Source: Mesoterricola silvestris
Lineage (GTDB): Bacteria > Acidobacteriota > Holophagae > Holophagales > Holophagaceae
Assembly: GCF_030295405.1 (NCBI RefSeq)
Contig: NZ_AP027080.1
Coordinates: 2,046,001-2,110,000 of the forward strand
Length of the DNA stretch: 64,000 bases
Reading direction: 5' to 3'
Shown in pieces: positions 1 through 64,000 of the stretch. The position numbers and the translations under genes are program-made. The notes under the pieces were generated by a model that saw only the letters and a program-made list of their open reading frames with translations, searched no databases and had not been told where the DNA came from. How positions within the stretch are numbered: the first letter of the stretch is position 1; each line of letters begins with the position of its first letter.

Positions 1-1255
1 TGGCCTTCAGGAGGCCGCCCACCTTCTCCAGGTCCGCGGCGGCGTACTGGGGCCACTCGGTGGCGATGAGCAGGGCGTCGGCGCCCCTGCAGGCCTCCAT
101 GAAGTCCGCGGCGTACTCCACCCGGTCCCCCAGCTTGGCCTTGACGTTCTCCATGGCCTCGAAGTCGTGCACCACGACCCGGGCGCCCAGGGACGCGAGG
201 CTGTCGATGAGCTCCATGCTCATGGCCTCGCGGATGTCGTCCGTGTGGGCCTTGAAGGCCAGGCCCCACAGGGCGAACCTGCGCCCCGCCAGCGGCGCGG
301 GGGCCCCCGAGGCGCAATCGTAGTGGGCGCGCACCTTCAGGGCCAGCACCTGCTTCTGGTGGCGGTTGGCCTCCACCGTGGCTTCCAGGGCCCGCAGGGG
401 ATGGGCGTTCTCCCGGCCCACCTTCAGGAGGGCCTGGAGGTCCTTGGGGAAGCAGCTTCCGCCGAATCCGGGGCCGGGGTTCAGGAAGAATTTCCCGATG
501 CGGTGGTCGCTGCCGATGCCCTGCTTGACGAAATCCACGTCCGCGCCCACCTTCTCGCACAGGCCGGCGATCTCGTTGATGAAGCTGATGCGCAGCGCGA
601 GCATGGCGTTGGCGGCGTACTTGGTCAGTTCGGCGCTGGGGGGGTCCATGCGGAGCCACTGGCCGCCGCTGGCCTCCAGGAATTTCCCGTAGAGCCCCTT
701 CATCACGGCGGCGGCATGATCCGTCCTGCAGCCCACCACGACCCGGTCGGGCCGGATGAAATCGTCGATGGCGCATCCCTCGCGCAGGAATTCGGGATTG
801 GACACCACCTCGAAGGGGCGGTCCGTCTTGGCCGCGATGGCCGCGTGCACCCGGGCCGCGGTGCCCACGGGGACGGTGCTCTTGTCCACCACCACGAGGG
901 GCTTGGCGTCCAGGGGGCGCAGGGCCATGGCCGATCCGATGGCGCCGGCCACCGAGAGCACGTACTGCAGGTCCGCGCTGCCGTCCTCGCTCTGGGGCGT
1001 GCCCACGCAGATGAAGGCGGCGTCGGCCGCGGCGATGCCGTCGCTGAGATCGAGGCTGAAGGCCAGGGAACCCGAGGCCTGGTGCCGCGCCAGGAGCTCG
1101 TCCAGGCCCGGCTCGTAGATGGGGGAGACGCCTTCGCGGATCTTGGCGATCTTGCCCGCGTCGTTGTCGATGCCCAGCACGCGGTGCCCGGCTTCCGCGA
1201 AGCCGGCCGCGGCCACAAGGCCCACATATCCAGTGCCGATGACCAGGATCTGCAT
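1..1255 (-). CDS. ugd: UDP-glucose 6-dehydrogenase (3' end cut by window edge)
   Basis: Oxidises UDP-glucose to UDP-glucuronate in two NAD-dependent steps, supplying precursors for surface polysaccharide. The N-terminus reads MQILVIGTGYVGLVAAAGFA, a Rossmann GxGxxG nucleotide site. The central part has NPEFLREG, and the catalytic-cysteine motif GFGGSCFPKD lies near residues 255-265. The last visible residues include ATEWPQ, typical of the C-terminal UDP-binding domain. About 418 codons are present and the frame is still open at base 1, so roughly the last 20-30 residues are missing. The ATG at 1255 follows an AGAGGAAGAG ribosome-binding site. It is divergent from the TolQ-like gene. Family assignment is firm. 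Confidence 0.95.
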   Translation of the reverse strand, partial: MQILVIGTGYVGLVAAAGFAEAGHRVLGIDNDAGKIAKIREGVSPIYEPGLDELLARHQASGSLAFSLDLSDGIAAADAAFICVGTPQSEDGSADLQYVLSVAGAIGSAMALRPLDAKPLVVVDKSTVPVGTAARVHAAIAAKTDRPFEVVSNPEFLREGCAIDDFIRPDRVVVGCRTDHAAAVMKGLYGKFLEASGGQWLRMDPPSAELTKYAANAMLALRISFINEIAGLCEKVGADVDFVKQGIGSDHRIGKFFLNPGPGFGGSCFPKDLQALLKVGRENAHPLRALEATVEANRHQKQVLALKVRAHYDCASGAPAPLAGRRFALWGLAFKAHTDDIREAMSMELIDSLASLGARVVVHDFEAMENVKAKLGDRVEYAADFMEACRGADALLIATEWPQYAAADLEKVGGLLKA

Positions 1256-1340
1256 TCTCTTCCTCTCGCTGTGTGACGGTGTCGCGCAGGGGCGCACCCC
1301 TTCAAGTGTATCCGTTGCCCAACTGGAGCGCGAGCCTTGG

Positions 1341-1346
1341 TAGAAT
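1341..1346 (+). promoter_or_regulatory. Putative -10 box (TAGAAT) for the TolQ-like gene
   Basis: TAGAAT lies 19 bases before the start codon, with a GAAGGAGGAA ribosome-binding site between them. I see no convincing -35 hexamer at 16-18 bp spacing, so this is a weak call based on position and the hexamer alone. Confidence 0.3.
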
Positions 1347-1365
1347 CACCTGCGAAGGAGGAATC

Positions 1366-2067
1366 ATGGCTTACATGGGCCTGATGGCAGGACAGGGTGT
1401 CAACCTTTGGGAAGTGGTGCTCCACGCCGGCACCGTGGCCCGGGTCGTGCTGCTGATCCTGGGGGCCTTCTCCATCACCAGCTGGGTCATCATCGTGCAG
1501 AAGGCGATCCTGCTCAGCCGCAGCAAGGGCGTCACCGACAGCTTCCGGGCCGTGTTCCGCAAGACCACCAATTGGGGCGAGCTCAAGGGCCGCGCCGGCG
1601 AATTCACCATGAGCCCCCTGGTGGGGCTTTTCACCGCGGGCTTTTCCGAAGTGAACTACCAGCTGCGCCCCGCGCCGGGCCCCGCCGGCCAGAAACCCCA
1701 GATCAAGAGCATGGAGGCCGTGGAGCGCTGCCTCCAGCGGGCCTCGGTGGTGGAGATGGGCCGAATGGAGAACTACCTGGGCATCCTGGCCACCATCGCG
1801 GCCGTGAGCCCCTTCGTGGGCCTGTTCGGGACGGTGTGGGGCATCATCGACGCCTTCCACGGCATCGGCACGGCGGGCAACGCCAGCCTCGCCACGGTGG
1901 CCCCCGGCATCTCCGAGGCCCTGGTGGCCACGGCCCTGGGCCTGGTGGCCGCCATCCCCGCCCTGATGGCCTACAACTTCTTCCAGGGCCAGCTCAAGCA
2001 CTGGCAGACGGAGCTGGACGACTTCTCCCTGGAATTCATCGGCGTCTCCGAACGCAACTTCACCTGA
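1366..2067 (+). CDS. MotA/TolQ/ExbB-family proton channel protein
   Basis: Inner-membrane proton-channel subunit of 233 residues that would energise a TonB-, Tol- or motor-type complex. One hydrophobic helix lies near residues 22-42. A conserved C-terminal pair includes PFVGLFGTVWGIIDAF and GISEALVATALGLVAAIPALMAYNFF, the family signature. The ATG at 1366 is chosen because of the GAAGGAGGAA site 4 bases upstream; an upstream in-frame ATG at 1273 lacks one. A TolR/ExbD partner would normally follow, but the next gene, overlapping by one base, is a DUF309 protein. TolQ, ExbB and a generic orphan channel cannot be told apart here. Confidence 0.85.
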   Translation: MAYMGLMAGQGVNLWEVVLHAGTVARVVLLILGAFSITSWVIIVQKAILLSRSKGVTDSFRAVFRKTTNWGELKGRAGEFTMSPLVGLFTAGFSEVNYQLRPAPGPAGQKPQIKSMEAVERCLQRASVVEMGRMENYLGILATIAAVSPFVGLFGTVWGIIDAFHGIGTAGNASLATVAPGISEALVATALGLVAAIPALMAYNFFQGQLKHWQTELDDFSLEFIGVSERNFT

Positions 2068-2843
2068 TGACCTGCGGCCCGCGCACCCCCGTCTTCTGGC
2101 AGCGCCAGCCCGGGCTGCCCCGGCCGGTCCTTGGTTTCCTGCGCTCCCGCCTGGAGGCGGCCCTGGCCGACCCCGCGGACCGGGCGCTCCTGGCCTGGCC
2201 CACGGTCCTGGGCGCGCCCCGGGTGCGGGAGGAATTCCCCGGGGGCCTCCCCGAGGCCGAGCTGCTGGCCCGGGCCGCCGCCATGCTGCCCCAGGAGGAT
2301 CCGGAGCGGGCCTGGCGGGACGTCCTGGCCCGCTTCCCGGACACCGCCGACCGCGGTCCGGGGGGCTGGGTCCCCCACCGCATCTGGGATCCCCTCTCCT
2401 CCCTGGTGAGCCTGCGCAGCGGCGTGACCCTCCTGGCCCTCCTGGGCCTGCCCGGAGGCGACCGGTATCCGCTGGCCGCGGGGGTGTCCCTGTTCAACGC
2501 GGCGCTCTTCCACGAGTGCCACGACGCCCTGGAGCCCCTGTGGCTGGAGGCCGAGGGGCCCCTGCGCGGCGGCCTCCAGGGCCTCATCCTCATGGCCGCC
2601 GGCCACCACCACCTGCAGGTGCAGAACGCCCCGGGCATGGCCGGCCTCCTGGAGGACGCGGTGGAGGCCCTGGGCGGCGGGGACGCGCTGGCTACCCCCT
2701 GGGGCACCGTTTCGTACGGGGCCGCCCTGGACCTGGTGCGGGAGCGGCTGGCGGCCCTGGACGACGAATTCGGCGAGCGGGCCGAGGAACCCCCCTGGGA
2801 ACGGTTGTGGGCCCTCGACCGGCCGGAATGGGAGCTGACGTGA
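2067..2843 (+). CDS. DUF309 domain protein
   Basis: Protein of 258 residues. Its core carries the DUF309 signature LFNAALFHECHDALEPLW (around residues 146-163), followed by GGLQGLILMAAGHHH, giving a His/Glu-rich helical bundle. No biochemical function is established for the family as far as I know. The N-terminal 130 residues are an extension I do not recognise. The start ATG overlaps the previous stop (TGATG), and the stop overlaps the GTG start of nadB, so translational coupling in one operon is likely. Confidence 0.75.
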   Translation: MTCGPRTPVFWQRQPGLPRPVLGFLRSRLEAALADPADRALLAWPTVLGAPRVREEFPGGLPEAELLARAAAMLPQEDPERAWRDVLARFPDTADRGPGGWVPHRIWDPLSSLVSLRSGVTLLALLGLPGGDRYPLAAGVSLFNAALFHECHDALEPLWLEAEGPLRGGLQGLILMAAGHHHLQVQNAPGMAGLLEDAVEALGGGDALATPWGTVSYGAALDLVRERLAALDDEFGERAEEPPWERLWALDRPEWELT

Positions 2844-4408
2844 TCACCTGCGACGTACTGGTTCTGGGCGGCGGCATCGCCGGGTGTTCGGCGGCGCTGC
2901 GGGCCGCGGAACTGGGCGCCGACGTGGTGGTGGTGGCCAAGGATTCCCTGGGGGAGTCCAACACGGCCTACGCCCAGGGCGGCATCATCGGCATGCCGCC
3001 CCCGGACGCCCACGATTCCGCCGAGCTGCTCGCCTCGGACGTGGAGGCCGCCGGCGCCGGGCTCTGCAAGCCCGAGGCCGTGGCCCTGCTGGCCGAGCAG
3101 GGACCCATCCTCTGCCGGGAATTCCTCTGGAAGCAGGTGGGGGTGGACTTCGACCACACCGGCGCCCTGGAGCCCGAGCCCACCGCCGAGGCCGCCCACA
3201 GCGCGAGGCGCATCTGGCACGTGAAGGACGCCACGGGCCGCGCCATCCAGACCGCCCTCACCGCCAAGGTGCGCGCCCATCCCCGGATCCGCATCTTCGA
3301 GAGCCACTCCCTGGTGGACCTGCTCACGGTGCCCCACCACAGCCGCGACCCCCGGCGGGTCTACGACCCCATCCAGGTGTGGGGCGCCTACGGCCTGGCC
3401 CCGGACGGCCAGGTGCGCATGTGCCTGGCCCGGCGCACCATCCTGGCCACGGGCGGCCTGGGCTACCTCTACCTCCACACCAGCAACCCCGCCTCCGCCA
3501 CCGGGGACGGCCTGGCCGCGGCGTACCGGGCCTCGGCCCGCATCGTGAACTGCGAGTACGTGCAGTTCCACCCCACCACCCTCTACGTCCCCGGACGGCC
3601 CCGGACCCTGCTCACCGAGGCCCTGCGCGGCGAGGGCGCCCACCTGGTCAACGGCGCGGGGGAGCGCTTCATGTCGAAGTACGCGCCCGAAGGGCTGGAG
3701 CTGGCCCCCCGGGACGTGGTGAGCCGGGCCATCTTCCAGGAGATGGCCGCCACGGGCGAGCCCTGCATGTACCTGGACCTGGAGCCCCTCAAGGCCCGCC
3801 TGGACCTGGAGGCGCGGTTCCCCACGGTGCTGGCCACCTGCCGCAAGGCGGGCCTGGAGCCCCTGGCCCAGCCCATCCCCGTGGTGCCCGCCGCCCACTA
3901 CTTCTGCGGCGGCGTGGCGGTGGACCTGGACGGCAGGGCCAGCCTCCCGGGGCTCTTCGCCGTGGGCGAGGTGTCCTGCACCGGGGTGCACGGGGCCAAC
4001 CGCCTCGCCTCCTCCTCCCTCCTGGAGGGCCTGGTGTGGGGCTACCGCGCCGGCGAGGCCTGCGCCACGGAAAGCCGCGACACCGCGCTGCCGGACCCGG
4101 ATTCCCTGGAGGCCTGGAAGCCCGTGCCCCCGGGCCCCGAGCCCGACCCGCTCCTGATCGAGCAGGACTGGACCAGCATCCGCACCACCCTCTGGAACTA
4201 CGCGGGCATCGTGCGCACCCGGGACCGGCTCCTGCGGGGCAGGGGCGACATGGGCTACCTCTACCACCGCATCGAGGCCTTCTACCGCGCGGCGCCCCTG
4301 TCCCGGAGCCTGCTGGAGCTGCGCAACGGCATCCTCTGCGCGCGGCTCATCTTCAAGGCGGCGCTGCAGAACCCCGAATCCCGGGGCTGCCACTACCGTC
4401 TGGACTGA
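2840..4408 (+). CDS. nadB: L-aspartate oxidase
   Basis: FAD enzyme that oxidises L-aspartate to iminoaspartate, the first step of de novo NAD synthesis. 522 residues. Visible features are the N-terminal FAD motif LVLGGGIAGCSAAL, the region HSARRIWHVKDATG, the substrate/flavin region YVQFHPTTLY with GERFMSKY, and the C-terminal flavin motif GVHGANRLASSSLLEGLV. The GTG start at 2840 has GGAG five bases upstream and overlaps the upstream stop; an in-frame ATG at 2828 is the alternative. The longer succinate dehydrogenase subunit is excluded by length and the HGANRLASSSLLE form. nadA and nadC are not in the window. Confidence 0.93.
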   Translation: MITCDVLVLGGGIAGCSAALRAAELGADVVVVAKDSLGESNTAYAQGGIIGMPPPDAHDSAELLASDVEAAGAGLCKPEAVALLAEQGPILCREFLWKQVGVDFDHTGALEPEPTAEAAHSARRIWHVKDATGRAIQTALTAKVRAHPRIRIFESHSLVDLLTVPHHSRDPRRVYDPIQVWGAYGLAPDGQVRMCLARRTILATGGLGYLYLHTSNPASATGDGLAAAYRASARIVNCEYVQFHPTTLYVPGRPRTLLTEALRGEGAHLVNGAGERFMSKYAPEGLELAPRDVVSRAIFQEMAATGEPCMYLDLEPLKARLDLEARFPTVLATCRKAGLEPLAQPIPVVPAAHYFCGGVAVDLDGRASLPGLFAVGEVSCTGVHGANRLASSSLLEGLVWGYRAGEACATESRDTALPDPDSLEAWKPVPPGPEPDPLLIEQDWTSIRTTLWNYAGIVRTRDRLLRGRGDMGYLYHRIEAFYRAAPLSRSLLELRNGILCARLIFKAALQNPESRGCHYRLD

Positions 4409-4443
4409 ACCGGGTTTCCTTGGTTTACTGGAGGATCAACCCT

Positions 4444-4463
4444 GGGGTCCTCGGGTGGACCCC
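4444..4463 (+). other. Hairpin in the nadB-ileS gap
   Basis: A perfect 7-bp stem, GGGGTCC paired with GGACCCC, around the loop TCGGGT. It lies in the 74-base gap between the nadB stop and the ileS start, 19 bases before the ileS GTG. No T-run follows, so it is not a standard intrinsic terminator. It may be a processing or translation-control element. Confidence 0.4.
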
Positions 4464-4482
4464 CTTAGCGCACGAGGGCGCC

Positions 4483-7269
4483 GTGGCCGACTCGACCAGG
4501 AAACGCTATACCGTTTTTCTTCCCCGCACCGATTTCCCCATGAAGGCGGATCTCCCCCAGCGGGAACCCAAGCGGCTCGAGAAGTGGAAGGCCGAAGGCC
4601 TCTACGCCCGGGTCGAGGCCCGCAGGAGGGCCGACAACGCCGCCGGCAGGGGCAAGGGCCGCAGGATCCTCCACGACGGCCCCCCCTACGCCAACGGCGC
4701 CATCCACATCGGCCACGCCCTCAACAAGATCCTCAAGGACATGGTGGTCAAGTCCCTGTGGCTGGACGGGTACGAATCCCCGTACATCCCCGGCTGGGAC
4801 TGCCACGGCCTTCCCATCGAGCACGCCGTGGAGCGCGACCTGGGCCCCAAGCGCCGGGAGATGAGCCGCGCCGATTTCCTGGCCCGGTGCCGGGTCTACG
4901 CCCAGAAGTGGATCGATTCCCAGCGCACCGGCTTCCAGCGCCTGGGCGTCCTGGGCGTCTGGGAGGATCCCTACGTCACCATGCAGCCCCGCTACGAGGC
5001 CGACGTGGTGCGGCTCCTGGCCAGGCTCTTCGAGTGCGGGGCCGTCACCCGCAAGCTCAAGGTGGTGCACTGGAGCTACGGCGCCCGCACCGCCCTGGCC
5101 GAGGCCGAGGTGGAGTACGCCGACAAGACCAGTCCCGCGATCACCGTGGCCTTCCCGGTGCCCGACGCCGAGGCCCGGCGCATGAACCTGCCCACGCCCC
5201 TGGACCTGCCCATCTGGACCACCACCCCCTGGACCCTGCCCAGCAACCTCGCCATCGCCATGCACCCGGAAATGGAGTACGCCGTGGTGCAGGCCGGGGA
5301 GCGCCACTACCTGGTGGCCGTGGCCCTCCAGGAGGACTTCCAGCGCCGCCTGGGCCTGCCCTTCCACGTGAAGGAGATCCGCAAGGGCAAGGCCTTCCAG
5401 AGCCTCAAGGCCCGCCACGCCTGGCTGGACCGCGAAAGCCCGGTGCTGCTCGCCGACTACGTCACCGCCGACACCGGCACGGGCCTGGTGCACACGGCCC
5501 CCGACCACGGCGTGGACGACTTCAACCTCGCCCACCACCTGGGCCTCCTGCAGCTGGTGGGTCCCGACGGGCGCTTCACGGCCGAGGTGAACGACCCCGA
5601 GCTGGAAGGCAAGAACATCTTCGACACCAATGCCCTGGTGGTGGAGCGCCTGCGCAGCTCCGGCGCCCTCCTCCACGACGAGATGCTCACCCACAGCTAC
5701 CCCCACTGCTGGCGCACCAAGACGCCCATCTTCTTCCGGGCGACGGAACAGTGGTTCATCACCATGGACGACGAGCTCACCGGCAAGGGCAAGACGCTCC
5801 GCGAGCTGGGCCTGGAGGGCGTGGACAGCACCCGCTGGGTCCCCGCCCAGGGCCGCAACCGCATCCACGCCATGATCGCGGGACGCCCGGACTGGTGCAT
5901 CTCCCGCCAGCGCGCCTGGGGCACGCCCCTGACCGTGCTGCGCTGCACCGAGTGCGGCGAGCCCCTGGCCACCGCCGACATCTTCGCCAAGGCCGCCGCG
6001 GCCATCGAGGCCGGCGGCGTGGAGGCCTGGGCCGACCTGCCCCTGGAGCAGCTCAAGCCCGCGGGCGCCGTGTGCGCCAAGTGCGGCGCCGACGCCTTCG
6101 CCAAGGAGACCGACATCCTGGACGTGTGGATCGACTCCGGCGTCAGCGCCGCCGTCGTGTGCGACACCCATCCCGAGCTGAGCCGCGAGGACTACGGCAA
6201 GTTCATCTACCTGGAGGGCTCGGACCAGCACCGGGGCTGGTTCCACTCCTCGCTGCTCTTCAACCTCGCGGCCACGGGCGACAAGCCCTACGACACCGTC
6301 GTCACCCACGGCTTCGTGCTCGACGGCAAGGGCCAGAAGATGAGCAAGAGCCTGGGCAACACCGTGACCCCCGAGGAGATCATGAAGACCCTGGGGGCCG
6401 ACATCCTCCGGTGGTGGACGGCCTCCGTGGACTACAACGAGGACGTGCGCATCTCCAAGGAGATCCTGGAGCGCTCCGCCGACGCCTACCGGAAGATCCG
6501 CAACACCCTGCGCTTCCTCCTGGGCGCCCTGGCGGATTTCGATCCCGCCGTCGACGCGGTGCCCGAAAAGGACTTCTCGCCCCTGGACGCCTGGGTGTGG
6601 GGGGCCTTCGGCGACATGGCCGACCAGGTCACCGACGCCTTCCGGCACTACCGTTTCATGGACGCCGCCCAGGCCCTGCACGCCTTCTGCCAGTTGGAAC
6701 TCTCCGGCCAGTACTTCGAGATCATCAAGGACCGCCTGTACTGCGACGCCCCCGGCTCCGCCCGGCGCAGGAGCTGCCGCACCCTGTGCTGGAAGCTCGC
6801 CCAGGGCCTCTCGGCCCTCCTGGCGCCCATCCTCACCTTCACAGCCGACGAGGTGTGGGAGAACATCCCCGGCACCACGGATTCGGTCTTCGAGCAGCGC
6901 TTCCCCCAGGGCACGCCCCACCCGGCGTCGGCCGACTGGAACCGCTTCTGGGAGATCCGCCAGGCCGTGCACGCCGCCATGGAGCCCCACCGGGCCGCCA
7001 AGACCATCGGCACCAGCCTGGACGCCCAGGTCACCCTGCGGCTTCCCGACGCCGACCTGGCCCTCCTGGGGCGCCTGGGCGAGGATCCCCAGGACCTCCT
7101 GGTCATCGGCGGCCTCGAGCTGCAGTCCGCCCCCGACCTCGAGGTGGCCGTCGCCGCCCACGCCGGCGTCAAGTGCCCCCGCTGCTGGAACCACAAGGGC
7201 GGTGCAGGGCAGGGCGAGGACGCCGACCTGTGTCCCCGGTGCTGGGACGTGGTGCGGACCCAGGCATGA
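4483..7269 (+). CDS. ileS: Isoleucyl-tRNA synthetase
   Basis: Class I aminoacyl-tRNA synthetase charging tRNA-Ile, 928 residues. The HIGH motif is in GAIHIGHALNKIL (about residues 71-83) and the KMSKS loop is in GQKMSKSLGN (about 618). The editing domain lies between them. C-terminal zinc-binding CPRCW repeats (CPRCWNHKG and CPRCWDVV) end the protein. The GTG at 4483 is preferred because the product then begins ADSTRKRYTVFLPRTDFPMKA, matching the family N-terminus, with GAGGG upstream. The stop overlaps the lspA start (ATGA), the common ileS-lspA pairing. Confidence 0.96.
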   Translation: MADSTRKRYTVFLPRTDFPMKADLPQREPKRLEKWKAEGLYARVEARRRADNAAGRGKGRRILHDGPPYANGAIHIGHALNKILKDMVVKSLWLDGYESPYIPGWDCHGLPIEHAVERDLGPKRREMSRADFLARCRVYAQKWIDSQRTGFQRLGVLGVWEDPYVTMQPRYEADVVRLLARLFECGAVTRKLKVVHWSYGARTALAEAEVEYADKTSPAITVAFPVPDAEARRMNLPTPLDLPIWTTTPWTLPSNLAIAMHPEMEYAVVQAGERHYLVAVALQEDFQRRLGLPFHVKEIRKGKAFQSLKARHAWLDRESPVLLADYVTADTGTGLVHTAPDHGVDDFNLAHHLGLLQLVGPDGRFTAEVNDPELEGKNIFDTNALVVERLRSSGALLHDEMLTHSYPHCWRTKTPIFFRATEQWFITMDDELTGKGKTLRELGLEGVDSTRWVPAQGRNRIHAMIAGRPDWCISRQRAWGTPLTVLRCTECGEPLATADIFAKAAAAIEAGGVEAWADLPLEQLKPAGAVCAKCGADAFAKETDILDVWIDSGVSAAVVCDTHPELSREDYGKFIYLEGSDQHRGWFHSSLLFNLAATGDKPYDTVVTHGFVLDGKGQKMSKSLGNTVTPEEIMKTLGADILRWWTASVDYNEDVRISKEILERSADAYRKIRNTLRFLLGALADFDPAVDAVPEKDFSPLDAWVWGAFGDMADQVTDAFRHYRFMDAAQALHAFCQLELSGQYFEIIKDRLYCDAPGSARRRSCRTLCWKLAQGLSALLAPILTFTADEVWENIPGTTDSVFEQRFPQGTPHPASADWNRFWEIRQAVHAAMEPHRAAKTIGTSLDAQVTLRLPDADLALLGRLGEDPQDLLVIGGLELQSAPDLEVAVAAHAGVKCPRCWNHKGGAGQGEDADLCPRCWDVVRTQA

Positions 7270-7763
7270 ACCGCCGCCTGCCCTGGCTCCTCCTCCCCGC
7301 GGCCGCCCTGGCCGCGGACATCGCCTCCAAGGCCTGGATCCTGGGCCTGCTCGCGCAGCGGGGCACCCAGGTGGTCATCCCGGGCTTCTTCAGCCTGACC
7401 CTGGGCTACAACCCCGGCGCCATCTTCGGCACCCTGGGCGGGGCCCCGCCCCGGGTGCGCACGGCCATCTTCGTCGTCGCCGGCATCGCCGCCGTCCTGT
7501 ACTTCGGCTGGGAGTTCCTGCGGGAATCCACCCCCACCCTCCAGCGCGTGGCCCTGGGCCTCGTCCTGGGCGGGGCCCTGGGCAACGGCCTGGACCGCTT
7601 CCGCCACGGCGCCGTGGTGGACTTCCTGGATTTCGAATTCTGGGGCTGGCACTACTGGACCTTCAACCTCGCCGACAGCTTCATCGTCTGCGGGGGCGTG
7701 CTCCTGGGCATCACCCTGCTCCGGGCCGCCCTGCGGGCGAAGGCCGGGAATCCGCAGGAATAG
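7266..7763 (+). CDS. lspA: Lipoprotein signal peptidase (signal peptidase II)
   Basis: Integral-membrane aspartyl protease that removes signal peptides from prolipoproteins after lipidation. 165 residues, the usual length, with four hydrophobic segments. Family motifs are YNPGAIFG, the first catalytic-Asp box GNGLDRFRHGAVVDF, and the second, FNLADSFI. It is translationally coupled to ileS by a 4-base overlap. At least one likely client, a lipoprotein-type signal, is in the window (gene at 60672). Confidence 0.95.
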   Translation: MNRRLPWLLLPAAALAADIASKAWILGLLAQRGTQVVIPGFFSLTLGYNPGAIFGTLGGAPPRVRTAIFVVAGIAAVLYFGWEFLRESTPTLQRVALGLVLGGALGNGLDRFRHGAVVDFLDFEFWGWHYWTFNLADSFIVCGGVLLGITLLRAALRAKAGNPQE

Positions 7764-7822
7764 GCCGCTTCCTGGGGCGAAGGGATCCGCGGACGCGTTC
7801 CGCCTGAACGGCGTATCCAGGC

Positions 7823-7900
7823 GGGTTCCGGGAAGGGGCTCGAACGCCCAGGCGCAGCGTGCTCGGCGTAATGGTTTATTACTCGCCCTTACCGGAACCC
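7823..7900. repeat. Imperfect inverted repeat downstream of lspA
   Basis: GGGTTCCGGGAAGGG at 7823-7837 pairs with CCCTTACCGGAACCC at 7886-7900 (14 of 15), enclosing about 48 bases. It is in the 454-base gap between lspA and the chemotaxis operon. It could end lspA transcription, but no T-run follows. Apart from this and the promoter at 8055, I see no gene in 7764-8217. Bases 8030-8140 form a local AT-rich island. Confidence 0.35.
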
Positions 7901-8054
7901 CACACCCGGTTGCGGGGCGCCACCGCTATTCCCGTCCGTCTACACCGTCCACCCGGGAACCGCCTTTTCCCGCACCCCCTTTGGCGCTGAAGCCTCCCCC
8001 TGGCCCATGATTCCGAAGGCCCCGGGGGGAAAATAAAATTAGTTTTATGGCTAT

Positions 8055-8081
8055 TAAAGTTTCGTATTCCAAGGCCGATAG
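8055..8081 (+). promoter_or_regulatory. Sigma-28 (FliA) promoter of the chemotaxis operon
   Basis: TAAAGTTT at 8055-8062, an 11-base spacer, then GCCGATAG at 8074-8081. The enterobacterial FliA consensus is TAAAGTTT-N11-GCCGATAA, so 15 of 16 consensus bases match at exact spacing. It lies about 137 bases before the chemoreceptor start in an AT-rich island of an otherwise GC-rich region. It puts the operon under flagellar late-gene control. Confidence 0.88.
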
Positions 8082-8217
8082 GGTTTATTACCTCAATCGT
8101 GAATAAGACGAGGTGATATTGAGCCTTTTTCTCAACTATGGGAACCCAGCCATGGCAGGCGGAGTGCGGGCCGGCATGGCACGTGAAGCTTCTTAACCCA
8201 TCCTCATGAGGTGGTCC

Positions 8218-11200
8218 ATGCGATTCACCATCCGCAAGAAGCTGGCGGCTGTGGCGGCAACGGCCCTGGCCGGCATCCTGGTCCTGGCCGTGCTCAACCG
8301 GTACCAGACGGAGCGCGTGTACGACGCCGCCAGCTTCGGCAGCGCCACCACGGTGCCCAAACTGGTGGAGATCAACTCGGCCCAGGTGGCCATGGAGAGC
8401 ATCCGCAGGACGCTCTGGCAGCACATCGCCCAGGTGGAGCCGGGCACCCTGGCCCGCCTGGAGGGGCGGATCGCCGAGGATGAGGGCCGGGTGGCGAAGG
8501 GGCTGGACGCCTTCGAGCGGAACGGGGTCAGCGGCGACCAGGAACGCCGGCTGCTGGAAGCGGAACGGGCCTCCGTGCTCGCCTACCGCACCCTGGCGGA
8601 CCGGGCCCTGGCCCTTTCCAGGGCCGGCAAGAAGGCCGAGGCGAGGGATCTCCTCGCCGCGAACCAGACGGTCATCGACAAGCCGGCCATGGACTTCACG
8701 GCCCACAGCCAGTACAACTCGGATCTGGGCAAGAAGAACGCCGCCGACGCCGAGGCCATCAAGTCCAGCGCCGCGCTGCTCTCCCTGCTCATCACCCTGG
8801 CCACCCTGGTGCTCACCGGGGTCGTGGCGTACGTCATCGGCCTGGCCATCGTGAGGGCCCTGAGCTCCTGCGCGCACGTGGCCGACGAAGTGGCCAAGGG
8901 CGACCTTTCCGTGGAGATCCCCACCGTCACCGAGGACGAGACCGGCGAGGTCCTGGCGGCCCTGCGGCGGATGGTGGGCAACATGCGGGCCCTGGTGGAG
9001 GATTCGGTGCTGTTGAGCGAGGCCGCCGCGGCCGAACGGTTCGATCTGAGGGCCGACGGCTCGCGCCACGCGGGGGACTACCGGAAGATCGTGGACGGCT
9101 TCAACGGCACCCTGGACGTGGTGGTGGACAAGCTGGCCTGGTACCAGGCCATCGTGGACGCGGTGCCGTTCCCCATCCACGTCATCGACACGGATATGAA
9201 GTGGGTGTTCCTGAACAAGGCCTTCGAGAAGCTGATGATGGACCAGCACTACATCCGCGACCGCCAGGACGCCATCGGCAAGCCCTGCGCCACGGCCAAC
9301 GCGAACATCTGCAACACCGAGAAGTGCGGCATCATGCAGCTGAAGCGGGGCAAGGGGGAGAGCTTCTTCGACTGGTGCGGCATGAGCTGCAAGCAGGACA
9401 CCTCCAACCTGATCAACGTCAAGGGCAAGCACGTGGGGTACGTGGAGGTGGTGCAGGACCTCTCGGCGACCCTGCAGGTGGGCGACTACACCACGAAGGA
9501 AGTGGACCGCCTGGCCACCAACCTGGCCAAGCTGGCCTCCGGCGATCTGAACCTGGATCTCAGGACCCAGGACGCCGGCCAGCACACGGGGGTCGTCAAG
9601 CAGCAGTTCGAGCGCATCAACGCCAGCATGCTGCAGCTGAAGGGGGCCATCGACGCGCTGGTGGCCGATACCCAGATGCTGAGCGAGGCGGCCATCGCCG
9701 AGCGGTTCGACACCCGGGCCGACCTTTCCCGCCACGCCGGCGGCTACCGGCACGTGGTGGAGGGGATCAACGGCACCCTGGACGTGGTGGTGGACAAGCT
9801 CGCCTGGTACCAGGCGATCATCGACGCCGTGCCCTTCCCCATCCATGTCATCGATTCCGACATGAAGTGGGTGTTCCTGAACAAGGCCTTCGAGAGCCTG
9901 ATGATGGGCCAGCACTACATCCGGGACCGCCAGGACGCCATCGGCAAGCCCTGCGCCACGGCCAACGCCAACATCTGCAACACCGAGAAGTGCGGCATCA
10001 TGCAGCTGAAGCGGGGCAAGGGGGAGAGCTTCTTCGACTGGTGCGGCATGAGCTGCAAGCAGGACACCTCCAACCTGATCAATATCAAGGGCAAGCACGT
10101 GGGCTACGTGGAGGTGGTGCAGGACCTGTCGGCCACCCTGAACGTCCGCGACTACACCGCCAAGGAAGTGGACCGGCTGGCCGCGAACCTGGCCCAGCTG
10201 GCCAAGGGGGACCTGAACATGGAGCTCAGGACCCAGGACGCCAACCAGCACACGGGCCTGGTCAAGGAGCAGTTCGAGCGCATCAACGACAGCATGGGCC
10301 AGCTCAAGGGGGCCATCGGCTCGCTGGTCACGGATACGACCATGCTCTCCACGGCGGCCATCGACGGCAAGCTGGAGGTCCGCGCGGACGCCAACCGGCA
10401 CCAGGGCGATTTCCGGAAGATCGTGCAGGGGGTGGACGACACCCTGGACGCGGTCATCGGGCCCCTCAACATGGCCGCGAACCTCTTCGACCGCATTTCC
10501 AAGGGCGAGATCCCGCCCAAGGTCACCGAGACCTACAACGGCGATTTCAATACCATCAAGAACAACCTCAACCAGTGCATCGACGGCCTCCAGGGCCTGG
10601 TGGAATCCAACCAGGTGCTGCAGCAGCTCGCCACCAACGACTTCACGGTGCGGGTGCGCGGGAAGTACCTGGGCATCTTCGACGAGGTGGCCCAGGCCCT
10701 CAACGAGACCATCGAGAACCAGGCCCGGGTCCTCACCAAGGTCCAGGAGAGCGCCTTCGCGGTGGCCCAGTCCTCGGGCGAAATCGCCTCGGGCAACCAG
10801 GAGCTTTCGTCCCGCACCGAAGAGCAGGCCTCCAGCCTGGAGGAAACGGCCAGCAGCCTCGAACAGTTCACCTCCGTGGTGAACCAGACCGCCGAGAACG
10901 CCCGCACCGCCAGCGGCGCCGCCGCCCAGGCCCGCACGGTGGCCGATGAAGGCAGCAAGGCGGTGGAGCAGCTGGTGGGGTCCATGGACGCCATCAACGC
11001 CGCCTCCAGCAAGATCAATGAAATCATCAGCGTCGTGGACGAGATCGCCTTCCAGACCAACCTCCTGGCCCTCAATGCCGCCGTGGAGGCGGCCCGGGCC
11101 GGGGAGCAGGGGCGGGGCTTCGCGGTGGTGGCCACGGAAGTGCGCAACCTGGCCAAGCGCAGCGCCGACGCCGCCAAGGAGATCAAGAGCCTCATCAAGG

Positions 11201-11670
11201 ACTCGGTCACCAAGGCCCAGGATGGCCAGAAGGTGGCCACCCGCACCGGCCAGATCATCCTGGACGTGGTGTCCAATGTCCAGAAGGTGAGCGGGATCAT
11301 GGCCGAGATCGCCAACGCCACCCACGAACAGACCATGGGCATCGGGGAGATCAACAAGGCCGTGACCCAGATGGACGAGACCACCCAGCACAACGCCGCC
11401 CTGGTGGAGGAGGCCGCGGCCTCCGCCGAAAGCCTGGACCAGCAGGCCCAGAACCTGCGGCAGATGGTGTCCCAGTACAACCTCGGCGCCCAGGCCCGCC
11501 TGGGCACCGCCGCCCCCGCCCCGACCCGCGCCCCGGCCGGGAAGCTCCACGGGGAGTTCCACGGGGGGGCGGTCCCCCTCCGGAAGCGCCCCGCCAAGGG
11601 GGAGATCGCCGCGCCCAAGGCGCCCCAGGTCCCGCCCAAGGGGGCCGACGACGAATGGGAAAGCTTCTAG
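8218..11670 (+). CDS. Methyl-accepting chemotaxis protein with duplicated Cys-rich PAS domains
   Basis: Membrane chemoreceptor of 1150 residues signalling to CheA/CheW. TM1 is near residues 8-25, followed by a helical periplasmic domain and TM2 near 186-211. A HAMP domain and repeated HAMP-like units follow. PAS domains start near 306 and 528, each with five cysteines (C357, C365, C370, C387, C391 and C579, C587, C592, C609, C613). The C-terminal signalling hairpin has its tip at EIAFQTNLLALNAAVEAARAGE. The protein ends DEWESF, like the CheR-tethering NWETF pentapeptide. ATG 8218 is chosen for its AGGTG site; ATG 8206 is the alternative. First gene of the FliA-driven operon. Confidence 0.93.
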   Translation: MRFTIRKKLAAVAATALAGILVLAVLNRYQTERVYDAASFGSATTVPKLVEINSAQVAMESIRRTLWQHIAQVEPGTLARLEGRIAEDEGRVAKGLDAFERNGVSGDQERRLLEAERASVLAYRTLADRALALSRAGKKAEARDLLAANQTVIDKPAMDFTAHSQYNSDLGKKNAADAEAIKSSAALLSLLITLATLVLTGVVAYVIGLAIVRALSSCAHVADEVAKGDLSVEIPTVTEDETGEVLAALRRMVGNMRALVEDSVLLSEAAAAERFDLRADGSRHAGDYRKIVDGFNGTLDVVVDKLAWYQAIVDAVPFPIHVIDTDMKWVFLNKAFEKLMMDQHYIRDRQDAIGKPCATANANICNTEKCGIMQLKRGKGESFFDWCGMSCKQDTSNLINVKGKHVGYVEVVQDLSATLQVGDYTTKEVDRLATNLAKLASGDLNLDLRTQDAGQHTGVVKQQFERINASMLQLKGAIDALVADTQMLSEAAIAERFDTRADLSRHAGGYRHVVEGINGTLDVVVDKLAWYQAIIDAVPFPIHVIDSDMKWVFLNKAFESLMMGQHYIRDRQDAIGKPCATANANICNTEKCGIMQLKRGKGESFFDWCGMSCKQDTSNLINIKGKHVGYVEVVQDLSATLNVRDYTAKEVDRLAANLAQLAKGDLNMELRTQDANQHTGLVKEQFERINDSMGQLKGAIGSLVTDTTMLSTAAIDGKLEVRADANRHQGDFRKIVQGVDDTLDAVIGPLNMAANLFDRISKGEIPPKVTETYNGDFNTIKNNLNQCIDGLQGLVESNQVLQQLATNDFTVRVRGKYLGIFDEVAQALNETIENQARVLTKVQESAFAVAQSSGEIASGNQELSSRTEEQASSLEETASSLEQFTSVVNQTAENARTASGAAAQARTVADEGSKAVEQLVGSMDAINAASSKINEIISVVDEIAFQTNLLALNAAVEAARAGEQGRGFAVVATEVRNLAKRSADAAKEIKSLIKDSVTKAQDGQKVATRTGQIILDVVSNVQKVSGIMAEIANATHEQTMGIGEINKAVTQMDETTQHNAALVEEAAASAESLDQQAQNLRQMVSQYNLGAQARLGTAAPAPTRAPAGKLHGEFHGGAVPLRKRPAKGEIAAPKAPQVPPKGADDEWESF
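9001..10332 (+). repeat. Two-copy 666-bp tandem duplication inside the chemoreceptor gene
   Basis: Copy 1 (about 9001-9666) and copy 2 (about 9667-10332) are offset by exactly 666 bases (222 codons). Each encodes a HAMP-like unit plus a Cys-rich PAS domain. The stretch 9259-9416 matches 9925-10082 with one base difference over 158 bases, including synonymous positions. That implies recent duplication or gene conversion. A third, PAS-less HAMP-like unit follows from about 10333. Confidence 0.85.
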
Positions 11671-11691
11671 GGCCCGGGAAGGAGCACCGCC

Positions 11692-12186
11692 ATGTCCAGC
11701 GCCCAGACAACCACCTACCAGCAGGTCCTGTGCTTCGCCCTCGCGGGGGAGAGCTACGGCATCCCGATCCTGAAGGTGCGGGAGATCCAGGGCCAGGCCC
11801 CCATCACCCGCATTCCCAGGGCGCCTGACTACATGCCGGGCGTCATCAACCTGCGCGGGGCCATCGTCCCCATCGTTGAACTGCGCAAGCGCTTCAACCT
11901 CGGCGCGATCCAGGACGGCATGCGCCCGGTCATCGTCATCGTCGAAGTGATGTCCCGCACCCTGGGCATGCGCGTGGACGCCGTGTCGGACGTGCTCGAT
12001 CTGGACGAGGACCAGATCAAGCCCGCGCCGGACTGGGGCGCGGAGGGCACCGTGGGGAAGGAGTACATCGCCGGGCTGGCCACCGTCCCCAACGCCGAGG
12101 GGGGGGATTCCATGCTGATCCTCCTGGACCTGGACCAGTTGCTCAGCCTGGGTGATATCAAGGAACTGGAACAGGCCGGAGGTTGA
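11692..12186 (+). CDS. cheW: Chemotaxis adaptor CheW
   Basis: SH3-like scaffold of 164 residues linking receptors to CheA. The sequence FALAGESYGIPILKVREI, then TRIPRAPDYMPGVINLRGAIVPIVELRKRF, is the CheW core, and the C-terminal ILLDLDQLL is also typical. GGGAAGGAG precedes the ATG. It follows the receptor by 21 bases and is followed 4 bases later by the STAS gene. Confidence 0.95.
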   Translation: MSSAQTTTYQQVLCFALAGESYGIPILKVREIQGQAPITRIPRAPDYMPGVINLRGAIVPIVELRKRFNLGAIQDGMRPVIVIVEVMSRTLGMRVDAVSDVLDLDEDQIKPAPDWGAEGTVGKEYIAGLATVPNAEGGDSMLILLDLDQLLSLGDIKELEQAGG

Positions 12187-12190
12187 ACCG

Positions 12191-12520
12191 ATGACGCGAA
12201 AGCAGCGCGAGGAGCCGGGCCCCCCGGAGGCGGTCGCCCCCGGTCCGGGCGTCGATCTGGATATCTTCGGCATCCAGCCCTTCCTCAAGGACGCCCGGGA
12301 CTGGGTGGCCGGGACGGTGGGGCCGGTCCTGCGCCTGGATCTTTCCCAGGTGGGCGACCTGGACCTGAGCGGCCTCCAGGTCCTCCTGGCCATGGACCTG
12401 GCCCTCCGGGCCAAGGGCTCGGCCCTGGTGCTCCTGGGCGTCCGGGACGAGTGGGCCGCCCGCATGGAGCGGCTGGGCCTGGGCCAGCTGCTGGAAGGCG
12501 GCCGGAAGGTGGGCCCATGA
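12191..12520 (+). CDS. STAS-domain protein of the chemotaxis operon
   Basis: Small protein of 109 residues. About 20 unstructured N-terminal residues precede a STAS fold like anti-sigma-factor antagonists. LRLDLSQVGDLDLSGLQVLLAMDLALRAKG contains the DLSGL loop, where the serine is the phosphorylated position in SpoIIAA-like proteins. No cognate anti-sigma kinase is nearby; its place between cheW and a receptor-like gene suggests a regulatory role in this chemosensory system. ATG 12191 is chosen; its stop overlaps the next start (ATGA). Confidence 0.8.
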   Translation: MTRKQREEPGPPEAVAPGPGVDLDIFGIQPFLKDARDWVAGTVGPVLRLDLSQVGDLDLSGLQVLLAMDLALRAKGSALVLLGVRDEWAARMERLGLGQLLEGGRKVGP

Positions 12521-13587
12521 GGATCCGGTTCCCCTTCCTGAATGGGCCGGCCGGCGATCCCGTCGAGGCGACGGCGGTCCTGGCCCAGCCCGACGCGGCG
12601 GTGGTGGCGATGCTCCTGGCCGTGGCCCGGCAGGAGGCCGATGCCCTGGCCGCCAATGTGGCCTACGGCCGGGAGGAGGTCCTGCGGGTCCAGAGCCTGG
12701 TGAGCGACGCCGCCGACACCCTGGGCCGGGCCCTGCGGAGCCTCGATCTCAAGGTCCAGGAGCAGTACGTGCGGGTCCTGGCCATCCAGGAGGCTTCCTT
12801 CCTGGACATGCAGGGGGAGGCGCCGGGCGCCGGTAAGGCGCCGTCGGGCATCCTCGGGACGCTGGATTCCCTCATGAGCAACATCCTGGCCATCGCGGAA
12901 TCCATCCGCGAGGTGACGGCGGGGGTGGGGGAGGTGCAGACCCTCTCCTCGCGCATGGAGCAGAACCTGGGCGAGCTGGTGGAGATCGCCGCCCGCACCA
13001 GCCTCCTCTCCCTGAACGCCAACATCGAGGCGGCCCACGCCCGGAACTTCGGCGCGGGGTTCGCGATCGTGGCGGGGGAGGTGTCCAAGCTCGCGGCCCG
13101 GAGCACCGGCCTGAGCGACGGCATCCAGATCCTCATCCAGGAGACCAACAGGGCCCTGGAACGCACCGGCGGCCAGATCGGGGGCATCGCCAACCGGGAC
13201 CTGCGCATGGCCATGGATTCCAAGAACCGCGCGGAGGAGGCCGCCAAGGCCATCGAGGAAAGCAACGCCCGGGTGCGGGACCTGGTGGGCGAATTGAAGG
13301 TGGCCGCCCAGGAGATCGAGACCCAGGTGGGGCACGTGGTGCGGGGCATGCAGTTCGACGACCTGACCCGGCAGACCCTGGACCAGGTGCGCCAGGTCTT
13401 CACCAGCCTGGAGGCCAGGGCCGGGGCCTGGCGGCGCTGCGTGGAAGAGCTGGAGGCCCCGGACGCGGACCCCGCCGCCATCCTGGGGCGGCTTTCCGGG
13501 GCGCTGGGAGAACTGGACGAGACCTCCACCCGCCACCGCGCGGTGTCGAGCCGGGATCTCGTCGTGGGCGAAGTGGACCTCTTCTAA
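12517..13587 (+). CDS. Soluble methyl-accepting chemotaxis-like protein
   Basis: 356 residues with no transmembrane segment, mostly helical. Residues about 130-240 resemble a receptor signalling hairpin, but the tip is ARTSLLSLNANIEAAHARNFGAGFAIVAGEVSKLA. The canonical AGEQGRGFAVVATEVR pattern has changed at several positions, including loss of the AGE glutamate. The C-terminal part has GMQFDDLTRQTLDQV, resembling the QFQD-type motif of CheZ-like and soluble-receptor helices. It is likely a cytoplasmic receptor or array component. Coupled to the STAS gene by a 4-base overlap; cheY follows 9 bases after its stop. Confidence 0.75.
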   Translation: MRIRFPFLNGPAGDPVEATAVLAQPDAAVVAMLLAVARQEADALAANVAYGREEVLRVQSLVSDAADTLGRALRSLDLKVQEQYVRVLAIQEASFLDMQGEAPGAGKAPSGILGTLDSLMSNILAIAESIREVTAGVGEVQTLSSRMEQNLGELVEIAARTSLLSLNANIEAAHARNFGAGFAIVAGEVSKLAARSTGLSDGIQILIQETNRALERTGGQIGGIANRDLRMAMDSKNRAEEAAKAIEESNARVRDLVGELKVAAQEIETQVGHVVRGMQFDDLTRQTLDQVRQVFTSLEARAGAWRRCVEELEAPDADPAAILGRLSGALGELDETSTRHRAVSSRDLVVGEVDLF

Positions 13588-13596
13588 GGAATCGCA

Positions 13597-13959
13597 ATGG
13601 CCAAGACCATTCTCACCGTCGATGACTCCGTCACCATGCGGCAGATGATCACCTTCACGCTGGCCAAGGCCGGCTACGACATCCTCGAGGCCGGCGACGG
13701 CGTCGAGGCCCTGGCGGTGGCCGCCGGCAAGAAGCTGGACCTGGTGATCACCGACGTGAACATGCCGAACATGGACGGCATCACCCTCGTGCAGCGCCTG
13801 CGGGCCCAGGCGGGCTTCCGCTACACCCCCATCCTCGTGCTCACCACCGAATCCGGCCAGGACTTCAAGGTGCGGGGCAAGGAGGCCGGGGCCACCGGCT
13901 GGATCGTCAAGCCCTTCAGTCCCGAGAAACTCCTGGAAATCGTGGAAAAAGTCATCTGA
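13597..13959 (+). CDS. cheY: Chemotaxis response regulator CheY
   Basis: Single-domain receiver of 120 residues. It has the acidic pair D9/D10, the phosphoacceptor D53 in LVITDVNMPNMDG, T/S in LVLTTESG and the lysine in IVKPFSPEKL. With no output domain it should bind the flagellar switch or compete as a phosphate sink. It sits immediately before cheA. Confidence 0.95.
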   Translation: MAKTILTVDDSVTMRQMITFTLAKAGYDILEAGDGVEALAVAAGKKLDLVITDVNMPNMDGITLVQRLRAQAGFRYTPILVLTTESGQDFKVRGKEAGATGWIVKPFSPEKLLEIVEKVI

Positions 13960-13968
13960 GGTGAGGGC

Positions 13969-16062
13969 ATGGCCGACGCGATGGATGCCTTCAAGGAGAG
14001 CTTCCTGGAGGAGAGCACGGAGCTGGTGGACGGCATGGAGGCCGTCCTCCTGAAACTGGACTTCGCGAACCCCGAGGTGGAGGACCTCCATACCCTGTTC
14101 CGGGCCGCGCACTCCATCAAGGGCAACGCCGCCACCTTCGGGTTCCCCGCCATCGCCGCCTTCACCCACCAGCTGGAGAGCACCCTGGAGCCGGTGCGCC
14201 AGGGCCGCCTGGCCATGACCCCGGAACTGCAGGAGATCCTCCTGGGCGCCGTGGACGTGCTGCGCGCGCACCTGGGGCAGGCCCGGTCGGGGTCCGCCCT
14301 GCAGCCCCGGGACCTGGCCAACGAGGCCACCACCCTCCAGGAACTGGCCCGGCTCGCCCAGGGCACCGCCGCGCCCGCGGCCCGTCCCGCGCCCGCGCCC
14401 CCTCCGCCCTCCCTGGGCGCCTACCAGATCCGTTTCCAGGCCCCCCTGGACCTGTTCCGCAGGGGCATCAATCTGGAGCGCATCTTCCGCGACCTGGAGA
14501 AGCTGGGCACCGCGCGCTTCTGGCTCGACCCCGCGACCCTTCCGCCCCTGGACGGCCTGGAGCCCGAGGACTGCCACCTCCTGTGGAACATCCACCTGGA
14601 GACCGGCGCCCCCCTGGCGGATGTGGAGGAGGTCTTCGAATTCGTCAACGACGGAGCCAACCTCGCCATCAAGCCCCTCGATGAGAAGGCGGACCGGGTG
14701 CCCCTCCTGGGGGAGATCCTGGTGGGCAGCGGCGAGGTGAGCCCCCACCAGGTCCAGGACGCCCTGTCGCGCCAGGCCAACATCGGGGACCTGCTGGTGG
14801 AGATGGGCGCCGCGCGCCCCGAGGCCGTGGCCAAGGCGGTGGAGCAGCAGCAGAAGAAGCGCACCCAGGTGGAGGCGTCCACCCTGCGGGTGGCCACGGA
14901 CAAGATCGACAAGCTGGTGAACCTGGTGGGGGAGATCGTCATCACCCAGACCATGCTCGCCCAGAGCGCCCAGGAAATGGCCACCGCCCACGGCATCGCC
15001 CGGTTCAACGAGGCCCTGGTGGCCCTGGAACGGCTGACCCGGGAGCTCCAGGAGCGCGTCATGGGCGTGCGCATGGTGCCGGTGGAGATGATCTTCTCCC
15101 GGTTCCCGCGCATGGTGCGGGAGCTGGCCAAGCAGCTGGAGAAGGACGTGAACCTGGTCATGGAGGGCCAGGCCACGGAACTGGACAAGACCTTCATCGA
15201 GATGCTGGTGGACCCCATCACGCACCTCGTGCGCAACGGCCTGGACCACGGCCTGGAGCCCGTGGAGCAGCGCATCGCCGCCGGCAAGCCCGCCCAGGCC
15301 ACCCTTTCGCTCAAGGCCAGCAGCCGCGGCGGCAACATCTTCATCGAGATCCAGGACGACGGCCGGGGCCTGGACCGGCAGCGCATCCTGGCCAAGGCCC
15401 AGGAGAAGGGCATGGTGGCCGCCGATGCCCGCATGAGCGACGAGGAGGTCTACGCCCTCCTCTTCGAACCGGGCTTTTCCACCGCGGCCGCGGTTTCGGA
15501 TCTCTCGGGCCGGGGGGTGGGGCTGGACGTGGTGCGCCAGAACATCCGCGCCCTGGGGGGCCGCGTGGAGGTGGAGAGCCGCCTGGGCGCGGGATCCACC
15601 TTCCGCCTGGTCCTGCCGCTCACCATGGCGGTCCTGGACGGCCTGACGGTGCGCATCGGCACCGAGACCTACGTCTTCCCCCTGTCCCTGGTCCTGGAGA
15701 GCTTCAAGCCCAGGCCCGGATCCATCCAGTCGATCCAGGGCGACCGGCACGTCATCAACCTGCGCGGCTCCTTCATGCCCGTGCTGCCCCTGGAGGCCGT
15801 GCTCAGCCTGGGGGACCGGGACGGCGGGAGGGAAGGGGACGATCTGCTGGTGGTGGTGGAGAGCGACGGGCGCCGGGCCGCGGTGAGGGTGGACGAGGTC
15901 CTGGGCCAGCAGCAGGTGGTCATCAAGAGCCTCGACACGCACTACCGGAAGGTCCAGGGCATCTCCGGGGCCACGATCCTCGGGGACGGGAGGGTGGCGC
16001 TCATCCTGGACGTGGCCGAGCTGATCCACCTGGAGTCCTCTCCCCTCCCCGCCCCGGTCTGA
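13969..16062 (+). CDS. cheA: Chemotaxis histidine kinase CheA
   Basis: 697 residues. The P1 Hpt domain has the phosphorylated H48 in FRAAHSIKGNAA. After a Pro/Ala linker, a P2-like region (about 145-235) contains FWLDPATLPPLDGL. Residues about 244-296 have a paired LGEILVGSGEV...IGDLLVEMGAA motif, like the helical repeats at type II secretion ATPase N-termini. Then come P3 dimerisation (DKIDKLVNLVGEIVITQ), the P4 kinase (LVRNGLDHGLE, DDGRGLD, GRGVGLDVV) and a CheW-like P5. It is complete and catalytic motifs are intact. RBS GAGGTGAG precedes the ATG. Confidence 0.95.
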   Translation: MADAMDAFKESFLEESTELVDGMEAVLLKLDFANPEVEDLHTLFRAAHSIKGNAATFGFPAIAAFTHQLESTLEPVRQGRLAMTPELQEILLGAVDVLRAHLGQARSGSALQPRDLANEATTLQELARLAQGTAAPAARPAPAPPPPSLGAYQIRFQAPLDLFRRGINLERIFRDLEKLGTARFWLDPATLPPLDGLEPEDCHLLWNIHLETGAPLADVEEVFEFVNDGANLAIKPLDEKADRVPLLGEILVGSGEVSPHQVQDALSRQANIGDLLVEMGAARPEAVAKAVEQQQKKRTQVEASTLRVATDKIDKLVNLVGEIVITQTMLAQSAQEMATAHGIARFNEALVALERLTRELQERVMGVRMVPVEMIFSRFPRMVRELAKQLEKDVNLVMEGQATELDKTFIEMLVDPITHLVRNGLDHGLEPVEQRIAAGKPAQATLSLKASSRGGNIFIEIQDDGRGLDRQRILAKAQEKGMVAADARMSDEEVYALLFEPGFSTAAAVSDLSGRGVGLDVVRQNIRALGGRVEVESRLGAGSTFRLVLPLTMAVLDGLTVRIGTETYVFPLSLVLESFKPRPGSIQSIQGDRHVINLRGSFMPVLPLEAVLSLGDRDGGREGDDLLVVVESDGRRAAVRVDEVLGQQQVVIKSLDTHYRKVQGISGATILGDGRVALILDVAELIHLESSPLPAPV

Positions 16063-16064
16063 CC

Positions 16065-16961
16065 ATGGGTTCCCCCGGGGTCCCCCCGAACGGCCCGAAG
16101 GCCAGGCCCCCGGATGCCCCCGCGGGCCCGGGGGCGCCCCTGCCCGGGATGCCTTCGGCCCTGGACCCGAAGACCTTCGAGCGGCTGCGCACCCTGCTCC
16201 ATGCCCGCACCGGCATCCACTTGGGGCCCGGCAAGCTGCCCATGGTCCAGTCCCGCCTCAACCGCCGCCTGCGGCACCTGGGCCTGGGCACCTACCCGGA
16301 ATACCTGGCCTGGCTGGAATCGGACCCCGGCGGGGCGGAATGGACCGCCTTCATCAACGCCCTCACCACCAACCTCACCCGGTTCTTCCGGGAGGAGCAC
16401 CATTTCAGCAAGCTGACCCAGTGGCTCCGGAGCCTCGACCCGCTGCCCCGGCCGATCCGCGTGTGGTGCGCGGGCTGCTCCACGGGGGAGGAGCCCTACT
16501 CGGTGGCCATGGTCCTGCACGCCGAATTCCCGGGGAGCCCCGCGCGGATCCTGGCCACCGACCTGGATTCCGCGGTGCTCCAGGAGGCCCGCGCGGGCAT
16601 CTACGACCAGGCGCGGGTCAAGGATCTGCCCGCGGCCTGGCTGCGCCTGGCCTTCCTCAAGGGCCGGGGAGGGCAGGCCGGCCGGGTCCGGGTGCGCCCG
16701 GAGGTGGGCGCCCTGGTGGACTTCCACCCCATGAACCTGCTGGAGGGCAACTGGCCCGGGCCCTCCAGCTTCGAAGTGATCTTCTGCCGGAACGTGATGA
16801 TCTACTTCGACAAGGAGACCCAGCGGGAGATCGTCCGCAGGTTCCACCGCACCCTGGTTCCGGGGGGCCTCCTGATGGTGGGCCATTCCGAGTCCCTCAT
16901 GGACGCCTCCCTGGGCTTCGAATCCCTGGGCGGCACCGTCTTCCGCCGGCGCGACCCATGA
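16065..16961 (+). CDS. cheR: Chemotaxis protein methyltransferase CheR
   Basis: S-adenosylmethionine-dependent enzyme methylating receptor glutamates, 298 residues from ATG 16065. The first 28 residues are a Pro/Gly-rich stretch, so the in-frame ATG at 16149 (MPSALDPKTFERL) could be the true start. Motifs are NLTRFFREEHHF, the SAM loop RVWCAGCSTGEEPYSVA, FCRNVMIYFDKE and GHSESLM. Its probable docking peptide is the EWESF end of the receptor at 8218. The stop overlaps the cheD start. Confidence 0.93.
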   Translation: MGSPGVPPNGPKARPPDAPAGPGAPLPGMPSALDPKTFERLRTLLHARTGIHLGPGKLPMVQSRLNRRLRHLGLGTYPEYLAWLESDPGGAEWTAFINALTTNLTRFFREEHHFSKLTQWLRSLDPLPRPIRVWCAGCSTGEEPYSVAMVLHAEFPGSPARILATDLDSAVLQEARAGIYDQARVKDLPAAWLRLAFLKGRGGQAGRVRVRPEVGALVDFHPMNLLEGNWPGPSSFEVIFCRNVMIYFDKETQREIVRRFHRTLVPGGLLMVGHSESLMDASLGFESLGGTVFRRRDP

Positions 16962-17569
16962 GCCCCCGCCTTAAGCAGCCGGTCCCGGAAAGGGCGTCCC
17001 GGTACTTCGACCGGCATTTCCAGTGCCCGGCCATGAAGATCCTGCCGGGGGAATTCTATGCCACCGGCGCCGACGAGGCGATCGTCACGGTGCTGGGATC
17101 CTGCGTGGCGGTGTGCCTGTTGGACCCGGTCCTGGCCATCGGCGGCATGAACCACTTCATGCTGCCCATCCAGCCCGAGCCCCGCCAGGACGACCCCTAC
17201 TACGCCGCCCGGTACGGGGCCGGCGCCATGGAACTCCTCATCAACGAGATGCTGCACCTGGGCGCCGGGCGCCAGCGCCTGGTGGCCAAGGTCTTCGGGG
17301 GCGGCCAGGTGATGGCGGGCCTGAGCGATATCGGACAGCGCAACGCCCTGTTCATCCGGGATTTCCTCCGGGTCGAAGGCATCCCGCGGCTGGCCGAGGA
17401 CCTGGGCGGCAGCTTTCCCCTCAAGGTGTATTTCTTCCCCGCCACCGGCCAGGTCCTGGTCAAGCGTATCTCGAAGCTCAGGAACCGGACCCTCGTCCGG
17501 CGCGAGCAGGCCTATTTCGCCCGCCTGAGCCAGGGCACCGACGAACCCGATGTGGAGCTGTTCCCATGA
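16958..17569 (+). CDS. cheD: Chemoreceptor glutamine deamidase CheD
   Basis: 203 residues. Deamidates receptor glutamines to methylatable glutamates. The catalytic cysteine is in VTVLGSCVAVCLLDP and the histidine is in GGMNHFMLP; AKVFGGGQVM and the threonine-containing PATGQ segment also match the family. It overlaps cheR and cheB by 4 bases each. In systems such as Bacillus, CheD also binds CheC, but no CheC is present here. Confidence 0.94.
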   Translation: MSPRLKQPVPERASRYFDRHFQCPAMKILPGEFYATGADEAIVTVLGSCVAVCLLDPVLAIGGMNHFMLPIQPEPRQDDPYYAARYGAGAMELLINEMLHLGAGRQRLVAKVFGGGQVMAGLSDIGQRNALFIRDFLRVEGIPRLAEDLGGSFPLKVYFFPATGQVLVKRISKLRNRTLVRREQAYFARLSQGTDEPDVELFP

Positions 17570-18630
17570 CCCCCAAGCGCCGAGTCCTGGTGGTGGACGA
17601 TTCCGCCCTGGTCCGCAACATCCTGAAGGTGGTCCTGGCGGCCCATCCCGACCTGGAGGTGGTGGGGGAGGCGGCGGATCCCTACGAGGCCCGGGAGCAG
17701 ATCACCCGGCTCCAGCCCGACGTGCTCACCCTCGATGTGGAAATGCCGCGCATGGACGGCCTCACCTTCCTCACCAAGGTCATGCGCCACCATCCCATGC
17801 CCGTGGTGATGGTGTCCTCGCTCACGGCCCGGGGCACGGCGGTGGCCATGGAGGCCCTGGAGCGGGGCGCCGTGGACGTGGTGGGCAAGCCCGAGCACGA
17901 TCCGCTCCAGGGGCTGGAGGCCATGGGGCAGGCCATCGCCGAGGCCGTCCACGCGGCCTCCTACGCCCGGGTGCGGGTCCGCGCCCCGGCCGCGGCGGTC
18001 CAGCCCAGGCTCGGGCCGGACGCGGTGCTGCCCCTCCTTCGGCCGGGGCGCTCCCGGGCCCTGTCCGAAGTGATCGCCATCGGCAGTTCCACGGGCGGCA
18101 CCGAGGCCCTCAAGGAAATCCTCCCGCGCCTGCCCGCCGGACTCCCGCCCATCCTCCTGGTGCAGCACATCCTGCCCGGCTTCACCTCGGCTTTCGCCCG
18201 GCAACTGGACCGGCTCTGCCAAGTGCCCGTGCGGGAGGCCGTGGACGGGGAGGAACCCCAGGACAGCACCATCTACCTGGGCCCCTCCGATTACCACCTC
18301 ACCGTCGCCCCCCTGGGCAACGCCCTGCGCCTGCGCCTGGTGGGCGGCGCCCGGGTCAGCCGCCACCTGCCCTCCGTGGACGTGCTCTTCCGCTCCGTGG
18401 CCGTGGCCTGCGGCCCCAAGGCCCTGGGCATCATCCTCACCGGCATGGGGGACGACGGGGCCCAGGGCCTGCTGGAGATGCGCCAGGCAGGCGCCACCAC
18501 CCTCGGCCAGGACGAGGAGAGCTGCCTGATCTACGGCATGCCCCGCATGGCCCACGAGCGGGGCGGGGTCCAGAAACTGGTTCCCCTCAAGCACATCGCG
18601 AAGTACATCGTGGGGTGGAACCACGCCTGA
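17566..18630 (+). CDS. cheB: Chemotaxis protein-glutamate methylesterase CheB
   Basis: 354 residues. An N-terminal receiver has D11/D12 and phosphoacceptor D57 in LTLDVEMPRMDG. The C-terminal methylesterase has its triad in GSSTGG (Ser), QHILPGF (His) and GMGDDGAQG (Asp). It removes receptor methyl groups and is activated by CheA. It is the last gene of the operon, with 56 bases before the S46 peptidase. A CheZ, CheX, CheC or FliY phosphatase is not found in this operon. Confidence 0.95.
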   Translation: MTPKRRVLVVDDSALVRNILKVVLAAHPDLEVVGEAADPYEAREQITRLQPDVLTLDVEMPRMDGLTFLTKVMRHHPMPVVMVSSLTARGTAVAMEALERGAVDVVGKPEHDPLQGLEAMGQAIAEAVHAASYARVRVRAPAAAVQPRLGPDAVLPLLRPGRSRALSEVIAIGSSTGGTEALKEILPRLPAGLPPILLVQHILPGFTSAFARQLDRLCQVPVREAVDGEEPQDSTIYLGPSDYHLTVAPLGNALRLRLVGGARVSRHLPSVDVLFRSVAVACGPKALGIILTGMGDDGAQGLLEMRQAGATTLGQDEESCLIYGMPRMAHERGGVQKLVPLKHIAKYIVGWNHA

Positions 18631-18686
18631 ACCCCGGGGACTGGTGTACCATTATGCGAGGTATACACCCGTCCCCAGGAGTCCCC

Positions 18687-20768
18687 ATGCATTTGCGTTC
18701 CTCCGTCCTGACCGCCATGGCCGTGCTGCTGGCCGCTCCGGCCCTGCGCTCCGACGAGGGCATGTGGACCTTCGACAACGTGCCCGCCGCGCGCATGAAG
18801 GCCGCCTACGGGTTCGCGCCGGACGCGGCGTGGCTCCGGCACCTCCAGCTCGCCACGGTGCGCTTTCCCGGGGGCACCGGCGCCTTCGTGAGCGCCGAGG
18901 GCCTGGTCATCACGAACCACCACGTGGGCCGCAGCTCCATCCAGCAGGTGGCCACGGCCGACCGGGACTACATCCGCGGGGGCTTCACGGCCGCGGACCG
19001 GGCCCATGAGCTCAAGGTCCCGGGCCTGGAGCTGATGATGCTGGTCTCCACCCAGGACGTCACGGCCAGGGTGCGGGAGGCCGCCAAGGGCCTGCCCGAA
19101 GCGGAGGCCCTCAAGGCCCGCCGCAACGCCATCTCGGCCCTCATCAAGGCGGAGGAGGCCCGGACCGGCCTCACCTGGCAGGCCGTGAACCTCTACCACG
19201 GCGGGGAGCACTGGCTCTACGGCTACCGCAAGTTCACCGACGTGCGCCTCGTGGCGGCCCCGGAACTGCAGCTGGCCTCCTTCGGCGGCGATCCCGACAA
19301 CTACACCTTCCCCCGCCACAACCTGGACTTCGCCCTGTTCCGGGTCTACGAGAACGGCGCGCCCTACCGCCCCGAGGCCTTCCTGCCCTGGGCCACGTCC
19401 CCCCTGCGCAACGGCGACCTCACCCTGGTCTCGGGCCACCCGGGCACCACGTACCGCCAGGAGACCTTCGCCCAGATGAGCTACGCCCGGGACGTCTCCA
19501 TCCCGGCCCGCATCGCCACCCAGCTGCGCCGGCGCGCCGCGCTGGTGGCCTTCGCCGCCACCGGCGACGAGCCCCGGCGCATCACCGCCGACGCCATCTA
19601 CGGCATCGACAACGGCGTCAAGCGCATGGAAGGCATGCTCCTGGGCCTGCGCAAGCCCGGCAACCTGGAGAAGGTGGAAAAGGCCGAACAGGAGCTCAAG
19701 GCCCGGGTGGAGCGGGATCCCGCCCTCAAGGCCGCGGTGCTCCCCAGCTGGGACCGCATCGCCCAGGCCGTGAAGCGCCAGAAGGAGCTGCTGGGCGAGA
19801 CCTCGCTCCTGGCCGTCCGGGACGTGCTGGGCTCCGATTTCCTCCTCAAGGCCCTCACCCTGGTGCGCATGCCCGCGGAAGCGGCGCTTCCCACCGACAA
19901 GCGCCTGCCCGAATTCACCGACGGGGCCCTGAAGGCCACCCGGGACAAGCTCCTCAATCCCGCCCCCGTGCACCTGGACCTGGAGAAGGTGCGCATCGCC
20001 GAGGGCCTGCGCGAGGTCCTGCGCCAGCTGGGCGAAGGCCACCCCGCCGTGAAGGCGCTCCTGGCCGGGCGCACCCCCGAGGCCGCGGCCCGGGCCGCGG
20101 TGGACGGCACCGCCCTGGCCGATCCCGCCGCCCGCAAGGCCCTGATGGAGGGCGGCGCCCCGGCCCTGGCCGCCAGCAAGGATCCCCTCATCGCCTTCGC
20201 GCGGGTGCTGGATCCCCTCGTCCGCGCCGCCCAGGCCCGGCAGCAGGAGGAGGTGCAGAGCGTCCTGGACGAGCACGGCGGCCGCATCGCCGGGGCCCGG
20301 TTCCAGGTGTACGGCAAGGCCATCTACCCCGACGCCACTTTCACCCTGCGCCTCACCTTCGGCCCCGTGGCCACCTATCCCGCCAACGGCACCCTCATCC
20401 AGCCCTTCACCACCTTCTACGGGCTCTACGACCGCGCCATCGGCTGGGGCCCCGAAGCCGAGCACGGGGTGTGGTCCCTGCCCAGGCGCTGGTGGGACCT
20501 CAAGGACAAGCTGGACCTGGCCACCCCCTTCAACTTCGCCTACGCCTGCGACACCGTGGGCGGCAATTCCGGCTCCCCCGTGGTCAACGCCAAGGGCGAA
20601 CTGGTGGGCCTCAACTTCGACAGCAACATCGAGGCCCAGGCCGGGTACTACGTGTACGACGGCACCAGCAAGCGCTCCATCGCCGTGGACGCCCGGGCCA
20701 TCCGGGAGGCCCTGGTGAAGATCATGGACGCCGGCTGGGTCGTGAAGGAACTGGAAGGCTCGAAATAA
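18687..20768 (+). CDS. S46-family dipeptidyl peptidase (DPP7/DPP11-like)
   Basis: Exported serine exopeptidase of 693 residues that removes N-terminal dipeptides. The signal peptide is MHLRSSVLTAMAVLLAAPALRS, followed by DEGMWTFDNVP, the typical S46 mature start. The triad residues are visible: His in VITNHHVGRSS, Asp in GGDPDNYTFPRHNLDFALFR, Ser in GNSGSPVVNAKGE. ATG 18687 has AGGAG upstream; the in-frame ATG at 18654 would extend past the signal peptide. Specificity (hydrophobic versus acidic) cannot be read by eye. A terminator-like hairpin follows. Confidence 0.92.
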   Translation: MHLRSSVLTAMAVLLAAPALRSDEGMWTFDNVPAARMKAAYGFAPDAAWLRHLQLATVRFPGGTGAFVSAEGLVITNHHVGRSSIQQVATADRDYIRGGFTAADRAHELKVPGLELMMLVSTQDVTARVREAAKGLPEAEALKARRNAISALIKAEEARTGLTWQAVNLYHGGEHWLYGYRKFTDVRLVAAPELQLASFGGDPDNYTFPRHNLDFALFRVYENGAPYRPEAFLPWATSPLRNGDLTLVSGHPGTTYRQETFAQMSYARDVSIPARIATQLRRRAALVAFAATGDEPRRITADAIYGIDNGVKRMEGMLLGLRKPGNLEKVEKAEQELKARVERDPALKAAVLPSWDRIAQAVKRQKELLGETSLLAVRDVLGSDFLLKALTLVRMPAEAALPTDKRLPEFTDGALKATRDKLLNPAPVHLDLEKVRIAEGLREVLRQLGEGHPAVKALLAGRTPEAAARAAVDGTALADPAARKALMEGGAPALAASKDPLIAFARVLDPLVRAAQARQQEEVQSVLDEHGGRIAGARFQVYGKAIYPDATFTLRLTFGPVATYPANGTLIQPFTTFYGLYDRAIGWGPEAEHGVWSLPRRWWDLKDKLDLATPFNFAYACDTVGGNSGSPVVNAKGELVGLNFDSNIEAQAGYYVYDGTSKRSIAVDARAIREALVKIMDAGWVVKELEGSK

Positions 20769-20774
20769 CGACAA

Positions 20775-20816
20775 CCCATGCCTTCCACCGTCCCCCCGGG
20801 CGGTGCAAGGCATGGG
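20775..20816. terminator. Hairpin terminator between convergent genes
   Basis: CCCATGCCTT (20775-20784) pairs perfectly with AAGGCATGGG (20807-20816). A second inner stem, CACCG with CGGTG, gives a long hairpin. It lies 7 bases after the S46 stop and 7 bases before the stop of the opposing small gene. No long T-run is present on either strand, so it could act bidirectionally and perhaps imperfectly. Confidence 0.6.
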
Positions 20817-20822
20817 AGGCGG

Positions 20823-21320
20823 TCAGCCCAGCAGGGACATCCCGTTGGAGCCCGTTGAACCGGAGGAGCCGCCGATGTAGTCCAGGAGGGATTCGTGCCG
20901 GGCCCCCATGAGGGCGCTGAGGACGGAGGAGGTGTCGGTGCCCCCCGCCTTGGCCTTGGCCAGGGCCGCCATGAGGGCCGAATTGGAGGTGAGGCCGGAG
21001 GAACCGTAGGTGCTGGTGCCCCCCTGCAGGGCCCCCAGGAGGGTGGCGAGGCTGCCGGGGTTCTCCTTGAAGTAGCCCTTGAGGGTGGCCATGTCCCCGG
21101 TGACGTCCTTCTGGGCGCCGAAGAGATCGCCCATGGCCTCGGTCACCTTCGCCGGCGCCTTGGCCAGGCTCAGGGAGGAGGGGGACAGGTTCAGGAGGTC
21201 GGAAAGGGAGTTGGCCGCGCCGCCCGGGTTCGAGGCGCCGGAACCGGCGGCCACCAGGGACTGGAGAATGATGCTGCCCAGGTTCTGGGACTCGTTGCTT
21301 CCGACGGAGGACACTGACAT
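20823..21320 (-). CDS. Hypothetical protein rich in small residues
   Basis: 165 residues beginning MSVSSVGSNESQNLGSIIL. I do not recognise a family. It is rich in Ser, Gly, Ala and Leu, has no signal peptide or membrane helix and no cysteine. A middle part, AMGDLFGAQKDVTGDMATLKGYFKENPGSLATLLGAL, looks helical, and the Ser/Gly-rich C-terminus ends GSTGSNGMSLLG. A GGGAG site is 5 bases before the ATG at 21320, which supports real translation. It stands alone between a terminator hairpin and aroF. A small structural or secreted protein is possible; no function is claimed. Confidence 0.6.
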   Translation of the reverse strand: MSVSSVGSNESQNLGSIILQSLVAAGSGASNPGGAANSLSDLLNLSPSSLSLAKAPAKVTEAMGDLFGAQKDVTGDMATLKGYFKENPGSLATLLGALQGGTSTYGSSGLTSNSALMAALAKAKAGGTDTSSVLSALMGARHESLLDYIGGSSGSTGSNGMSLLG

Positions 21321-21365
21321 GGGAACTCCCTGGGCAAACCCTGCCTTCGGGAGAAGGGGAAGCAA

Positions 21366-21382
21366 GACCCCTGCCAGGGGTC
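21366..21382 (-). terminator. Short hairpin overlapping the aroF stop
   Basis: GACCCCT and AGGGGTC form a 7-bp stem around a 3-base loop, overlapping the TGA stop of the DAHP synthase gene. On the minus strand CTTGCTTCCCC follows, with no proper T-run, so terminator function is tentative. Confidence 0.35.
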
Positions 21383-22415
21383 AGAAGCAGAAGGTGGCCC
21401 CGGGGGAATCCTTCACCAGCAGGTCCCGGATGGCCGTGACCTGGCCCACCATCTGGAGGAAGTCCGAGGGCAGGAGGGCCTGGGGCCCGTCGCTGAGGGC
21501 CTGGGAGGGCTGGCAGTGGGTCTCCACGATGATCCCGTCGGCGCCGGCGGCCACGGCGGCCCGGGCGCAGGGGATGACCAGGTCGCGGCGGCCCGTGGCG
21601 TGGCTGGGGTCGGCGATGACGGGGAGGTGGGTGAGGGCCTTGGCGGCGGGGATGACGGAGACGTCCAGGGTGTTGCGGGCGTGGGCGCTCCAGGTGCGGA
21701 TGCCGCGCTCGCAGAGGATGACGTTGCGGTTGCCTTCGCTGAGGACGTACTCGGCGGCGAAGAGCCATTCCTCCAGGGTGGCCGCGGGGCCGCGCTTGAG
21801 GAGGACGGGGCGGGAGGATCGGCCGGCGCGCTTGAGGAGGGCGAAGTTCTGCATGTTGCGGGCGCCGATCTGCACCAGGTCCGCCACGCGCTCCACGCCG
21901 TCGAAGGTCTCCACCTCCGTGGCCTCGGTGACGATGCCCAGGTCGAATTCCCTCCGGGCCTGGTCCAGGAGCTCCAGCCCCTCCTCGCCCAGGCCCTGGA
22001 AGGCGTAGGGGCTTGTGCGGGGCTTGTGGGCGCCGGCGCGCAGGAGCCGGGCGCCGCTCTCGGCCACGTAGCGGGCCACGGTGAACAGCTGCTCCCGGCT
22101 CTCCACGCCGCAGGGCCCGGCCATGAGGGTCAGGTCCCGGCCCCCCACCTTCACCCCGCGCACGTCCACGATGGTGCGCCCCGGGGCCGCGTCCGCGGAG
22201 GCCAGCTTGAAGGGGGAGGTGATGGGCACAACCCGGCTCACCCCCTCCAGGGGCTCGATGCGGTCGGCCTTGAGGGCCTTGGAGGCGTGGGGGGCCAGGA
22301 TGCTGGTGGCCGCGGGGGAGTCCTGCACGTAGGCCCGCACCCCGGCCCCCTCCAGGACGTCCATGACGGTCCGCACCTGTTCCGCCGTCGCCCCCGGGTC
22401 CATGAGGATGAGCAT
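21381..22415 (-). CDS. aroF: 3-deoxy-7-phosphoheptulonate (DAHP) synthase, type I-beta with ACT-like domain
   Basis: Condenses phosphoenolpyruvate and erythrose-4-phosphate, the first shikimate-pathway step. 344 residues. The N-terminal 70 residues (MLILMDPGATAEQV onward) form the ferredoxin-like regulatory domain of Thermotoga-type enzymes. The barrel follows with MAGPCGVES, RAGAHKPRTSPYAFQGLG, QIGARNMQNFALL, LLKRG, DPSHATGRRDLV and VETHC. Start ATG 22415 has GGAGG five bases upstream. Feedback control by an aromatic amino acid is likely from the N-terminal domain. It is divergent from the zinc-ribbon gene. Confidence 0.94.
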   Translation of the reverse strand: MLILMDPGATAEQVRTVMDVLEGAGVRAYVQDSPAATSILAPHASKALKADRIEPLEGVSRVVPITSPFKLASADAAPGRTIVDVRGVKVGGRDLTLMAGPCGVESREQLFTVARYVAESGARLLRAGAHKPRTSPYAFQGLGEEGLELLDQARREFDLGIVTEATEVETFDGVERVADLVQIGARNMQNFALLKRAGRSSRPVLLKRGPAATLEEWLFAAEYVLSEGNRNVILCERGIRTWSAHARNTLDVSVIPAAKALTHLPVIADPSHATGRRDLVIPCARAAVAAGADGIIVETHCQPSQALSDGPQALLPSDFLQMVGQVTAIRDLLVKDSPGATFCF

Positions 22416-22506
22416 CGCCGCCTCCAATCCCATCTTAACGGGTCGGGATTGGCCTGTCTTGATGCCCATGGCGGCATGCCGCATCCTGGAGCCACGAGGA
22501 CTGACC

Positions 22507-23226
22507 ATGGAAGCCGCGACGCTGAACTGCCGATCCTGCGGGGCCGCCGTGGGGGAGAACGATGTGCGATGCCCCTACTGCCGCAGCCAGCTGGCCACCG
22601 TGGCCTGCCCGCGGTGCCTGGGCATGGTTTCCGTGCACGCCGCCCACTGTTCCCGGTGCGGGGCCGAAATCACCCGCGCCGAGGCCGCCCCCACCGAACT
22701 GGCCTGTCCCGCCTGCCGGGCGAAACTTCTCCACACCTCCGTGGGGGACGCGCACCTGGATTCCTGCCATGCCTGCGGGGGCGTCTGGGTGGCCCAGGCG
22801 GAATTCGAGCGCATCGCCGGGGGCCGGGAGGAGCGGGGCGGGGTGCTCGGGGCCCTGCCCGGGGAGGGCCCCGGGGGACCCATCCACGCCGAGGAGATCC
22901 GCTACCGCCCCTGCGCCCTGTGCGGCAAGTTCATGAACCGGGTCAACTACGCCCGAACCTCGGGCGTGATCCTGGACGTCTGCAAGGACCACGGCCTCTG
23001 GTTCGACCCGGACGAGCTCCGCCGGGTCCTGGCCTTCATCGAGGCCGGGGGCCTGGACAAGAACCGCGAGCGCGAGATCCGCGAATTGGATGAGAAGCGC
23101 CGCAACGCCACTCCCGAGGCCACTTCCGGGCTCCCCATGTCCGACCCCTTCCAGATCTCCGGCCCGGGGAGCACGGGCCTGGAACTGGTCGTCCGGGGCC
23201 TCTTCGGACTCTCCCGCTGGCTCTAG
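22507..23226 (+). CDS. Zinc-ribbon (TFIIB-type) protein
   Basis: 239 residues with five pairs of CxxC zinc knuckles. The first, second and third are CRSCG, CPYCR and CPRC/CSRCG near the N-terminus. A TFIIB-type ribbon follows, LACPACRAKLLHTSVGDAHLDSCHACGGVWVAQAEFERI, and later CALCG with CKDHGLWFDPDELRRVL. The ribbon plus the GGVW or GLWFD segment is typical of the zf-TFIIB family (function unknown). The C-terminus ends in a short hydrophobic tail. Start ATG 22507 follows GAGGA. It may bind nucleic acid or act as a metal-dependent adaptor; neither is shown. Confidence 0.75.
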   Translation: MEAATLNCRSCGAAVGENDVRCPYCRSQLATVACPRCLGMVSVHAAHCSRCGAEITRAEAAPTELACPACRAKLLHTSVGDAHLDSCHACGGVWVAQAEFERIAGGREERGGVLGALPGEGPGGPIHAEEIRYRPCALCGKFMNRVNYARTSGVILDVCKDHGLWFDPDELRRVLAFIEAGGLDKNREREIRELDEKRRNATPEATSGLPMSDPFQISGPGSTGLELVVRGLFGLSRWL

Positions 23227-23334
23227 GTCGCGTTTCCGGCCCACACCAACGCTCGCCATCGAAGCCGATCGATGGATATTCGATGAATGCTCAAGTCCGG
23301 GTCCTCAGCCGGGAACAGGCTGAGCCCGACTGAT

Positions 23335-23499
23335 GATCCCCTTCATCCCCTGAATCCCTTTCATCCCTGTTCCCGCAGGGCCAGAGCCGGGATGGGTCGG
23401 CGCATGCAGATCAGCGACGCGCCGCCCCATCTCATCGCTGGCCCTGCGGGAACAGGGATGAAACGGATGCAGGGGATGGAGGGGATGAAAGAGGGGATT
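23335..23499. repeat. Extragenic palindromic repeat, copy A
   Basis: Large inverted repeat filling most of the 333-base gap after the zinc-ribbon gene. A 26-base arm at 23359-23384 is perfectly complementary to 23438-23463, containing CCCTGTTCCCGCAGGGCCAG. Outer arms are strings of TTCATCCC on the left and GGGATGAA on the right. The left flank (about 23312-23331) resembles a second small palindrome, CTCAGCCGGGAACAGGCTGAG, also seen next to copy C. It is one of four related copies in the window. The remaining bases 23227-23334 and 23500-23559 hold no gene that I can see. Confidence 0.8.
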
Positions 23500-23559
23500 T
23501 GCCCATTCGGCAATCCGTTTCGGCGTCCACCGGCCCCGGTCCGCCCAACCCAAAGTGAA

Positions 23560-24297
23560 CTATTGCGCCGCGATATCCAGCAACTTCAGGAACTTGGCCG
23601 GGTCCAGGCTCGCGCCTCCCACGAGGCCGCCGGCCACGTGGGGGACCTTCAGGATGTCCTGGAAGTTGTCGGGGGTGACGCTGCCGCCGTAGAGGATGGG
23701 CACGTCGCCGCCCCGGGGGCCCATGAGGGCGAGGAGCTCCTTGCGGATGAAGGCGTGCACCTCGGCGATCTGCTCCACGGTGGCCACGCGGCCGGTGCCG
23801 ATGGCCCACACAGGCTCGTAGGCCACGGCGATGGGGCCTTCGGGGGCCTGGGCCAGGATGGAGAGCTGGCCGCGCAGGACGTCCAGGGTCGCGCCCGCGT
23901 CCCGCTGGGCGAGGGTCTCGCCCACGCAGAGCATGGGCAGGAGGCCCTGGGCGGCGGCGGCCTTGACTTTGGGCAGGAGGGTGGCCTCGGTCTCCCCGTT
24001 GTACTGCCGGCGCTCGCTGTGGCCCAGGAGCACGCCGGTGCAGCCGGCGTCCATGGCCATGGCCATGGAGACTTCGCCCGTGTAGGCGCCCTTGGCCTCC
24101 GCGTGGGCGTTCTGGGCGTAGACGCGCACGGCGCTCCCGGCCACGAGCCGGCTCACCACGGGGATGAGGGGGAAGGGCGGGGCGATGGCGGCGACGACGC
24201 CGTCCACGGGCTTGTAGGCGCCCAGGAGGGAGGCGCAGAACGCCTCGGCGTCCCGGCGCAGGTGGTTCATCTTCCAGTTCGCTACGACCATTCTCAT
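23560..24297 (-). CDS. tpiA: Triosephosphate isomerase
   Basis: Glycolytic enzyme interconverting glyceraldehyde-3-phosphate and dihydroxyacetone phosphate, 245 residues. Active-site segments are ANWKMN (Asn and Lys), LLGHSERRQY (His) and AYEPVWAIGTG (catalytic Glu). The phosphate-binding ILYGGSVTPDN and GGLVGGASL are also present. ATG 24297 or the second ATG 24291 could be the start. It lies 13 bases after the pgk stop, so the two are cotranscribed. Confidence 0.96.
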   Translation of the reverse strand: MRMVVANWKMNHLRRDAEAFCASLLGAYKPVDGVVAAIAPPFPLIPVVSRLVAGSAVRVYAQNAHAEAKGAYTGEVSMAMAMDAGCTGVLLGHSERRQYNGETEATLLPKVKAAAAQGLLPMLCVGETLAQRDAGATLDVLRGQLSILAQAPEGPIAVAYEPVWAIGTGRVATVEQIAEVHAFIRKELLALMGPRGGDVPILYGGSVTPDNFQDILKVPHVAGGLVGGASLDPAKFLKLLDIAAQ

Positions 24298-24310
24298 CGT
24301 TGTGTCCGAT

Positions 24311-25504
24311 CTATTGGAGGGCGGCGACGCCCGGGAGGTCCATGCCGCTGAGGAATTCGAGGCTCGCGCCCCCGCCGGTGGAGACGTGGCTCATGCGCCG
24401 GGTGACCCCGGCCTTGTTGGCCGCGGAGACGCTGTCCCCGCCGCCCACCACCACGAAGGCGCCCTTGTCGGCGGCGTCGGCCATCTCCTCGGCGATGGTG
24501 AGGGTGCCGCTGGCGAAGGCGTCGATCTCGAAGACGCCCATGGGCCCGTTCCAGAGCAGGGTGCGGGCCCGGCGGATCTCCCCGGCGTAGGTGGCGACGG
24601 TCTCGGGGCCGATGTCCAGGCCCATCTTCCCGTCGGGCACCGCGGCGTCCTGGGTGATGTCGCACTCGGCGTCGGCGGAGATGGCCTCGGCCACCACGTG
24701 GTCGCTGGGGAGCAGGAGGCGGGTGCCGGCGGCCTTGGCCTCGGCCAGGAGGGTCCGGGCCAGTTCCAGCTTGTCGTCCTCGCAGAGGCTCTTGCCGATG
24801 GCCACGCCCTGGGCCTTGAGGAAGGTGAAGGTCATGGCGCCGCCGATGAGGATGGCGTCGGCCTTGCCGAAGAAGTGGCGGATGATGTCGATCTTGTCGG
24901 AGACCTTGCTGCCGCCCATGACGGCCAGCAGGGGCTTTTCCGGATCGGTCATGACCTTGCCCAGGGCCTTGAGCTCCTTCTCCATGAGGAAGCCCGCCAC
25001 GGCCCGGCCCGCGGGCATGAAGGGCACCATGCCGCTCACGGAGGCGTGGGCGCGGTGGGAGGCCCCGAAGGCGTCGTCCACGTAGGTGTCGGCCAGCTTG
25101 GCCAGGGCCTGGGCGAACTCGGGCTTGTTCTTGGTCTCGCCCTTGTCGAAGCGCAGGTTCTCCAGGAGGAGCACCTGGCCGGGCCGGAGCGCGGCGGCCT
25201 CGGCCTCCACGGCCTCGCCCGTGACGCCGCTGGCGAGGCGCACGTCCAGGCCCAGCCCCTTGAGATGGGCGGCCACGGGCGCCATGCTGAACTCGGCCTC
25301 GAAGCCCGTGCCCGCGGGCCGGCCCAGGTGGGAGCAGAGCACCACGGAGGCGCCGCCGTCCAGGAGGTGGCGCAGGGTGGCCAGGGTCTCGGTGATGCGG
25401 GTGGCGTCCTTGATGACGCCTTCCTTGATGGGGACGTTGAGGTCCGCGCGAAGGAAGACCCGGTGGCCTTTCACATCAATGTCCCTGAGGGTTCTGAACG
25501 ACAT
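24311..25504 (-). CDS. pgk: Phosphoglycerate kinase
   Basis: Transfers phosphate from 1,3-bisphosphoglycerate to ADP in glycolysis, 397 residues. Visible are the N-terminal substrate site FLRADLNVPIKEG and SHLGRP, then LLLENLRFDKGETKN, the hinge region VMGGSKVSDK, LIGGAMTFTFLKAQG and the C-terminal nucleotide loop VVGGGDSVSAANKAG. GGGAG is upstream of the ATG. It is the middle gene of a methyltransferase-pgk-tpiA operon; no gapdh gene is adjacent. Confidence 0.96.
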   Translation of the reverse strand: MSFRTLRDIDVKGHRVFLRADLNVPIKEGVIKDATRITETLATLRHLLDGGASVVLCSHLGRPAGTGFEAEFSMAPVAAHLKGLGLDVRLASGVTGEAVEAEAAALRPGQVLLLENLRFDKGETKNKPEFAQALAKLADTYVDDAFGASHRAHASVSGMVPFMPAGRAVAGFLMEKELKALGKVMTDPEKPLLAVMGGSKVSDKIDIIRHFFGKADAILIGGAMTFTFLKAQGVAIGKSLCEDDKLELARTLLAEAKAAGTRLLLPSDHVVAEAISADAECDITQDAAVPDGKMGLDIGPETVATYAGEIRRARTLLWNGPMGVFEIDAFASGTLTIAEEMADAADKGAFVVVGGGDSVSAANKAGVTRRMSHVSTGGGASLEFLSGMDLPGVAALQ

Positions 25505-25525
25505 GGCGGTCTCCCGGAATTGGCG

Positions 25526-26269
25526 TTATTGACCCCAGTCTACCTCATTCCGCCGCAGGAAGCCGATCCACCGGGGCGAGGATGCGGCGTCGAAGGCCCC
25601 GCCCTGGTAGTCGCCGGCTTCGCCGGAGAGCTCCAGGCCGCATTCCCGGGCCATGGCCACCAGTTCGCAGGGCTCGTACAGGCGCACCGATTCCGTGACC
25701 CTGCGGGTGTCGCCCGTCTCCAGGCGGGTGAGGACCATGCGCTTGACGATGCGCTTGTCCTCCAGGGAGCGCCGGCTCACCACCCGCAGGCCGTGGTGCA
25801 CCGCCTCGTCCTCCTTCACGAGGGTCGCCCGCACCTGGGCGGCGTTGAGGTAGTCCAGCAGGAGCACCCCCCCGGGCCGCAGCAGGCCGCGCAGGGCCGC
25901 CAGCAGCGCGCGGTTCTGCTCGTCGGAGAAGTAGCCGAAGGGGGTGAACCACATGCAGATCCCCGAAAGGCTGCCCGCCCGGATCGGCAGGCGCCGCATG
26001 TCGCCCCGCAGGAGCCAGGGGCGGAGCTCCTCCGGGGCCATGGCCAGGAGGTCCCGGGAGAGGTCCAGGCCGAAGGCTTCGCCATTGGTGCGGCGCAGGG
26101 CCGCCAGGTGCCGCCCCGACCCGCAGGCCAGGTCCAGGACGGGCCCCGAGGCCAGGCCCGGCGCCCGCGAGAGGGCCATGGCCACCGCCGTCCCGGCCTC
26201 CTCGGGCCCTCGGGCCGCGTAGATGGCCGCGTAATCCTGGTCGAACCAGTCCCTGAACCATTCCGTCAC
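25526..26269 (-). CDS. Class I SAM-dependent methyltransferase
   Basis: 247 residues. Motif I is VLDLACGSGRHLAAL (about residues 44-58), then FGLDLSRDLLAMAP and GDMRRLPIRAGSLSGICMWFTPFGYF, giving a Rossmann-like SAM site of the methyltransferase-25 type. The substrate is unknown. The start is GTG at 26269 with GGGAGG upstream. It is 21 bases ahead of pgk, so it is the first gene of that operon, and it is divergent from rbfA. A link to glycolysis is positional only. Confidence 0.85.
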   Translation of the reverse strand: MTEWFRDWFDQDYAAIYAARGPEEAGTAVAMALSRAPGLASGPVLDLACGSGRHLAALRRTNGEAFGLDLSRDLLAMAPEELRPWLLRGDMRRLPIRAGSLSGICMWFTPFGYFSDEQNRALLAALRGLLRPGGVLLLDYLNAAQVRATLVKEDEAVHHGLRVVSRRSLEDKRIVKRMVLTRLETGDTRRVTESVRLYEPCELVAMARECGLELSGEAGDYQGGAFDAASSPRWIGFLRRNEVDWGQ

Positions 26270-26332
26270 CTGCGCCCTCCCGTGACCATCCTCTCACGGC
26301 GCGCGGTTACACTGGAGCCTCGAGGAACCGCC

Positions 26333-26707
26333 ATGCTCCGCCCCCAGCAGATCGAAGACCAACTCCAGTTCATGCTTTCAACCCTCATCCAGCGGGAGCT
26401 CCGGGACCCGGACCTGGGCTTCCTGACCCTGACCGCCGTGCGCATCACCGGGGACCGCAGCATCGCCCGGGTGTACTACACGGTGCTGGGCGACGAGGCC
26501 CAGCTGGACCGCTCCCGCAAGGCCCTGGGCCGCGCCGCGGGCTTCCTGCGCACCCACCTGGCCAAGCACCTCAAGATGCGCCGCGTGCCCGAACTGCAGT
26601 TCTTCCCCGACGCCACCCTGGAGGAGGGGAACAAGATCGAGGCCATCTTCGCGAAGATCAAGGAGGAGGAAGCCGCCCGTCCTCCCGCGGCCGAGGACGA
26701 GGCTTGA
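26333..26707 (+). CDS. rbfA: Ribosome-binding factor A
   Basis: 124-residue KH-like factor for 30S maturation. It begins MLRPQQIEDQLQFMLSTLIQRELRDPDLGFLTLTAVRITGD, matching the RbfA pattern, including DPDLGFLT and VRITGDRSIARVYYTVLG. The C-terminal RRVPELQFFPDATLEEGNKIEAIF is also characteristic. CGAGGA precedes the ATG. The stop overlaps the truB start, the usual rbfA-truB order. Confidence 0.95.
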   Translation: MLRPQQIEDQLQFMLSTLIQRELRDPDLGFLTLTAVRITGDRSIARVYYTVLGDEAQLDRSRKALGRAAGFLRTHLAKHLKMRRVPELQFFPDATLEEGNKIEAIFAKIKEEEAARPPAAEDEA

Positions 26708-27591
26708 TCCCCGGCGTCCACCTGGTCCACAAGGAGGTCGGGCAGAGCAGCTTCGACGTGGTGAGGGGCTTCAAGCACGAGGCCTGGGAGGCGGGCCTGA
26801 AGAAGTTCGCCCTGGGCCACGGCGGCACCCTGGATCCCTTCGCCGAAGGGCTCCTCCTGGTGCTGGCCGGCCAGGCCACCCGCCTCATGGAACTGCTCCA
26901 CCCCCTGCCCAAGACCTACCTGGCCCGGGTCGCCTGGGGTTCCGAAACCGATTCCGGGGACCACCTGGGCCTGGTGACCGCCGAAGGCCCCCGGCCTTCC
27001 CCGGAGGCCCTGGAAGGCGTCCTGGAGGGCTTCCTGGGCTGGACCGACCAGGTCCCCCCCGCCACCAGCGCCAAGAAGATCGACGGCGAGGCCGCTTACA
27101 AGAAGGCCCACCGGGGCGAGGTCTTCGAGATGCGCCCCTCCCGGGTGTACCTGCACGAGGCCCGGTGGGTCTCCCACGCCCTGCCCGGGGAGTCCCTCCT
27201 GCGCATCACCTGCCGGGGCGGCTACTACGTGCGTTCCCTGGCCCGGGACATCGGCCGCCTCCTGGGCTGCCCCGCGCACCTGTCGGGCCTGGCGCGCACC
27301 GCCATCGGCCCCTGGGAGGACCCCGGCAGCGGCGAGCGCAAGGTCCTCACCGGCCGGGACGTCCTGCCCTGGTGCGCCGTGCGCGTCCTGGACGACGCCG
27401 AGGCCGATCACCTCCTGCACGGCCGCCCCGTGCCCCTGGGCGTCCTGGAAGCCCCCGCCTGGGCCCTGCCCGAGGGGTTCCCGGATCCGGATGCGCCGGT
27501 GGCCGGAGTGCATGGGGGGAGGACCGTGGCGCTGCTGCGGGAAAAAGACGGGGCCTATTGGACCTGCGCGAACCTGAGGGGCGGACTCTAG
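26704..27591 (+). CDS. truB: tRNA pseudouridine-55 synthase
   Basis: 295 residues; isomerises U55 in the T-loop of tRNAs. The catalytic-Asp motif reads GHGGTLDPFAEGLLLV; the usual form is GHTGTLDP, so Gly replaces Thr, but the Asp is intact. PPATSAKKIDGEAAYKKAHRGE and GYYVRSLARDIG also fit. The start is TTG at 26704, overlapping the rbfA stop (TTGA) behind a GAGGACGAGG site. No ATG or GTG gives the expected N-terminus. Confidence 0.94.
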   Translation: MIPGVHLVHKEVGQSSFDVVRGFKHEAWEAGLKKFALGHGGTLDPFAEGLLLVLAGQATRLMELLHPLPKTYLARVAWGSETDSGDHLGLVTAEGPRPSPEALEGVLEGFLGWTDQVPPATSAKKIDGEAAYKKAHRGEVFEMRPSRVYLHEARWVSHALPGESLLRITCRGGYYVRSLARDIGRLLGCPAHLSGLARTAIGPWEDPGSGERKVLTGRDVLPWCAVRVLDDAEADHLLHGRPVPLGVLEAPAWALPEGFPDPDAPVAGVHGGRTVALLREKDGAYWTCANLRGGL

Positions 27592-27600
27592 CTCACGGAT

Positions 27601-27930
27601 TCCGACCCACCCCGACTATCATTGCCGATGCCAGGGGATAGCCATTCCATGAAAACGGCAGCCCGATTCCTCCGCCGGGAACGGGCCGAGTTCAAATCCT
27701 GATCCCCTTCATCCTGTTCATCCCATTTTCATCCCTGTTCTCGCAGGGCCAGAGCAGGGATGGGACGGCGCGCTATGGATCCGCGTGCGCCGACCCATCC
27801 CTGCTCTGGCCCTGCGGGAACAGGGATGAAAATTGGATGAAAGGGATGCAGGGGATGAAAAAGGGGATCACCCTCCGGCCCTGCAGCGGCGCTGACGTTC
27901 GATCGATGGTTCCCGAAGGGGTGGGTCGGA
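27601..27930. repeat. Extragenic palindromic repeat, copy B (330 bp)
   Basis: The most complete copy. Its ends are perfect 13-bp inverted repeats, TCCGACCCACCCC at 27601 and GGGGTGGGTCGGA at 27918-27930. Inside, 39-base arms at 27726-27764 and 27794-27832 pair with one mismatch. The shared core is CCCTGTTCYCGCAGGGCCAG, flanked by TTCATCC-type repeats. The element fills the gap between truB (+) and the nadK stop (-) at 27939. No ORF in it looks real. Confidence 0.85.
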
Positions 27931-27938
27931 ATATTGGA

Positions 27939-28820
27939 TTAGCGATCCGACCAGTGCAGTTTCTCCCCCAGCAGATGGAAGAAGCTGAACTCCGGGCTCT
28001 GGATCAACGTGATCTCCCTTTCGGATTTCCTCAGCTCCAGCCGGTCCCCGGCATGGATCTCCATCTCCAGCTGGCCGTCCAGGGTCAGGTGGGCGTCCTC
28101 GGTGCGGTCCAGGGTGATGGACACGGGCAGGTGGGCGGGCACCACGATGGGGCGCAGGGTGAGGGAATGGGGGCAGATGGCGGAGATGACCCAGGCGTCC
28201 AGGGCGGGGTAGAGGACCGGGCCACCGGCCGACAGGGAGTACGCGGTGGAGCCGGTGGGGGTGGCCACGATGAGGCCGTCGGCCTTGATGCTGGCGGCGT
28301 CGTGGCCGTCCACCTGGATGCGGAACTCCATGATGCGGGCCACCACCCCCTTGTTCACCACGGCGTCGTTGAGGGCGGGGCGGCCCCCCAGGACCTCGGT
28401 GCCGCGCACCACCTGGGCGTGGAGCATGGTGCGGGTCTCCGTGCGGAAGCCCCCCTGGAAGTAGGCCTCCACCACCGCCCGGGCCTCGCCCGAGGGGTGG
28501 CAGGTGAGGAAGCCCAATGATCCCAGGTTGATGCCCAGGAGGGGGGTGCCCCTCATGCCCACGTGGCGCGCGGCGGTGAGGAGGGTGCCGTCCCCCCCCA
28601 GGGCCAGGCAGAGATCGGGCACCGGGAGGCCCTCGCCGTACCGGGTGTCGCCGCGGAAGGCCTCCGGGGGCAGGCCCGCCGCGTTCCAGGCGTTCTGGAT
28701 CTTGGGGTGGGCCCACACGTCCCAGCCCCTGGCGAGGAAGGTGGGAACCACGTCGGCAAGGCCCTTGGCGAGCCAGGGGGACCTGCTCTTGGCGACGATA
28801 ACGAGGGTGGGTCGGACCAT
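27939..28820 (-). CDS. nadK: NAD kinase
   Basis: Phosphorylates NAD to NADP, 293 residues. The family signatures are LALGGDGTLLTAARHV (GGDGT, about residues 74-78), NLGSLGFLT, ALNDAVVNKGVVARIMEF and the nucleotide-binding TPTGSTAYSLSAGGP. Its stop lies 9 bases from repeat copy B. It is divergent from mrcA with only a 22-base gap, so the two promoters must overlap the opposing genes. Together with nadB it places two NAD(P) genes in the window. Confidence 0.95.
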   Translation of the reverse strand: MVRPTLVIVAKSRSPWLAKGLADVVPTFLARGWDVWAHPKIQNAWNAAGLPPEAFRGDTRYGEGLPVPDLCLALGGDGTLLTAARHVGMRGTPLLGINLGSLGFLTCHPSGEARAVVEAYFQGGFRTETRTMLHAQVVRGTEVLGGRPALNDAVVNKGVVARIMEFRIQVDGHDAASIKADGLIVATPTGSTAYSLSAGGPVLYPALDAWVISAICPHSLTLRPIVVPAHLPVSITLDRTEDAHLTLDGQLEMEIHAGDRLELRKSEREITLIQSPEFSFFHLLGEKLHWSDR

Positions 28821-28830
28821 GACCTTAGGT

Positions 28831-28836
28831 TACCCT
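28831..28836 (+). promoter_or_regulatory. -10-like box six bases before the mrcA start
   Basis: TACCCT is followed by exactly six bases and the ATG at 28843. The GGGAG inside those six bases ends one base before the ATG, too close to act as a Shine-Dalgarno site. The layout fits a leaderless mRNA. No clear -35 box is seen. Confidence 0.4.
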
Positions 28837-28842
28837 GGGAGC

Positions 28843-31272
28843 ATGGCTACGAAAGCGGAGAACTCCCGGAAACCTCGAAAGGCGAGGCGGCGGATCCCCT
28901 GGAAGGCGATCGGGTGGGTCACCGCCGCGCTCACGGTCACCTGCGGCGTCGTCCTGGCCGTGGCGTGGTCCGTCATGAGCCGAGATGTGGACAGCTTCCT
29001 CACCTTCTTCGCCCTGCGGGTGCCCAAGACCATCACCAAGGTCCTGGACCGCAACGGGGACGTCATCGGCGTGTTCGCCGAGGAGAACCGGGTGGTGATC
29101 CCCTTCGGGGACATCCCCAGGGCCTTCGTGGGCGCGGTCATCGCCACGGAGGACTCCGACTTCATGAGCCACGGCGGCGTTTCCGCGCGGGGCTTCGTGC
29201 GGGCCGGGTTCAATTTCCTCACCAGCTTCGGCCGGCGCAGGGAAGGGGCCTCCACCCTCACCATGCAGCTCATCCGCACCGTCACCGCCAAGCGCCAGAA
29301 GCGCCTGGACCGAAAGCTCAAGGAGGTCATCCTCGCCCTCAAGCTGGAGAAGGCCTACACCAAGAAGCAGATCTTCGAGCAGTACGCCAACGAGGTCTAC
29401 TTCGGCGGCGGGCGCTACGGCATCGAGGCCGCCTCCCAGTTCTACTTCGGCAAGAGCGCGCCGCAGCTGGCCGTGGAGGAATGCGCCCTCCTGGCCGGGC
29501 TGGTGCAGAATCCCAACTGGTACAACCCCTACAACCCCGACCCCAAGGCCCGGGCCGCGGCCCGGGCCCGGCGCAACCACGTGCTGCGGCGCATGGCCGC
29601 CGAAGGCTACATCAAGGAGGCCGATGCCCAGGCCCTTTCGGAGCGGCCGGTGCGCCTGGCCCGGGAGAACGCCCGGGAGGAGCAGGTGGCCCCCTACCCG
29701 GTGGAGGAGGTGCGCCAGTACCTCTACCGGAAGTACGGCAAGGACAAGGTCCTGGAAGGCGGCCTGGAGGTCACCACCACCATCGATTCCGTGTGGCAGT
29801 CCGCGGCCAACGACGCCGTGCGCGCCGGGCTGCGGGCCGTGGATCGCCGCCGGGGCTACCGCAAGGACGGCGTGCAGTTCGTGGGCGACGTGGACAAGGT
29901 CAATCTGCCCGGGTGGAACCGCTTCTTCGAGGCGGGGGATTCGGTGCGGGGGGTGATCCTGGGCTGGAAGCCCGGGGGCGCCGAGGTGCGCATCGGCAAG
30001 CGCGTCCTGGAGGTGCCCGAGGCCGCCTTCGCCTGGGCCGGCACCAAGACCATCCGGTCCATCCTCATGCGCGGGGCCGCGCCGCTGTTCATCGTGAAGC
30101 AGGCCAATGACGACGGCGCGCCCGTGAAGCTCGAGCTGGACCAGGAGCCAGACGTGGAAGGGGCCCTGCTGGCCGTGGACCCGGGCACCGGCGAGATCCG
30201 GGCCATGGTGGGCGGCTACGATTTCAAGCGGTCCATGTTCAACCGGTCCTGGCAGGCGGAACGCCAGGTGGGGTCCTCCATGAAGGCCTTCGTGTACGGC
30301 GCGGCCTTCGCCAAGGGCCTCAACCCCGCCACCATGGTGGAGGACGTGCCCACGCGGTTCACGTACGACGCCACGGTCTACGAGCCCAAGAACTACGAGC
30401 GGGACTACTGGGGCCCCATCCCCATCTGGGAGGCCGTGCGCGATTCCCGCAACATGGCCGCCGTGCGCACCCTGGAGCTCACCGGCATCGAGAACGTCAT
30501 CGCCTTCGCCCGGGCCGCGGGCATCTCCGGCCACCTGAACCCCTATCCCAGCCTGGCCCTGGGGGCCTCGGACCTGACCCTCAAGGAGATGGTGCGGGGC
30601 TACAGCACCTTCGCCCTGGGCGGAAGGCAGGCCCCGGTGCCCTTCCTCATCAAGAAGATCGTGGACCGCTCCGGACGGGTGCTGGAGAACTACGAGCAGG
30701 GCCCCGGCGAACAGGTGGTGGACCCCATGAGCAACTTCCAGCTCATCCAGTGCCTCCAGGGCGTGGCCCAGCGGGGCACCGGCGCCAGGTCCAACGAGCT
30801 GAACTGGCCCGTGGCCGGCAAGACCGGCACCACCAACGACCACACCGACGCCTGGTTCATGGGCTTCTCCACCCGCATCACCTGCGGCGTGTGGGTGGGC
30901 CTGGACGCCAAGAAGACCATCTTCCGGGGCGCCGACGGCGCCAAGGCGGCCCTTCCCATCTGGGTGGACTTCATGAAGGCCGCCCTGCCGTCCACCCCCA
31001 AGGAGGACTTCCCCGCCCCCGAGGGCATGGAGTGGGCCGACATCGACCGCTACACCGGCCTCATCGCCACCAGCGCCACCCAGGCCACGGACGTGGTGCG
31101 CCTGGCCTTCAAACCCGGCACCGCCCCCAAGTCCGCCAGCACCGGGGAAGCCATCCAGAAGGTGCGGGAGGCCCGGCAGAAGGCCAACAGCCAGCCCACT
31201 GAGAACCGCGCCTGGGGCGCCAACCTCGCCGTGCCCGGCCAGTCTACCCTGGTGCCCAACGAAATTCCCTGA
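28843..31272 (+). CDS. mrcA: Penicillin-binding protein 1A-type bifunctional transglycosylase/transpeptidase
   Basis: 809-residue class A PBP building peptidoglycan in the periplasm. A basic N-terminus leads to one membrane anchor (about residues 24-45). The GT51 domain has the catalytic-Glu motif ATEDSDFMSHGG, EGASTLTMQLIR and GGGRYGIEAAS. The transpeptidase has the active-site SMK tetrad (GSSMKAF), SRN (DSRNMAAV) and KTGTT. Between them is an insert of the OB-like type found in PBP1A. It sits just upstream of blaI/M56 genes, which may sense cell-wall stress; direct control is not shown. Confidence 0.94.
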   Translation: MATKAENSRKPRKARRRIPWKAIGWVTAALTVTCGVVLAVAWSVMSRDVDSFLTFFALRVPKTITKVLDRNGDVIGVFAEENRVVIPFGDIPRAFVGAVIATEDSDFMSHGGVSARGFVRAGFNFLTSFGRRREGASTLTMQLIRTVTAKRQKRLDRKLKEVILALKLEKAYTKKQIFEQYANEVYFGGGRYGIEAASQFYFGKSAPQLAVEECALLAGLVQNPNWYNPYNPDPKARAAARARRNHVLRRMAAEGYIKEADAQALSERPVRLARENAREEQVAPYPVEEVRQYLYRKYGKDKVLEGGLEVTTTIDSVWQSAANDAVRAGLRAVDRRRGYRKDGVQFVGDVDKVNLPGWNRFFEAGDSVRGVILGWKPGGAEVRIGKRVLEVPEAAFAWAGTKTIRSILMRGAAPLFIVKQANDDGAPVKLELDQEPDVEGALLAVDPGTGEIRAMVGGYDFKRSMFNRSWQAERQVGSSMKAFVYGAAFAKGLNPATMVEDVPTRFTYDATVYEPKNYERDYWGPIPIWEAVRDSRNMAAVRTLELTGIENVIAFARAAGISGHLNPYPSLALGASDLTLKEMVRGYSTFALGGRQAPVPFLIKKIVDRSGRVLENYEQGPGEQVVDPMSNFQLIQCLQGVAQRGTGARSNELNWPVAGKTGTTNDHTDAWFMGFSTRITCGVWVGLDAKKTIFRGADGAKAALPIWVDFMKAALPSTPKEDFPAPEGMEWADIDRYTGLIATSATQATDVVRLAFKPGTAPKSASTGEAIQKVREARQKANSQPTENRAWGANLAVPGQSTLVPNEIP

Positions 31273-31315
31273 ACGGGGGCGACCCAGCCTTGGATTGTCA
31301 CGGCCCCGTAAAAGT

Positions 31316-31352
31316 ACGAACCGGTTCGTTGACAAATACGAACCGGTTCGTA
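31316..31352 (+). promoter_or_regulatory. Twin palindromic operators with embedded promoter of the blaI-M56 operon
   Basis: ACGAACCGGTTCGT at 31316-31329 and TACGAACCGGTTCGTA at 31337-31352 are perfect palindromes whose centres are 22 bp apart, two helical turns. TTGACA (31329-31334) starts at the last base of the first, and TATTCT (31351-31356) begins at the end of the second, 16 bp apart. The repressor bound to both sites would cover the whole promoter. Start codon of blaI is at 31381. BlaI autoregulation is the obvious reading. Confidence 0.85.
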
Positions 31353-31380
31353 TTCTTGGATCAGTCCCCTTGGAGTTCCC

Positions 31381-31767
31381 ATGACCCCGTCCCCGATCCG
31401 CCCTTCCGATGGCGAGCTCGCCATCCTGCGGGTGCTCTGGGACCGCGGCTCCGCGACGGTTCGGGAGGTGCACTCCGAACTTTCGAAGGGCCGGGACATG
31501 GGCTACACCACCGTGCTCAAGCTCATGCAGATCATGGTGGAAAAGGGCCTGGCCACGCGGGACGAGTCGACGCGCACCCACGTGTACCGGGCCGCCCAGG
31601 GGGAGGAATCCACCCAGGCCTGCCTTCTGGACGACCTTCTGCAGAAGGCCTTCCAGGGCAGCGCCGCCTCCCTCGTGGTGCGGGCCCTGGCCGAGTCCAG
31701 GGCCTCCGACGGGGAACTGGACGAGATCCAGGCCTTCCTGGCCCGGATCAAGGAGGAACGGAAATGA
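31381..31767 (+). CDS. blaI: BlaI/MecI/CopY-family transcriptional repressor
   Basis: Winged-helix repressor of 128 residues. It starts RPSDGELAILRVLWDRGSATVREVHSEL, then GYTTVLKLMQIMVEKGLATRDESTRTHVYRAA, the usual BlaI DNA-binding domain. The C-terminal dimerisation helices end in EIQAFLARIKEERK. It would bind the twin palindromes upstream and be inactivated by the M56 protease encoded next, whose start overlaps its stop (ATGA). Target genes beyond this operon are unknown; no beta-lactamase is in the window. Confidence 0.93.
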   Translation: MTPSPIRPSDGELAILRVLWDRGSATVREVHSELSKGRDMGYTTVLKLMQIMVEKGLATRDESTRTHVYRAAQGEESTQACLLDDLLQKAFQGSAASLVVRALAESRASDGELDEIQAFLARIKEERK

Positions 31768-33014
31768 TCCCGATCCTGGACCGGCTGGGCCTCGCGTTGT
31801 TCCACTCGCTGTGGGAGGTCTCGGTCCTGGGCCTGGCGGCCTGGGGCGGGCTCCTCCTCCTGCGGCGGCGCCCCGCGGAGACGCGGTACGCGTTCGCCTG
31901 CGGGATGCTGGGGGCCATGGTGGCCCTTCCGGCGGCCACCTTCCTGCTTTCGGCCCCGGGGGCGCCCTCCGAGGCGCTGGCGGGGGCCGTGCGGCAGGTG
32001 GCCATGGAAGGGCAGGGGGTCCGGGCGGCCACGCCCTGGCTGGCCCTGGCCTGGGTCCTGGGGGCCTCCCTCATGACCCTGCGCCTGGGGGGCGGCCTCT
32101 GGTGGCTGGAACGGGCCTTCGTGAAGCCCTCCCGTCCCGCCCCGGAGGCCTGGGCGGAGGCGGCCGCGAAGCTCGCCTCCCGCATGGGGGTCCACCGGCC
32201 CCTGGCCCTGCGCGTGGGCACCCGGGGGGATTCCCCCCTGGTCATCGGGTTCTTCCGTCCGGTCATCCTCGTTCCCGCCGCGGCCTTCCTCAACCTCGAC
32301 TCCGCGGCCCTGGAGGCCGTCCTGGCCCACGAGATCGCCCACGTGCGCCGGGGGGACTACCTGGCCAATGCGCTCCAGTCCGCCGCGGAGGCCCTCCTCT
32401 TCTTCCACCCCGCCGCATGGTGGCTTTCGGGCCACGTGCGGGAGCTCCGCGAGCACTGCTGCGACGACGCCGCGGCGGAGGCCTGCGGGGATCCCCTGGC
32501 GCTGGCCCAGGGACTTGCGTCCCTGGAACGGCTGCGGCGGACCCTTCCCATCGAACCCGATCCGGCCTGCGCCCTGGGCGCCGCCAAAGGAAACCTCATG
32601 CCCCGCATCACCCGCCTCTTCACGCCCCGGGACGCCAGCGTCCCCTCCTTCCGCGGCCTCGCCCTCATGGTGGGGGCGGCCGCCCTCGCGGGGGCCTTCG
32701 TCCTCGCGTGCCGGGCGCCCCGCACCCGGCCCCTGGCCGACGTGGATTTCAGCCAGGTGAAGATCGCCCACCAGCCCGCCGCTCCCGCCTATCCGCCCGA
32801 AGCCAAGATCGCCCGCATCCAGGGCACCGTGGAGGTGCGCGTGACCATCGACGAGCAGGGCGTTCCCATCGCCGTGGAGGCCGTTTCCGGCCCCGAGGAA
32901 CTGCGTCCGACCGCGGTGGACTACGCCAAGGGCTGGACCTTCGCGCCGCTTCTGCGGGACGGCAAGCCCGTCAAGGCCCGGTTCCTCATCACGATGCCCT
33001 TCCGCCTGCGCTGA
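31764..33014 (+). CDS. BlaR1-type M56 metallopeptidase fused to a TonB C-terminal domain
   Basis: 416 residues. N-terminal membrane helices (about 5-33, 40-60 and 92-110) precede the zinc-protease motif VLAHEIAHVRRGDYLANAL and the downstream ELREHCCDDAAAEACGD. Another helix follows near 300-318. The C-terminus (about 335-416) is a TonB-like domain, PAYPPEAKIARIQGTVEVRVTIDEQG. Classical BlaR1 instead ends in a penicillin-binding sensor, which is absent. It probably cleaves BlaI on a periplasmic cue. Its last 26 bases overlap the convergent HAD gene. Confidence 0.88.
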   Translation: MIPILDRLGLALFHSLWEVSVLGLAAWGGLLLLRRRPAETRYAFACGMLGAMVALPAATFLLSAPGAPSEALAGAVRQVAMEGQGVRAATPWLALAWVLGASLMTLRLGGGLWWLERAFVKPSRPAPEAWAEAAAKLASRMGVHRPLALRVGTRGDSPLVIGFFRPVILVPAAAFLNLDSAALEAVLAHEIAHVRRGDYLANALQSAAEALLFFHPAAWWLSGHVRELREHCCDDAAAEACGDPLALAQGLASLERLRRTLPIEPDPACALGAAKGNLMPRITRLFTPRDASVPSFRGLALMVGAAALAGAFVLACRAPRTRPLADVDFSQVKIAHQPAAPAYPPEAKIARIQGTVEVRVTIDEQGVPIAVEAVSGPEELRPTAVDYAKGWTFAPLLRDGKPVKARFLITMPFRLR

Positions 33015-33615
33015 GGCAGCCCCGGGCCTCCAGCTCCCGCCGGAGCGCACCGGCCCCGGTGAACCGGATGGCGTCGAAGCCCAGGGCGGCCGCGGCGTCC
33101 ACGTTGGCCCTGGAATCGTCGATGAAGACCGATCCCTCCATGGGGATTCCGCAGCGCAGCGCCGCGAGGCGGAAGATGGCGGGGTCGGGCTTCACCACCC
33201 CCTCCCGCCCGGAAACCACGATCTCCTGGAACCAGTCCAGGAAGGGGTAGTGCTTCCGGGCCAGGGGGAAGGTCTCCGCGGACCAGTTGGTGAGGGCGAA
33301 GAGGGGCAGGCCCAGATCCTTGAGTTCCTCCAGGATCTCGACCGTGCCGGGGATGGGGCCGTTGAGCATGTCCTCCCAGCGGCTCCACCACCAGTCGATG
33401 GCCTCCCGGTAGTCGGGCCACGAGGCCTGCTTCTCCCGGATGGCCTCGGCGAAGGGCCTGCCCCCGTCCAGGGCCAGGTTCCACGCCGGGGTGCACACGT
33501 TGGCCAGGAAGAATTCCGTCTCCTCGACCCCGTACACCTGCCGGTAGAGATGCCTCGGGTCCCAGTCGATGAGCACGCCGCCGAGGTCGAAGAGGATGGC
33601 TGGTCTGTGGGGCAC
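32989..33615 (-). CDS. HAD-superfamily hydrolase
   Basis: 208 residues. Motif I is ILFDLGGVLIDWD (nucleophile Asp), motif II is FALTNWSAETF, motif III is the Lys in GVVKPDPAIFRLA and motif IV is VFIDDSRANVDAA. The helical cap between them fits the HAD-IA/YihX-like phosphatase group. The substrate is unknown. The GTG start at 33615 has GGAGG five bases upstream. Its end overlaps the opposing M56 gene by 26 bases, and it follows the DEAD-box gene by 23 bases on the same strand. Confidence 0.87.
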   Translation of the reverse strand: MPHRPAILFDLGGVLIDWDPRHLYRQVYGVEETEFFLANVCTPAWNLALDGGRPFAEAIREKQASWPDYREAIDWWWSRWEDMLNGPIPGTVEILEELKDLGLPLFALTNWSAETFPLARKHYPFLDWFQEIVVSGREGVVKPDPAIFRLAALRCGIPMEGSVFIDDSRANVDAAAALGFDAIRFTGAGALRRELEARGCLSAGGRAS

Positions 33616-33638
33616 GGAAACCTCCAGGCCCCAGGGTA

Positions 33639-35114
33639 CTAGTCGCGGCGCTTCTTGGGGAAGTCGCCCGGCTTGGGCTTGTACCCTTCCTTCTTGGCGT
33701 AGGGCTTCGCGTAGGGCTTCTTGGCCTGGTACGGGGGCTTCTGCCCGGGCGTCCATCCGGGCTTCTCCCCGGGCCGGGGCTTGAAGGGGCGCTTCTCGCT
33801 GGAGTAGTCCTTCTGGGGCGCGTCGGGGATATCGAAGCCGTCGTGCTCGGGGCCTTCCACCATGGAGAGGAGGGCGGCCACCAGGGAGGCGGGATCGCGG
33901 CCTTCCAGCATGCGCCGGGCCACGTCCAGGAGGGCGGGGGATTCCTTCTCCTTGAGCTTCTCCACGAGGCGGCGGGTGCGCAGCTCCTTGATCTCGGCCT
34001 GGGTGGGGACGGCGCGCCAATCCAGCTTGAGGCCGCCGCGGCGGGCCCAGGCCAGCAGGATGCGGGATTCCTTGAAGCTCACCAGGGCCAGGGAGGCGCC
34101 CTTGGATCCGGCCCGGCCCGTGCGGCCCGAGCGGTGGATGTAGCTCTCCATCTGGGTGGGGATGCCCATGTGCACCACCAGCGGCATGCCTTCCACGTCG
34201 ATGCCCCGGGCCGCCACGTCTGTGGCCACCAGGTAGCGCAGCTTGCCTTCCTTGAAGTTCGACATGATGCGGTTCCGGGCCTGCTGGCCCAGGTCCCCGT
34301 GGAGGCAGTCCGCCACGAGCCCGGCGTCCCGCAGGGACTGGGCCACCTCCTCGGTCTGGACCTTCATCTTGGTGAAGATGAGGGCCGCGCTGGGTTCGTC
34401 GGCCAGGAGGAAGTTCACCAGGGCCTTGGTCTGCAGGTGCTCGGCCATGATGCAGGGGGTGTGGTCGATGTCGGCGTGCTGGCTGCTGCCCTCGGCCTGG
34501 GCGTGGTTGATGCGGAAGGGATTCTTGAGGAACCGCTTGGCCAGGCTCGCGATGGGGGCGGGCAGGGTGGCCGAGAAGAGGTAGGTCTGGGGATCCGCGG
34601 GCACGCCGGAGAGGATCTTCTCCACGTCCTCCAGGAAGCCCATGTTCAGCATCTCGTCGCACTCGTCCAGCACCACCATGCCGATGGAGGAGAGGTCCAG
34701 GGTCTGGCGGGTGAGGTGGTCCTGCACCCGGCCGGGGGTGCCCACCACCACCTGGGCGCCGTACTTCAGGGCCTTGAGCTGGGGAACGTAGCTGAGGCCG
34801 CCCACCAGGAGGGCCACGTCCAGCCGGGGCATGACGCTCTGGAGCTCCTCGGCCACCTGCTGGGCCAGCTCCCGGGTGGGGCAGAGGACGATGGCCTGGG
34901 GCTTGCGCTCGTCCTTGAGGCGGTGGAGCAGGGGCAGGCCGAAGGCCAGGGTCTTGCCCGATCCCGTGCGGCTCTGGACCAGCAGATCGCGGCCTTCGAG
35001 GCCGGGCTGGAAGGTCTCCTGCTGGACGGGGGTGGGGGTGGTGAAGCCCCTGCGGCTCAACGCCGACAGAAAAGGCTCGGAGCAGCCCAGGGCTGCGAAG
35101 GTCTCGGTGGTCAA
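33639..35114 (-). CDS. DEAD-box RNA helicase
   Basis: 491 residues from TTG 35114 (GGGAGAC site upstream); an in-frame ATG at 35237 would add 41 poorly matching residues across the sixA promoter. Motifs: Q motif GFTTPTPVQQETF, Walker A SRTGSGKT, PTRELA, GTPGR, DECD in place of DEAD, SAT, and C-terminal ATDVAARGIDV with HRSGRTGRAG. After about residue 430 is a basic, Pro/Lys/Tyr-rich tail (KPYAKPYAKKEGYKPKPG), probably RNA-binding. Likely role is ribosome assembly or mRNA unwinding, like DeaD/RhlE. Confidence 0.93.
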   Translation of the reverse strand: MTTETFAALGCSEPFLSALSRRGFTTPTPVQQETFQPGLEGRDLLVQSRTGSGKTLAFGLPLLHRLKDERKPQAIVLCPTRELAQQVAEELQSVMPRLDVALLVGGLSYVPQLKALKYGAQVVVGTPGRVQDHLTRQTLDLSSIGMVVLDECDEMLNMGFLEDVEKILSGVPADPQTYLFSATLPAPIASLAKRFLKNPFRINHAQAEGSSQHADIDHTPCIMAEHLQTKALVNFLLADEPSAALIFTKMKVQTEEVAQSLRDAGLVADCLHGDLGQQARNRIMSNFKEGKLRYLVATDVAARGIDVEGMPLVVHMGIPTQMESYIHRSGRTGRAGSKGASLALVSFKESRILLAWARRGGLKLDWRAVPTQAEIKELRTRRLVEKLKEKESPALLDVARRMLEGRDPASLVAALLSMVEGPEHDGFDIPDAPQKDYSSEKRPFKPRPGEKPGWTPGQKPPYQAKKPYAKPYAKKEGYKPKPGDFPKKRRD

Positions 35115-35218
35115 GATGTCTCCCGGGGCGTCGCCGGATACATCGGAGCGAAACTGCGCCTGCCGGACCTGGCCCAAACAGCTAGCATCCCACAAAAACC
35201 CTTTGATTGCCAGGAGTA

Positions 35219-35245
35219 TTGTCCCGGGCCATACCATGGGATAAT
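35219..35245 (+). promoter_or_regulatory. sixA promoter, possibly leaderless
   Basis: TTGTCC at 35219-35224, a 15-bp spacer, then GATAAT at 35240-35245. Only six bases (GCCCGC) separate the -10 box from the ATG at 35252. Transcription would start at or next to the A of the start codon, and no ribosome-binding site is visible. Confidence 0.5.
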
Positions 35246-35251
35246 GCCCGC

Positions 35252-35737
35252 ATGATCACAATCCTGCTCATCCGTCACGGGATCGCCGAAGATCCCAGAC
35301 ACGGCCTCAGGGACGCGGACCGGGGCCTCACGGCGGAGGGCTGGGAAAAGACCCGGGCCGCCATGAAGGGCCTGGTGCGCCGGGGCTACGCGCCGTCCCG
35401 GGGCATCTCGAGCCCCTTCCGGCGCGCGGGGGAAACCCTGGTCTGCCTCAAGGAGGCCACCCCCGAAGGCTTTCCCGTGGGCTGCTGGGAGGGGCTGGAG
35501 CCCTCGGGCTCCCCGGGCGCCGTGCGGGAATGGCTGGAGCTCATCGTGGGCCAGGCCCGGCCCTTCGAGGTCATCGCGCTGGTGAGCCACCAGCCCCTCT
35601 GCTCCGATCTGGTGATGCACCTCACCCGCCGGAGCGTCGACTTCAAGAAGGCCGCCTGCGCCGTCCTCCATTGGGACGGCCTGCGCTTCGCCCTGGCGGC
35701 CCACTTCACCCCGGCGGAACTGCGGGGAGACGCTTGA
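35252..35737 (+). CDS. sixA: SixA-type phosphohistidine phosphatase
   Basis: 161-residue histidine phosphatase of the phosphoglycerate-mutase fold. The catalytic RHG motif is at LLIRHGIAED (about residues 7-10) and the second histidine is in ALVSHQPLCSDLV. Length and lack of extra domains match SixA, which dephosphorylates His-phosphotransfer domains. Several histidine kinases are encoded in the window but no target is implied. The stop overlaps the TTG start of the next gene. Confidence 0.88.
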   Translation: MITILLIRHGIAEDPRHGLRDADRGLTAEGWEKTRAAMKGLVRRGYAPSRGISSPFRRAGETLVCLKEATPEGFPVGCWEGLEPSGSPGAVREWLELIVGQARPFEVIALVSHQPLCSDLVMHLTRRSVDFKKAACAVLHWDGLRFALAAHFTPAELRGDA

Positions 35738-36549
35738 GGACGGCGGGACAGTTCGCGGTCCTCCCCGGGGGCGTGACGCTCCACTACCGGATCCAGGGCG
35801 AGCCGGGGGCGCCGTGGATCGTGCTCCTCAACGGCCTGCTCTCGGACACCACCATGTGGGCCGGGGTGCTGCCCGGGCTCACCCCGCGCTTCCGGGTGCT
35901 CACCTTCGACGGCAGGGGACAGGGCCGCTCCGACGCGCCCCTCGAAGGGCCCTACACGGTGCCGCAGTCGGCCATGGACGCCTGGGAGCTCCTGGGGCAG
36001 CTCCACATCCGGGACCCCTGGCTCGCGGGGCTGTCCAACGGCAGTTCCATCGCCCTGGAGCTGCTGGCTGCCCACCCCGGGGCCTTTCCCGGCGCCGTGC
36101 TCACCAGCGCCATGGCCCGCACCGATTTCACCATGCGCCTGCGCCTGGAGCACTGGCTGCACTGCCTGGACCTGGGCGGCCCCGGCCTGCAGTTCGACGC
36201 CGTGGCCCCCTACCTGTGGGGGGACCGCTTCCTGGAGGCCCGGTACCAGGTACTCAAGGCGTACCACGAATCCCGCAAAGAAGATGGCAAACCTTTCCAC
36301 GGTTTCCGACACCAGATAGCAGGTGCTCTCCAATGGGACATTCGGTCGCGGCTGATGGCCATCCAGGAACCGGTGCTTTGCCTGGCCGGAGCCGAGGATC
36401 TGCTAACCCCCCCCTGGAAGTGCCTGGAAGTGGCCCAGGCCCTTCCCCACAGCCGCTTCGAACTGGTGCCCGGCATCGGACACGCTTTCCCCGTGGAGGA
36501 CCCCCGAACCTACTGTAAAAATATAACGACCTTCATGTCTTCTTACTAA
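35734..36549 (+). CDS. Alpha/beta-hydrolase
   Basis: 271 residues. The oxyanion strand LNGLLSDTTMW, nucleophile elbow LAGLSNGSSIAL (Ser in GLSNG), acid residue in CLAGAEDLLTP and catalytic His in VPGIGHAFPVED give a complete triad. A small cap lies between. The substrate is unknown; sequences like this are often annotated as esterases or lactonases. The TTG start at 35734 overlaps the sixA stop and follows GGGGAG. Local GC falls near its 3' end, from about 36240. Confidence 0.87.
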   Translation: MRTAGQFAVLPGGVTLHYRIQGEPGAPWIVLLNGLLSDTTMWAGVLPGLTPRFRVLTFDGRGQGRSDAPLEGPYTVPQSAMDAWELLGQLHIRDPWLAGLSNGSSIALELLAAHPGAFPGAVLTSAMARTDFTMRLRLEHWLHCLDLGGPGLQFDAVAPYLWGDRFLEARYQVLKAYHESRKEDGKPFHGFRHQIAGALQWDIRSRLMAIQEPVLCLAGAEDLLTPPWKCLEVAQALPHSRFELVPGIGHAFPVEDPRTYCKNITTFMSSY

Positions 36550-36568
36550 CGAACCCGGCAAGTTTATT

Positions 36569-36596
36569 TTGTCATTCCGCGTTGATGGGTTATGAT
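36569..36596 (+). promoter_or_regulatory. Sigma-70-type promoter for rho
   Basis: TTGTCA at 36569-36574, a 16-bp spacer and TATGAT at 36591-36596. The start codon of rho is 50 bases downstream behind an AAGGGGGGAA ribosome-binding site. The region is notably AT-rich for this genome. Confidence 0.65.
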
Positions 36597-36646
36597 TCTC
36601 AATCCCAACCTCGTTACTTCCGTCCGTATCCCCAAGGGGGGAATCC

Positions 36647-37948
<1,302 letters not shown>

Positions 37949-38031
37949 GAAGTTACCGGAACGTGCCGCCCTCGCATTGGACGGATGCCCCCCGCCATGG
38001 GAGTCTGAACATGCACTTCCAGGAGGAGCCC

Positions 38032-38490
38032 ATGGCCCAGATCGAGATCCCCCTTTCGAGCCGCAAGCGGATCGCCCTGGTCGCCCACGACCACAAGAAG
38101 CCCGAACTGCTCGAGTGGGTGCAGTACAACAAGGCCCTCCTCCTCGAGCACGAGATCTACGCCACCGGCACCACGGGCACGCTCCTGGAGCAGATCCTGG
38201 GCCCCGGGCTCACGAAGCTCTTCAGCGGCCCCCTGGGGGGCGACCTCCAGATCGGCGCCAAGATCGCCGAGGGCGAGATCGATCTCCTGGTCTTCTTCTG
38301 GGACCCCCTGGAGCCCGCCCCCCACGATCCCGACGTCAAGGCCCTCCTGCGCATCGCCGCGGTGTGGAACATCCCCGTGGCCTGCAACCGATGCAGCGCG
38401 GACTTCATCATCTCCTCCCCCCTGATGACCGAGGAGTACACCCGCCTCGTGCCCGACTACCGCGCCCACCGGGACCGGCTGAACTCCTAA
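38032..38490 (+). CDS. mgsA: Methylglyoxal synthase
   Basis: 152 residues; converts dihydroxyacetone phosphate to methylglyoxal and phosphate. Conserved segments are [69 protein letters not shown] and [16 protein letters not shown]. The catalytic aspartate lies in [19 protein letters not shown] 38032 is chosen for the AGGAGGAG site; the upstream ATGs at 37963 and 38011 would extend beyond the family start. Its substrate is produced by TpiA, encoded elsewhere in the window. Confidence 0.95.
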
Positions 38491-38494
38491 TCGC

Positions 38495-38904
38495 ACGTGT
38501 CCCAGACGTACGCCCCGTTTCGTCATCGCCGGCCAAGCCGGCGATGACGGGGGTGGCGGGAGGCACGTGGGGCCTGTGCTACGCCCATTCTCTCCGTCGG
38601 GCGCAGGGGAGTCCGGAGTGGAAAGGCTCCCCTGGGCGCCCCTGGCGAGGAGCGGCCATCAAAGGTTTGGTGGTTTCGCTTCGCGTAACCCCCCTCGGTG
38701 CCGGCGGGCGCCGACGCTGAGCGGTTGTCGCATGACCTATTCAGCCTTGGCGCGCGTCAACCTGCTCCACGCAACACGCGACGTGACCTCTCCAGGTGGG
38801 TCGGGGCCAATGGGTGACAACCCGGCCCCATGGATGAGGTGAGAGCTTTCCGTTGCTGCGGGCTAGCCCGCGGCAACGAACCGGGGCGAACGTCTGGGAC
38901 ACGT
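38495..38904. repeat. 410-bp non-coding segment bounded by 23-bp inverted repeats
   Basis: The arms 38495-38517 and 38882-38904 are complementary with one mismatch; shared core GTGTCCCAGACGT. Immediately inside the left arm is a perfect 13-bp hairpin (38521-38533 with 38537-38549, CGTCATCGCCGGC arm). Near the right arm is a 12-bp hairpin with one G-T pair (38852-38863 with 38866-38877). It fills the gap between convergent mgsA and the M28 gene. It contains no convincing ORF and no obvious target-site duplication. Confidence 0.7.
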
Positions 38905-38923
38905 ACGAATACCTAACCGAGCC

Positions 38924-40492
38924 CTACGGTTTTCTCCACACCGGCCGCTCCGGCGCGTCCGCGATGGCGCGGCCGAGGTCTAGGATGAACTGGGCCTGCT
39001 GCACCATGCCGCGCAGGTCCCAGGCGGGGTCGTAGCGGTCCGTGGGGCGGTGGTAGACGCCCAGGTAGGAGAGGGCCTTGGCGCGGGAGGCCTCGGGGGC
39101 CTCCAGGTAGTCCCGCTGGCCCGCGAGGCTGAAGCCGGGGCTCAGGGCGGGGATGCCGGCCCTGGCGAAGGGGTAGTGGTCGCTGCGGAAGTAGAGGCCC
39201 TGGGTGTCGGGCTCGGGCCTGCGCAGGGTCATGCCCAGGCGCGCCGCGACGGTGCGGCCCAGGTCGATGAGGGTGCTGCGCTCCCCGCCCAGGAATTCGA
39301 TATCCCGGGTGGGGCCCACCCAGTTGAGGCTTTCCAGGTTCAGGTCGGCCACGGTCTTCGCCAGGGGCCACAGGGGGTGGCGCACGTAGCCCTCGGCGCC
39401 CAGGAGGCCCTGCTCCTCGCCGCAGGTGAACAGGAAGATCTGGGTGCGCCGGGCGGGGCGGTCCACGGAGGCCTGGGCCAGGGCCAGCAGCGAGGCCACG
39501 GCCGACGCGTTGTCCACGGCGCCGTTGTAGATGCGGCCCTCCTGGAGGCCCAGGTGGTCCCAGTGGGCGGAGTAGACCACGGCTTCATCCGCGAGATCGG
39601 TGCCGGGGAGGAGGGCCGCGACGTTGTACTGGGGGAAGGTGCGCACGGCGCTTTCCAGGCGGGCCTTGGCGGTGAGCCGCAGGGGCACGGGCCGGAAGTC
39701 CCGGGTGGAGGCCCGGCGGCGCAGGGCGTCCAGGTCCTGGCCCCCGGCCTGGGCCAGGCGGCGCGCGAAGGCCTCGGTGACCCAGCCCTGCAGGGGCGCG
39801 AGACGGGGGCCGGAGGCCACCATGAACTTCTCCCCCTGGAAGCCCGCGGTCACCACGGACCACCCGTAGGTGGCCGAGGCGTCCGTGTGCACCAGCAGGA
39901 CGCCGGCGGCGCCCCTGCGGGCGGCCTCCTCGAACTTGGTGGTCCAGCGGCCGTGGCGGCTCAGCCCGGGGCCCTCGAAGAGCCCGGGCTCGGCCGTGGT
40001 GGGGGGCGGCTCGTTCACGAGCATGAGGAGCAGCCTGCCCCGGCAGTCCACGCCCTTGTAGTCGTCCCAGCGCTCATCGGGCGCGTCGATGCCGAAGCCC
40101 ACGAAGAGCACGGGGGCCTCGAAGGCGGCCTCGGGGACGCCCTGGCCGCTGCTGGCCACCAGGTCGTCCATGAACGCGGGCGCCAGGTCCCCGCCGGGGC
40201 CGTGGAAGGTGATGGAGCTGCGGGCGGGGAGGGTGCGCGTCCCCAGCACGTCGATGCGCTGGCGGAAGCTGGCGCCGTTGGCGGGCTTGAGGCCCAGGGC
40301 GCCCAGCTGCGCCTCCAGGTAGGCCACGGCGAGATCGCCGCCGCGCTGCCCCGTGCCCCGGCCCTCCAGGAGGTCGTCGGCCAGGAAGGCCAGGTGGGCC
40401 CGGATGGGGGCCTCCTTCACGACCGGGGCCTCCCCGTGGAGGAGGGTGAACGCGAGAAGGGCGGGCAGGATCCGCGGGGTCACAGGGGCCAT
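38924..40492 (-). CDS. M28-family zinc aminopeptidase with PA-type insert
   Basis: 522 residues, exported: hydrophobic start ILPALLAFTLLHGEA. Zinc ligands appear in VYSAHWDHLG (His), NGAVDNASAVAS (Asp), CGEEQGLLGAEGY (Glu-Glu), DLNLESL (Asp) and VYHRPTDRYDP (His). A protease-associated-like region (VGFGIDAPDERWDDYKGVDCRGRLLLML ... GAAGVLLVHTD) lies between residues about 125 and 215. It would trim extracellular or periplasmic peptides, alongside the S46 peptidase. Its first 13 bases overlap the end of the Sua5-like gene, so it is the last gene of a Nudix-Sua5-M28 operon. Confidence 0.9.
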   Translation of the reverse strand: MAPVTPRILPALLAFTLLHGEAPVVKEAPIRAHLAFLADDLLEGRGTGQRGGDLAVAYLEAQLGALGLKPANGASFRQRIDVLGTRTLPARSSITFHGPGGDLAPAFMDDLVASSGQGVPEAAFEAPVLFVGFGIDAPDERWDDYKGVDCRGRLLLMLVNEPPPTTAEPGLFEGPGLSRHGRWTTKFEEAARRGAAGVLLVHTDASATYGWSVVTAGFQGEKFMVASGPRLAPLQGWVTEAFARRLAQAGGQDLDALRRRASTRDFRPVPLRLTAKARLESAVRTFPQYNVAALLPGTDLADEAVVYSAHWDHLGLQEGRIYNGAVDNASAVASLLALAQASVDRPARRTQIFLFTCGEEQGLLGAEGYVRHPLWPLAKTVADLNLESLNWVGPTRDIEFLGGERSTLIDLGRTVAARLGMTLRRPEPDTQGLYFRSDHYPFARAGIPALSPGFSLAGQRDYLEAPEASRAKALSYLGVYHRPTDRYDPAWDLRGMVQQAQFILDLGRAIADAPERPVWRKP

Positions 40493-41082
40493 GGGCCCGC
40501 TCCCTGGCGCAGGAGGACGGGCTCGTCCCCGGTGAGGTCCACGACGGTGGAGGCCAGCCCCGCGGGATCCCCGCAGTCCACCACCAGGTCCAGCAGGTGG
40601 CCCAGGGCCTCCTGGATCTCCCAGGAGGTGGTCAGGGGCTCCTCGCCGGAGACGTTGCAGCTGGTGGTGATGATGGGTTCGCCCACGAGGCGCGCGATGG
40701 CGCGGCAGAAGGTGTGGTCCGGGATGCGCAGGCCCACGGTGCGCTTGCTCTGGAGGTGGCGCGGCACCTCGCGGCTGCAGGGGAGCACCGCGGTGTAGGG
40801 GCCCGGGAACATCTGCTTGAGGATGCGGAAGGTGGGGGTGTCCAGGTGGCGCGTGTACCGGCAGAGCATTTCCATGTCGGAGCAGAGGATGGACATGGGC
40901 TTCTTGGGATCGCGGCCCTTCATGGCCTGGATGCGGTCCACGGCCTTCTTGCGCGACACGAGGCAGCCCAGGCCGTACAGCGTGTCGGTGGGGTAGGCGA
41001 TGACGCCGTCCCGGGAGAGGACTTCGGCCACCTGTTCCAGGTGGCGCTGCTGGGGATTCACGGGGTGGAGGGAGAGGATCAT
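40480..41082 (-). CDS. Sua5/YciO/YrdC-family protein (threonylcarbamoyl-AMP synthase-like)
   Basis: 200 residues. The family core is VIAYPTDTLYGLGCLVSRKKAVDRIQAMKGRDPKKPMSILCSDM, then FPGPYTAVL, TVGLRIPDH and ITTSCNVSGEEPLTT. TsaC/Sua5 makes threonylcarbamoyl-AMP for tRNA t6A modification; YciO is a close paralogue whose role is less certain. Length and the DPKKPMS form fit YciO-like members best, so the exact activity is left open. It overlaps the Nudix gene (ATGA) and the M28 gene. Confidence 0.85.
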   Translation of the reverse strand: MILSLHPVNPQQRHLEQVAEVLSRDGVIAYPTDTLYGLGCLVSRKKAVDRIQAMKGRDPKKPMSILCSDMEMLCRYTRHLDTPTFRILKQMFPGPYTAVLPCSREVPRHLQSKRTVGLRIPDHTFCRAIARLVGEPIITTSCNVSGEEPLTTSWEIQEALGHLLDLVVDCGDPAGLASTVVDLTGDEPVLLRQGAGPWPL

Positions 41083-41756
41083 GATGGTTCCAGGTTATCC
41101 CAACGGGCCCGTCCCGCGCTGGGGTGGCGATCGGGGCGCTGGAAGAAGCGCTCGGCCAGGACCGGATCCAGGACCCCCGCGGCGCCGTCCCGGCGGGCCT
41201 TCAGGGCCAGCAGCGCCACCACCGTGAGGCTGTCGGTGATCTCGCCGGAAAGGACCCGGGCCACGCACTGCTCGAAGGGTTCGCGGCGGCAGGTGAGCTC
41301 CTCGGTGTCCTCGGGCCCGTGCCGGCCGTCGGAGGGGCCCAGGTCCGAGGCCAGGAACAGGAAGGTCTCCTCGTCGGTGCTGGAGTTGCTGGTGTGGAAG
41401 AAGGCCAGGGGCTCCCAGGTGGCCGCCACCAGGCCGGCCTCCTCGGCCAGTTCCCGCCGGATGCTCTCGAAGGGGCTCTCGTGGGCCTCCCCGCCCCCTT
41501 CGGGCAGCTCCCAGGTGTAGGCCTCCAGGGGATACCGCCACTGGCCCACCAGGACCACGCGGTCCTGGGCGTCCAGGGCCAGCACCCCGCAGGCGGTGCG
41601 CCGGAAGCCGCACACGGCGTAGAGGCAGCGGCCCCCGGCGCGGTGCTCGGCCCGGTCCTCCCGCAGGCGGATCCAGGGGGAATCGTAGAGGAGCTTGCGG
41701 TCCGTCACCCGGTAGGGGTTGGGGTCGGCGGGGACGGAAAGGGGCGGGAGGCTCAC
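41079..41756 (-). CDS. Nudix hydrolase (ADP-ribose pyrophosphatase-like)
   Basis: 225 residues. The Nudix box is complete: GGGEAHESPFESIRRELAEEAGL fits Gx5Ex7REUxEExGU, at about residues 86-108. Upstream VLVGQWRYPLEAYTWELPEG is typical of ADP-ribose pyrophosphatases such as NudF. It is first in an overlapping run with the Sua5-like and M28 genes. A strong rpsO terminator lies just upstream, so it needs its own promoter or readthrough. Confidence 0.9.
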   Translation of the reverse strand: MSLPPLSVPADPNPYRVTDRKLLYDSPWIRLREDRAEHRAGGRCLYAVCGFRRTACGVLALDAQDRVVLVGQWRYPLEAYTWELPEGGGEAHESPFESIRRELAEEAGLVAATWEPLAFFHTSNSSTDEETFLFLASDLGPSDGRHGPEDTEELTCRREPFEQCVARVLSGEITDSLTVVALLALKARRDGAAGVLDPVLAERFFQRPDRHPSAGRARWDNLEPS

Positions 41757-41766
41757 GGCAGGTCCT

Positions 41767-41801
41767 AAAAAACAAGCGCCCGCTGCGGGAGCGGGCGCTT
41801 G
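41767..41801 (-). terminator. Intrinsic terminator of rpsO
   Basis: CAAGCGCCCGCT (41773-41784) and AGCGGGCGCTTG (41790-41801) form a perfect 12-bp stem with a 5-base loop. On the minus strand the stem is followed by TTTTTT (bases 41772-41767). It begins 23 bases after the rpsO stop. Confidence 0.92.
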
Positions 41802-41823
41802 TGCTTCGTGGGATCGGTGGGGA

Positions 41824-42093
41824 CTAGCGGCGCAGGCCCAGGCGCTCGATGAGCGAGCTGTAGCGGGCCTTGTCCTTGCGGCGGAGGTAGTCCAGCAGCC
41901 GGCGGCGCTGGCCGACCATGACCATGAGGCCGCGGCGGCTGTGGTAGTCCTTGGCGTGCACCTTGAAGTGCTCGGTCAGGTCGTTGATGCGCTTGGTGAG
42001 GATCGCCACCTGCACCTCGGGCGAGCCGGTGTCGGTGTCGTGCTGCTTGTAGTCCTCGATGATGATCTTCTTCTGCTCTACGTTCAGGGCCAT
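41824..42093 (-). CDS. rpsO: 30S ribosomal protein S15
   Basis: 89 residues, the standard length. [70 protein letters not shown] is unmistakable S15, a primary 16S rRNA binder. ATG 42093 has GGAG upstream. pnp, its usual neighbour, is not here; upstream lies tRNA-Leu. Confidence 0.97.
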
Positions 42094-42187
42094 GTGAGGC
42101 TCCTTTTGGGGTGAGGTCCCGTCACCTTTGGACCAGCCCCGAGCCGGCTCCAAGGTCGAGTCCGGGGATCCCGGACGGTGTCAAGAA

Positions 42188-42274
42188 TGGTGCGGATAAA
42201 GGGACTCGAACCCCCACGACCTTGCAGTCACTAGCACCTGAAGCTAGCGCGTCTACCAATTCCGCCATATCCGC
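42188..42274 (-). tRNA. tRNA-Leu (anticodon CAG), CCA encoded
   Basis: The minus strand begins GCGGATATGGCGGAATTGGT and ends TTATCCGCACCA. The acceptor stem GCGGATA/TATCCGC is perfect. D-stem GCG/CGC, anticodon stem CTAGC/GCTAG around TTCAGGT (anticodon CAG), a long variable arm with stem GACT/GGTC and the TTCGAGT T-loop give a type II tRNA typical of Leu. The 3' CCA is in the DNA. It decodes CUG. Confidence 0.96.
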
Positions 42275-42359
42275 ATTGTTGCGCTGTCCCCCCGCGAGAG
42301 TCCAATTGTGCGCGAAACATAATCGTAGCCTGGGTCGCTGGCGGGATCAAGCACCAATT

Positions 42360-42818
42360 TCACCATTGGCGGTACGGGACCCCGTTGGACCCGGTTCCGG
42401 TGGCCAGGCTGTACACGTCGAACACGTTGCCGCCGCCCCAGCTGGAGCTGGTGGGATCGTCGGCGATGGACCGCATGCCCCATTCCGCCTTGTTGGTGAA
42501 GGGGTCCACGGGGATGCGGCGCAGGAAGCGGGTCTTGCCGGTCTTGCCGGTGACGGGGACGCCTTCCACCAGGCTCTCCAGCGTCTCGGGGTAGCCGTTG
42601 TTCTCGGGGGGCGGGGACTTGATCTTGTTCGCGTCGGCGGCGGCCTTGTAGGCGTCGATGGCCAGCCGCATCTCGCGCAGGTCCCGCCTCAGCTCCAGCT
42701 CCCGCTGCCGGCGCACGCCGTTGCGGGCCATGGGGACCACCGCCGAGGCGAGGATCACCAGGACCGTGGCGGTCACCAGCATCTCCAGGAGCGTGAACCC
42801 GCGCTGGCGCAGGGTCAT
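42360..42818 (-). CDS. Type II secretion / type IV pilus-like pseudopilin (GspG-like)
   Basis: 152 residues. The prepilin signal is MTLRQRG followed by FTLLEMLVTATVLVILASAVV, with cleavage expected after Gly7 and Glu at mature position 5. The soluble part (YPETLESLVEGVP ... FLRRIPVDPFTNKAEWGMRSIADDP) matches major pseudopilins of the GspG type. It follows the secretin gene with a 4-base overlap, so it is the last gene of the pilM-Q-like operon. Confidence 0.87.
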   Translation of the reverse strand: MTLRQRGFTLLEMLVTATVLVILASAVVPMARNGVRRQRELELRRDLREMRLAIDAYKAAADANKIKSPPPENNGYPETLESLVEGVPVTGKTGKTRFLRRIPVDPFTNKAEWGMRSIADDPTSSSWGGGNVFDVYSLATGTGSNGVPYRQW

Positions 42819-45208
42819 TGGATGGTCACGAGGGAGTTCACGTACCGCGCCGGGATGGGGTTGGCCCCCACCAGGTACTTGCCGTCCTGCACCATCACCG
42901 TGGCCTTGCCGGGCTCCAGGGCCTCCAGCTCGATGACGGCGAAGGTTCCGCTGTCGGTGGCGCCCGTGGCGCGGTTGAACGTGAGGGTGAGGATGCCGTC
43001 CTTGGCCGGGCCCTGGGCGAGGGTGCCGCCTTCGCCGGTGAGGAAGTCGCCGGCGGCCACCGAGACCACCTTGAGCCGGGGATCCACCTGGAGGGTCATG
43101 GACCCGGAGGTGAGGCCCTGGGCCCCGCTGGCGAAGAGGTTCAGGGAGAGGCGCTGGCCCTTGGCCGCCTCGGTGGACAGGGGCGACATGAAGAACACCA
43201 GGGACGAGGTGGCGTCGGCCATGGGCGCCGGCGCCTCCGCGGCGGGCTTGGCGGGGGCCTGGGAGGGGGCGGGAACCGGCGCCGGGACGGGCGCAGGAAC
43301 GGGCGCCGCGGCGGGGGGCGGGACCGGGGCCGCGGGGGTCTTCGGGGCGGCCTGGGGGGCCCTGGGCGGCGCCTGGGGCGTGGCCTGGGGCGCGGTCTGG
43401 GGCGCGGCGGCCTCGTCCTGCAGGCCGGGGGGCAGGGGCTTGCGCTCAGGCTTGGGCGCGAAGGGCTTGGAGGCGCCGGGGGCCTGGTCCGGGTCGAAGG
43501 GACTGAAGTCCTCCTCGCCCAGGTCGGGCTTGCGCACGATGACCGCCCGCAGGGTGAGCAGGACGTCGGTGCGGCTCTTGTTCTTCTGGTTGCTGCCCAG
43601 GAGCTTGCCCAGGATGGGGATGTCGGTGATGCCCCAGATGCCCTGGAGGCTCTTGGTCTCGTCCTCCTTCAGGAGGCCGCCGAACACCGCGGTCTCGCCG
43701 TCCCGGAGCCGCGCGGAGGTCTTGATGATGCGCTGGCCCAGGTCGGGGCGGCCCTGGGTGGAGCCCGCCTTGAGGGTCTTGACTTCGGATTCCAGGTCGA
43801 CGGTGATGTCGCCGTTGAAGTGCACGCGGGGCTTGACGGTGATCTTCACGCCCACGTCCTCGTAGCTGTACTGGGTCTGGGTGGCCAGGGTCCCGCCCAG
43901 GCTCGCCAGGGCCGAGGCCGCGGTGGTGCTGCCGGTGGTGGTTCCGGTGGAGGTGCCGCCCAGGCTGGACTGGGTGGTGCTGATCTTCTCGCCGATGTTG
44001 ACGAAGCCCGTCTCGCCGGAGATGACGCGGACGTTGGGGCTCGCGAGGAGCTTGCCCTCGCCGCTGCTCTTGAGGGCGTCCAGCGCCAGGGGCGCGAAGA
44101 GGAACTTGAGGTCGGACTTGGAGATGCGGATGCCGCCGGTGTTGGTGTTGAAGCCGTTGGTGGCGTTGCTGGTGATGGCGCCGATGCGGTAGATGCCCGA
44201 GGTGGCCCCCGTGTCCGTGAGGCTGGCGGTGGGCAGCAGGCCCACCTGCTCCTTGGCGGTCTCGCTCACCTCCACCAGTTCGAGGTACACCACCACTTCG
44301 GCCTTGGCCTTGTCCAGCTGGTTGACGATGTGCTGGGCGATGGCGAGGTCGTTGGCCTTGGCCTGCACCGTGATGGCGTTGAGGCGCTTGTCGATGAACA
44401 CGCGCATGGTGGGCAGGATGGCGTTGAAGATCTGGCGCACCGCGTCCACTTCGGCGTTGGAGAGGTAGAAGGTCTGGATGAGCTTGTTCTCGTAGTCCGT
44501 GAGGTTCTGCGGGCTCTTCTTGAACACCATGATGGTGTTGGGGTCGAGCACCTTGTAGAACAGGTCGCTCTGGAGCATCAGCGTGTCCAGCACCCGCTGG
44601 AAGGAGAGGCCCCGCAGGTCCACGGAGACGCTGGGGTCCTGGGCGCTGGCCGAGCTGTGCAGGATGATGTTGACCCCGGAATTCTTGCTGAGCTGCTGGA
44701 AGATCTCCCGCAGGCTGGTCTTCCGGGTGAAGTTGAGGTCCATGCCCTCCAGGGAGCGGGGGTTGATGGGCAGGGCGGGCTTGGCTTCGGCGCGCTGCCG
44801 GGCCTCCTCGACGCTGCCCTCCTTCTCCTCGATGGCGCGCTGGCGGGCCGCGGCTTCCTCCAGGCGGTTCATCCAGTCCACGGCCACCTGGTTGGAGGGG
44901 TCCAGCACCACCGCCGAAGCCACCTCGCGCCGCACCTCGTCCACCCGGCCCTGCTTCTTGGCTTCCCGGGCCTTGACCAGGTGGGCCTCGGCGGCCAGCG
45001 GCGCGGTCTTGCGGAAGCCGATCTTGGCCTGGATGTTGCCGGGATCCTTGTTGAGGATCTGGCGGTACTGGGCGAGGGCCTCTTCGTACTTGCCCTCGTC
45101 GAAGGAGGCCTGGGCCTTGTGGAGGGCGCAGCCCAGGGCGAAGACCAGGGACAGCGTGACCGCGAGCGTCCGGGCCAGGTGATCGATGGTGGGTCGAAGG
45201 GTTCGCAT
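42815..45208 (-). CDS. pilQ: Secretin (PilQ/GspD family) with N-terminal TPR-like and C-terminal cohesin-like domains
   Basis: 797 residues from ATG 45208 (GGAAGGATAAG site); ATG 45238 is the alternative. A signal peptide ending near VFALGC precedes TPR-like SFDEGKYEEALAQYRQILNKDPGN. Secretin N-domains follow (LSFQRVLDTLMLQSDLFYKVLDPNTIMVFK), then the pore domain with LLASPNVRVISGETGFVNIGEKI and VGVKITVKPRVHFNGDITVDLESEV. A Pro/Ala linker leads to about 130 residues (SSLVFFMSPLSTEAAKGQ onward) with the beta-sandwich pattern of cohesin domains. Outer-membrane channel. Confidence 0.88.
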   Translation of the reverse strand: MRTLRPTIDHLARTLAVTLSLVFALGCALHKAQASFDEGKYEEALAQYRQILNKDPGNIQAKIGFRKTAPLAAEAHLVKAREAKKQGRVDEVRREVASAVVLDPSNQVAVDWMNRLEEAAARQRAIEEKEGSVEEARQRAEAKPALPINPRSLEGMDLNFTRKTSLREIFQQLSKNSGVNIILHSSASAQDPSVSVDLRGLSFQRVLDTLMLQSDLFYKVLDPNTIMVFKKSPQNLTDYENKLIQTFYLSNAEVDAVRQIFNAILPTMRVFIDKRLNAITVQAKANDLAIAQHIVNQLDKAKAEVVVYLELVEVSETAKEQVGLLPTASLTDTGATSGIYRIGAITSNATNGFNTNTGGIRISKSDLKFLFAPLALDALKSSGEGKLLASPNVRVISGETGFVNIGEKISTTQSSLGGTSTGTTTGSTTAASALASLGGTLATQTQYSYEDVGVKITVKPRVHFNGDITVDLESEVKTLKAGSTQGRPDLGQRIIKTSARLRDGETAVFGGLLKEDETKSLQGIWGITDIPILGKLLGSNQKNKSRTDVLLTLRAVIVRKPDLGEEDFSPFDPDQAPGASKPFAPKPERKPLPPGLQDEAAAPQTAPQATPQAPPRAPQAAPKTPAAPVPPPAAAPVPAPVPAPVPAPSQAPAKPAAEAPAPMADATSSLVFFMSPLSTEAAKGQRLSLNLFASGAQGLTSGSMTLQVDPRLKVVSVAAGDFLTGEGGTLAQGPAKDGILTLTFNRATGATDSGTFAVIELEALEPGKATVMVQDGKYLVGANPIPARYVNSLVTIQ

Positions 45209-45227
45209 CTTATCCTTCCGGTGGGTT

Positions 45228-45893
45228 TCAGAATTCATTGGCCGGTCCTGACCCGGCGCCGCCGCGGATCTCCACGGCGTCGATCCGGAACTTGATGTCC
45301 CCGAACTTCACGTTCTGGAATTCCGCGAAGGCCTCCGTGACCTTCACGAGGCGCCACTGGGGGTTGAAGAGGTCGCCCTCCTTGAAGGTGACGGGTTCGT
45401 CGCCCTTCATGAACGCCCCCAGGCGCCCGGACTTCTTCGTGCCCAGGTAGCCCAGGAAGCGGAGGCCCTGGGGCTTGCTTCCGGTCTGCCGGGCCCGTTC
45501 CGCGGCCAGGGCCTGGGCCGCGAGCTGCTCGGCGGTGGGCGGCGGGGGCGGCGGCGGCGGGGGCGGCGGGGGCGGAGGCGGCGGCGGGGGGCCCTCGAAG
45601 AGGAAGAGGTCCCGCAGCATGCGGTCCTCCGTGGGCAGTTCCCCGGCCTTGTCCAGCTTGTTCAGGTCGGGCAGCTTCTGGAGCTCCCGGGCCTGCCGGT
45701 CGCCCAGGGCCGCCGCGGCGGCGCGCCGGGCCTCGGCGCCCTTGGGGGCGGCGGCGGGGGTCGCGGCGGGCCACAGGTACCACACCAGAACGGCCAGGGC
45801 CACCAGGGCGCCCTGCACCCGGCGGTTGGACTTCAGGTCCTGGAGCATGGCCTTGGCGTCGGTGCCCTTGAGGCCTTTCGTGGGCTCGCTCAT
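45228..45893 (-). CDS. pilP: PilP-like pilus assembly protein with an 18-proline run
   Basis: 221 residues. One membrane helix lies near residues 28-44 (VQGALVALAVLVWYLWP). The linker contains 18 consecutive prolines (bases 45537-45590), followed by an Ala-rich helix. The C-terminal domain, LRFLGYLGTKKSGRLGAFMKGDEPVTFKEGDLFNPQWRLVKV, resembles the beta-domain of PilP/GspC that contacts the secretin. Assignment rests on this domain and on its place between pilO and pilQ. The poly-Pro tract is a likely slippage site. Confidence 0.7.
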   Translation of the reverse strand: MSEPTKGLKGTDAKAMLQDLKSNRRVQGALVALAVLVWYLWPAATPAAAPKGAEARRAAAAALGDRQARELQKLPDLNKLDKAGELPTEDRMLRDLFLFEGPPPPPPPPPPPPPPPPPPTAEQLAAQALAAERARQTGSKPQGLRFLGYLGTKKSGRLGAFMKGDEPVTFKEGDLFNPQWRLVKVTEAFAEFQNVKFGDIKFRIDAVEIRGGAGSGPANEF

Positions 45894-46474
45894 GCTCCCT
45901 CCCCGGGTTCCAGGGCCGAGCCCGGCGCCTGGCGGAAGGCCCTCAGGACCACCGTCAGGTGGGCCCCTTCGGGGCTTTCATCCAGCTTGGCGCTCACCAC
46001 CGCGAAGGGCAGCTTGCCGCCTTCCAGGGCCAGCATGAAGGTCTTCAGGCTCTTGAAGAGGCCCGTGACGGTGAACTCCACGTCCACGGACTCCAGCAGG
46101 CTGCCCTTGGCGCCCTCCCTGCTGGGGGCGCCGTACTTCACGGACACCAGGCGGACCCCGTGTTTCTGGCTCAGCTCGAAGAGGGTCTGGCTGAGCTTCC
46201 AGTGGAGCTGGCCGATGCTTTCGGCCGGCATGTTGCGCAGGAGCTCGTCCAGGGCCCGGCGGTCGGCGCGGATGCGGTCGGCCTCGGCCTGGTAGGCCTT
46301 GAGCTCGGCGCTCTTGCGCTCCAGGTCCCGGGAGGCGTCCTGGGCGGCCTTCACGCTGCGGCCCCGGCGCTGGGAGGCGTCGGGCAGGACGAAGAGGAGG
46401 ATGGCGAGGCCCAGGAAGGCCATGACGCCGCCGCCGGCGAGGCGGAAGGTGCTGGACCGCAGCGGGGTGATCAT
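45890..46474 (-). CDS. pilO: PilO-like pilus assembly protein
   Basis: 194 residues. A short cytoplasmic N-terminus, a membrane helix (VMAFLGLAILLFVLPD, about 17-32) and a coiled coil (SRDLERKSAELKAYQAEADRIRADRRALDELL) precede a ferredoxin-like domain with VDVEFTVTGLFKSLKTFMLALEGGKLPFAV. This is the PilO/GspM architecture. It overlaps pilN and pilP by 4 bases each. It forms an inner-membrane alignment complex with PilN and PilP. Confidence 0.75.
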   Translation of the reverse strand: MITPLRSSTFRLAGGGVMAFLGLAILLFVLPDASQRRGRSVKAAQDASRDLERKSAELKAYQAEADRIRADRRALDELLRNMPAESIGQLHWKLSQTLFELSQKHGVRLVSVKYGAPSREGAKGSLLESVDVEFTVTGLFKSLKTFMLALEGGKLPFAVVSAKLDESPEGAHLTVVLRAFRQAPGSALEPGEGA

Positions 46475-47292
46475 TCCTCACCTCCGCCGGTGGGCCGGGG
46501 CCTGGACCGGGGGAACCGGGGGGCCCGGATGGGGCTGGGGTTCAGCTCGCCCGGGTTGCCGGTCATCCCGGGCTGGGTGGGGGGGCGCACCGGCGGCGTC
46601 ATGGTCTGCGCGGGCGCGGGGCGGGGCGCCGTGGGGACCGGCGCGGGGCGCGGGGCCGCGGGGGCCGGGGCGGCCTTGGCGGTCTTGGACTGGGGACCGA
46701 ATTTGGGCAGGGGCTTGTAGGGGGGCGGCACGGAGAGGACGGCCAGGGTGTATTCGAAATCCACGCCGCCGCCCTGGCGGTCCGATTCCCGCTCCAGGAT
46801 CACCTGCTCGAAGAAGGGGTTCTTCTGGAGGGACTCCACCAGGGCGGCCTCCGCCTCCCGGGTGCGGGCCTCGCCCCGGACCTTCACCTGGACCTTCTGG
46901 TCCTGGCCGCGGGTGCGCTGCAGGGACTTGAAACGCACATCGGGCACCATGCTCCGCTCCAGTTCGGCCGTGAGGCGCGACCAGGGCAGGCTCCGCTCCG
47001 TGAAGATGCGTTCGGCCAGGCGCCACCGGGGCAGTTCCCGGGCCACGTCGATGGAACGGAGCTCGTCCATGACCTTGCGCTGGGAATCCTCGGTGAGCCG
47101 CGTGCGGGCGTTGGTGGCCACGGTGAGCCTGCCGGCCTTGGCGGCCTGCTGGTAGGCCCTCAGGGTGAGGCCCAGGGCGCCGGCCAGGACCAGTCCGCCG
47201 GCGGTCAGGGCCGCCCAGCCGATGAGCGCGTGGTTGAGGCGCCACAGGGTGCTGGGGGGGGCGAGGTCGAGCTTGAGCGTCGGAACGGCCAT
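46471..47292 (-). CDS. pilN: PilN-like pilus assembly protein
   Basis: 273 residues. MAVPTLKLDLAPPSTLWRLNHALIGW leads to a membrane helix at about 27-50 (AALTAGGLVLAGALGLTLRAY), then a helical and ferredoxin-like periplasmic region. The N-terminal motif LKLDLAPP recalls the NLLP-type PilN peptide that binds PilM. The last 80 residues are a Pro-rich, probably disordered extension not typical of PilN. The start overlaps the pilM stop by one base. Confidence 0.65.
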   Translation of the reverse strand: MAVPTLKLDLAPPSTLWRLNHALIGWAALTAGGLVLAGALGLTLRAYQQAAKAGRLTVATNARTRLTEDSQRKVMDELRSIDVARELPRWRLAERIFTERSLPWSRLTAELERSMVPDVRFKSLQRTRGQDQKVQVKVRGEARTREAEAALVESLQKNPFFEQVILERESDRQGGGVDFEYTLAVLSVPPPYKPLPKFGPQSKTAKAAPAPAAPRPAPVPTAPRPAPAQTMTPPVRPPTQPGMTGNPGELNPSPIRAPRFPRSRPRPTGGGEE

Positions 47293-48023
47293 CAGAGCGC
47301 CTCCTGGGCCGGGATTTCGGGCTGGAGGATCCGGGTGGGGATGGAGCTGTCGGGCCAGGTGGGGGCCCCCCACACCAGGACTTCCTGGGGCGGGCGGGAA
47401 TCCCGCTGGAGGTAGGCGGAGGAGGGCAGCACCCGCTCCTGGATCCAGGTCTCGGCGGTGGCGGGCTCCGTCCACTGCCGCAGGAGGGCCAGGTTGCGTC
47501 CCCAGGAGGCCAGGGTGCCCGTGTAGGTGTCCTGGCCCGCCGGGCACAGGGACAGCAGCATGCCGGGGACCTCGCGGCTGGAGGCCAGCCGGTTGTAGAG
47601 CCAGAGCCAGCGGGGGACGAGGCTGCGGATGGGGCGGCCCAGGGTGAGGGAGGCCTGGAGCCAGGCCTCCCGGGTGGCCTCCGCGATGCCCGCCAGGAGC
47701 CACGCGTTCTCGCCCAGGGACAGGGCCTGCACGGCCTGGGGCTCCTCCAGGGCCAGGCTCTGGTTGAAGCGCCACTTGAAGAAGGCCTCCCGGGCCTCGG
47801 CGCCCGGGGGCACCTCCACGATGTCCCGGATCAGGAGGGACGGGATCCAGGCGTCGTCCACCACCCAGTGGGTGGGGCCCGCGGGGAGGCCCTCCAGCGC
47901 CATGACCAGCACGTCCTGGGTGACGGGGCCCGACAGGCTCCGGGACTGGCCTCCGGCGTGGATGCGGTGGGGCTCCAGCCACACCACGGACGCCGTCCTG
48001 GTGCCCAGGGTCAGGGCACTCAT
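47292..48023 (-). CDS. pilM: PilM-like protein (divergent)
   Basis: 243 residues, cytoplasmic, with no membrane helix. MSALTLGTRTASVVWLEPHRIHAGG and FFKWRFNQSLALEEPQAVQALSLGENAWLLAGIAEATREAWLQASLTLGRPIRSLVPRWLWLYNRL resemble a shortened actin-fold PilM/GspL. Clear ATP-binding motifs are not visible, and it is about 100 residues shorter than usual PilM. Assignment relies mainly on being first in a pilN-O-P-Q order. Confidence 0.55.
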   Translation of the reverse strand: MSALTLGTRTASVVWLEPHRIHAGGQSRSLSGPVTQDVLVMALEGLPAGPTHWVVDDAWIPSLLIRDIVEVPPGAEAREAFFKWRFNQSLALEEPQAVQALSLGENAWLLAGIAEATREAWLQASLTLGRPIRSLVPRWLWLYNRLASSREVPGMLLSLCPAGQDTYTGTLASWGRNLALLRQWTEPATAETWIQERVLPSSAYLQRDSRPPQEVLVWGAPTWPDSSIPTRILQPEIPAQEAL

Positions 48024-48505
48024 TTGTCAGGTCCCCCATTGACACTGTTTACGACTGGGGGGGTGGTTCCACGGTTCATCGGCAAGGGAGCTCCGGCTTT
48101 GGGCGAATCGACCCCCATAGTATCCCCGGGATTGGCGATTCCCAAGGGCGGGGGCGGCGTCGTCCCTAATTTTTCACCAGGGGCGCCCCTTCGGGGCCCG
48201 GTTCTGGCGGGGGAAGAGGTTCAGGGTCACCGGGGAAACCCCCGGGCGGCCCCGGTCCGGGGTCCCGGCAGGGGCCGGGGCCGACCTCCGGCGTGGACGG
48301 GATGCGGTTCCAGCCATACCATGGAAGCTTGTGCACCTCCCCGAGCCATGACGTTCCTTTCTTGGGGTAATTATAATCTATTAATTGCTGGCGCCAGGGA
48401 GAAGGTGGGGCGGCAAGCGCCCTGGGGTTTGCCGTTGGACGTCAGGGGTTTCTCAGGAGTAAGTGGCGCGTCAGACCAGGTGGTTCCCCGGTTGAGAGGG
48501 TTCGT
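48024..48505. other. 482-base divergent intergenic region between pilM and smc
   Basis: No gene is seen. It contains short GC-rich hairpins, for example GCCCC/GGGGC around 48183-48198, and an AT-rich patch at 48365-48388 holding the proposed smc promoter. The same patch contains TATAAT on the minus strand too (48375-48370), so divergent transcription is possible. Confidence 0.5.
48348..48377 (+). promoter_or_regulatory. Putative smc promoter
   Basis: ATGACG at 48348-48353 (4 of 6 to TTGACA), an 18-bp spacer and a perfect TATAAT at 48372-48377. It predicts a 5' leader of about 120 bases before the smc start at 48506. Confidence 0.5.
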
Positions 48506-51500
48506 TTGCGGTTAATTGCACTGGAAGTTAACGGGTTCAAGTCCTTCGCCGACCCCCAGAAGCTCAGCTTCCCGGTGGGGATGACGGCGGTGGTGGGGCC
48601 CAACGGATGCGGGAAATCCAACATCTCGGACGCCCTGGCCTGGGTCCTGGGCGAGCAGCGGGCCACCCTGCTGCGCGGGGCGGAGATGGCGGACGTGATC
48701 TTCGCGGGCACCGGGCAGCGCAAGCCCATGGGCATGGCCGAGGTGAAGCTCACCCTGGAGATGCCCGACCCCGGCCACCCCGGCTCCGTGCGGGAGGTGG
48801 TCATCAGCCGCCGGCTCTACCGGGACACCGGCAGCGAATACCGCATCAACGGCCGGGAATGCCGCCTCAAGGACGTGTCCGACCTGCTCATGGACACGGG
48901 CATGGGCACCCGGGCCTATTCCTTCATCCAGCAGGGGCAGATCGACCTGATCCTCTCCTCCAAGCCCAAGGACCGGCGCTCCCTCCTGGAGGAGGCCGCG
49001 GGCATCACCCGGTACAAGCTGCGCCGCACCGACGCCGAGCGCCGCCTGGAGGAGACCCGCGCCAACCTCCTCCGGCTGGACGACATCCTCTTCGAGCTCA
49101 CCAAGCAGCAGGAGTCCCTCAAGCGCCAGGCCGCCAAGGCCCGCCGGGCCCAGGAGCTCGACGTGGCCATCAAGGCCACCCAGCGCATCCTGCTGGCCGG
49201 CAAGGCCTCGGAACTGGAGGAGGCCAAGGAGCGCATCCTGGAGAACCTGGACGCCCTGGAGCGGCGCATCGCCGCCCTGACCGCCCAGGCCTCGGAGAAA
49301 TCCTCCGAGGTGGAGGGCCTGCGCCTGGCCCTGGACGAACTGAACCACCGCCAGGAAAAGCGTGCCCGGGCCGTCATGGGCCTGGACCAGCGCCTGGGCC
49401 TCCTGGACCAGGACCGGGGGTTCCAGGGGGAGCGCATCCGGGAATCGGAGCAGACCGCCGCCCTCCTCCAGGGGCGCCTGGACGAGCTTTCCGCGCGCTC
49501 GGGCGACACCGAGGCGGAGACGGTGCGCCTCCAGGAGGCCCTGAAGGCGGCGGAGACGGCCCTGGAGGCCCGGGACGGGCTGGTGGCCGAAGCCGAGGAG
49601 GCCGTGGCCCTGGCCGGGGGCGCCCTGCGCCACATCGAAGCCGAGCTCAAGGAACTGCGGGCCCGCCGGGTGGAAGCCGAGCGGGAGGCCCTGGCCGCCC
49701 AGCGCCGGCGCCAGGGCGTGCTCCAGGAGATCGCCCAGCGTTCGGGGCGCCTGGACAACCTCAACCATGAGGAGGCCATCCGCGCCCCCCGCCTGGAGGC
49801 GCTGGAGGCCGATGTCCTGCGCCTGGGCCGGGAGGAGGAGGGGGCTTCGGGCCGACTGGAGCAGATGGAGGAGGCCGTGCAGGTGCAGGGCCGGATCCGC
49901 CAGGAGACCGCCGACGCCCACCGCGCCGCCGCCGCGGCCCTGCGCGAGGCCGAAGGGGCCCTGGAGGCCCAGGAACTGCGCATGCGCCAGCTGGGCGACC
50001 TGCTGCGGGACGCGGCCGGCGCGGGCGATCAGCGCAGGGCGCTGGAGTGGCTCCGGGCCAAGGGCGTGGTCCCCACGGCCTTCGTGGACGCGGTCACCGT
50101 GGAGGACGAGCGCCTCCCGCACATCGAACGCCTCCTGGGCGCCTGGATCCAGACCGTGGACCTGGGCGGGGCCCCCGGCGCCTGGGAGGCCCCGGGGCAG
50201 CTCCTCTTCAGCGGGGGGGGCGCCGCGGACCCCGTCCCCGCCCCGGAGGGCGCCGTGGCCCTGCGGGACGCGGTGAAGTGGCGCCCCGGCCGGGCCCGGC
50301 CCCTGGAGGGGCTCCTGAACCGCGCCTTCGCGTGCGCCGACGCGGACCTGGCGGACCTGGCCCGGGCCCATCCGGAATGGGCCTTCGTTTCGCCGGCCCT
50401 GGTGAAGCTGCCCTTCGGCCCCGTGCAGGCCGGCGTGGCCGCGCCGGCGGCGTCGCCCCTGAAGCTCCGGCAGGAGTTCGAGGCCGCCAAGGCGTCCCGG
50501 GAGGAGGGGCTGGACCGGGTGGAGACCCTGGAATCCGCCGTGAAGACCGCCGACTACCGCATGCGGGAGGCCGCGGACCACTTCAAGGAGATGGACGAGG
50601 ACCACATCGCCGCCCGGCGCGTGGTGGAGGATCTCAAGGGCCGCAGGGCTTCGGCGGCCGCGCAGCTGCGCGAGATCAAGGAGGCCCAGGAGCGCGCCGA
50701 TGCCCAGTGGGAGCAGCTGGAGGCGGAGATCGCCGCGCTGCAGGCGCAGCTGCGCGACCTGGAGGCGCCGGCGGAAAACCCCGAGGAGGCCCTCCTGGTG
50801 GAGGCGGTGCATGCCGCCGACGCCCGGCGCGCCGAGGCCCAGAAGGCCCTGGACGACCGCCGGGAGACCCTGGTGGAGGCCTCGCGCATGCGGGGGTCGG
50901 CCTGGTCCGAACGGGACGCCGTGCAGCGCCACCTGCAGCAGCTCCAGCGGGGGGTGTACGACCTGGAGGCCGAGAAGGGCCGCGTCCAGGCGGACCTCGC
51001 CCTGAGCGCGGACAAGGCGGCCCAGGCGAGCGCTCGCATGGCCGAACTGGAGGTGGAAGCGCACCGCCTGCTGGAGGAGCGCCAGACCCTGGTGGAGGAG
51101 CAAGCCGCCGCCTTGCCGGGCATCGAGACCGCCCAGGAGTTCCTCCGGGTGCAGGAGCGCGGCGCCCGGGAACTGGCCCAGGCCCTGGAGAACGCCCGCC
51201 AGCTGCACCAGGAGTCCCTGCTGCAGGGCGCCCAGGTGCAGGGCAGCATGGAGGCCATGTCCCGGGAGATCGAGCTGGCGCTGGGCTTCACGGTGCCCGA
51301 TTTCCTCGCGTCCATCTCGGACGAGGAGAAGGAGGCCTGGGCCCTGGGCGAGCTGGTGCACCAGACGCGCATGCAGGAGCTGCAGAGCAAGCGCCTGGAC
51401 CTGGGCGGCGTGAACCCCCTGGCCATCCAGGAGCTGCAGGAGGCCGAGGACCGGCTGGCCTTCATGAACGAGCAGCGGCGCGACGTCACGGAGGCCATCG

Positions 51501-52012
51501 GGAACCTGGAGGCCACCATCCGCGAGATCAACGCCACCAGCGAGGAGCGTTTCCGCGAGGCGTTCGAGTTCATCAACACGCGGTTCCACGAGGTGTTCCG
51601 GGAGGCCTTCGGCGGCGGCGCGGCCACGCTCATCCTGCAGGATCCCAAGGATCTCCTGGAGTGCGGCATCGAGATCACCGCCCAGCCCCCTGGCAAGAGC
51701 GCCAAGGCCCTGACCCTCCTGAGCGGCGGCGAGAAGGCCCTGACCGCCATCTCGCTCCTGTTCGCCATCTTCCACTACAAGCCCAGCCCCTTCTGCGTGC
51801 TGGACGAGGTGGACGCGCCCCTGGACGAGGCCAACGTGGGGCGCTTCGCGGGGATGGTGCAGCGCATGAAGGAAGGCACCCAGTTCATCGTCATCACCCA
51901 CCAGAAGCCCACCATGGTGGCCGCGGACACGCTGTACGGCGTGACCATGGAGGAGATGGGCGTTTCGAGGCTGGTGAGCGTGCAGCTGCGGGAGGCGGCC
52001 CAGCTGGTTTGA
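48506..52012 (+). CDS. smc: Chromosome segregation protein SMC
   Basis: 1168 residues, standard length. The N-terminal ATPase half has FKSFADPQKLSFPVG and Walker A GPNGCGKSN. Two long coiled coils flank a hinge (about residues 505-635, GVVPTAFVDAVTVEDERLPHIERLLG). The C-terminal half has signature LLSGGEKALTAISLLFA and Walker B CVLDEVDAPLDEANV. The start is TTG at 48506 with GAGAGGG five bases upstream; no ATG fits the family N-terminus. It acts with ScpA/ScpB, which are not in this window. Confidence 0.96.
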   Translation: MRLIALEVNGFKSFADPQKLSFPVGMTAVVGPNGCGKSNISDALAWVLGEQRATLLRGAEMADVIFAGTGQRKPMGMAEVKLTLEMPDPGHPGSVREVVISRRLYRDTGSEYRINGRECRLKDVSDLLMDTGMGTRAYSFIQQGQIDLILSSKPKDRRSLLEEAAGITRYKLRRTDAERRLEETRANLLRLDDILFELTKQQESLKRQAAKARRAQELDVAIKATQRILLAGKASELEEAKERILENLDALERRIAALTAQASEKSSEVEGLRLALDELNHRQEKRARAVMGLDQRLGLLDQDRGFQGERIRESEQTAALLQGRLDELSARSGDTEAETVRLQEALKAAETALEARDGLVAEAEEAVALAGGALRHIEAELKELRARRVEAEREALAAQRRRQGVLQEIAQRSGRLDNLNHEEAIRAPRLEALEADVLRLGREEEGASGRLEQMEEAVQVQGRIRQETADAHRAAAAALREAEGALEAQELRMRQLGDLLRDAAGAGDQRRALEWLRAKGVVPTAFVDAVTVEDERLPHIERLLGAWIQTVDLGGAPGAWEAPGQLLFSGGGAADPVPAPEGAVALRDAVKWRPGRARPLEGLLNRAFACADADLADLARAHPEWAFVSPALVKLPFGPVQAGVAAPAASPLKLRQEFEAAKASREEGLDRVETLESAVKTADYRMREAADHFKEMDEDHIAARRVVEDLKGRRASAAAQLREIKEAQERADAQWEQLEAEIAALQAQLRDLEAPAENPEEALLVEAVHAADARRAEAQKALDDRRETLVEASRMRGSAWSERDAVQRHLQQLQRGVYDLEAEKGRVQADLALSADKAAQASARMAELEVEAHRLLEERQTLVEEQAAALPGIETAQEFLRVQERGARELAQALENARQLHQESLLQGAQVQGSMEAMSREIELALGFTVPDFLASISDEEKEAWALGELVHQTRMQELQSKRLDLGGVNPLAIQELQEAEDRLAFMNEQRRDVTEAIGNLEATIREINATSEERFREAFEFINTRFHEVFREAFGGGAATLILQDPKDLLECGIEITAQPPGKSAKALTLLSGGEKALTAISLLFAIFHYKPSPFCVLDEVDAPLDEANVGRFAGMVQRMKEGTQFIVITHQKPTMVAADTLYGVTMEEMGVSRLVSVQLREAAQLV

Positions 52013-52424
52013 GATGGTCATGGATTTGTCATGAGAGGTTTTGGGCACCTTCGGGTTGTCAACACGAAAGAAACCGGAAAGTGTGGAAAACTAATTGATG
52101 GTTGATTTATTCAACCCTCGGCGACCCGCTGGGCTATTTATTGAAAACTAAGGCACTAAGCCCTTCGTATCCGGGACCGCGCATCCCCATCCGGCGGTGA
52201 CCCGGGCTGGATTCCCGGGCCTTTTGGCCGGAAATCCACAAGGTTTTCCACACGCCGCCCGGACACCCCCCGCGTAACGGTTTCGTAAACCTCTTGAAAA
52301 CGTGTTGTTGCAAGGGCTCCCGGGGCCGTCCCGGACCCTTTTTTCCAGGGCGGGGGAATTCGATTCATTTTTCGCCTTGACGGGTCCCCGGGCCGGGGTG
52401 GCCGGCGCCGGTTACAGTCGTTAC
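52013..52424. other. 412-base intergenic region with DnaA-box-like sites
   Basis: No gene is seen. GTGTGGAAAAC at 52081-52091 and its exact complement GTTTTCCACAC at 52243-52253 each contain TTTTCCACA, one mismatch from the DnaA box TTATCCACA. AAATCCACA at 52232-52240 is a third near match. A small hairpin GGTTGA/TCAACC lies at 52100-52116. CCGGG/CCCGG followed by ACCCTTTTTT near 52318-52342 could attenuate radA transcription. The AT content is higher than in neighbouring genes. Confidence 0.45.
52413..52418 (+). promoter_or_regulatory. -10-like box six bases before the radA start
   Basis: TACAGT is followed by six bases and the radA ATG at 52425, with no ribosome-binding site visible. The layout is the same as for mrcA, sixA and plsY and fits leaderless transcription. 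No -35 box is found at normal spacing. Confidence 0.35.
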
Positions 52425-53795
52425 ATGGCCAAGATCTCCTCCCACTACGAATGCACCGCCTGTGGCGCCCGTTTTCCCCAGCCCATGGGCAAGTGCGGGG
52501 CCTGCGGAGGGTTCGGAACCATCGAAGAGGTGCGGGGCGCCCTGAAGAAGGACCTCGCCCGGGCCCGCAGCGCCTTTTCCCAGAGCACCTACCAGGAGCC
52601 GGTGTCCCTGCTGTCCGTGGAGATCAGCGAGGACAGCCGCGCCGCCACGGGGCTTCCCGAACTGGACCGGGTCCTGGGCGGGGGCGTGGTGCCGGGCATG
52701 GTGGTGCTCCTGGGGGGCGAGCCCGGCATCGGCAAGTCCACGCTGGTGCTCCAGTGGGCGGCCGCCTGCGGCGGCGGCGTGCTCTACGCCAGCGGCGAGG
52801 AGAGCGAGCGCCAGATCAAGCTGCGCGCCCAGCGCCTGGGCGCCGAGAGCCCCGCCATCCACCTCTTCGCCGAGACCGATGTGCGCCGGATCCTGGAAGC
52901 CGCGGACCGCATGAGGCCCGCGCTGCTCCTGGTGGATTCCATCCAGACCCTCTTCGATCCCGAATTCGAATCCTCCGCGGGCTCGGTGAGCCAGGTGCGG
53001 GGCTGCGCCACGCTCCTGGCCCGCTGGGCCAAGGGCACCGGCACGCCCCTGGTGCTGGTGGGCCACGTCACCAAGGACGGGAGCCTGGCCGGGCCCAAGG
53101 TGCTCGAGCACCTGGTGGACACGGTCCTCGCCTTCGAGGGGGACCGCCACCACCACCACCGCCTCCTGCGCGCCCTCAAGAACCGCTTCGGCGCCGCCTT
53201 CGAACTAGGCGTGTTCGCCATGACCGAGCGCGGCCTGGTGCCCGCCGAAGGCAATCCCTTCTGGCTGGACACCGAGCCCAGGCCGGGCTGCGCGGCCACC
53301 GTGGTGCTTTCCGGCACCCGCCCCGTGATCGTGGAGATCCAGGCCCTGGTGGCCGCCGCGGGCCTGGGCATTCCCCGGCGAACCGCCCTGGGCATCGACG
53401 GCCAGCGCCTCTCCATGCTCTGCGCCGTGGCCGAGCGCCGCGGCGGGGTGCAGCTCCACGACCGGGACGTGTACCTCAACGTGGCCGGGGGCCTGGAAGT
53501 GGAGGATCCCGCCGCGGACCTGGCCGTCATCGCCGCCCTCACCAGCAGCGCCACGGGCAGGGTGCTCCTTCCCCGCTGCCTGTTCCTGGGGGAGGTGGGC
53601 CTCACCGGCGAAGTGCGCCCCGTGTCCCAGCTGCCGCTGCGCCTCCAGGAGGGCGCGCGCCTGGGCTTCCAGGGCGCGGCGGTGCCCCGCACCGGGCTGG
53701 ACGCCTCCCATTCCTCGCCCCTGGAGCTCTATCCCGAGCTGGGCATGGAGCGCCTGAAGGGCAAGCCCTGGCTGGCGGGGAGGACCGAGGAATAG
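52425..53795 (+). CDS. radA: DNA repair protein RadA
   Basis: 456-residue RecA-related branch-migration helicase. Zinc finger C10, C13, C24, C27 (YECTACGARFPQPMGKCGACGGFGT) is followed by the ATPase with Walker A GGEPGIGKST, the RadA-specific LKNRFG motif, and a Lon-protease-like C-terminal domain (DVYLNVAGGLEVEDPAADLAVIAAL, GEVGLTGEVRPV). ATG 52425 gives the expected MAKISSHYEC start; the ORF extends upstream without homology. Confidence 0.95.
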   Translation: MAKISSHYECTACGARFPQPMGKCGACGGFGTIEEVRGALKKDLARARSAFSQSTYQEPVSLLSVEISEDSRAATGLPELDRVLGGGVVPGMVVLLGGEPGIGKSTLVLQWAAACGGGVLYASGEESERQIKLRAQRLGAESPAIHLFAETDVRRILEAADRMRPALLLVDSIQTLFDPEFESSAGSVSQVRGCATLLARWAKGTGTPLVLVGHVTKDGSLAGPKVLEHLVDTVLAFEGDRHHHHRLLRALKNRFGAAFELGVFAMTERGLVPAEGNPFWLDTEPRPGCAATVVLSGTRPVIVEIQALVAAAGLGIPRRTALGIDGQRLSMLCAVAERRGGVQLHDRDVYLNVAGGLEVEDPAADLAVIAALTSSATGRVLLPRCLFLGEVGLTGEVRPVSQLPLRLQEGARLGFQGAAVPRTGLDASHSSPLELYPELGMERLKGKPWLAGRTEE

Positions 53796-53861
53796 GGTGC
53801 CCGAAGTCACGAACCGCGCCGGCGCGCCCGGGGTAGAATCCAGGGCACTGGGGGATATCCG

Positions 53862-54737
53862 ATGCGATCCATGACCGCCTTTGCCGAGACCCTGCGCCCC
53901 CTGGAACGGGGCGCGCTGAGGCTCACGGTGCGCTCCGTGAACCACAAGGCCCTGGACATCTCCCTGCGCATCCACCCCTCCTTCTTCCCCCTGGAGGCCG
54001 GCATCCGGGCGCGGGTGAGGGAGGTGGCCCTGCGGGGCAAGGTGGACCTGGCGGTGGAGGTGCAGGACGAGCCCTCCCTGGAGCCCCAGATCAACCGCTC
54101 GCTCCTTCGCTCCATGGCCAAGACCTGGCAGGAGGACGCCGAGTGGCTGAACCTGCCCCCCCTCTCCGCCGAGGCGTTCTTCCGGCTGCCAGGGGCCTGG
54201 CTGCCCCCCTCCGCCGATCTGGCGGAGCGCCTGGAGGGGGCCATCCTGGAGGCCCTGGACACCCTCCTGAAGCTCTGGAACGAAGGGCGCGAGAAGGAAG
54301 GCGAACGCCTCCTGCCCGCCTTCCAGGACGGCGCCGCCCGCCTGGAAGCCCTCTGCGCCACCCTCCAGGCCGAGAGCGAGGCCCAGGCCAAGGAATTGCC
54401 CGAACTCTACCGCAGGCGCCTGGACCAGGTGCTGGAGGATGCCCGCCTTTCCGGCCAGCTGCCGGCGGAACGCATCATCGCCGAAGCGGGCGCCCTGGCG
54501 GTGCGGGAGGATGTGCGGGAAGAACTCGTCCGCCTGTCAGCGCACCTGGAGGATTTCCGGGAGCGCCTGCGCCGGGGCAACCTGGGCGGCAAGGCCCTGG
54601 ACGTGTGGAGCCAGGAGGTCCTGCGGGAACTCAACACCTGCGGCTCCAAGTGCAAGCGCCTGGCCATGACCCGGGCGGTCATGGAGGCCAAGGGCGTCCT
54701 GGAGCAGATCCGGGAGCAGGGGGCGAACCTGGAATAG
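53862..54737 (+). CDS. yicC: YicC-family endoribonuclease
   Basis: 291 residues. MRSMTAFAETLRPLERGALRLTVRSVNHKALDISLRIHPSFF and the C-terminal NLGGKALDVWSQEVLRELNTCGSKCKRLAMTRAVMEAK are the two conserved blocks of the YicC/DUF1732 family, with RNase activity reported for the E. coli member. A TAGAAT hexamer lies 22 bases before the ATG. It follows radA by 66 bases and is followed by repeat copy C. Confidence 0.92.
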   Translation: MRSMTAFAETLRPLERGALRLTVRSVNHKALDISLRIHPSFFPLEAGIRARVREVALRGKVDLAVEVQDEPSLEPQINRSLLRSMAKTWQEDAEWLNLPPLSAEAFFRLPGAWLPPSADLAERLEGAILEALDTLLKLWNEGREKEGERLLPAFQDGAARLEALCATLQAESEAQAKELPELYRRRLDQVLEDARLSGQLPAERIIAEAGALAVREDVREELVRLSAHLEDFRERLRRGNLGGKALDVWSQEVLRELNTCGSKCKRLAMTRAVMEAKGVLEQIREQGANLE

Positions 54738-54749
54738 ATGACCCAGGTT

Positions 54750-55017
54750 TCCGACTCACCCCGTCCCGGGGGCGCCGGAGGGCCTGAAAGTGATCCCTTC
54801 TTTCATCCCCTTCATCCTGTTCATCCGTTTTCATCCCTGTTCCTGCAGGGCCGGCGATGGGGTGGGGCGGCGCGCGGTTTATCTGCATGCGCCGACCCAT
54901 CCCTGCTCTGGCCCTGCGGAAACGGGGATGAAAACAGATGAATGGGATGAAGGGGATGAGGCGTGGAACTCAGGCCGTTCCCGGCTGAGGAACTCGGGAT
55001 GGGTGGGGTGGGTCGGA
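54750..55017. repeat. Extragenic palindromic repeat, copy C (268 bp)
   Basis: Ends are TCCGACTCACCCC at 54750-54762 and GGGGTGGGTCGGA at 55005-55017, the same termini as copy B with one change. The inside repeats the TTCATCC strings, CCCTGTTCCTGCAGGGCC on the left and GGCCCTGCGGAAACGGGG on the right. The right flank has CTCAGGCCGTTCCCGGCTGAG, the small palindrome also seen beside copy A in the opposite sense. It sits between yicC and the opposing regulator gene, 8 bases from the latter's stop. Confidence 0.85.
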
Positions 55018-55025
55018 CACGTGGG

Positions 55026-56183
55026 CTATAGGCCTTCGGGCACGTCCACGAGCAGGGGCTCCTCGATGCGCCCGAGGCGGCTCAGGTGCCGCAGGCGCTC
55101 CAGTTGGATCAGGGACAGCCGGGTGCCCGCCGGGATGAGGATCATGCCGTCCGGGTTCAGCACGTCGGCCATGAGGAGCATGCCGGGGGCCAGGCTCTCG
55201 ATGTCCAGGAGGCGGTGGGTGGTCTCGGGCTCGGCGGTGGGGTCGGCGCCCAGCACCTGGCCCAGGGCGGCCAGCACCACGGGGTCGTAGGCGCCCTTGC
55301 GCAGCCGGAGCTGCTCGAAGACCACGCTGCGGCTGTGGCGCAGGCGCAGGCCCTCCACGAAGTCCGTGGCCACGCGCAGGATGCGGGATTCCAGGGGGAG
55401 CGCGTCCTCCCGGGTGCCGTCCATGGGGTAGCCCTCGCCGTCGAAGTCCTTGGCCGAGTACAGGATGATGCGGGAGACGGACTTGAGGCGGGGGATATTG
55501 GCCACCATGCGCGCGCCCACCTCGGGCACCGTGCGGAAGGCCTCCTGTTCCTGCACGGTGAGCCGCTCCCCCCGGGCCACCTTGGCCTGGACGTCCACGG
55601 GAATGGCCAGGCGGCCGATGGGTGCCAGCAGGGCGGCCAGGCCCAGGTCCCAGGGGTTGCGGATGCCCAGGCGCCCGGCCATCTTCATGGCGTACTCCCG
55701 CAGGAGCTGGCTCCGGCCGAAGACCTTGGCGTCGAAGACGGACAGGAGGTCCACCAGGGTCTGGACGCTCCCCGTGAGGGTCTGTTCCAGGAGGATCCGC
55801 TCCCCGGTCACCAGGTCGTACTGGCGGATGCCGGCCTCCAGCACCTCCGCGAGGCTCTCCTCGTCGCAGGGCTTGTTCAGGAAACGGAACACGTGGCCCT
55901 TGTTCACGGCCTCCATGGCCGTTTCCAGATCCGCCTGGCCGGTGAGCATGATGCGGGTGGTGTCGGGGGAGATGCGCTTGACCTCGGCGAGGAACTCCAC
56001 GCCGTCCATGCCCGGCATGCGCATGTCGGCCACCACCGCCGCGAAGGGCAGGGAGGTGCGCATGAGCTCCAGGCCCTCGTCCCCGGAGGAGGCGGCGTGG
56101 AAGTCGAACCGCTTGCGGAAGGCCCGGCCGAAGGCCGCCGTGAGGTTGGGATCGTCGTCCACGAAGAGGATTCTGGCGAGCAT
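55026..56183 (-). CDS. Response regulator with degenerate HD-GYP domain
   Basis: 385 residues from ATG 56183 (GGAG upstream); ATG 56201, overlapping the previous stop, is the alternative. The receiver is intact: D9-D11, phosphoacceptor D53 in VVADMRMPGMDG and K in FLNKPCDE. The rest follows the RpfG-type HD-GYP layout, but AALLHDIG reads AALLAPIG and HHExxDGxGYP reads YSAKDFDGEGYP. The metal-binding His-Asp pair and the following His residues are gone, so cyclic-di-GMP hydrolysis is unlikely. Last gene of a three-gene cassette. Confidence 0.85.
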   Translation of the reverse strand: MLARILFVDDDPNLTAAFGRAFRKRFDFHAASSGDEGLELMRTSLPFAAVVADMRMPGMDGVEFLAEVKRISPDTTRIMLTGQADLETAMEAVNKGHVFRFLNKPCDEESLAEVLEAGIRQYDLVTGERILLEQTLTGSVQTLVDLLSVFDAKVFGRSQLLREYAMKMAGRLGIRNPWDLGLAALLAPIGRLAIPVDVQAKVARGERLTVQEQEAFRTVPEVGARMVANIPRLKSVSRIILYSAKDFDGEGYPMDGTREDALPLESRILRVATDFVEGLRLRHSRSVVFEQLRLRKGAYDPVVLAALGQVLGADPTAEPETTHRLLDIESLAPGMLLMADVLNPDGMILIPAGTRLSLIQLERLRHLSRLGRIEEPLLVDVPEGL

Positions 56184-56197
56184 GGGGGACTCCGGGG

Positions 56198-57364
56198 TCA
56201 TTCGGGGAGCGGGGTGGTCAGGAAGGTCTTCCAGCGCCCGGGCCGTTCCGGGTCCCCGTGGGCGAGGATACGCTCGTCGGAGCGGCCGTCCTGGAACAGG
56301 TCCACGGCGCCCTCCTGGAAGCCGTCCGCGGCGTAGAGGGCCAGGCCCGCGGGGAAGCCCGCGGTGGGGAGCGTGGGGGCGTGGTGCTCCCGGATGTGCC
56401 GGCAGAATTCCTGGGGCAGGCCCCAGAGGCTCAGGAGCTGGGCGCCCACGTGGGGGTGGTCGGTGCCGTACAGCCGGCGCTCCGCGGCCACCAGGCCGGG
56501 GGCCTCGGCGATGCGCCCGTAGTCCGCCCCGGGATCCAGGGCCAGGATCACCCGGCCCATGTCGTGGAGGAGGCCCAGGGAATAGGCGTCCTCCAGCACC
56601 ACCGGGCGCTGGCCCTCCCCGGCGGCGATGGACCGGGCGCCGGTGGCCACGGCCTGGGAGTGGCGCCACAGGGCGTTCATGTCCAGGCCGGCGGGCTTGA
56701 GGGCCTGGAGGGCCTCCATGGCGCCCCGCACCAGGACGACGGTCTTCACCGTCTCCAGGCCCAGCATGCTGATGGCCTGGCCCAGGTCCGTGACCCGGCG
56801 CTCCAGGGAGAAGTAGGCGGAATTGACCAGTTTCAGCAGCCTCGAGGCGATCCCGAGATCCGACTGCACCAGGGCCACCAGGGCGGGCAGGGGGGGATCC
56901 TCCTGGGCCAGCAGGCTCCGGATGCGGGCGTAGAGGCTGGGGAGGCTGGGAAGGCCCTTGAGCCCCGCCACGAAGCGGCGGGCCCGCTCGTCCAGGCCCC
57001 CGGACTCGTCCAGCACCAGCTCCTCCAGGACGCCCACCAGGATCTCCGGGTCCACGGGCTTGGCCAGGAAGCGGTGGAAGTGCCCCTCCGCGGCCTCCAT
57101 GAGATCGACCCGGGGCTGGCCGGAGAGCACGACCCGCAGGGTGGAGGGGCTGGAGGCGCGCACGGCCCTGAGGAGCGCCGCCCCGTCCAGGCCGGGCATG
57201 AGGAGCTCGGTGACGACGATGTCGAAGGAGGCCCGCCCCAGGATGGCCAGGGCCTCCTCCCCCGACCCCGCCAGGGCCACGTGCCATCCGGGCCGCTCCA
57301 CCCGCAGGGAGCGCCGGAAGGCCTCCAGGAGCATGGGCTCGTCATCCACCAGCAGGATCCGCAT
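56198..57364 (-). CDS. Receiver-HDOD protein with Glu at the phosphorylation site
   Basis: 388 residues. The N-terminal receiver has D7/D8 and K in FLAKPVDPE, but the phosphoacceptor position is E53 (FDIVVTELLMPGLDG). Residues about 135-350 form an HDOD domain (LPSLPSLYARIRSLLAQEDPPLPALVALVQSDLGIASRLLKLVNSAYF ... LGLLHDMGRVILAL). HDOD proteins are signal-transduction adaptors. Glu may mimic the phosphorylated state. It overlaps the kinase gene by one base and ends next to the HD-GYP-like gene. Confidence 0.87.
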   Translation of the reverse strand: MRILLVDDEPMLLEAFRRSLRVERPGWHVALAGSGEEALAILGRASFDIVVTELLMPGLDGAALLRAVRASSPSTLRVVLSGQPRVDLMEAAEGHFHRFLAKPVDPEILVGVLEELVLDESGGLDERARRFVAGLKGLPSLPSLYARIRSLLAQEDPPLPALVALVQSDLGIASRLLKLVNSAYFSLERRVTDLGQAISMLGLETVKTVVLVRGAMEALQALKPAGLDMNALWRHSQAVATGARSIAAGEGQRPVVLEDAYSLGLLHDMGRVILALDPGADYGRIAEAPGLVAAERRLYGTDHPHVGAQLLSLWGLPQEFCRHIREHHAPTLPTAGFPAGLALYAADGFQEGAVDLFQDGRSDERILAHGDPERPGRWKTFLTTPLPE

Positions 57365-58929
57365 CAGGCCTCCCCGGGCAGTTGGATGACGAAGGTGGTC
57401 CCCGCGCCGGGTTCGGTCTCGAAGAAGATCTTCCCGCCGTGGAGGTTGACGATGTTCTGGTAGCAGATGGTCAGGCCCTGGCCGGTGCCCTTGCCGACGC
57501 CCTTGGTGGTGTAGAAGGGCTCGAAGACCCGGGCCTGGTGCTCGGGGGGGATGCCCGTCCCCGTGTCGCGCACCCGGATCTCGACGAGCTCCCCGGCGCG
57601 CCGGGTGGAGACGGTGATCTGGCCCATGCCGCCCCGGGCCTGGATGGCGTGGGCGGCGTTCACGATGAGGTTGAGGAAGGCCTGGCTCAGTTCGGCCGCG
57701 TGGCCCCGCACCGCGGGCAGCCCCTCCTCCAGGTCCAGATCCAGGGTCGCCACGTACTTCCATTCGTTGCGCGCGATGGTGGCGGCGCCCGCCGCCAGGC
57801 GGTTCACGTCCAGGATGGTGGGTTCCTTGGCGCCGGGATGGGTGAACTCCTTCATGGCCCGGACGATGCGGGCCACGCGCTGCACGCCGTCCAGGGACTC
57901 CTGGAGCACCTTGGGAAGCTCTCCCCGGAGGTACTCCAGGTCCGCGGCCTCCTCCGCCGCCCTGAGTCCGGGGTCCGGGGCCGCGGCCCCGCGGTACAGG
58001 TCGAGGAGCCCGGTGAGGCTCGCGAAGGACTTCTTCAGGAGGGTGAGGTTCATGTGCACGAACTGGATGGGCGTATTGATCTCGTGGGCGATGCCCGAAG
58101 CCAGCTGGCCCACGGATTCCAGCTTCTGGGCCTGGCGCAGGCTCACCTCCAGGGCGGCGCGCTCCTGTTCGGCCTGCCTGCGGTCCGTGACGTCCCGGGC
58201 CACCACCAGGCCCTGGGGGGGGCCGCTGCCGCCGAACCTCGCGGCCCGGGCCTCCAGCACGCGGTACGAGCCGTCCCTGTGCCGGAGCCGGAATTCCAGG
58301 ACCGGGATGCTGCCCTGGGCGATGAGGCGATCCAGGGCCTCCAGGACGCCGGGGAGGTCGTCGGGGTGGACGGCCTCCTCCAGCGTGGGGAACCCTTCGC
58401 CGGGGCCGTAGCCCAGGATCCGCGCGTAGGAAGGGCTGGTGAAGGTCCGCCGGCCCCGGCCGTCCACGATGGCCAGGAGGTCCATCATGTTCTCCGAGAT
58501 GGCCTGGAAGAGCTCCTCGCTCCGCCTGAGCCGGCGCTCCGTGGCCATGCGCTCCCGGGCGTACCTCGCCACCCGCAGGAGGGTGGGGCCGTCCCCGGCG
58601 CCCTTGACGAAGCAGTCCTGGGCGCCCTGGCGGAGGGTCTCCATGGCCAGGCCCTCGTCATCGTCGGCGGTCATCACCACCACGGAGGCTTCCCGGTTGG
58701 CCCCCCGCACCCGGCGCAGGGTCTCCAGGCCATGGCTGTCCGGGAGGTTCAGGTCCAGCAGCACCAGGTCCAGGCCCGGGGTGGCCAGCAGGGGCAGCGC
58801 CGAGGCCAGGTCCGTGGCCGTCAGGCAGGCGCAGTCCGGCTCCCGGTTGCGGAACAGGCGGGTCACCATGGCCAGCCAGGTACGATCGTCCTCGACGATC
58901 AGTATCCGGGAGGCTGGGGATTCCTGCAT
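57364..58929 (-). CDS. Hybrid sensor histidine kinase (receiver-PAS-kinase)
   Basis: 521 residues, no membrane helix. The N-terminal receiver has phosphoacceptor D59 (LVLLDLNLPDSHG). A PAS domain runs about 140-260 (ELFQAISENMMDLLAIVDG ... LVVARDVTDRRQAEQ). The kinase core has the H-box GQLASGIAHEINTPIQFV, N-box FLNLIVNAAHAI, G1 DTGTGIP and G2 GTGQGL. ATG 58929 has GGAG five bases upstream; GTG 58935 is alternative. A cytoplasmic kinase with an input receiver suggests a phosphorelay feeding the two downstream regulators. Confidence 0.92.
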   Translation of the reverse strand: MQESPASRILIVEDDRTWLAMVTRLFRNREPDCACLTATDLASALPLLATPGLDLVLLDLNLPDSHGLETLRRVRGANREASVVVMTADDDEGLAMETLRQGAQDCFVKGAGDGPTLLRVARYARERMATERRLRRSEELFQAISENMMDLLAIVDGRGRRTFTSPSYARILGYGPGEGFPTLEEAVHPDDLPGVLEALDRLIAQGSIPVLEFRLRHRDGSYRVLEARAARFGGSGPPQGLVVARDVTDRRQAEQERAALEVSLRQAQKLESVGQLASGIAHEINTPIQFVHMNLTLLKKSFASLTGLLDLYRGAAAPDPGLRAAEEAADLEYLRGELPKVLQESLDGVQRVARIVRAMKEFTHPGAKEPTILDVNRLAAGAATIARNEWKYVATLDLDLEEGLPAVRGHAAELSQAFLNLIVNAAHAIQARGGMGQITVSTRRAGELVEIRVRDTGTGIPPEHQARVFEPFYTTKGVGKGTGQGLTICYQNIVNLHGGKIFFETEPGAGTTFVIQLPGEA

Positions 58930-58960
58930 GCGCACTCCATCGGTCCGGGGGGCCGAAAGA

Positions 58961-59968
58961 TCAACCGGCTTCGGGCTTCAGGGACCGCTGCATGAGCCGG
59001 TCCACGGATTCCCGGGGGTCGGCGCCCTGGAGGAGGCGCACCACCTCCCGGGTGATGGGCAGCTCCACCCCCAGGCTGTGGGCGAGGCCCAGGGCGGCTT
59101 CGGCCGTGAAGGCGCCCTCCACCACCTGGTTGCCCAGGCTGGCGGCGGCGTCTTCGGGGGTCATGCCCTTGCCCACCAGGGCCCCGAAGGTGCGGTTGCG
59201 GCTCTGGGGGCCCGTGGCGGTGAGCACCAGGTCCCCCAGGCCCGCCAGGCCCATGAGGGTGTCCCGGGTGCCCCCCAGGGCCTCCACCAGGCGGCTCATC
59301 TCGGCCAGCCCGCGGGTGATGAGGGCGGCGCGGGCGTTGTTGCCCAGGCCCAGGGACTCCACCAGGCCCGCGGCGATGGCCAGGACGTTCTTGAAGGCGC
59401 CGCACAGTTCCACGCCGGCCACGTCCCGGCTCAGGTACACCCGCAGGGAGGGGGTGGCCACCTGGGCCTGCAACTCGGCGGCGCGCCCATCGGGGATGGC
59501 CAGGGGCAGGGCCAGGACGATGGCCGAGGGCTGGGCCCGGCTCACCTCGTCCGCGAAGGTGGGTCCGCTCAGGACGCCCACGGGCACCCCCAGGACCCCC
59601 TCGAGGGTCTCGGAGACCCGCTTGAAGCTGCCCTGCAGGATGCCCTTGCTGACGGACACCAGGAGTTCGGGGCGGGAGGCCGTGCGCCCGGCCAGGTCCG
59701 TCCACACCGCCGGGGCCACCTGGGTGGGCAGGGCGCTCACCCACAGGCCCGCCCGGAAGCCCTCCTCCGGGTCGTGGATGGGGCGGACGCCCTGGGGCAG
59801 CTCCACGTCGGCCAGGGAGGGGTGGCGCCGGGTGGTGGCCAGGGTCGTGACCAGGGAAGGGGGGTGGCCCCACAGGTCCACCCGGGCACCCTGCCGGGCC
59901 CAGGCGATGGCCAGGGCGGTACCCCAGGCCCCGGAACCGAAAATCGCGATATCAGGTTTCTTAGACAT
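58961..59968 (-). CDS. gpsA: Glycerol-3-phosphate dehydrogenase (NAD(P)+)
   Basis: 335 residues; reduces dihydroxyacetone phosphate to glycerol-3-phosphate for phospholipids. NAD site IAIFGSGAWGTALA, then VSVSKGI, LSGPTFADEVSRAQPSA, catalytic Lys in LCGAFKNVLAIAAG and the substrate loop GLAGLGDLVLTATGPQSRNRTFG are all present. It overlaps the plsY end by 8 bases, forming a plsY-gpsA pair that makes lysophosphatidic acid. Confidence 0.96.
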   Translation of the reverse strand: MSKKPDIAIFGSGAWGTALAIAWARQGARVDLWGHPPSLVTTLATTRRHPSLADVELPQGVRPIHDPEEGFRAGLWVSALPTQVAPAVWTDLAGRTASRPELLVSVSKGILQGSFKRVSETLEGVLGVPVGVLSGPTFADEVSRAQPSAIVLALPLAIPDGRAAELQAQVATPSLRVYLSRDVAGVELCGAFKNVLAIAAGLVESLGLGNNARAALITRGLAEMSRLVEALGGTRDTLMGLAGLGDLVLTATGPQSRNRTFGALVGKGMTPEDAAASLGNQVVEGAFTAEAALGLAHSLGVELPITREVVRLLQGADPRESVDRLMQRSLKPEAG

Positions 59969-60611
59969 TCCTGCTGGACCCCCAGAACTTCGATTCGGTG
60001 CCCTGCACCAGGCGGTTGATATTGGCGGAATGCTTGCGGATCACCAGGCCCACCAGGAGCGCCCAGGCCAGGATCGGCCACTGGGCCATGCCCTCCTGCA
60101 CCGGAAGCCGGGCCCAGGCCCCCAGGAACCCCATGGCGGTGAGCAGCAGCACCAGCGCGGCCACCACGCTCCCCAGGCTCACGTACCGGAAGACCAGGAG
60201 GCAGAGCAGGAAGGCCCCGAAGGCCGGCACCACCATCGGCGCGTGGTAGGCCAGCACGCACCCCAGGGCGGTGGCCACGCCCTTGCCGCCCTGGAACCGG
60301 AGCCAGGGGGTGAACACGTGCCCCAGCACCGCGGCCAGCGCCACGAAGGCCAGGAACTCCGGGGCGAAGCCGAACTTCTTGGCGATGAACACGGGCAGGA
60401 AGCCCTTGGCGGCGTCCAGGAGCAGGGTGGCGATGCCCAGGGCCTTGCCCCCGGCCCGCATGACGTTGGTGGCGCCGATGTTGCCCGAGCCCTGGGCGCG
60501 CACGTCGCCCTTGCCCGCGAGCTTGACCAGGAGGAGTCCGAAGGGGATGCTCCCGGAGAGGAAGGCTCCGAGGCACCAGATCAGGTAGAGTTTGAAGGCC
60601 GCAGGGTTCAT
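59961..60611 (-). CDS. plsY: Glycerol-3-phosphate acyltransferase PlsY
   Basis: 216-residue membrane enzyme transferring acyl from acyl-phosphate to glycerol-3-phosphate. Motifs are SGSIPFGLLLVKLAGKGDVRAQGSGNIGATNVMRAGGKALG, GHVFTPWLRFQGGKGVAT and a C-terminal RKHSANINRLVQGTE, with about five hydrophobic helices. ATG 60611 is chosen over the ORF start at 60629 since it gives the normal N-terminus and lies six bases after TACCCT. GpsA supplies its substrate. Confidence 0.95.
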   Translation of the reverse strand: MNPAAFKLYLIWCLGAFLSGSIPFGLLLVKLAGKGDVRAQGSGNIGATNVMRAGGKALGIATLLLDAAKGFLPVFIAKKFGFAPEFLAFVALAAVLGHVFTPWLRFQGGKGVATALGCVLAYHAPMVVPAFGAFLLCLLVFRYVSLGSVVAALVLLLTAMGFLGAWARLPVQEGMAQWPILAWALLVGLVIRKHSANINRLVQGTESKFWGSSRNV

Positions 60612-60617
60612 GTGAGC

Positions 60618-60623
60618 AGGGTA
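60618..60623 (-). promoter_or_regulatory. -10-like box six bases before the plsY start
   Basis: On the minus strand TACCCT is followed by GCTCAC and the ATG at 60611. This is the same hexamer and spacing as for mrcA. No ribosome-binding site is visible, so a leaderless plsY-gpsA mRNA is plausible. Confidence 0.4.
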
Positions 60624-60671
60624 CCTCATCCGGCGGCAATGGGGTTAGCATTGGGCCCACCGGAGATCCCC

Positions 60672-62126
60672 ATGCGAGCGTTCCTGGCATTGTTCGCGCT
60701 TCCCCTCGCCCTGGCCTGCGGGGGTGGATCCAAGGCCGCCCCCGGCGCCCCCACGATCCTCGTCCAGCCCGCCTCCGCTTCGGTGCAGGCCGGGCTCACC
60801 CAGGCCTTCACGGCCGCCGTGGGCCATGCCGCGGATGCCTCGGTCCTCTGGAGCGTCCTGGAGACCGGCGGCGGTTCCATCACGGCGGCGGGCCTCTACA
60901 CCGCCCCGGCGGTTCCGGGCACCTACCACGTGAAGGCCGTGCTCGCGGCCCAGCCCTCCTACGCCGGCCAGGCCACGGTGACCGTGGTGCCGGTGCCGGC
61001 CCAGGGCGTGCCCAGCCTGGGCATCGGGGCCGCCCTCAACGGCTACCTGCCGTTCCCCGGCGACAGCCCCTGGAACCAGGATGTCTCGGGCCTGCCCGCG
61101 GACCCGGCCTCCGCGGCCATCGTGGCCTTCGTGGGCGCGGCCACGGGGCTCCACGCGGACTTCGGATCCGGCACCTACCAGGGCGCGCCCATCGGCATCC
61201 CCTACGCCGTGGTGGCCGGCGGCCAGACCCGGGTGCCCGTGGCCTACCAGGCCTACGGCGGCGAAAGCGATCCCGGCCCCATGCCCATTCCCGTGCCGCC
61301 CCCCTTCGAGGGCGCCGATCCCACGGGCACCTCCGGCGACCGCCACGTCCTGGTGCTGGACCGGGACGCCAACTTCATCTACGAGCTCTACGGTTCCCAG
61401 CTGCAACCCGACGGCTCCTGGCGCGCCGACAGCGGCGCCATCTGGGACGCGGCCTCCGGCGCCCTGCGCCCCTGGGGCTGGACCAGCGCCGACGCCGCGG
61501 GCCTTCCGCTCTTCCCGGGCCTGGCCAAGTACGACGAACTGGCCTCGGGCGCCATCCGCCACGCCCTGCGCCTCACCGTCCCCGCAACCCGGAAGGCCTT
61601 CGTCGCCCCCGCGACCCACTGGGCCTCCTCCGACACCAGCTCCGGCGCACCCCCCATGGGGACGCGCTTCCGCCTCAAGGCGGCCCGGGACATCTCCGGC
61701 TTTCCGCCCCAGTCCCGGGTGATCCTGAAGGCCCTGAAGACCTACGGCATGATCCTCGCCGACAACGGCTCCGCCTGGTACCTCTCCGGGTGCCCCGATG
61801 CCCGTTGGGACAACACCGACCTCCACGCCCTCGGCGGCATCACCGGGGCGGATCTGGAAGTCGTGCAGATGGGCACGGTGTACACCACCGTCCCTGCCGG
61901 CGCCGCCCCCGCCATCCAGGCCTTCACCGCCACCCCCGCGGCCGGCGGCGGCACCACCCTGTCCTGGACGGCGACCGGCGCCACCCGCGCCTTCCTGACC
62001 CCGGCCCCCGGTCCCGTGCGGGGCGCCAGCGCCCTGGTGAAGCCGGTGGCGACGACCACCTACACCCTGCTCGTGGAAGGCCCCTACGGCAGCGCGACGG
62101 CCCAGGTCACGGTGAACGCCAAATAG
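60672..62126 (+). CDS. Exported lipoprotein-like protein of unknown function with Ig-like domains
   Basis: 484 residues. Signal MRAFLALFALPLALA is followed by C16 and GGG, a lipoprotein-type site. An N-terminal Ig-like domain (about 25-115, ILVQPASASVQAGLTQAFTAAV) precedes a central domain of about 270 residues. That domain has DSPWNQDVSG, GDRHVLVLDRDANFIYELYGSQ, DSGAIWD, GLPLFPGLAKYDELASGAIRHALRLTV, MGTRFRLKA and ALKTYGMILADNGSAWYLSG. I recall similar sequences only as uncharacterised proteins. A C-terminal Ig-like domain ends the protein. Enzyme-like conserved Asp, His and Trp are present, but no activity can be named. Confidence 0.75.
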   Translation: MRAFLALFALPLALACGGGSKAAPGAPTILVQPASASVQAGLTQAFTAAVGHAADASVLWSVLETGGGSITAAGLYTAPAVPGTYHVKAVLAAQPSYAGQATVTVVPVPAQGVPSLGIGAALNGYLPFPGDSPWNQDVSGLPADPASAAIVAFVGAATGLHADFGSGTYQGAPIGIPYAVVAGGQTRVPVAYQAYGGESDPGPMPIPVPPPFEGADPTGTSGDRHVLVLDRDANFIYELYGSQLQPDGSWRADSGAIWDAASGALRPWGWTSADAAGLPLFPGLAKYDELASGAIRHALRLTVPATRKAFVAPATHWASSDTSSGAPPMGTRFRLKAARDISGFPPQSRVILKALKTYGMILADNGSAWYLSGCPDARWDNTDLHALGGITGADLEVVQMGTVYTTVPAGAAPAIQAFTATPAAGGGTTLSWTATGATRAFLTPAPGPVRGASALVKPVATTTYTLLVEGPYGSATAQVTVNAK

Positions 62127-62135
62127 AACTGACGT

Positions 62136-62302
62136 TCTTTATCCTGCTCTTTCCCCTGGATCCTGTTCATCCCCGTTTGTACTTCGCCGGGAGTTTTTTC
62201 CACCTTTGGGTCAAGGACGTCGAGTAACGTGCGCTCCGACCCACCTCGGCGTCAGCCCTGCGGAAACCGGGATGAACGCCGATGGATGGGATGAACCGGG
62301 AT
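62136..62302. repeat. Degenerate extragenic palindromic repeat, copy D
   Basis: Partly decayed relative of copies A-C. Left part has TCCTGTTCATCCCCGTTTG, right part has CTCCGACCCACC, CAGCCCTGCGGAAACCGGGATGAA and GATGGGATGAACC. The central palindrome is incomplete. It lies between the lipoprotein-like gene and the opposing kinase gene; the rest of 62127-62380 holds nothing else I can identify. Confidence 0.6.
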
Positions 62303-62380
62303 CCGCTCGACCTGGAACAGCCCCTTCATCACGGGTTCAAGGCGCCTGGGGTTTGCCGACACACCCGAGCGAAGCCCCAT

Positions 62381-64000
<1,620 letters not shown>

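Follow-up and report, generated by a model that had tools for sequence, protein, structure and literature searches.

Oxygen and redox chemoreceptors are known that sense through heme or flavin PAS domains. Among sensor kinases, those of the NreB/AirS type use cysteine-based Fe-S PAS sensing, with the four cysteines of NreB arranged as two CxxC pairs, and cysteine switches are known in PAS-containing kinases such as ArcB. OrpR, a sigma54 activator from Desulfovibrio vulgaris, reportedly carries a redox-sensitive [4Fe-4S] cluster in its PAS domain. In layout, the receptor analyzed here most resembles Aer2/McpB, the PAS/poly-HAMP heme oxygen sensor of P. aeruginosa, Vibrio, and Leptospira. In Aer2, PAS sits in line between HAMP domains, and the state of the cofactor is relayed through the HAMPs (PMC13401364, PMC3570549). 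The heme-ligating histidine is H234, and the Vibrio and Leptospira forms contain two or three serial PAS domains (PMC13401364). Our literature searches found no PAS chemoreceptor with a cysteine motif and turned up none with an Fe-S or metal-thiolate PAS domain.

Here we analyze a 64,000-nucleotide stretch of the Mesoterricola silvestris genome (hereafter, the window), which spans positions 2046001-2110000 of a 4.99-Mb single-contig genome. It encodes a receptor that we read as an Aer2-like HAMP/PAS protein in which the heme pocket would be replaced by a three-cysteine site, most likely Fe-S, that senses cytoplasmic redox state, with PAS modules kept alike by gene conversion. We put the probability of this reading at roughly one half.

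A HAMP/PAS chemoreceptor at the head of a che cluster

The receptor gene is an open frame encoding 1154 aa (window 8206..11670; this and all other features described lie on the forward strand). Pfam identifies MCPsignal (4.8e-49), HAMP_2 (2.1e-48), 4HB_MCP_1 (5.6e-13), HAMP (2.9e-12), and PAS_4 (3.4e-10) domains, and the MCP signaling domain scores 166.9 bits against a curated cut-off of 34.6, marking the product as a methyl-accepting chemotaxis protein. A four-helix-bundle ligand domain (4HB_MCP_1; aa 7-184, 8224..8757) comes first, with hydropathy indicating hydrophobic stretches around aa 12-31 and 189-219, and is followed by a membrane-proximal HAMP domain (PF00672; aa 212-261, 8839..8988). 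Two 222-aa HAMP-PAS copies come next. The first pairs a HAMP_2-type unit (9013..9138), recognized by its motif and by a repeat family (D3) with spacings of 666 and 666 bases, with Cys-PAS module 1 (aa 312-423, 9139..9474). A HAMP-like linker and a second HAMP_2-type unit, the motif of which starts at 9679, occupy 9475..9804, where the flanks have diverged, and separate this module from Cys-PAS module 2 (aa 534-645, 9805..10140). Both modules were delimited by their PAS_4 matches and cysteine positions, and module 1 also by an AlphaFold2 model. A third HAMP_2-type unit (aa 731-795, 10345..10590) keeps the same 666-base period, with its repeat copy at 10384, but has no PAS after it; the Pfam HAMP_2 match falls in three stretches. 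The MCP signaling, or kinase-control, domain follows (PF00015; aa 904-1059, 10915..11382).

Like Aer2, this MCP has its PAS modules flanked by HAMP domains in a HAMP chain, and, like the Vibrio and Leptospira forms, it has several of them in series. It differs from Aer2 in its periplasmic 4HB domain, in the near-identity of its PAS modules, and in having three invariant cysteines in place of the heme His and Trp. Serial PAS domains have a precedent; the novelty lies in the three-cysteine site and in the homogenized copies. The initial annotation had called the protein a chemoreceptor with tandem intracellular Cys-rich PAS modules. The signaling domain and the linked che genes bear out the first part of this description, and both module copies are indeed present and cytoplasmic.

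The C-terminal residues EWESF (11653..11667) resemble the CheR/CheB-tethering pentapeptide, and we predict this function by likeness to NWETF of E. coli. Related receptors at four loci of Holophagaceae MAGs (L018, L019, L020, and L084) end in QWESF or EWESF, that of another Holophagaceae genus (G052) ends in EFTRF, and those of Clostridium end in EFGKY.

Downstream of the receptor gene, Pfam assigns CheW (11692..12186; 8.5e-37), CheY (13597-13959), CheA (13969-16062), CheR (16065-16961), and CheB (within an ORF at 17023-18630, start uncertain), so the receptor heads a che cluster. Between CheW and CheY lie a STAS-domain protein (12194-12520) and an MCP-signal-domain protein (ORF 12451-13587, start uncertain), and this pair (12194-13587) occupies the same place at L020 and L084. 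A Peptidase S46 gene (18750-20768, in ORF 17550-20768; Pfam 1.7e-187) sits just downstream of the cluster. Che genes also adjoin the receptors of G052, of G051 from the same genus, of G252, of C. thailandense, and of a Treponema MAG, and Holophagaceae MAGs share the che cluster (CheA 61%, CheY 76%, CheW 66-68%). The idea of a locus common to the genus of the window was not borne out: other members gave only about 42-46% CheA matches, without the module.

Three invariant cysteines in the PAS modules

The cysteine spacing noted initially, C-x7-C-x4-C-x16-C-x3-C, is correct in both copies. The cysteines are residues 361, 369, 374, 391, and 395 in module 1 (codons beginning at 9286, 9310, 9325, 9376, and 9388) and 583, 591, 596, 613, and 617 in module 2 (9952, 9976, 9991, 10042, and 10054). 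The five do not, however, behave as the single motif that had been proposed. Among 57 aligned modules, gathered from about 1000 genomes and a first set of loci and 17-94% identical to the window copy, the only invariant columns are P22, N38, C62, C70, and C75. The first three cysteines (C62, C70, and C75; C-x7-C-x4-C) are each present in 57/57, an invariance partly ensured by sampling, since the profile was built on cysteine-bearing modules with a score cut of 72. The fourth position is cysteine in 18 of the 57 and spans 15 residue types, and the fifth is cysteine in eight. That these two cysteines, equally in the seed, did not persist argues that the triad is not merely a selection effect; judged from the alignment, the fourth and fifth are lineage-specific. 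All 57 modules and both window copies belong to what we define as the chemoreceptor branch of a three-cysteine PAS group, with C-x7/8-C-x3/4-C between E-alpha and F-alpha.

An AlphaFold2 model of the module based on the 57-sequence alignment, which replaced an earlier one from 17 close sequences (pLDDT 62.6), has a mean pLDDT of 93.1 and a predicted PAS topology. With elements named by order, it contains an N-cap helix, A-beta (25-29), B-beta (33-37), C-alpha (39-47), D-alpha (54-57), E-alpha (62-65), F-alpha (76-81), G-beta (86-91), H-beta (94-104), I-beta (110-119), and a C-terminal helix. On this predicted secondary structure, C62 starts E-alpha, C70 falls in the E-F loop, and C75 lies just ahead of F-alpha. 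C92 occupies the turn between G-beta and H-beta, and C96 is among the first residues of H-beta.

Searching the PDB with the sequence of one module gave no significant match, and we found no solved structure holding the three-cysteine motif. The best profile match of the PAS is that of Aer2 (3vol, 9.7e-7), which is also the top Foldseek match of the model (3.4e-6). The fold by itself does not point specifically to Aer2, because many PAS folds tie within Z 1-2 in VIA-align. In the profile alignment, the second cysteine lies three residues before, and the third two residues after, the histidine of FHKNP, which we take to be heme ligand H234 by our own reckoning of the numbering offset. In the window modules, Glu and Val stand at the positions of this histidine and of what is presumably the O2-contact tryptophan, placed with the same assumed offset (3vol/4hi4). 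CxxCH is absent from the whole 1154-aa receptor, as the initial annotation had it, which sets the protein apart from the c-type heme MCP sensors GSU0582/GSU0935, and the window modules lack the two CxxC pairs of the NreB/AirS-type Fe-S PAS.

Sigma54-dependent activators in Holophagaceae have a homologous PAS that scores about 42-55 bits against the A2 profile and has its cysteines, spaced C-x7-C-x3-C, at matching profile positions. They differ from the window receptor in being transcription regulators with a single PAS and a C2-C3 spacing one residue shorter. This PAS was seen at L189-L199, in about a dozen Holophagaceae genomes.

The three-cysteine PAS is greatly expanded in three genomes (G439, G729, and G819; loci L105-L158) that share the class of an Eubacteriaceae MAG, with eight or nine matches in each. 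One receptor at L114 (G252:C192) carries two different three-cysteine PAS domains in tandem (823-1203 and 1456-1860), of the CGI type and a diverged CPC type. The module of a Treponema MAG receptor (L046, 4457-4876) groups with the Holophagaceae modules, which suggests horizontal transfer or a misbinned contig.

Candidate cofactors and signaling

A metal, Fe-S, or thiol site in the PAS modules is plausible from the sequence, and we favor an Fe-S cluster. A strictly conserved cysteine triad that lacks a conserved fourth ligand would fit a cluster in which one site is open or exchangeable. In addition, carriers of the modules include clostridia and other anaerobes, and OrpR is said to provide a precedent for a cluster in the PAS of a sigma54 activator. 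The putative cysteine-based sensing also recalls the NreB/AirS-type kinases, although the window receptor controls chemotaxis and has a different motif, C-x7-C-x4-C with two further lineage-specific cysteines.

The triad could instead work without a metal, as a thiol switch: oxidation of the cytoplasm would lead to a disulfide between two of its cysteines, or to their reaction with an oxidant, and the PAS would relay the change. Three invariant cysteines with no fixed fourth ligand are compatible with such a switch, and the cysteine switches of PAS-containing kinases speak for it. A disulfide needs only two cysteines, however, and three invariant ones at nearly fixed spacing, found also in the sigma54 regulators, better fit a cofactor, which makes the switch an unlikely reading. 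We likewise give little weight to a site for zinc or another single metal ion, whether structural or sensing metal levels or oxidants. The short cysteine spacing near a loop would accommodate one, and Cys391/613 might provide the fourth ligand here, with D, H, N, or water doing so elsewhere; yet structural zinc sites usually keep four ligands, and the fourth position varies over the 15 residue types noted above. An Aer2-like PAS that binds heme, perhaps through a cysteine as axial ligand, is very improbable. Its appeal is that the heme PAS of Aer2 is the nearest relative of known structure and that the HAMP-PAS-HAMP setting is the same, but the Aer2 His and Trp are replaced, the receptor has no CxxCH, and heme needs only one ligand, leaving three invariant cysteines unexplained.

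On the Fe-S reading, the membrane-anchored receptor would read the cytoplasm through two serial PAS modules in the HAMP chain, and the signal would run linearly, as in Aer2, to the kinase-control tip. The E-alpha/F-alpha region of each PAS, site of the heme histidine in Aer2, would use its three invariant cysteines to hold an oxygen- or redox-labile metal center, most likely an Fe-S cluster. The fourth cluster ligand would differ by lineage and in the window gene may be Cys391/613. We infer cofactor, signal, response direction, and conversion in the window gene within this scheme, in which loss or oxidation of the center would displace the PAS and flip the HAMP chain, with a change in the CheA activity of the linked che cluster, while within-gene conversion would keep the PAS modules alike as the HAMPs diverge. 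It is a more speculative step to suppose a distinct and previously undescribed receptor class common in anaerobes, the Fe-S counterpart of Aer2, that senses redox with serial, conversion-homogenized three-cysteine PAS modules and tunes its sensitivity through their number and sameness. If the triad does hold an Fe-S cluster, it would represent a third kind of redox taxis in clostridia and other anaerobes.

Gene conversion in related receptors and its likely role in the window gene

The repeat unit of the window receptor is 666 bases (222 aa) and contains one PAS and HAMP-type units. The 666-base offset reported initially is exact, base by base: a 300-bp direct repeat (8963-9262 and 9629-9928) is 80% identical with the frame intact, far above chance. 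Identity between the copies, given as nucleotide/amino acid, is 73/65% in the preceding HAMP, 88/90% in the N-terminal part of the PAS, 99/100% in its core, 92/95% in its C-terminal part, and 83/75% in the following HAMP. Around the cysteines, base-by-base comparison of a 158-base stretch (9259..9416 in copy 1, 9925..10082 in copy 2) finds one mismatch, a synonymous GCG/GCC difference at 9303, and 113 bases (9304-9416) are fully identical to copy 2. This too agrees with the earlier description of a single difference, synonymous sites included, between diverged flanks. We rejected an assembly duplicate: many flanking bases differ, the genome is a single contig, and homologous receptors have two or three modules at 222-aa spacing.

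The duplication had also been described as recent, which we could not uphold. The same 222-aa period occurs in Clostridium and in another Holophagaceae genus, and the 5′ flank (9001-9195) has 16 synonymous differences against 17.7 expected at saturation, an expectation that, like those below, allows for the strong codon bias that inflates synonymous identity between the copies. Further along, we observed 5 synonymous differences against 20.4 expected at 9196-9460, 7 against 16.4 at 9461-9660, and 1 against 12.9 in the 52 codons of the core. Because the 5′ HAMP flanks are synonymously saturated, the duplication itself may be old; a young appearance is confined to the PAS core.

The initial annotation attributed this pattern to gene conversion focused on the PAS core and called for aligning homologues to see whether copies are more alike within genomes. 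Among the relatives, G052 has three modules spaced exactly 222 aa apart, G051 has two that lie on different contigs, and four Clostridium species have two each at a spacing of 222 or 313 aa. Between C. carboxidivorans and C. drakei, HAMP flank sites favor orthology over within-genome pairing by 48 to 0, whereas PAS sites split 6 to 5 (Fisher p 9e-5). The HAMP count places the module duplication before the species split. Between orthologues, PAS and HAMP show no difference in synonymous rate (p 0.1 to 1), so a generally slow PAS rate is not the source of the homogenization. In G052, synonymous differences between module pairs are 0.08-0.13 in the PAS core versus 0.31-0.51 in the HAMPs (p 0.023 down to 5e-6), and the PAS copies form one clade (95/95). 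The PAS copies of C. muellerianum (L014) are sisters (87/85), and its first pre-PAS HAMP clusters with the HAMPs that come first in the two other species (82/99). PAS-focused gene conversion is well supported in these relatives, both in the C. carboxidivorans/C. drakei pair and in the three-module Holophagaceae receptor. A literature search for gene conversion in chemoreceptors returned nothing on point. The arrays offer a clear example from nature in which conversion is limited to a sensor domain and the adjoining signal-relay domains diverge.

For the window gene itself, the near-identity of the PAS core might be explained by one duplication followed by purifying selection and codon bias, without any conversion. 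Tests on this gene alone were not significant, whether by run length of the synonymous trough (p 0.15 and 0.08), by a likelihood scan that pays for the post hoc choice of stretch (p = 0.07), or by comparing synonymous differences in PAS and HAMP (Fisher p = 0.083). Codon bias is strong, and in the tree both HAMP flanks, too, pair within the gene. An explanation without conversion must nevertheless account for a saturated 5′ flank beside a core with a single difference, and in G052 and Clostridium conversion is plainly seen; we consider the conversion-free explanation possible but doubtful. Conversion in the window gene is suggestive from the gene alone (p about 0.07-0.08) and is made likely by the relatives, where the original proposal stands.

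Receptors at the four loci mentioned above share features with that of the window: all sit before CheW and end in WESF, and the C-terminal halves of the L018 and L020 proteins are about 47-50% identical to it. Their arrays differ from it. L018 has HAMPs and one different three-cysteine PAS, C-x8-C-x4-C-x-C. In L084 (3566-7489), L019 (1-3138), and L020 (3-2162), numerous nearly identical HAMP units of about 91 aa are strung together, and the available sequence, N-terminally incomplete for L019 and L020, shows no three-cysteine PAS. These HAMP units have apparently been homogenized like the PAS modules, and the head receptor of the che cluster appears to gain, lose, and homogenize modules.
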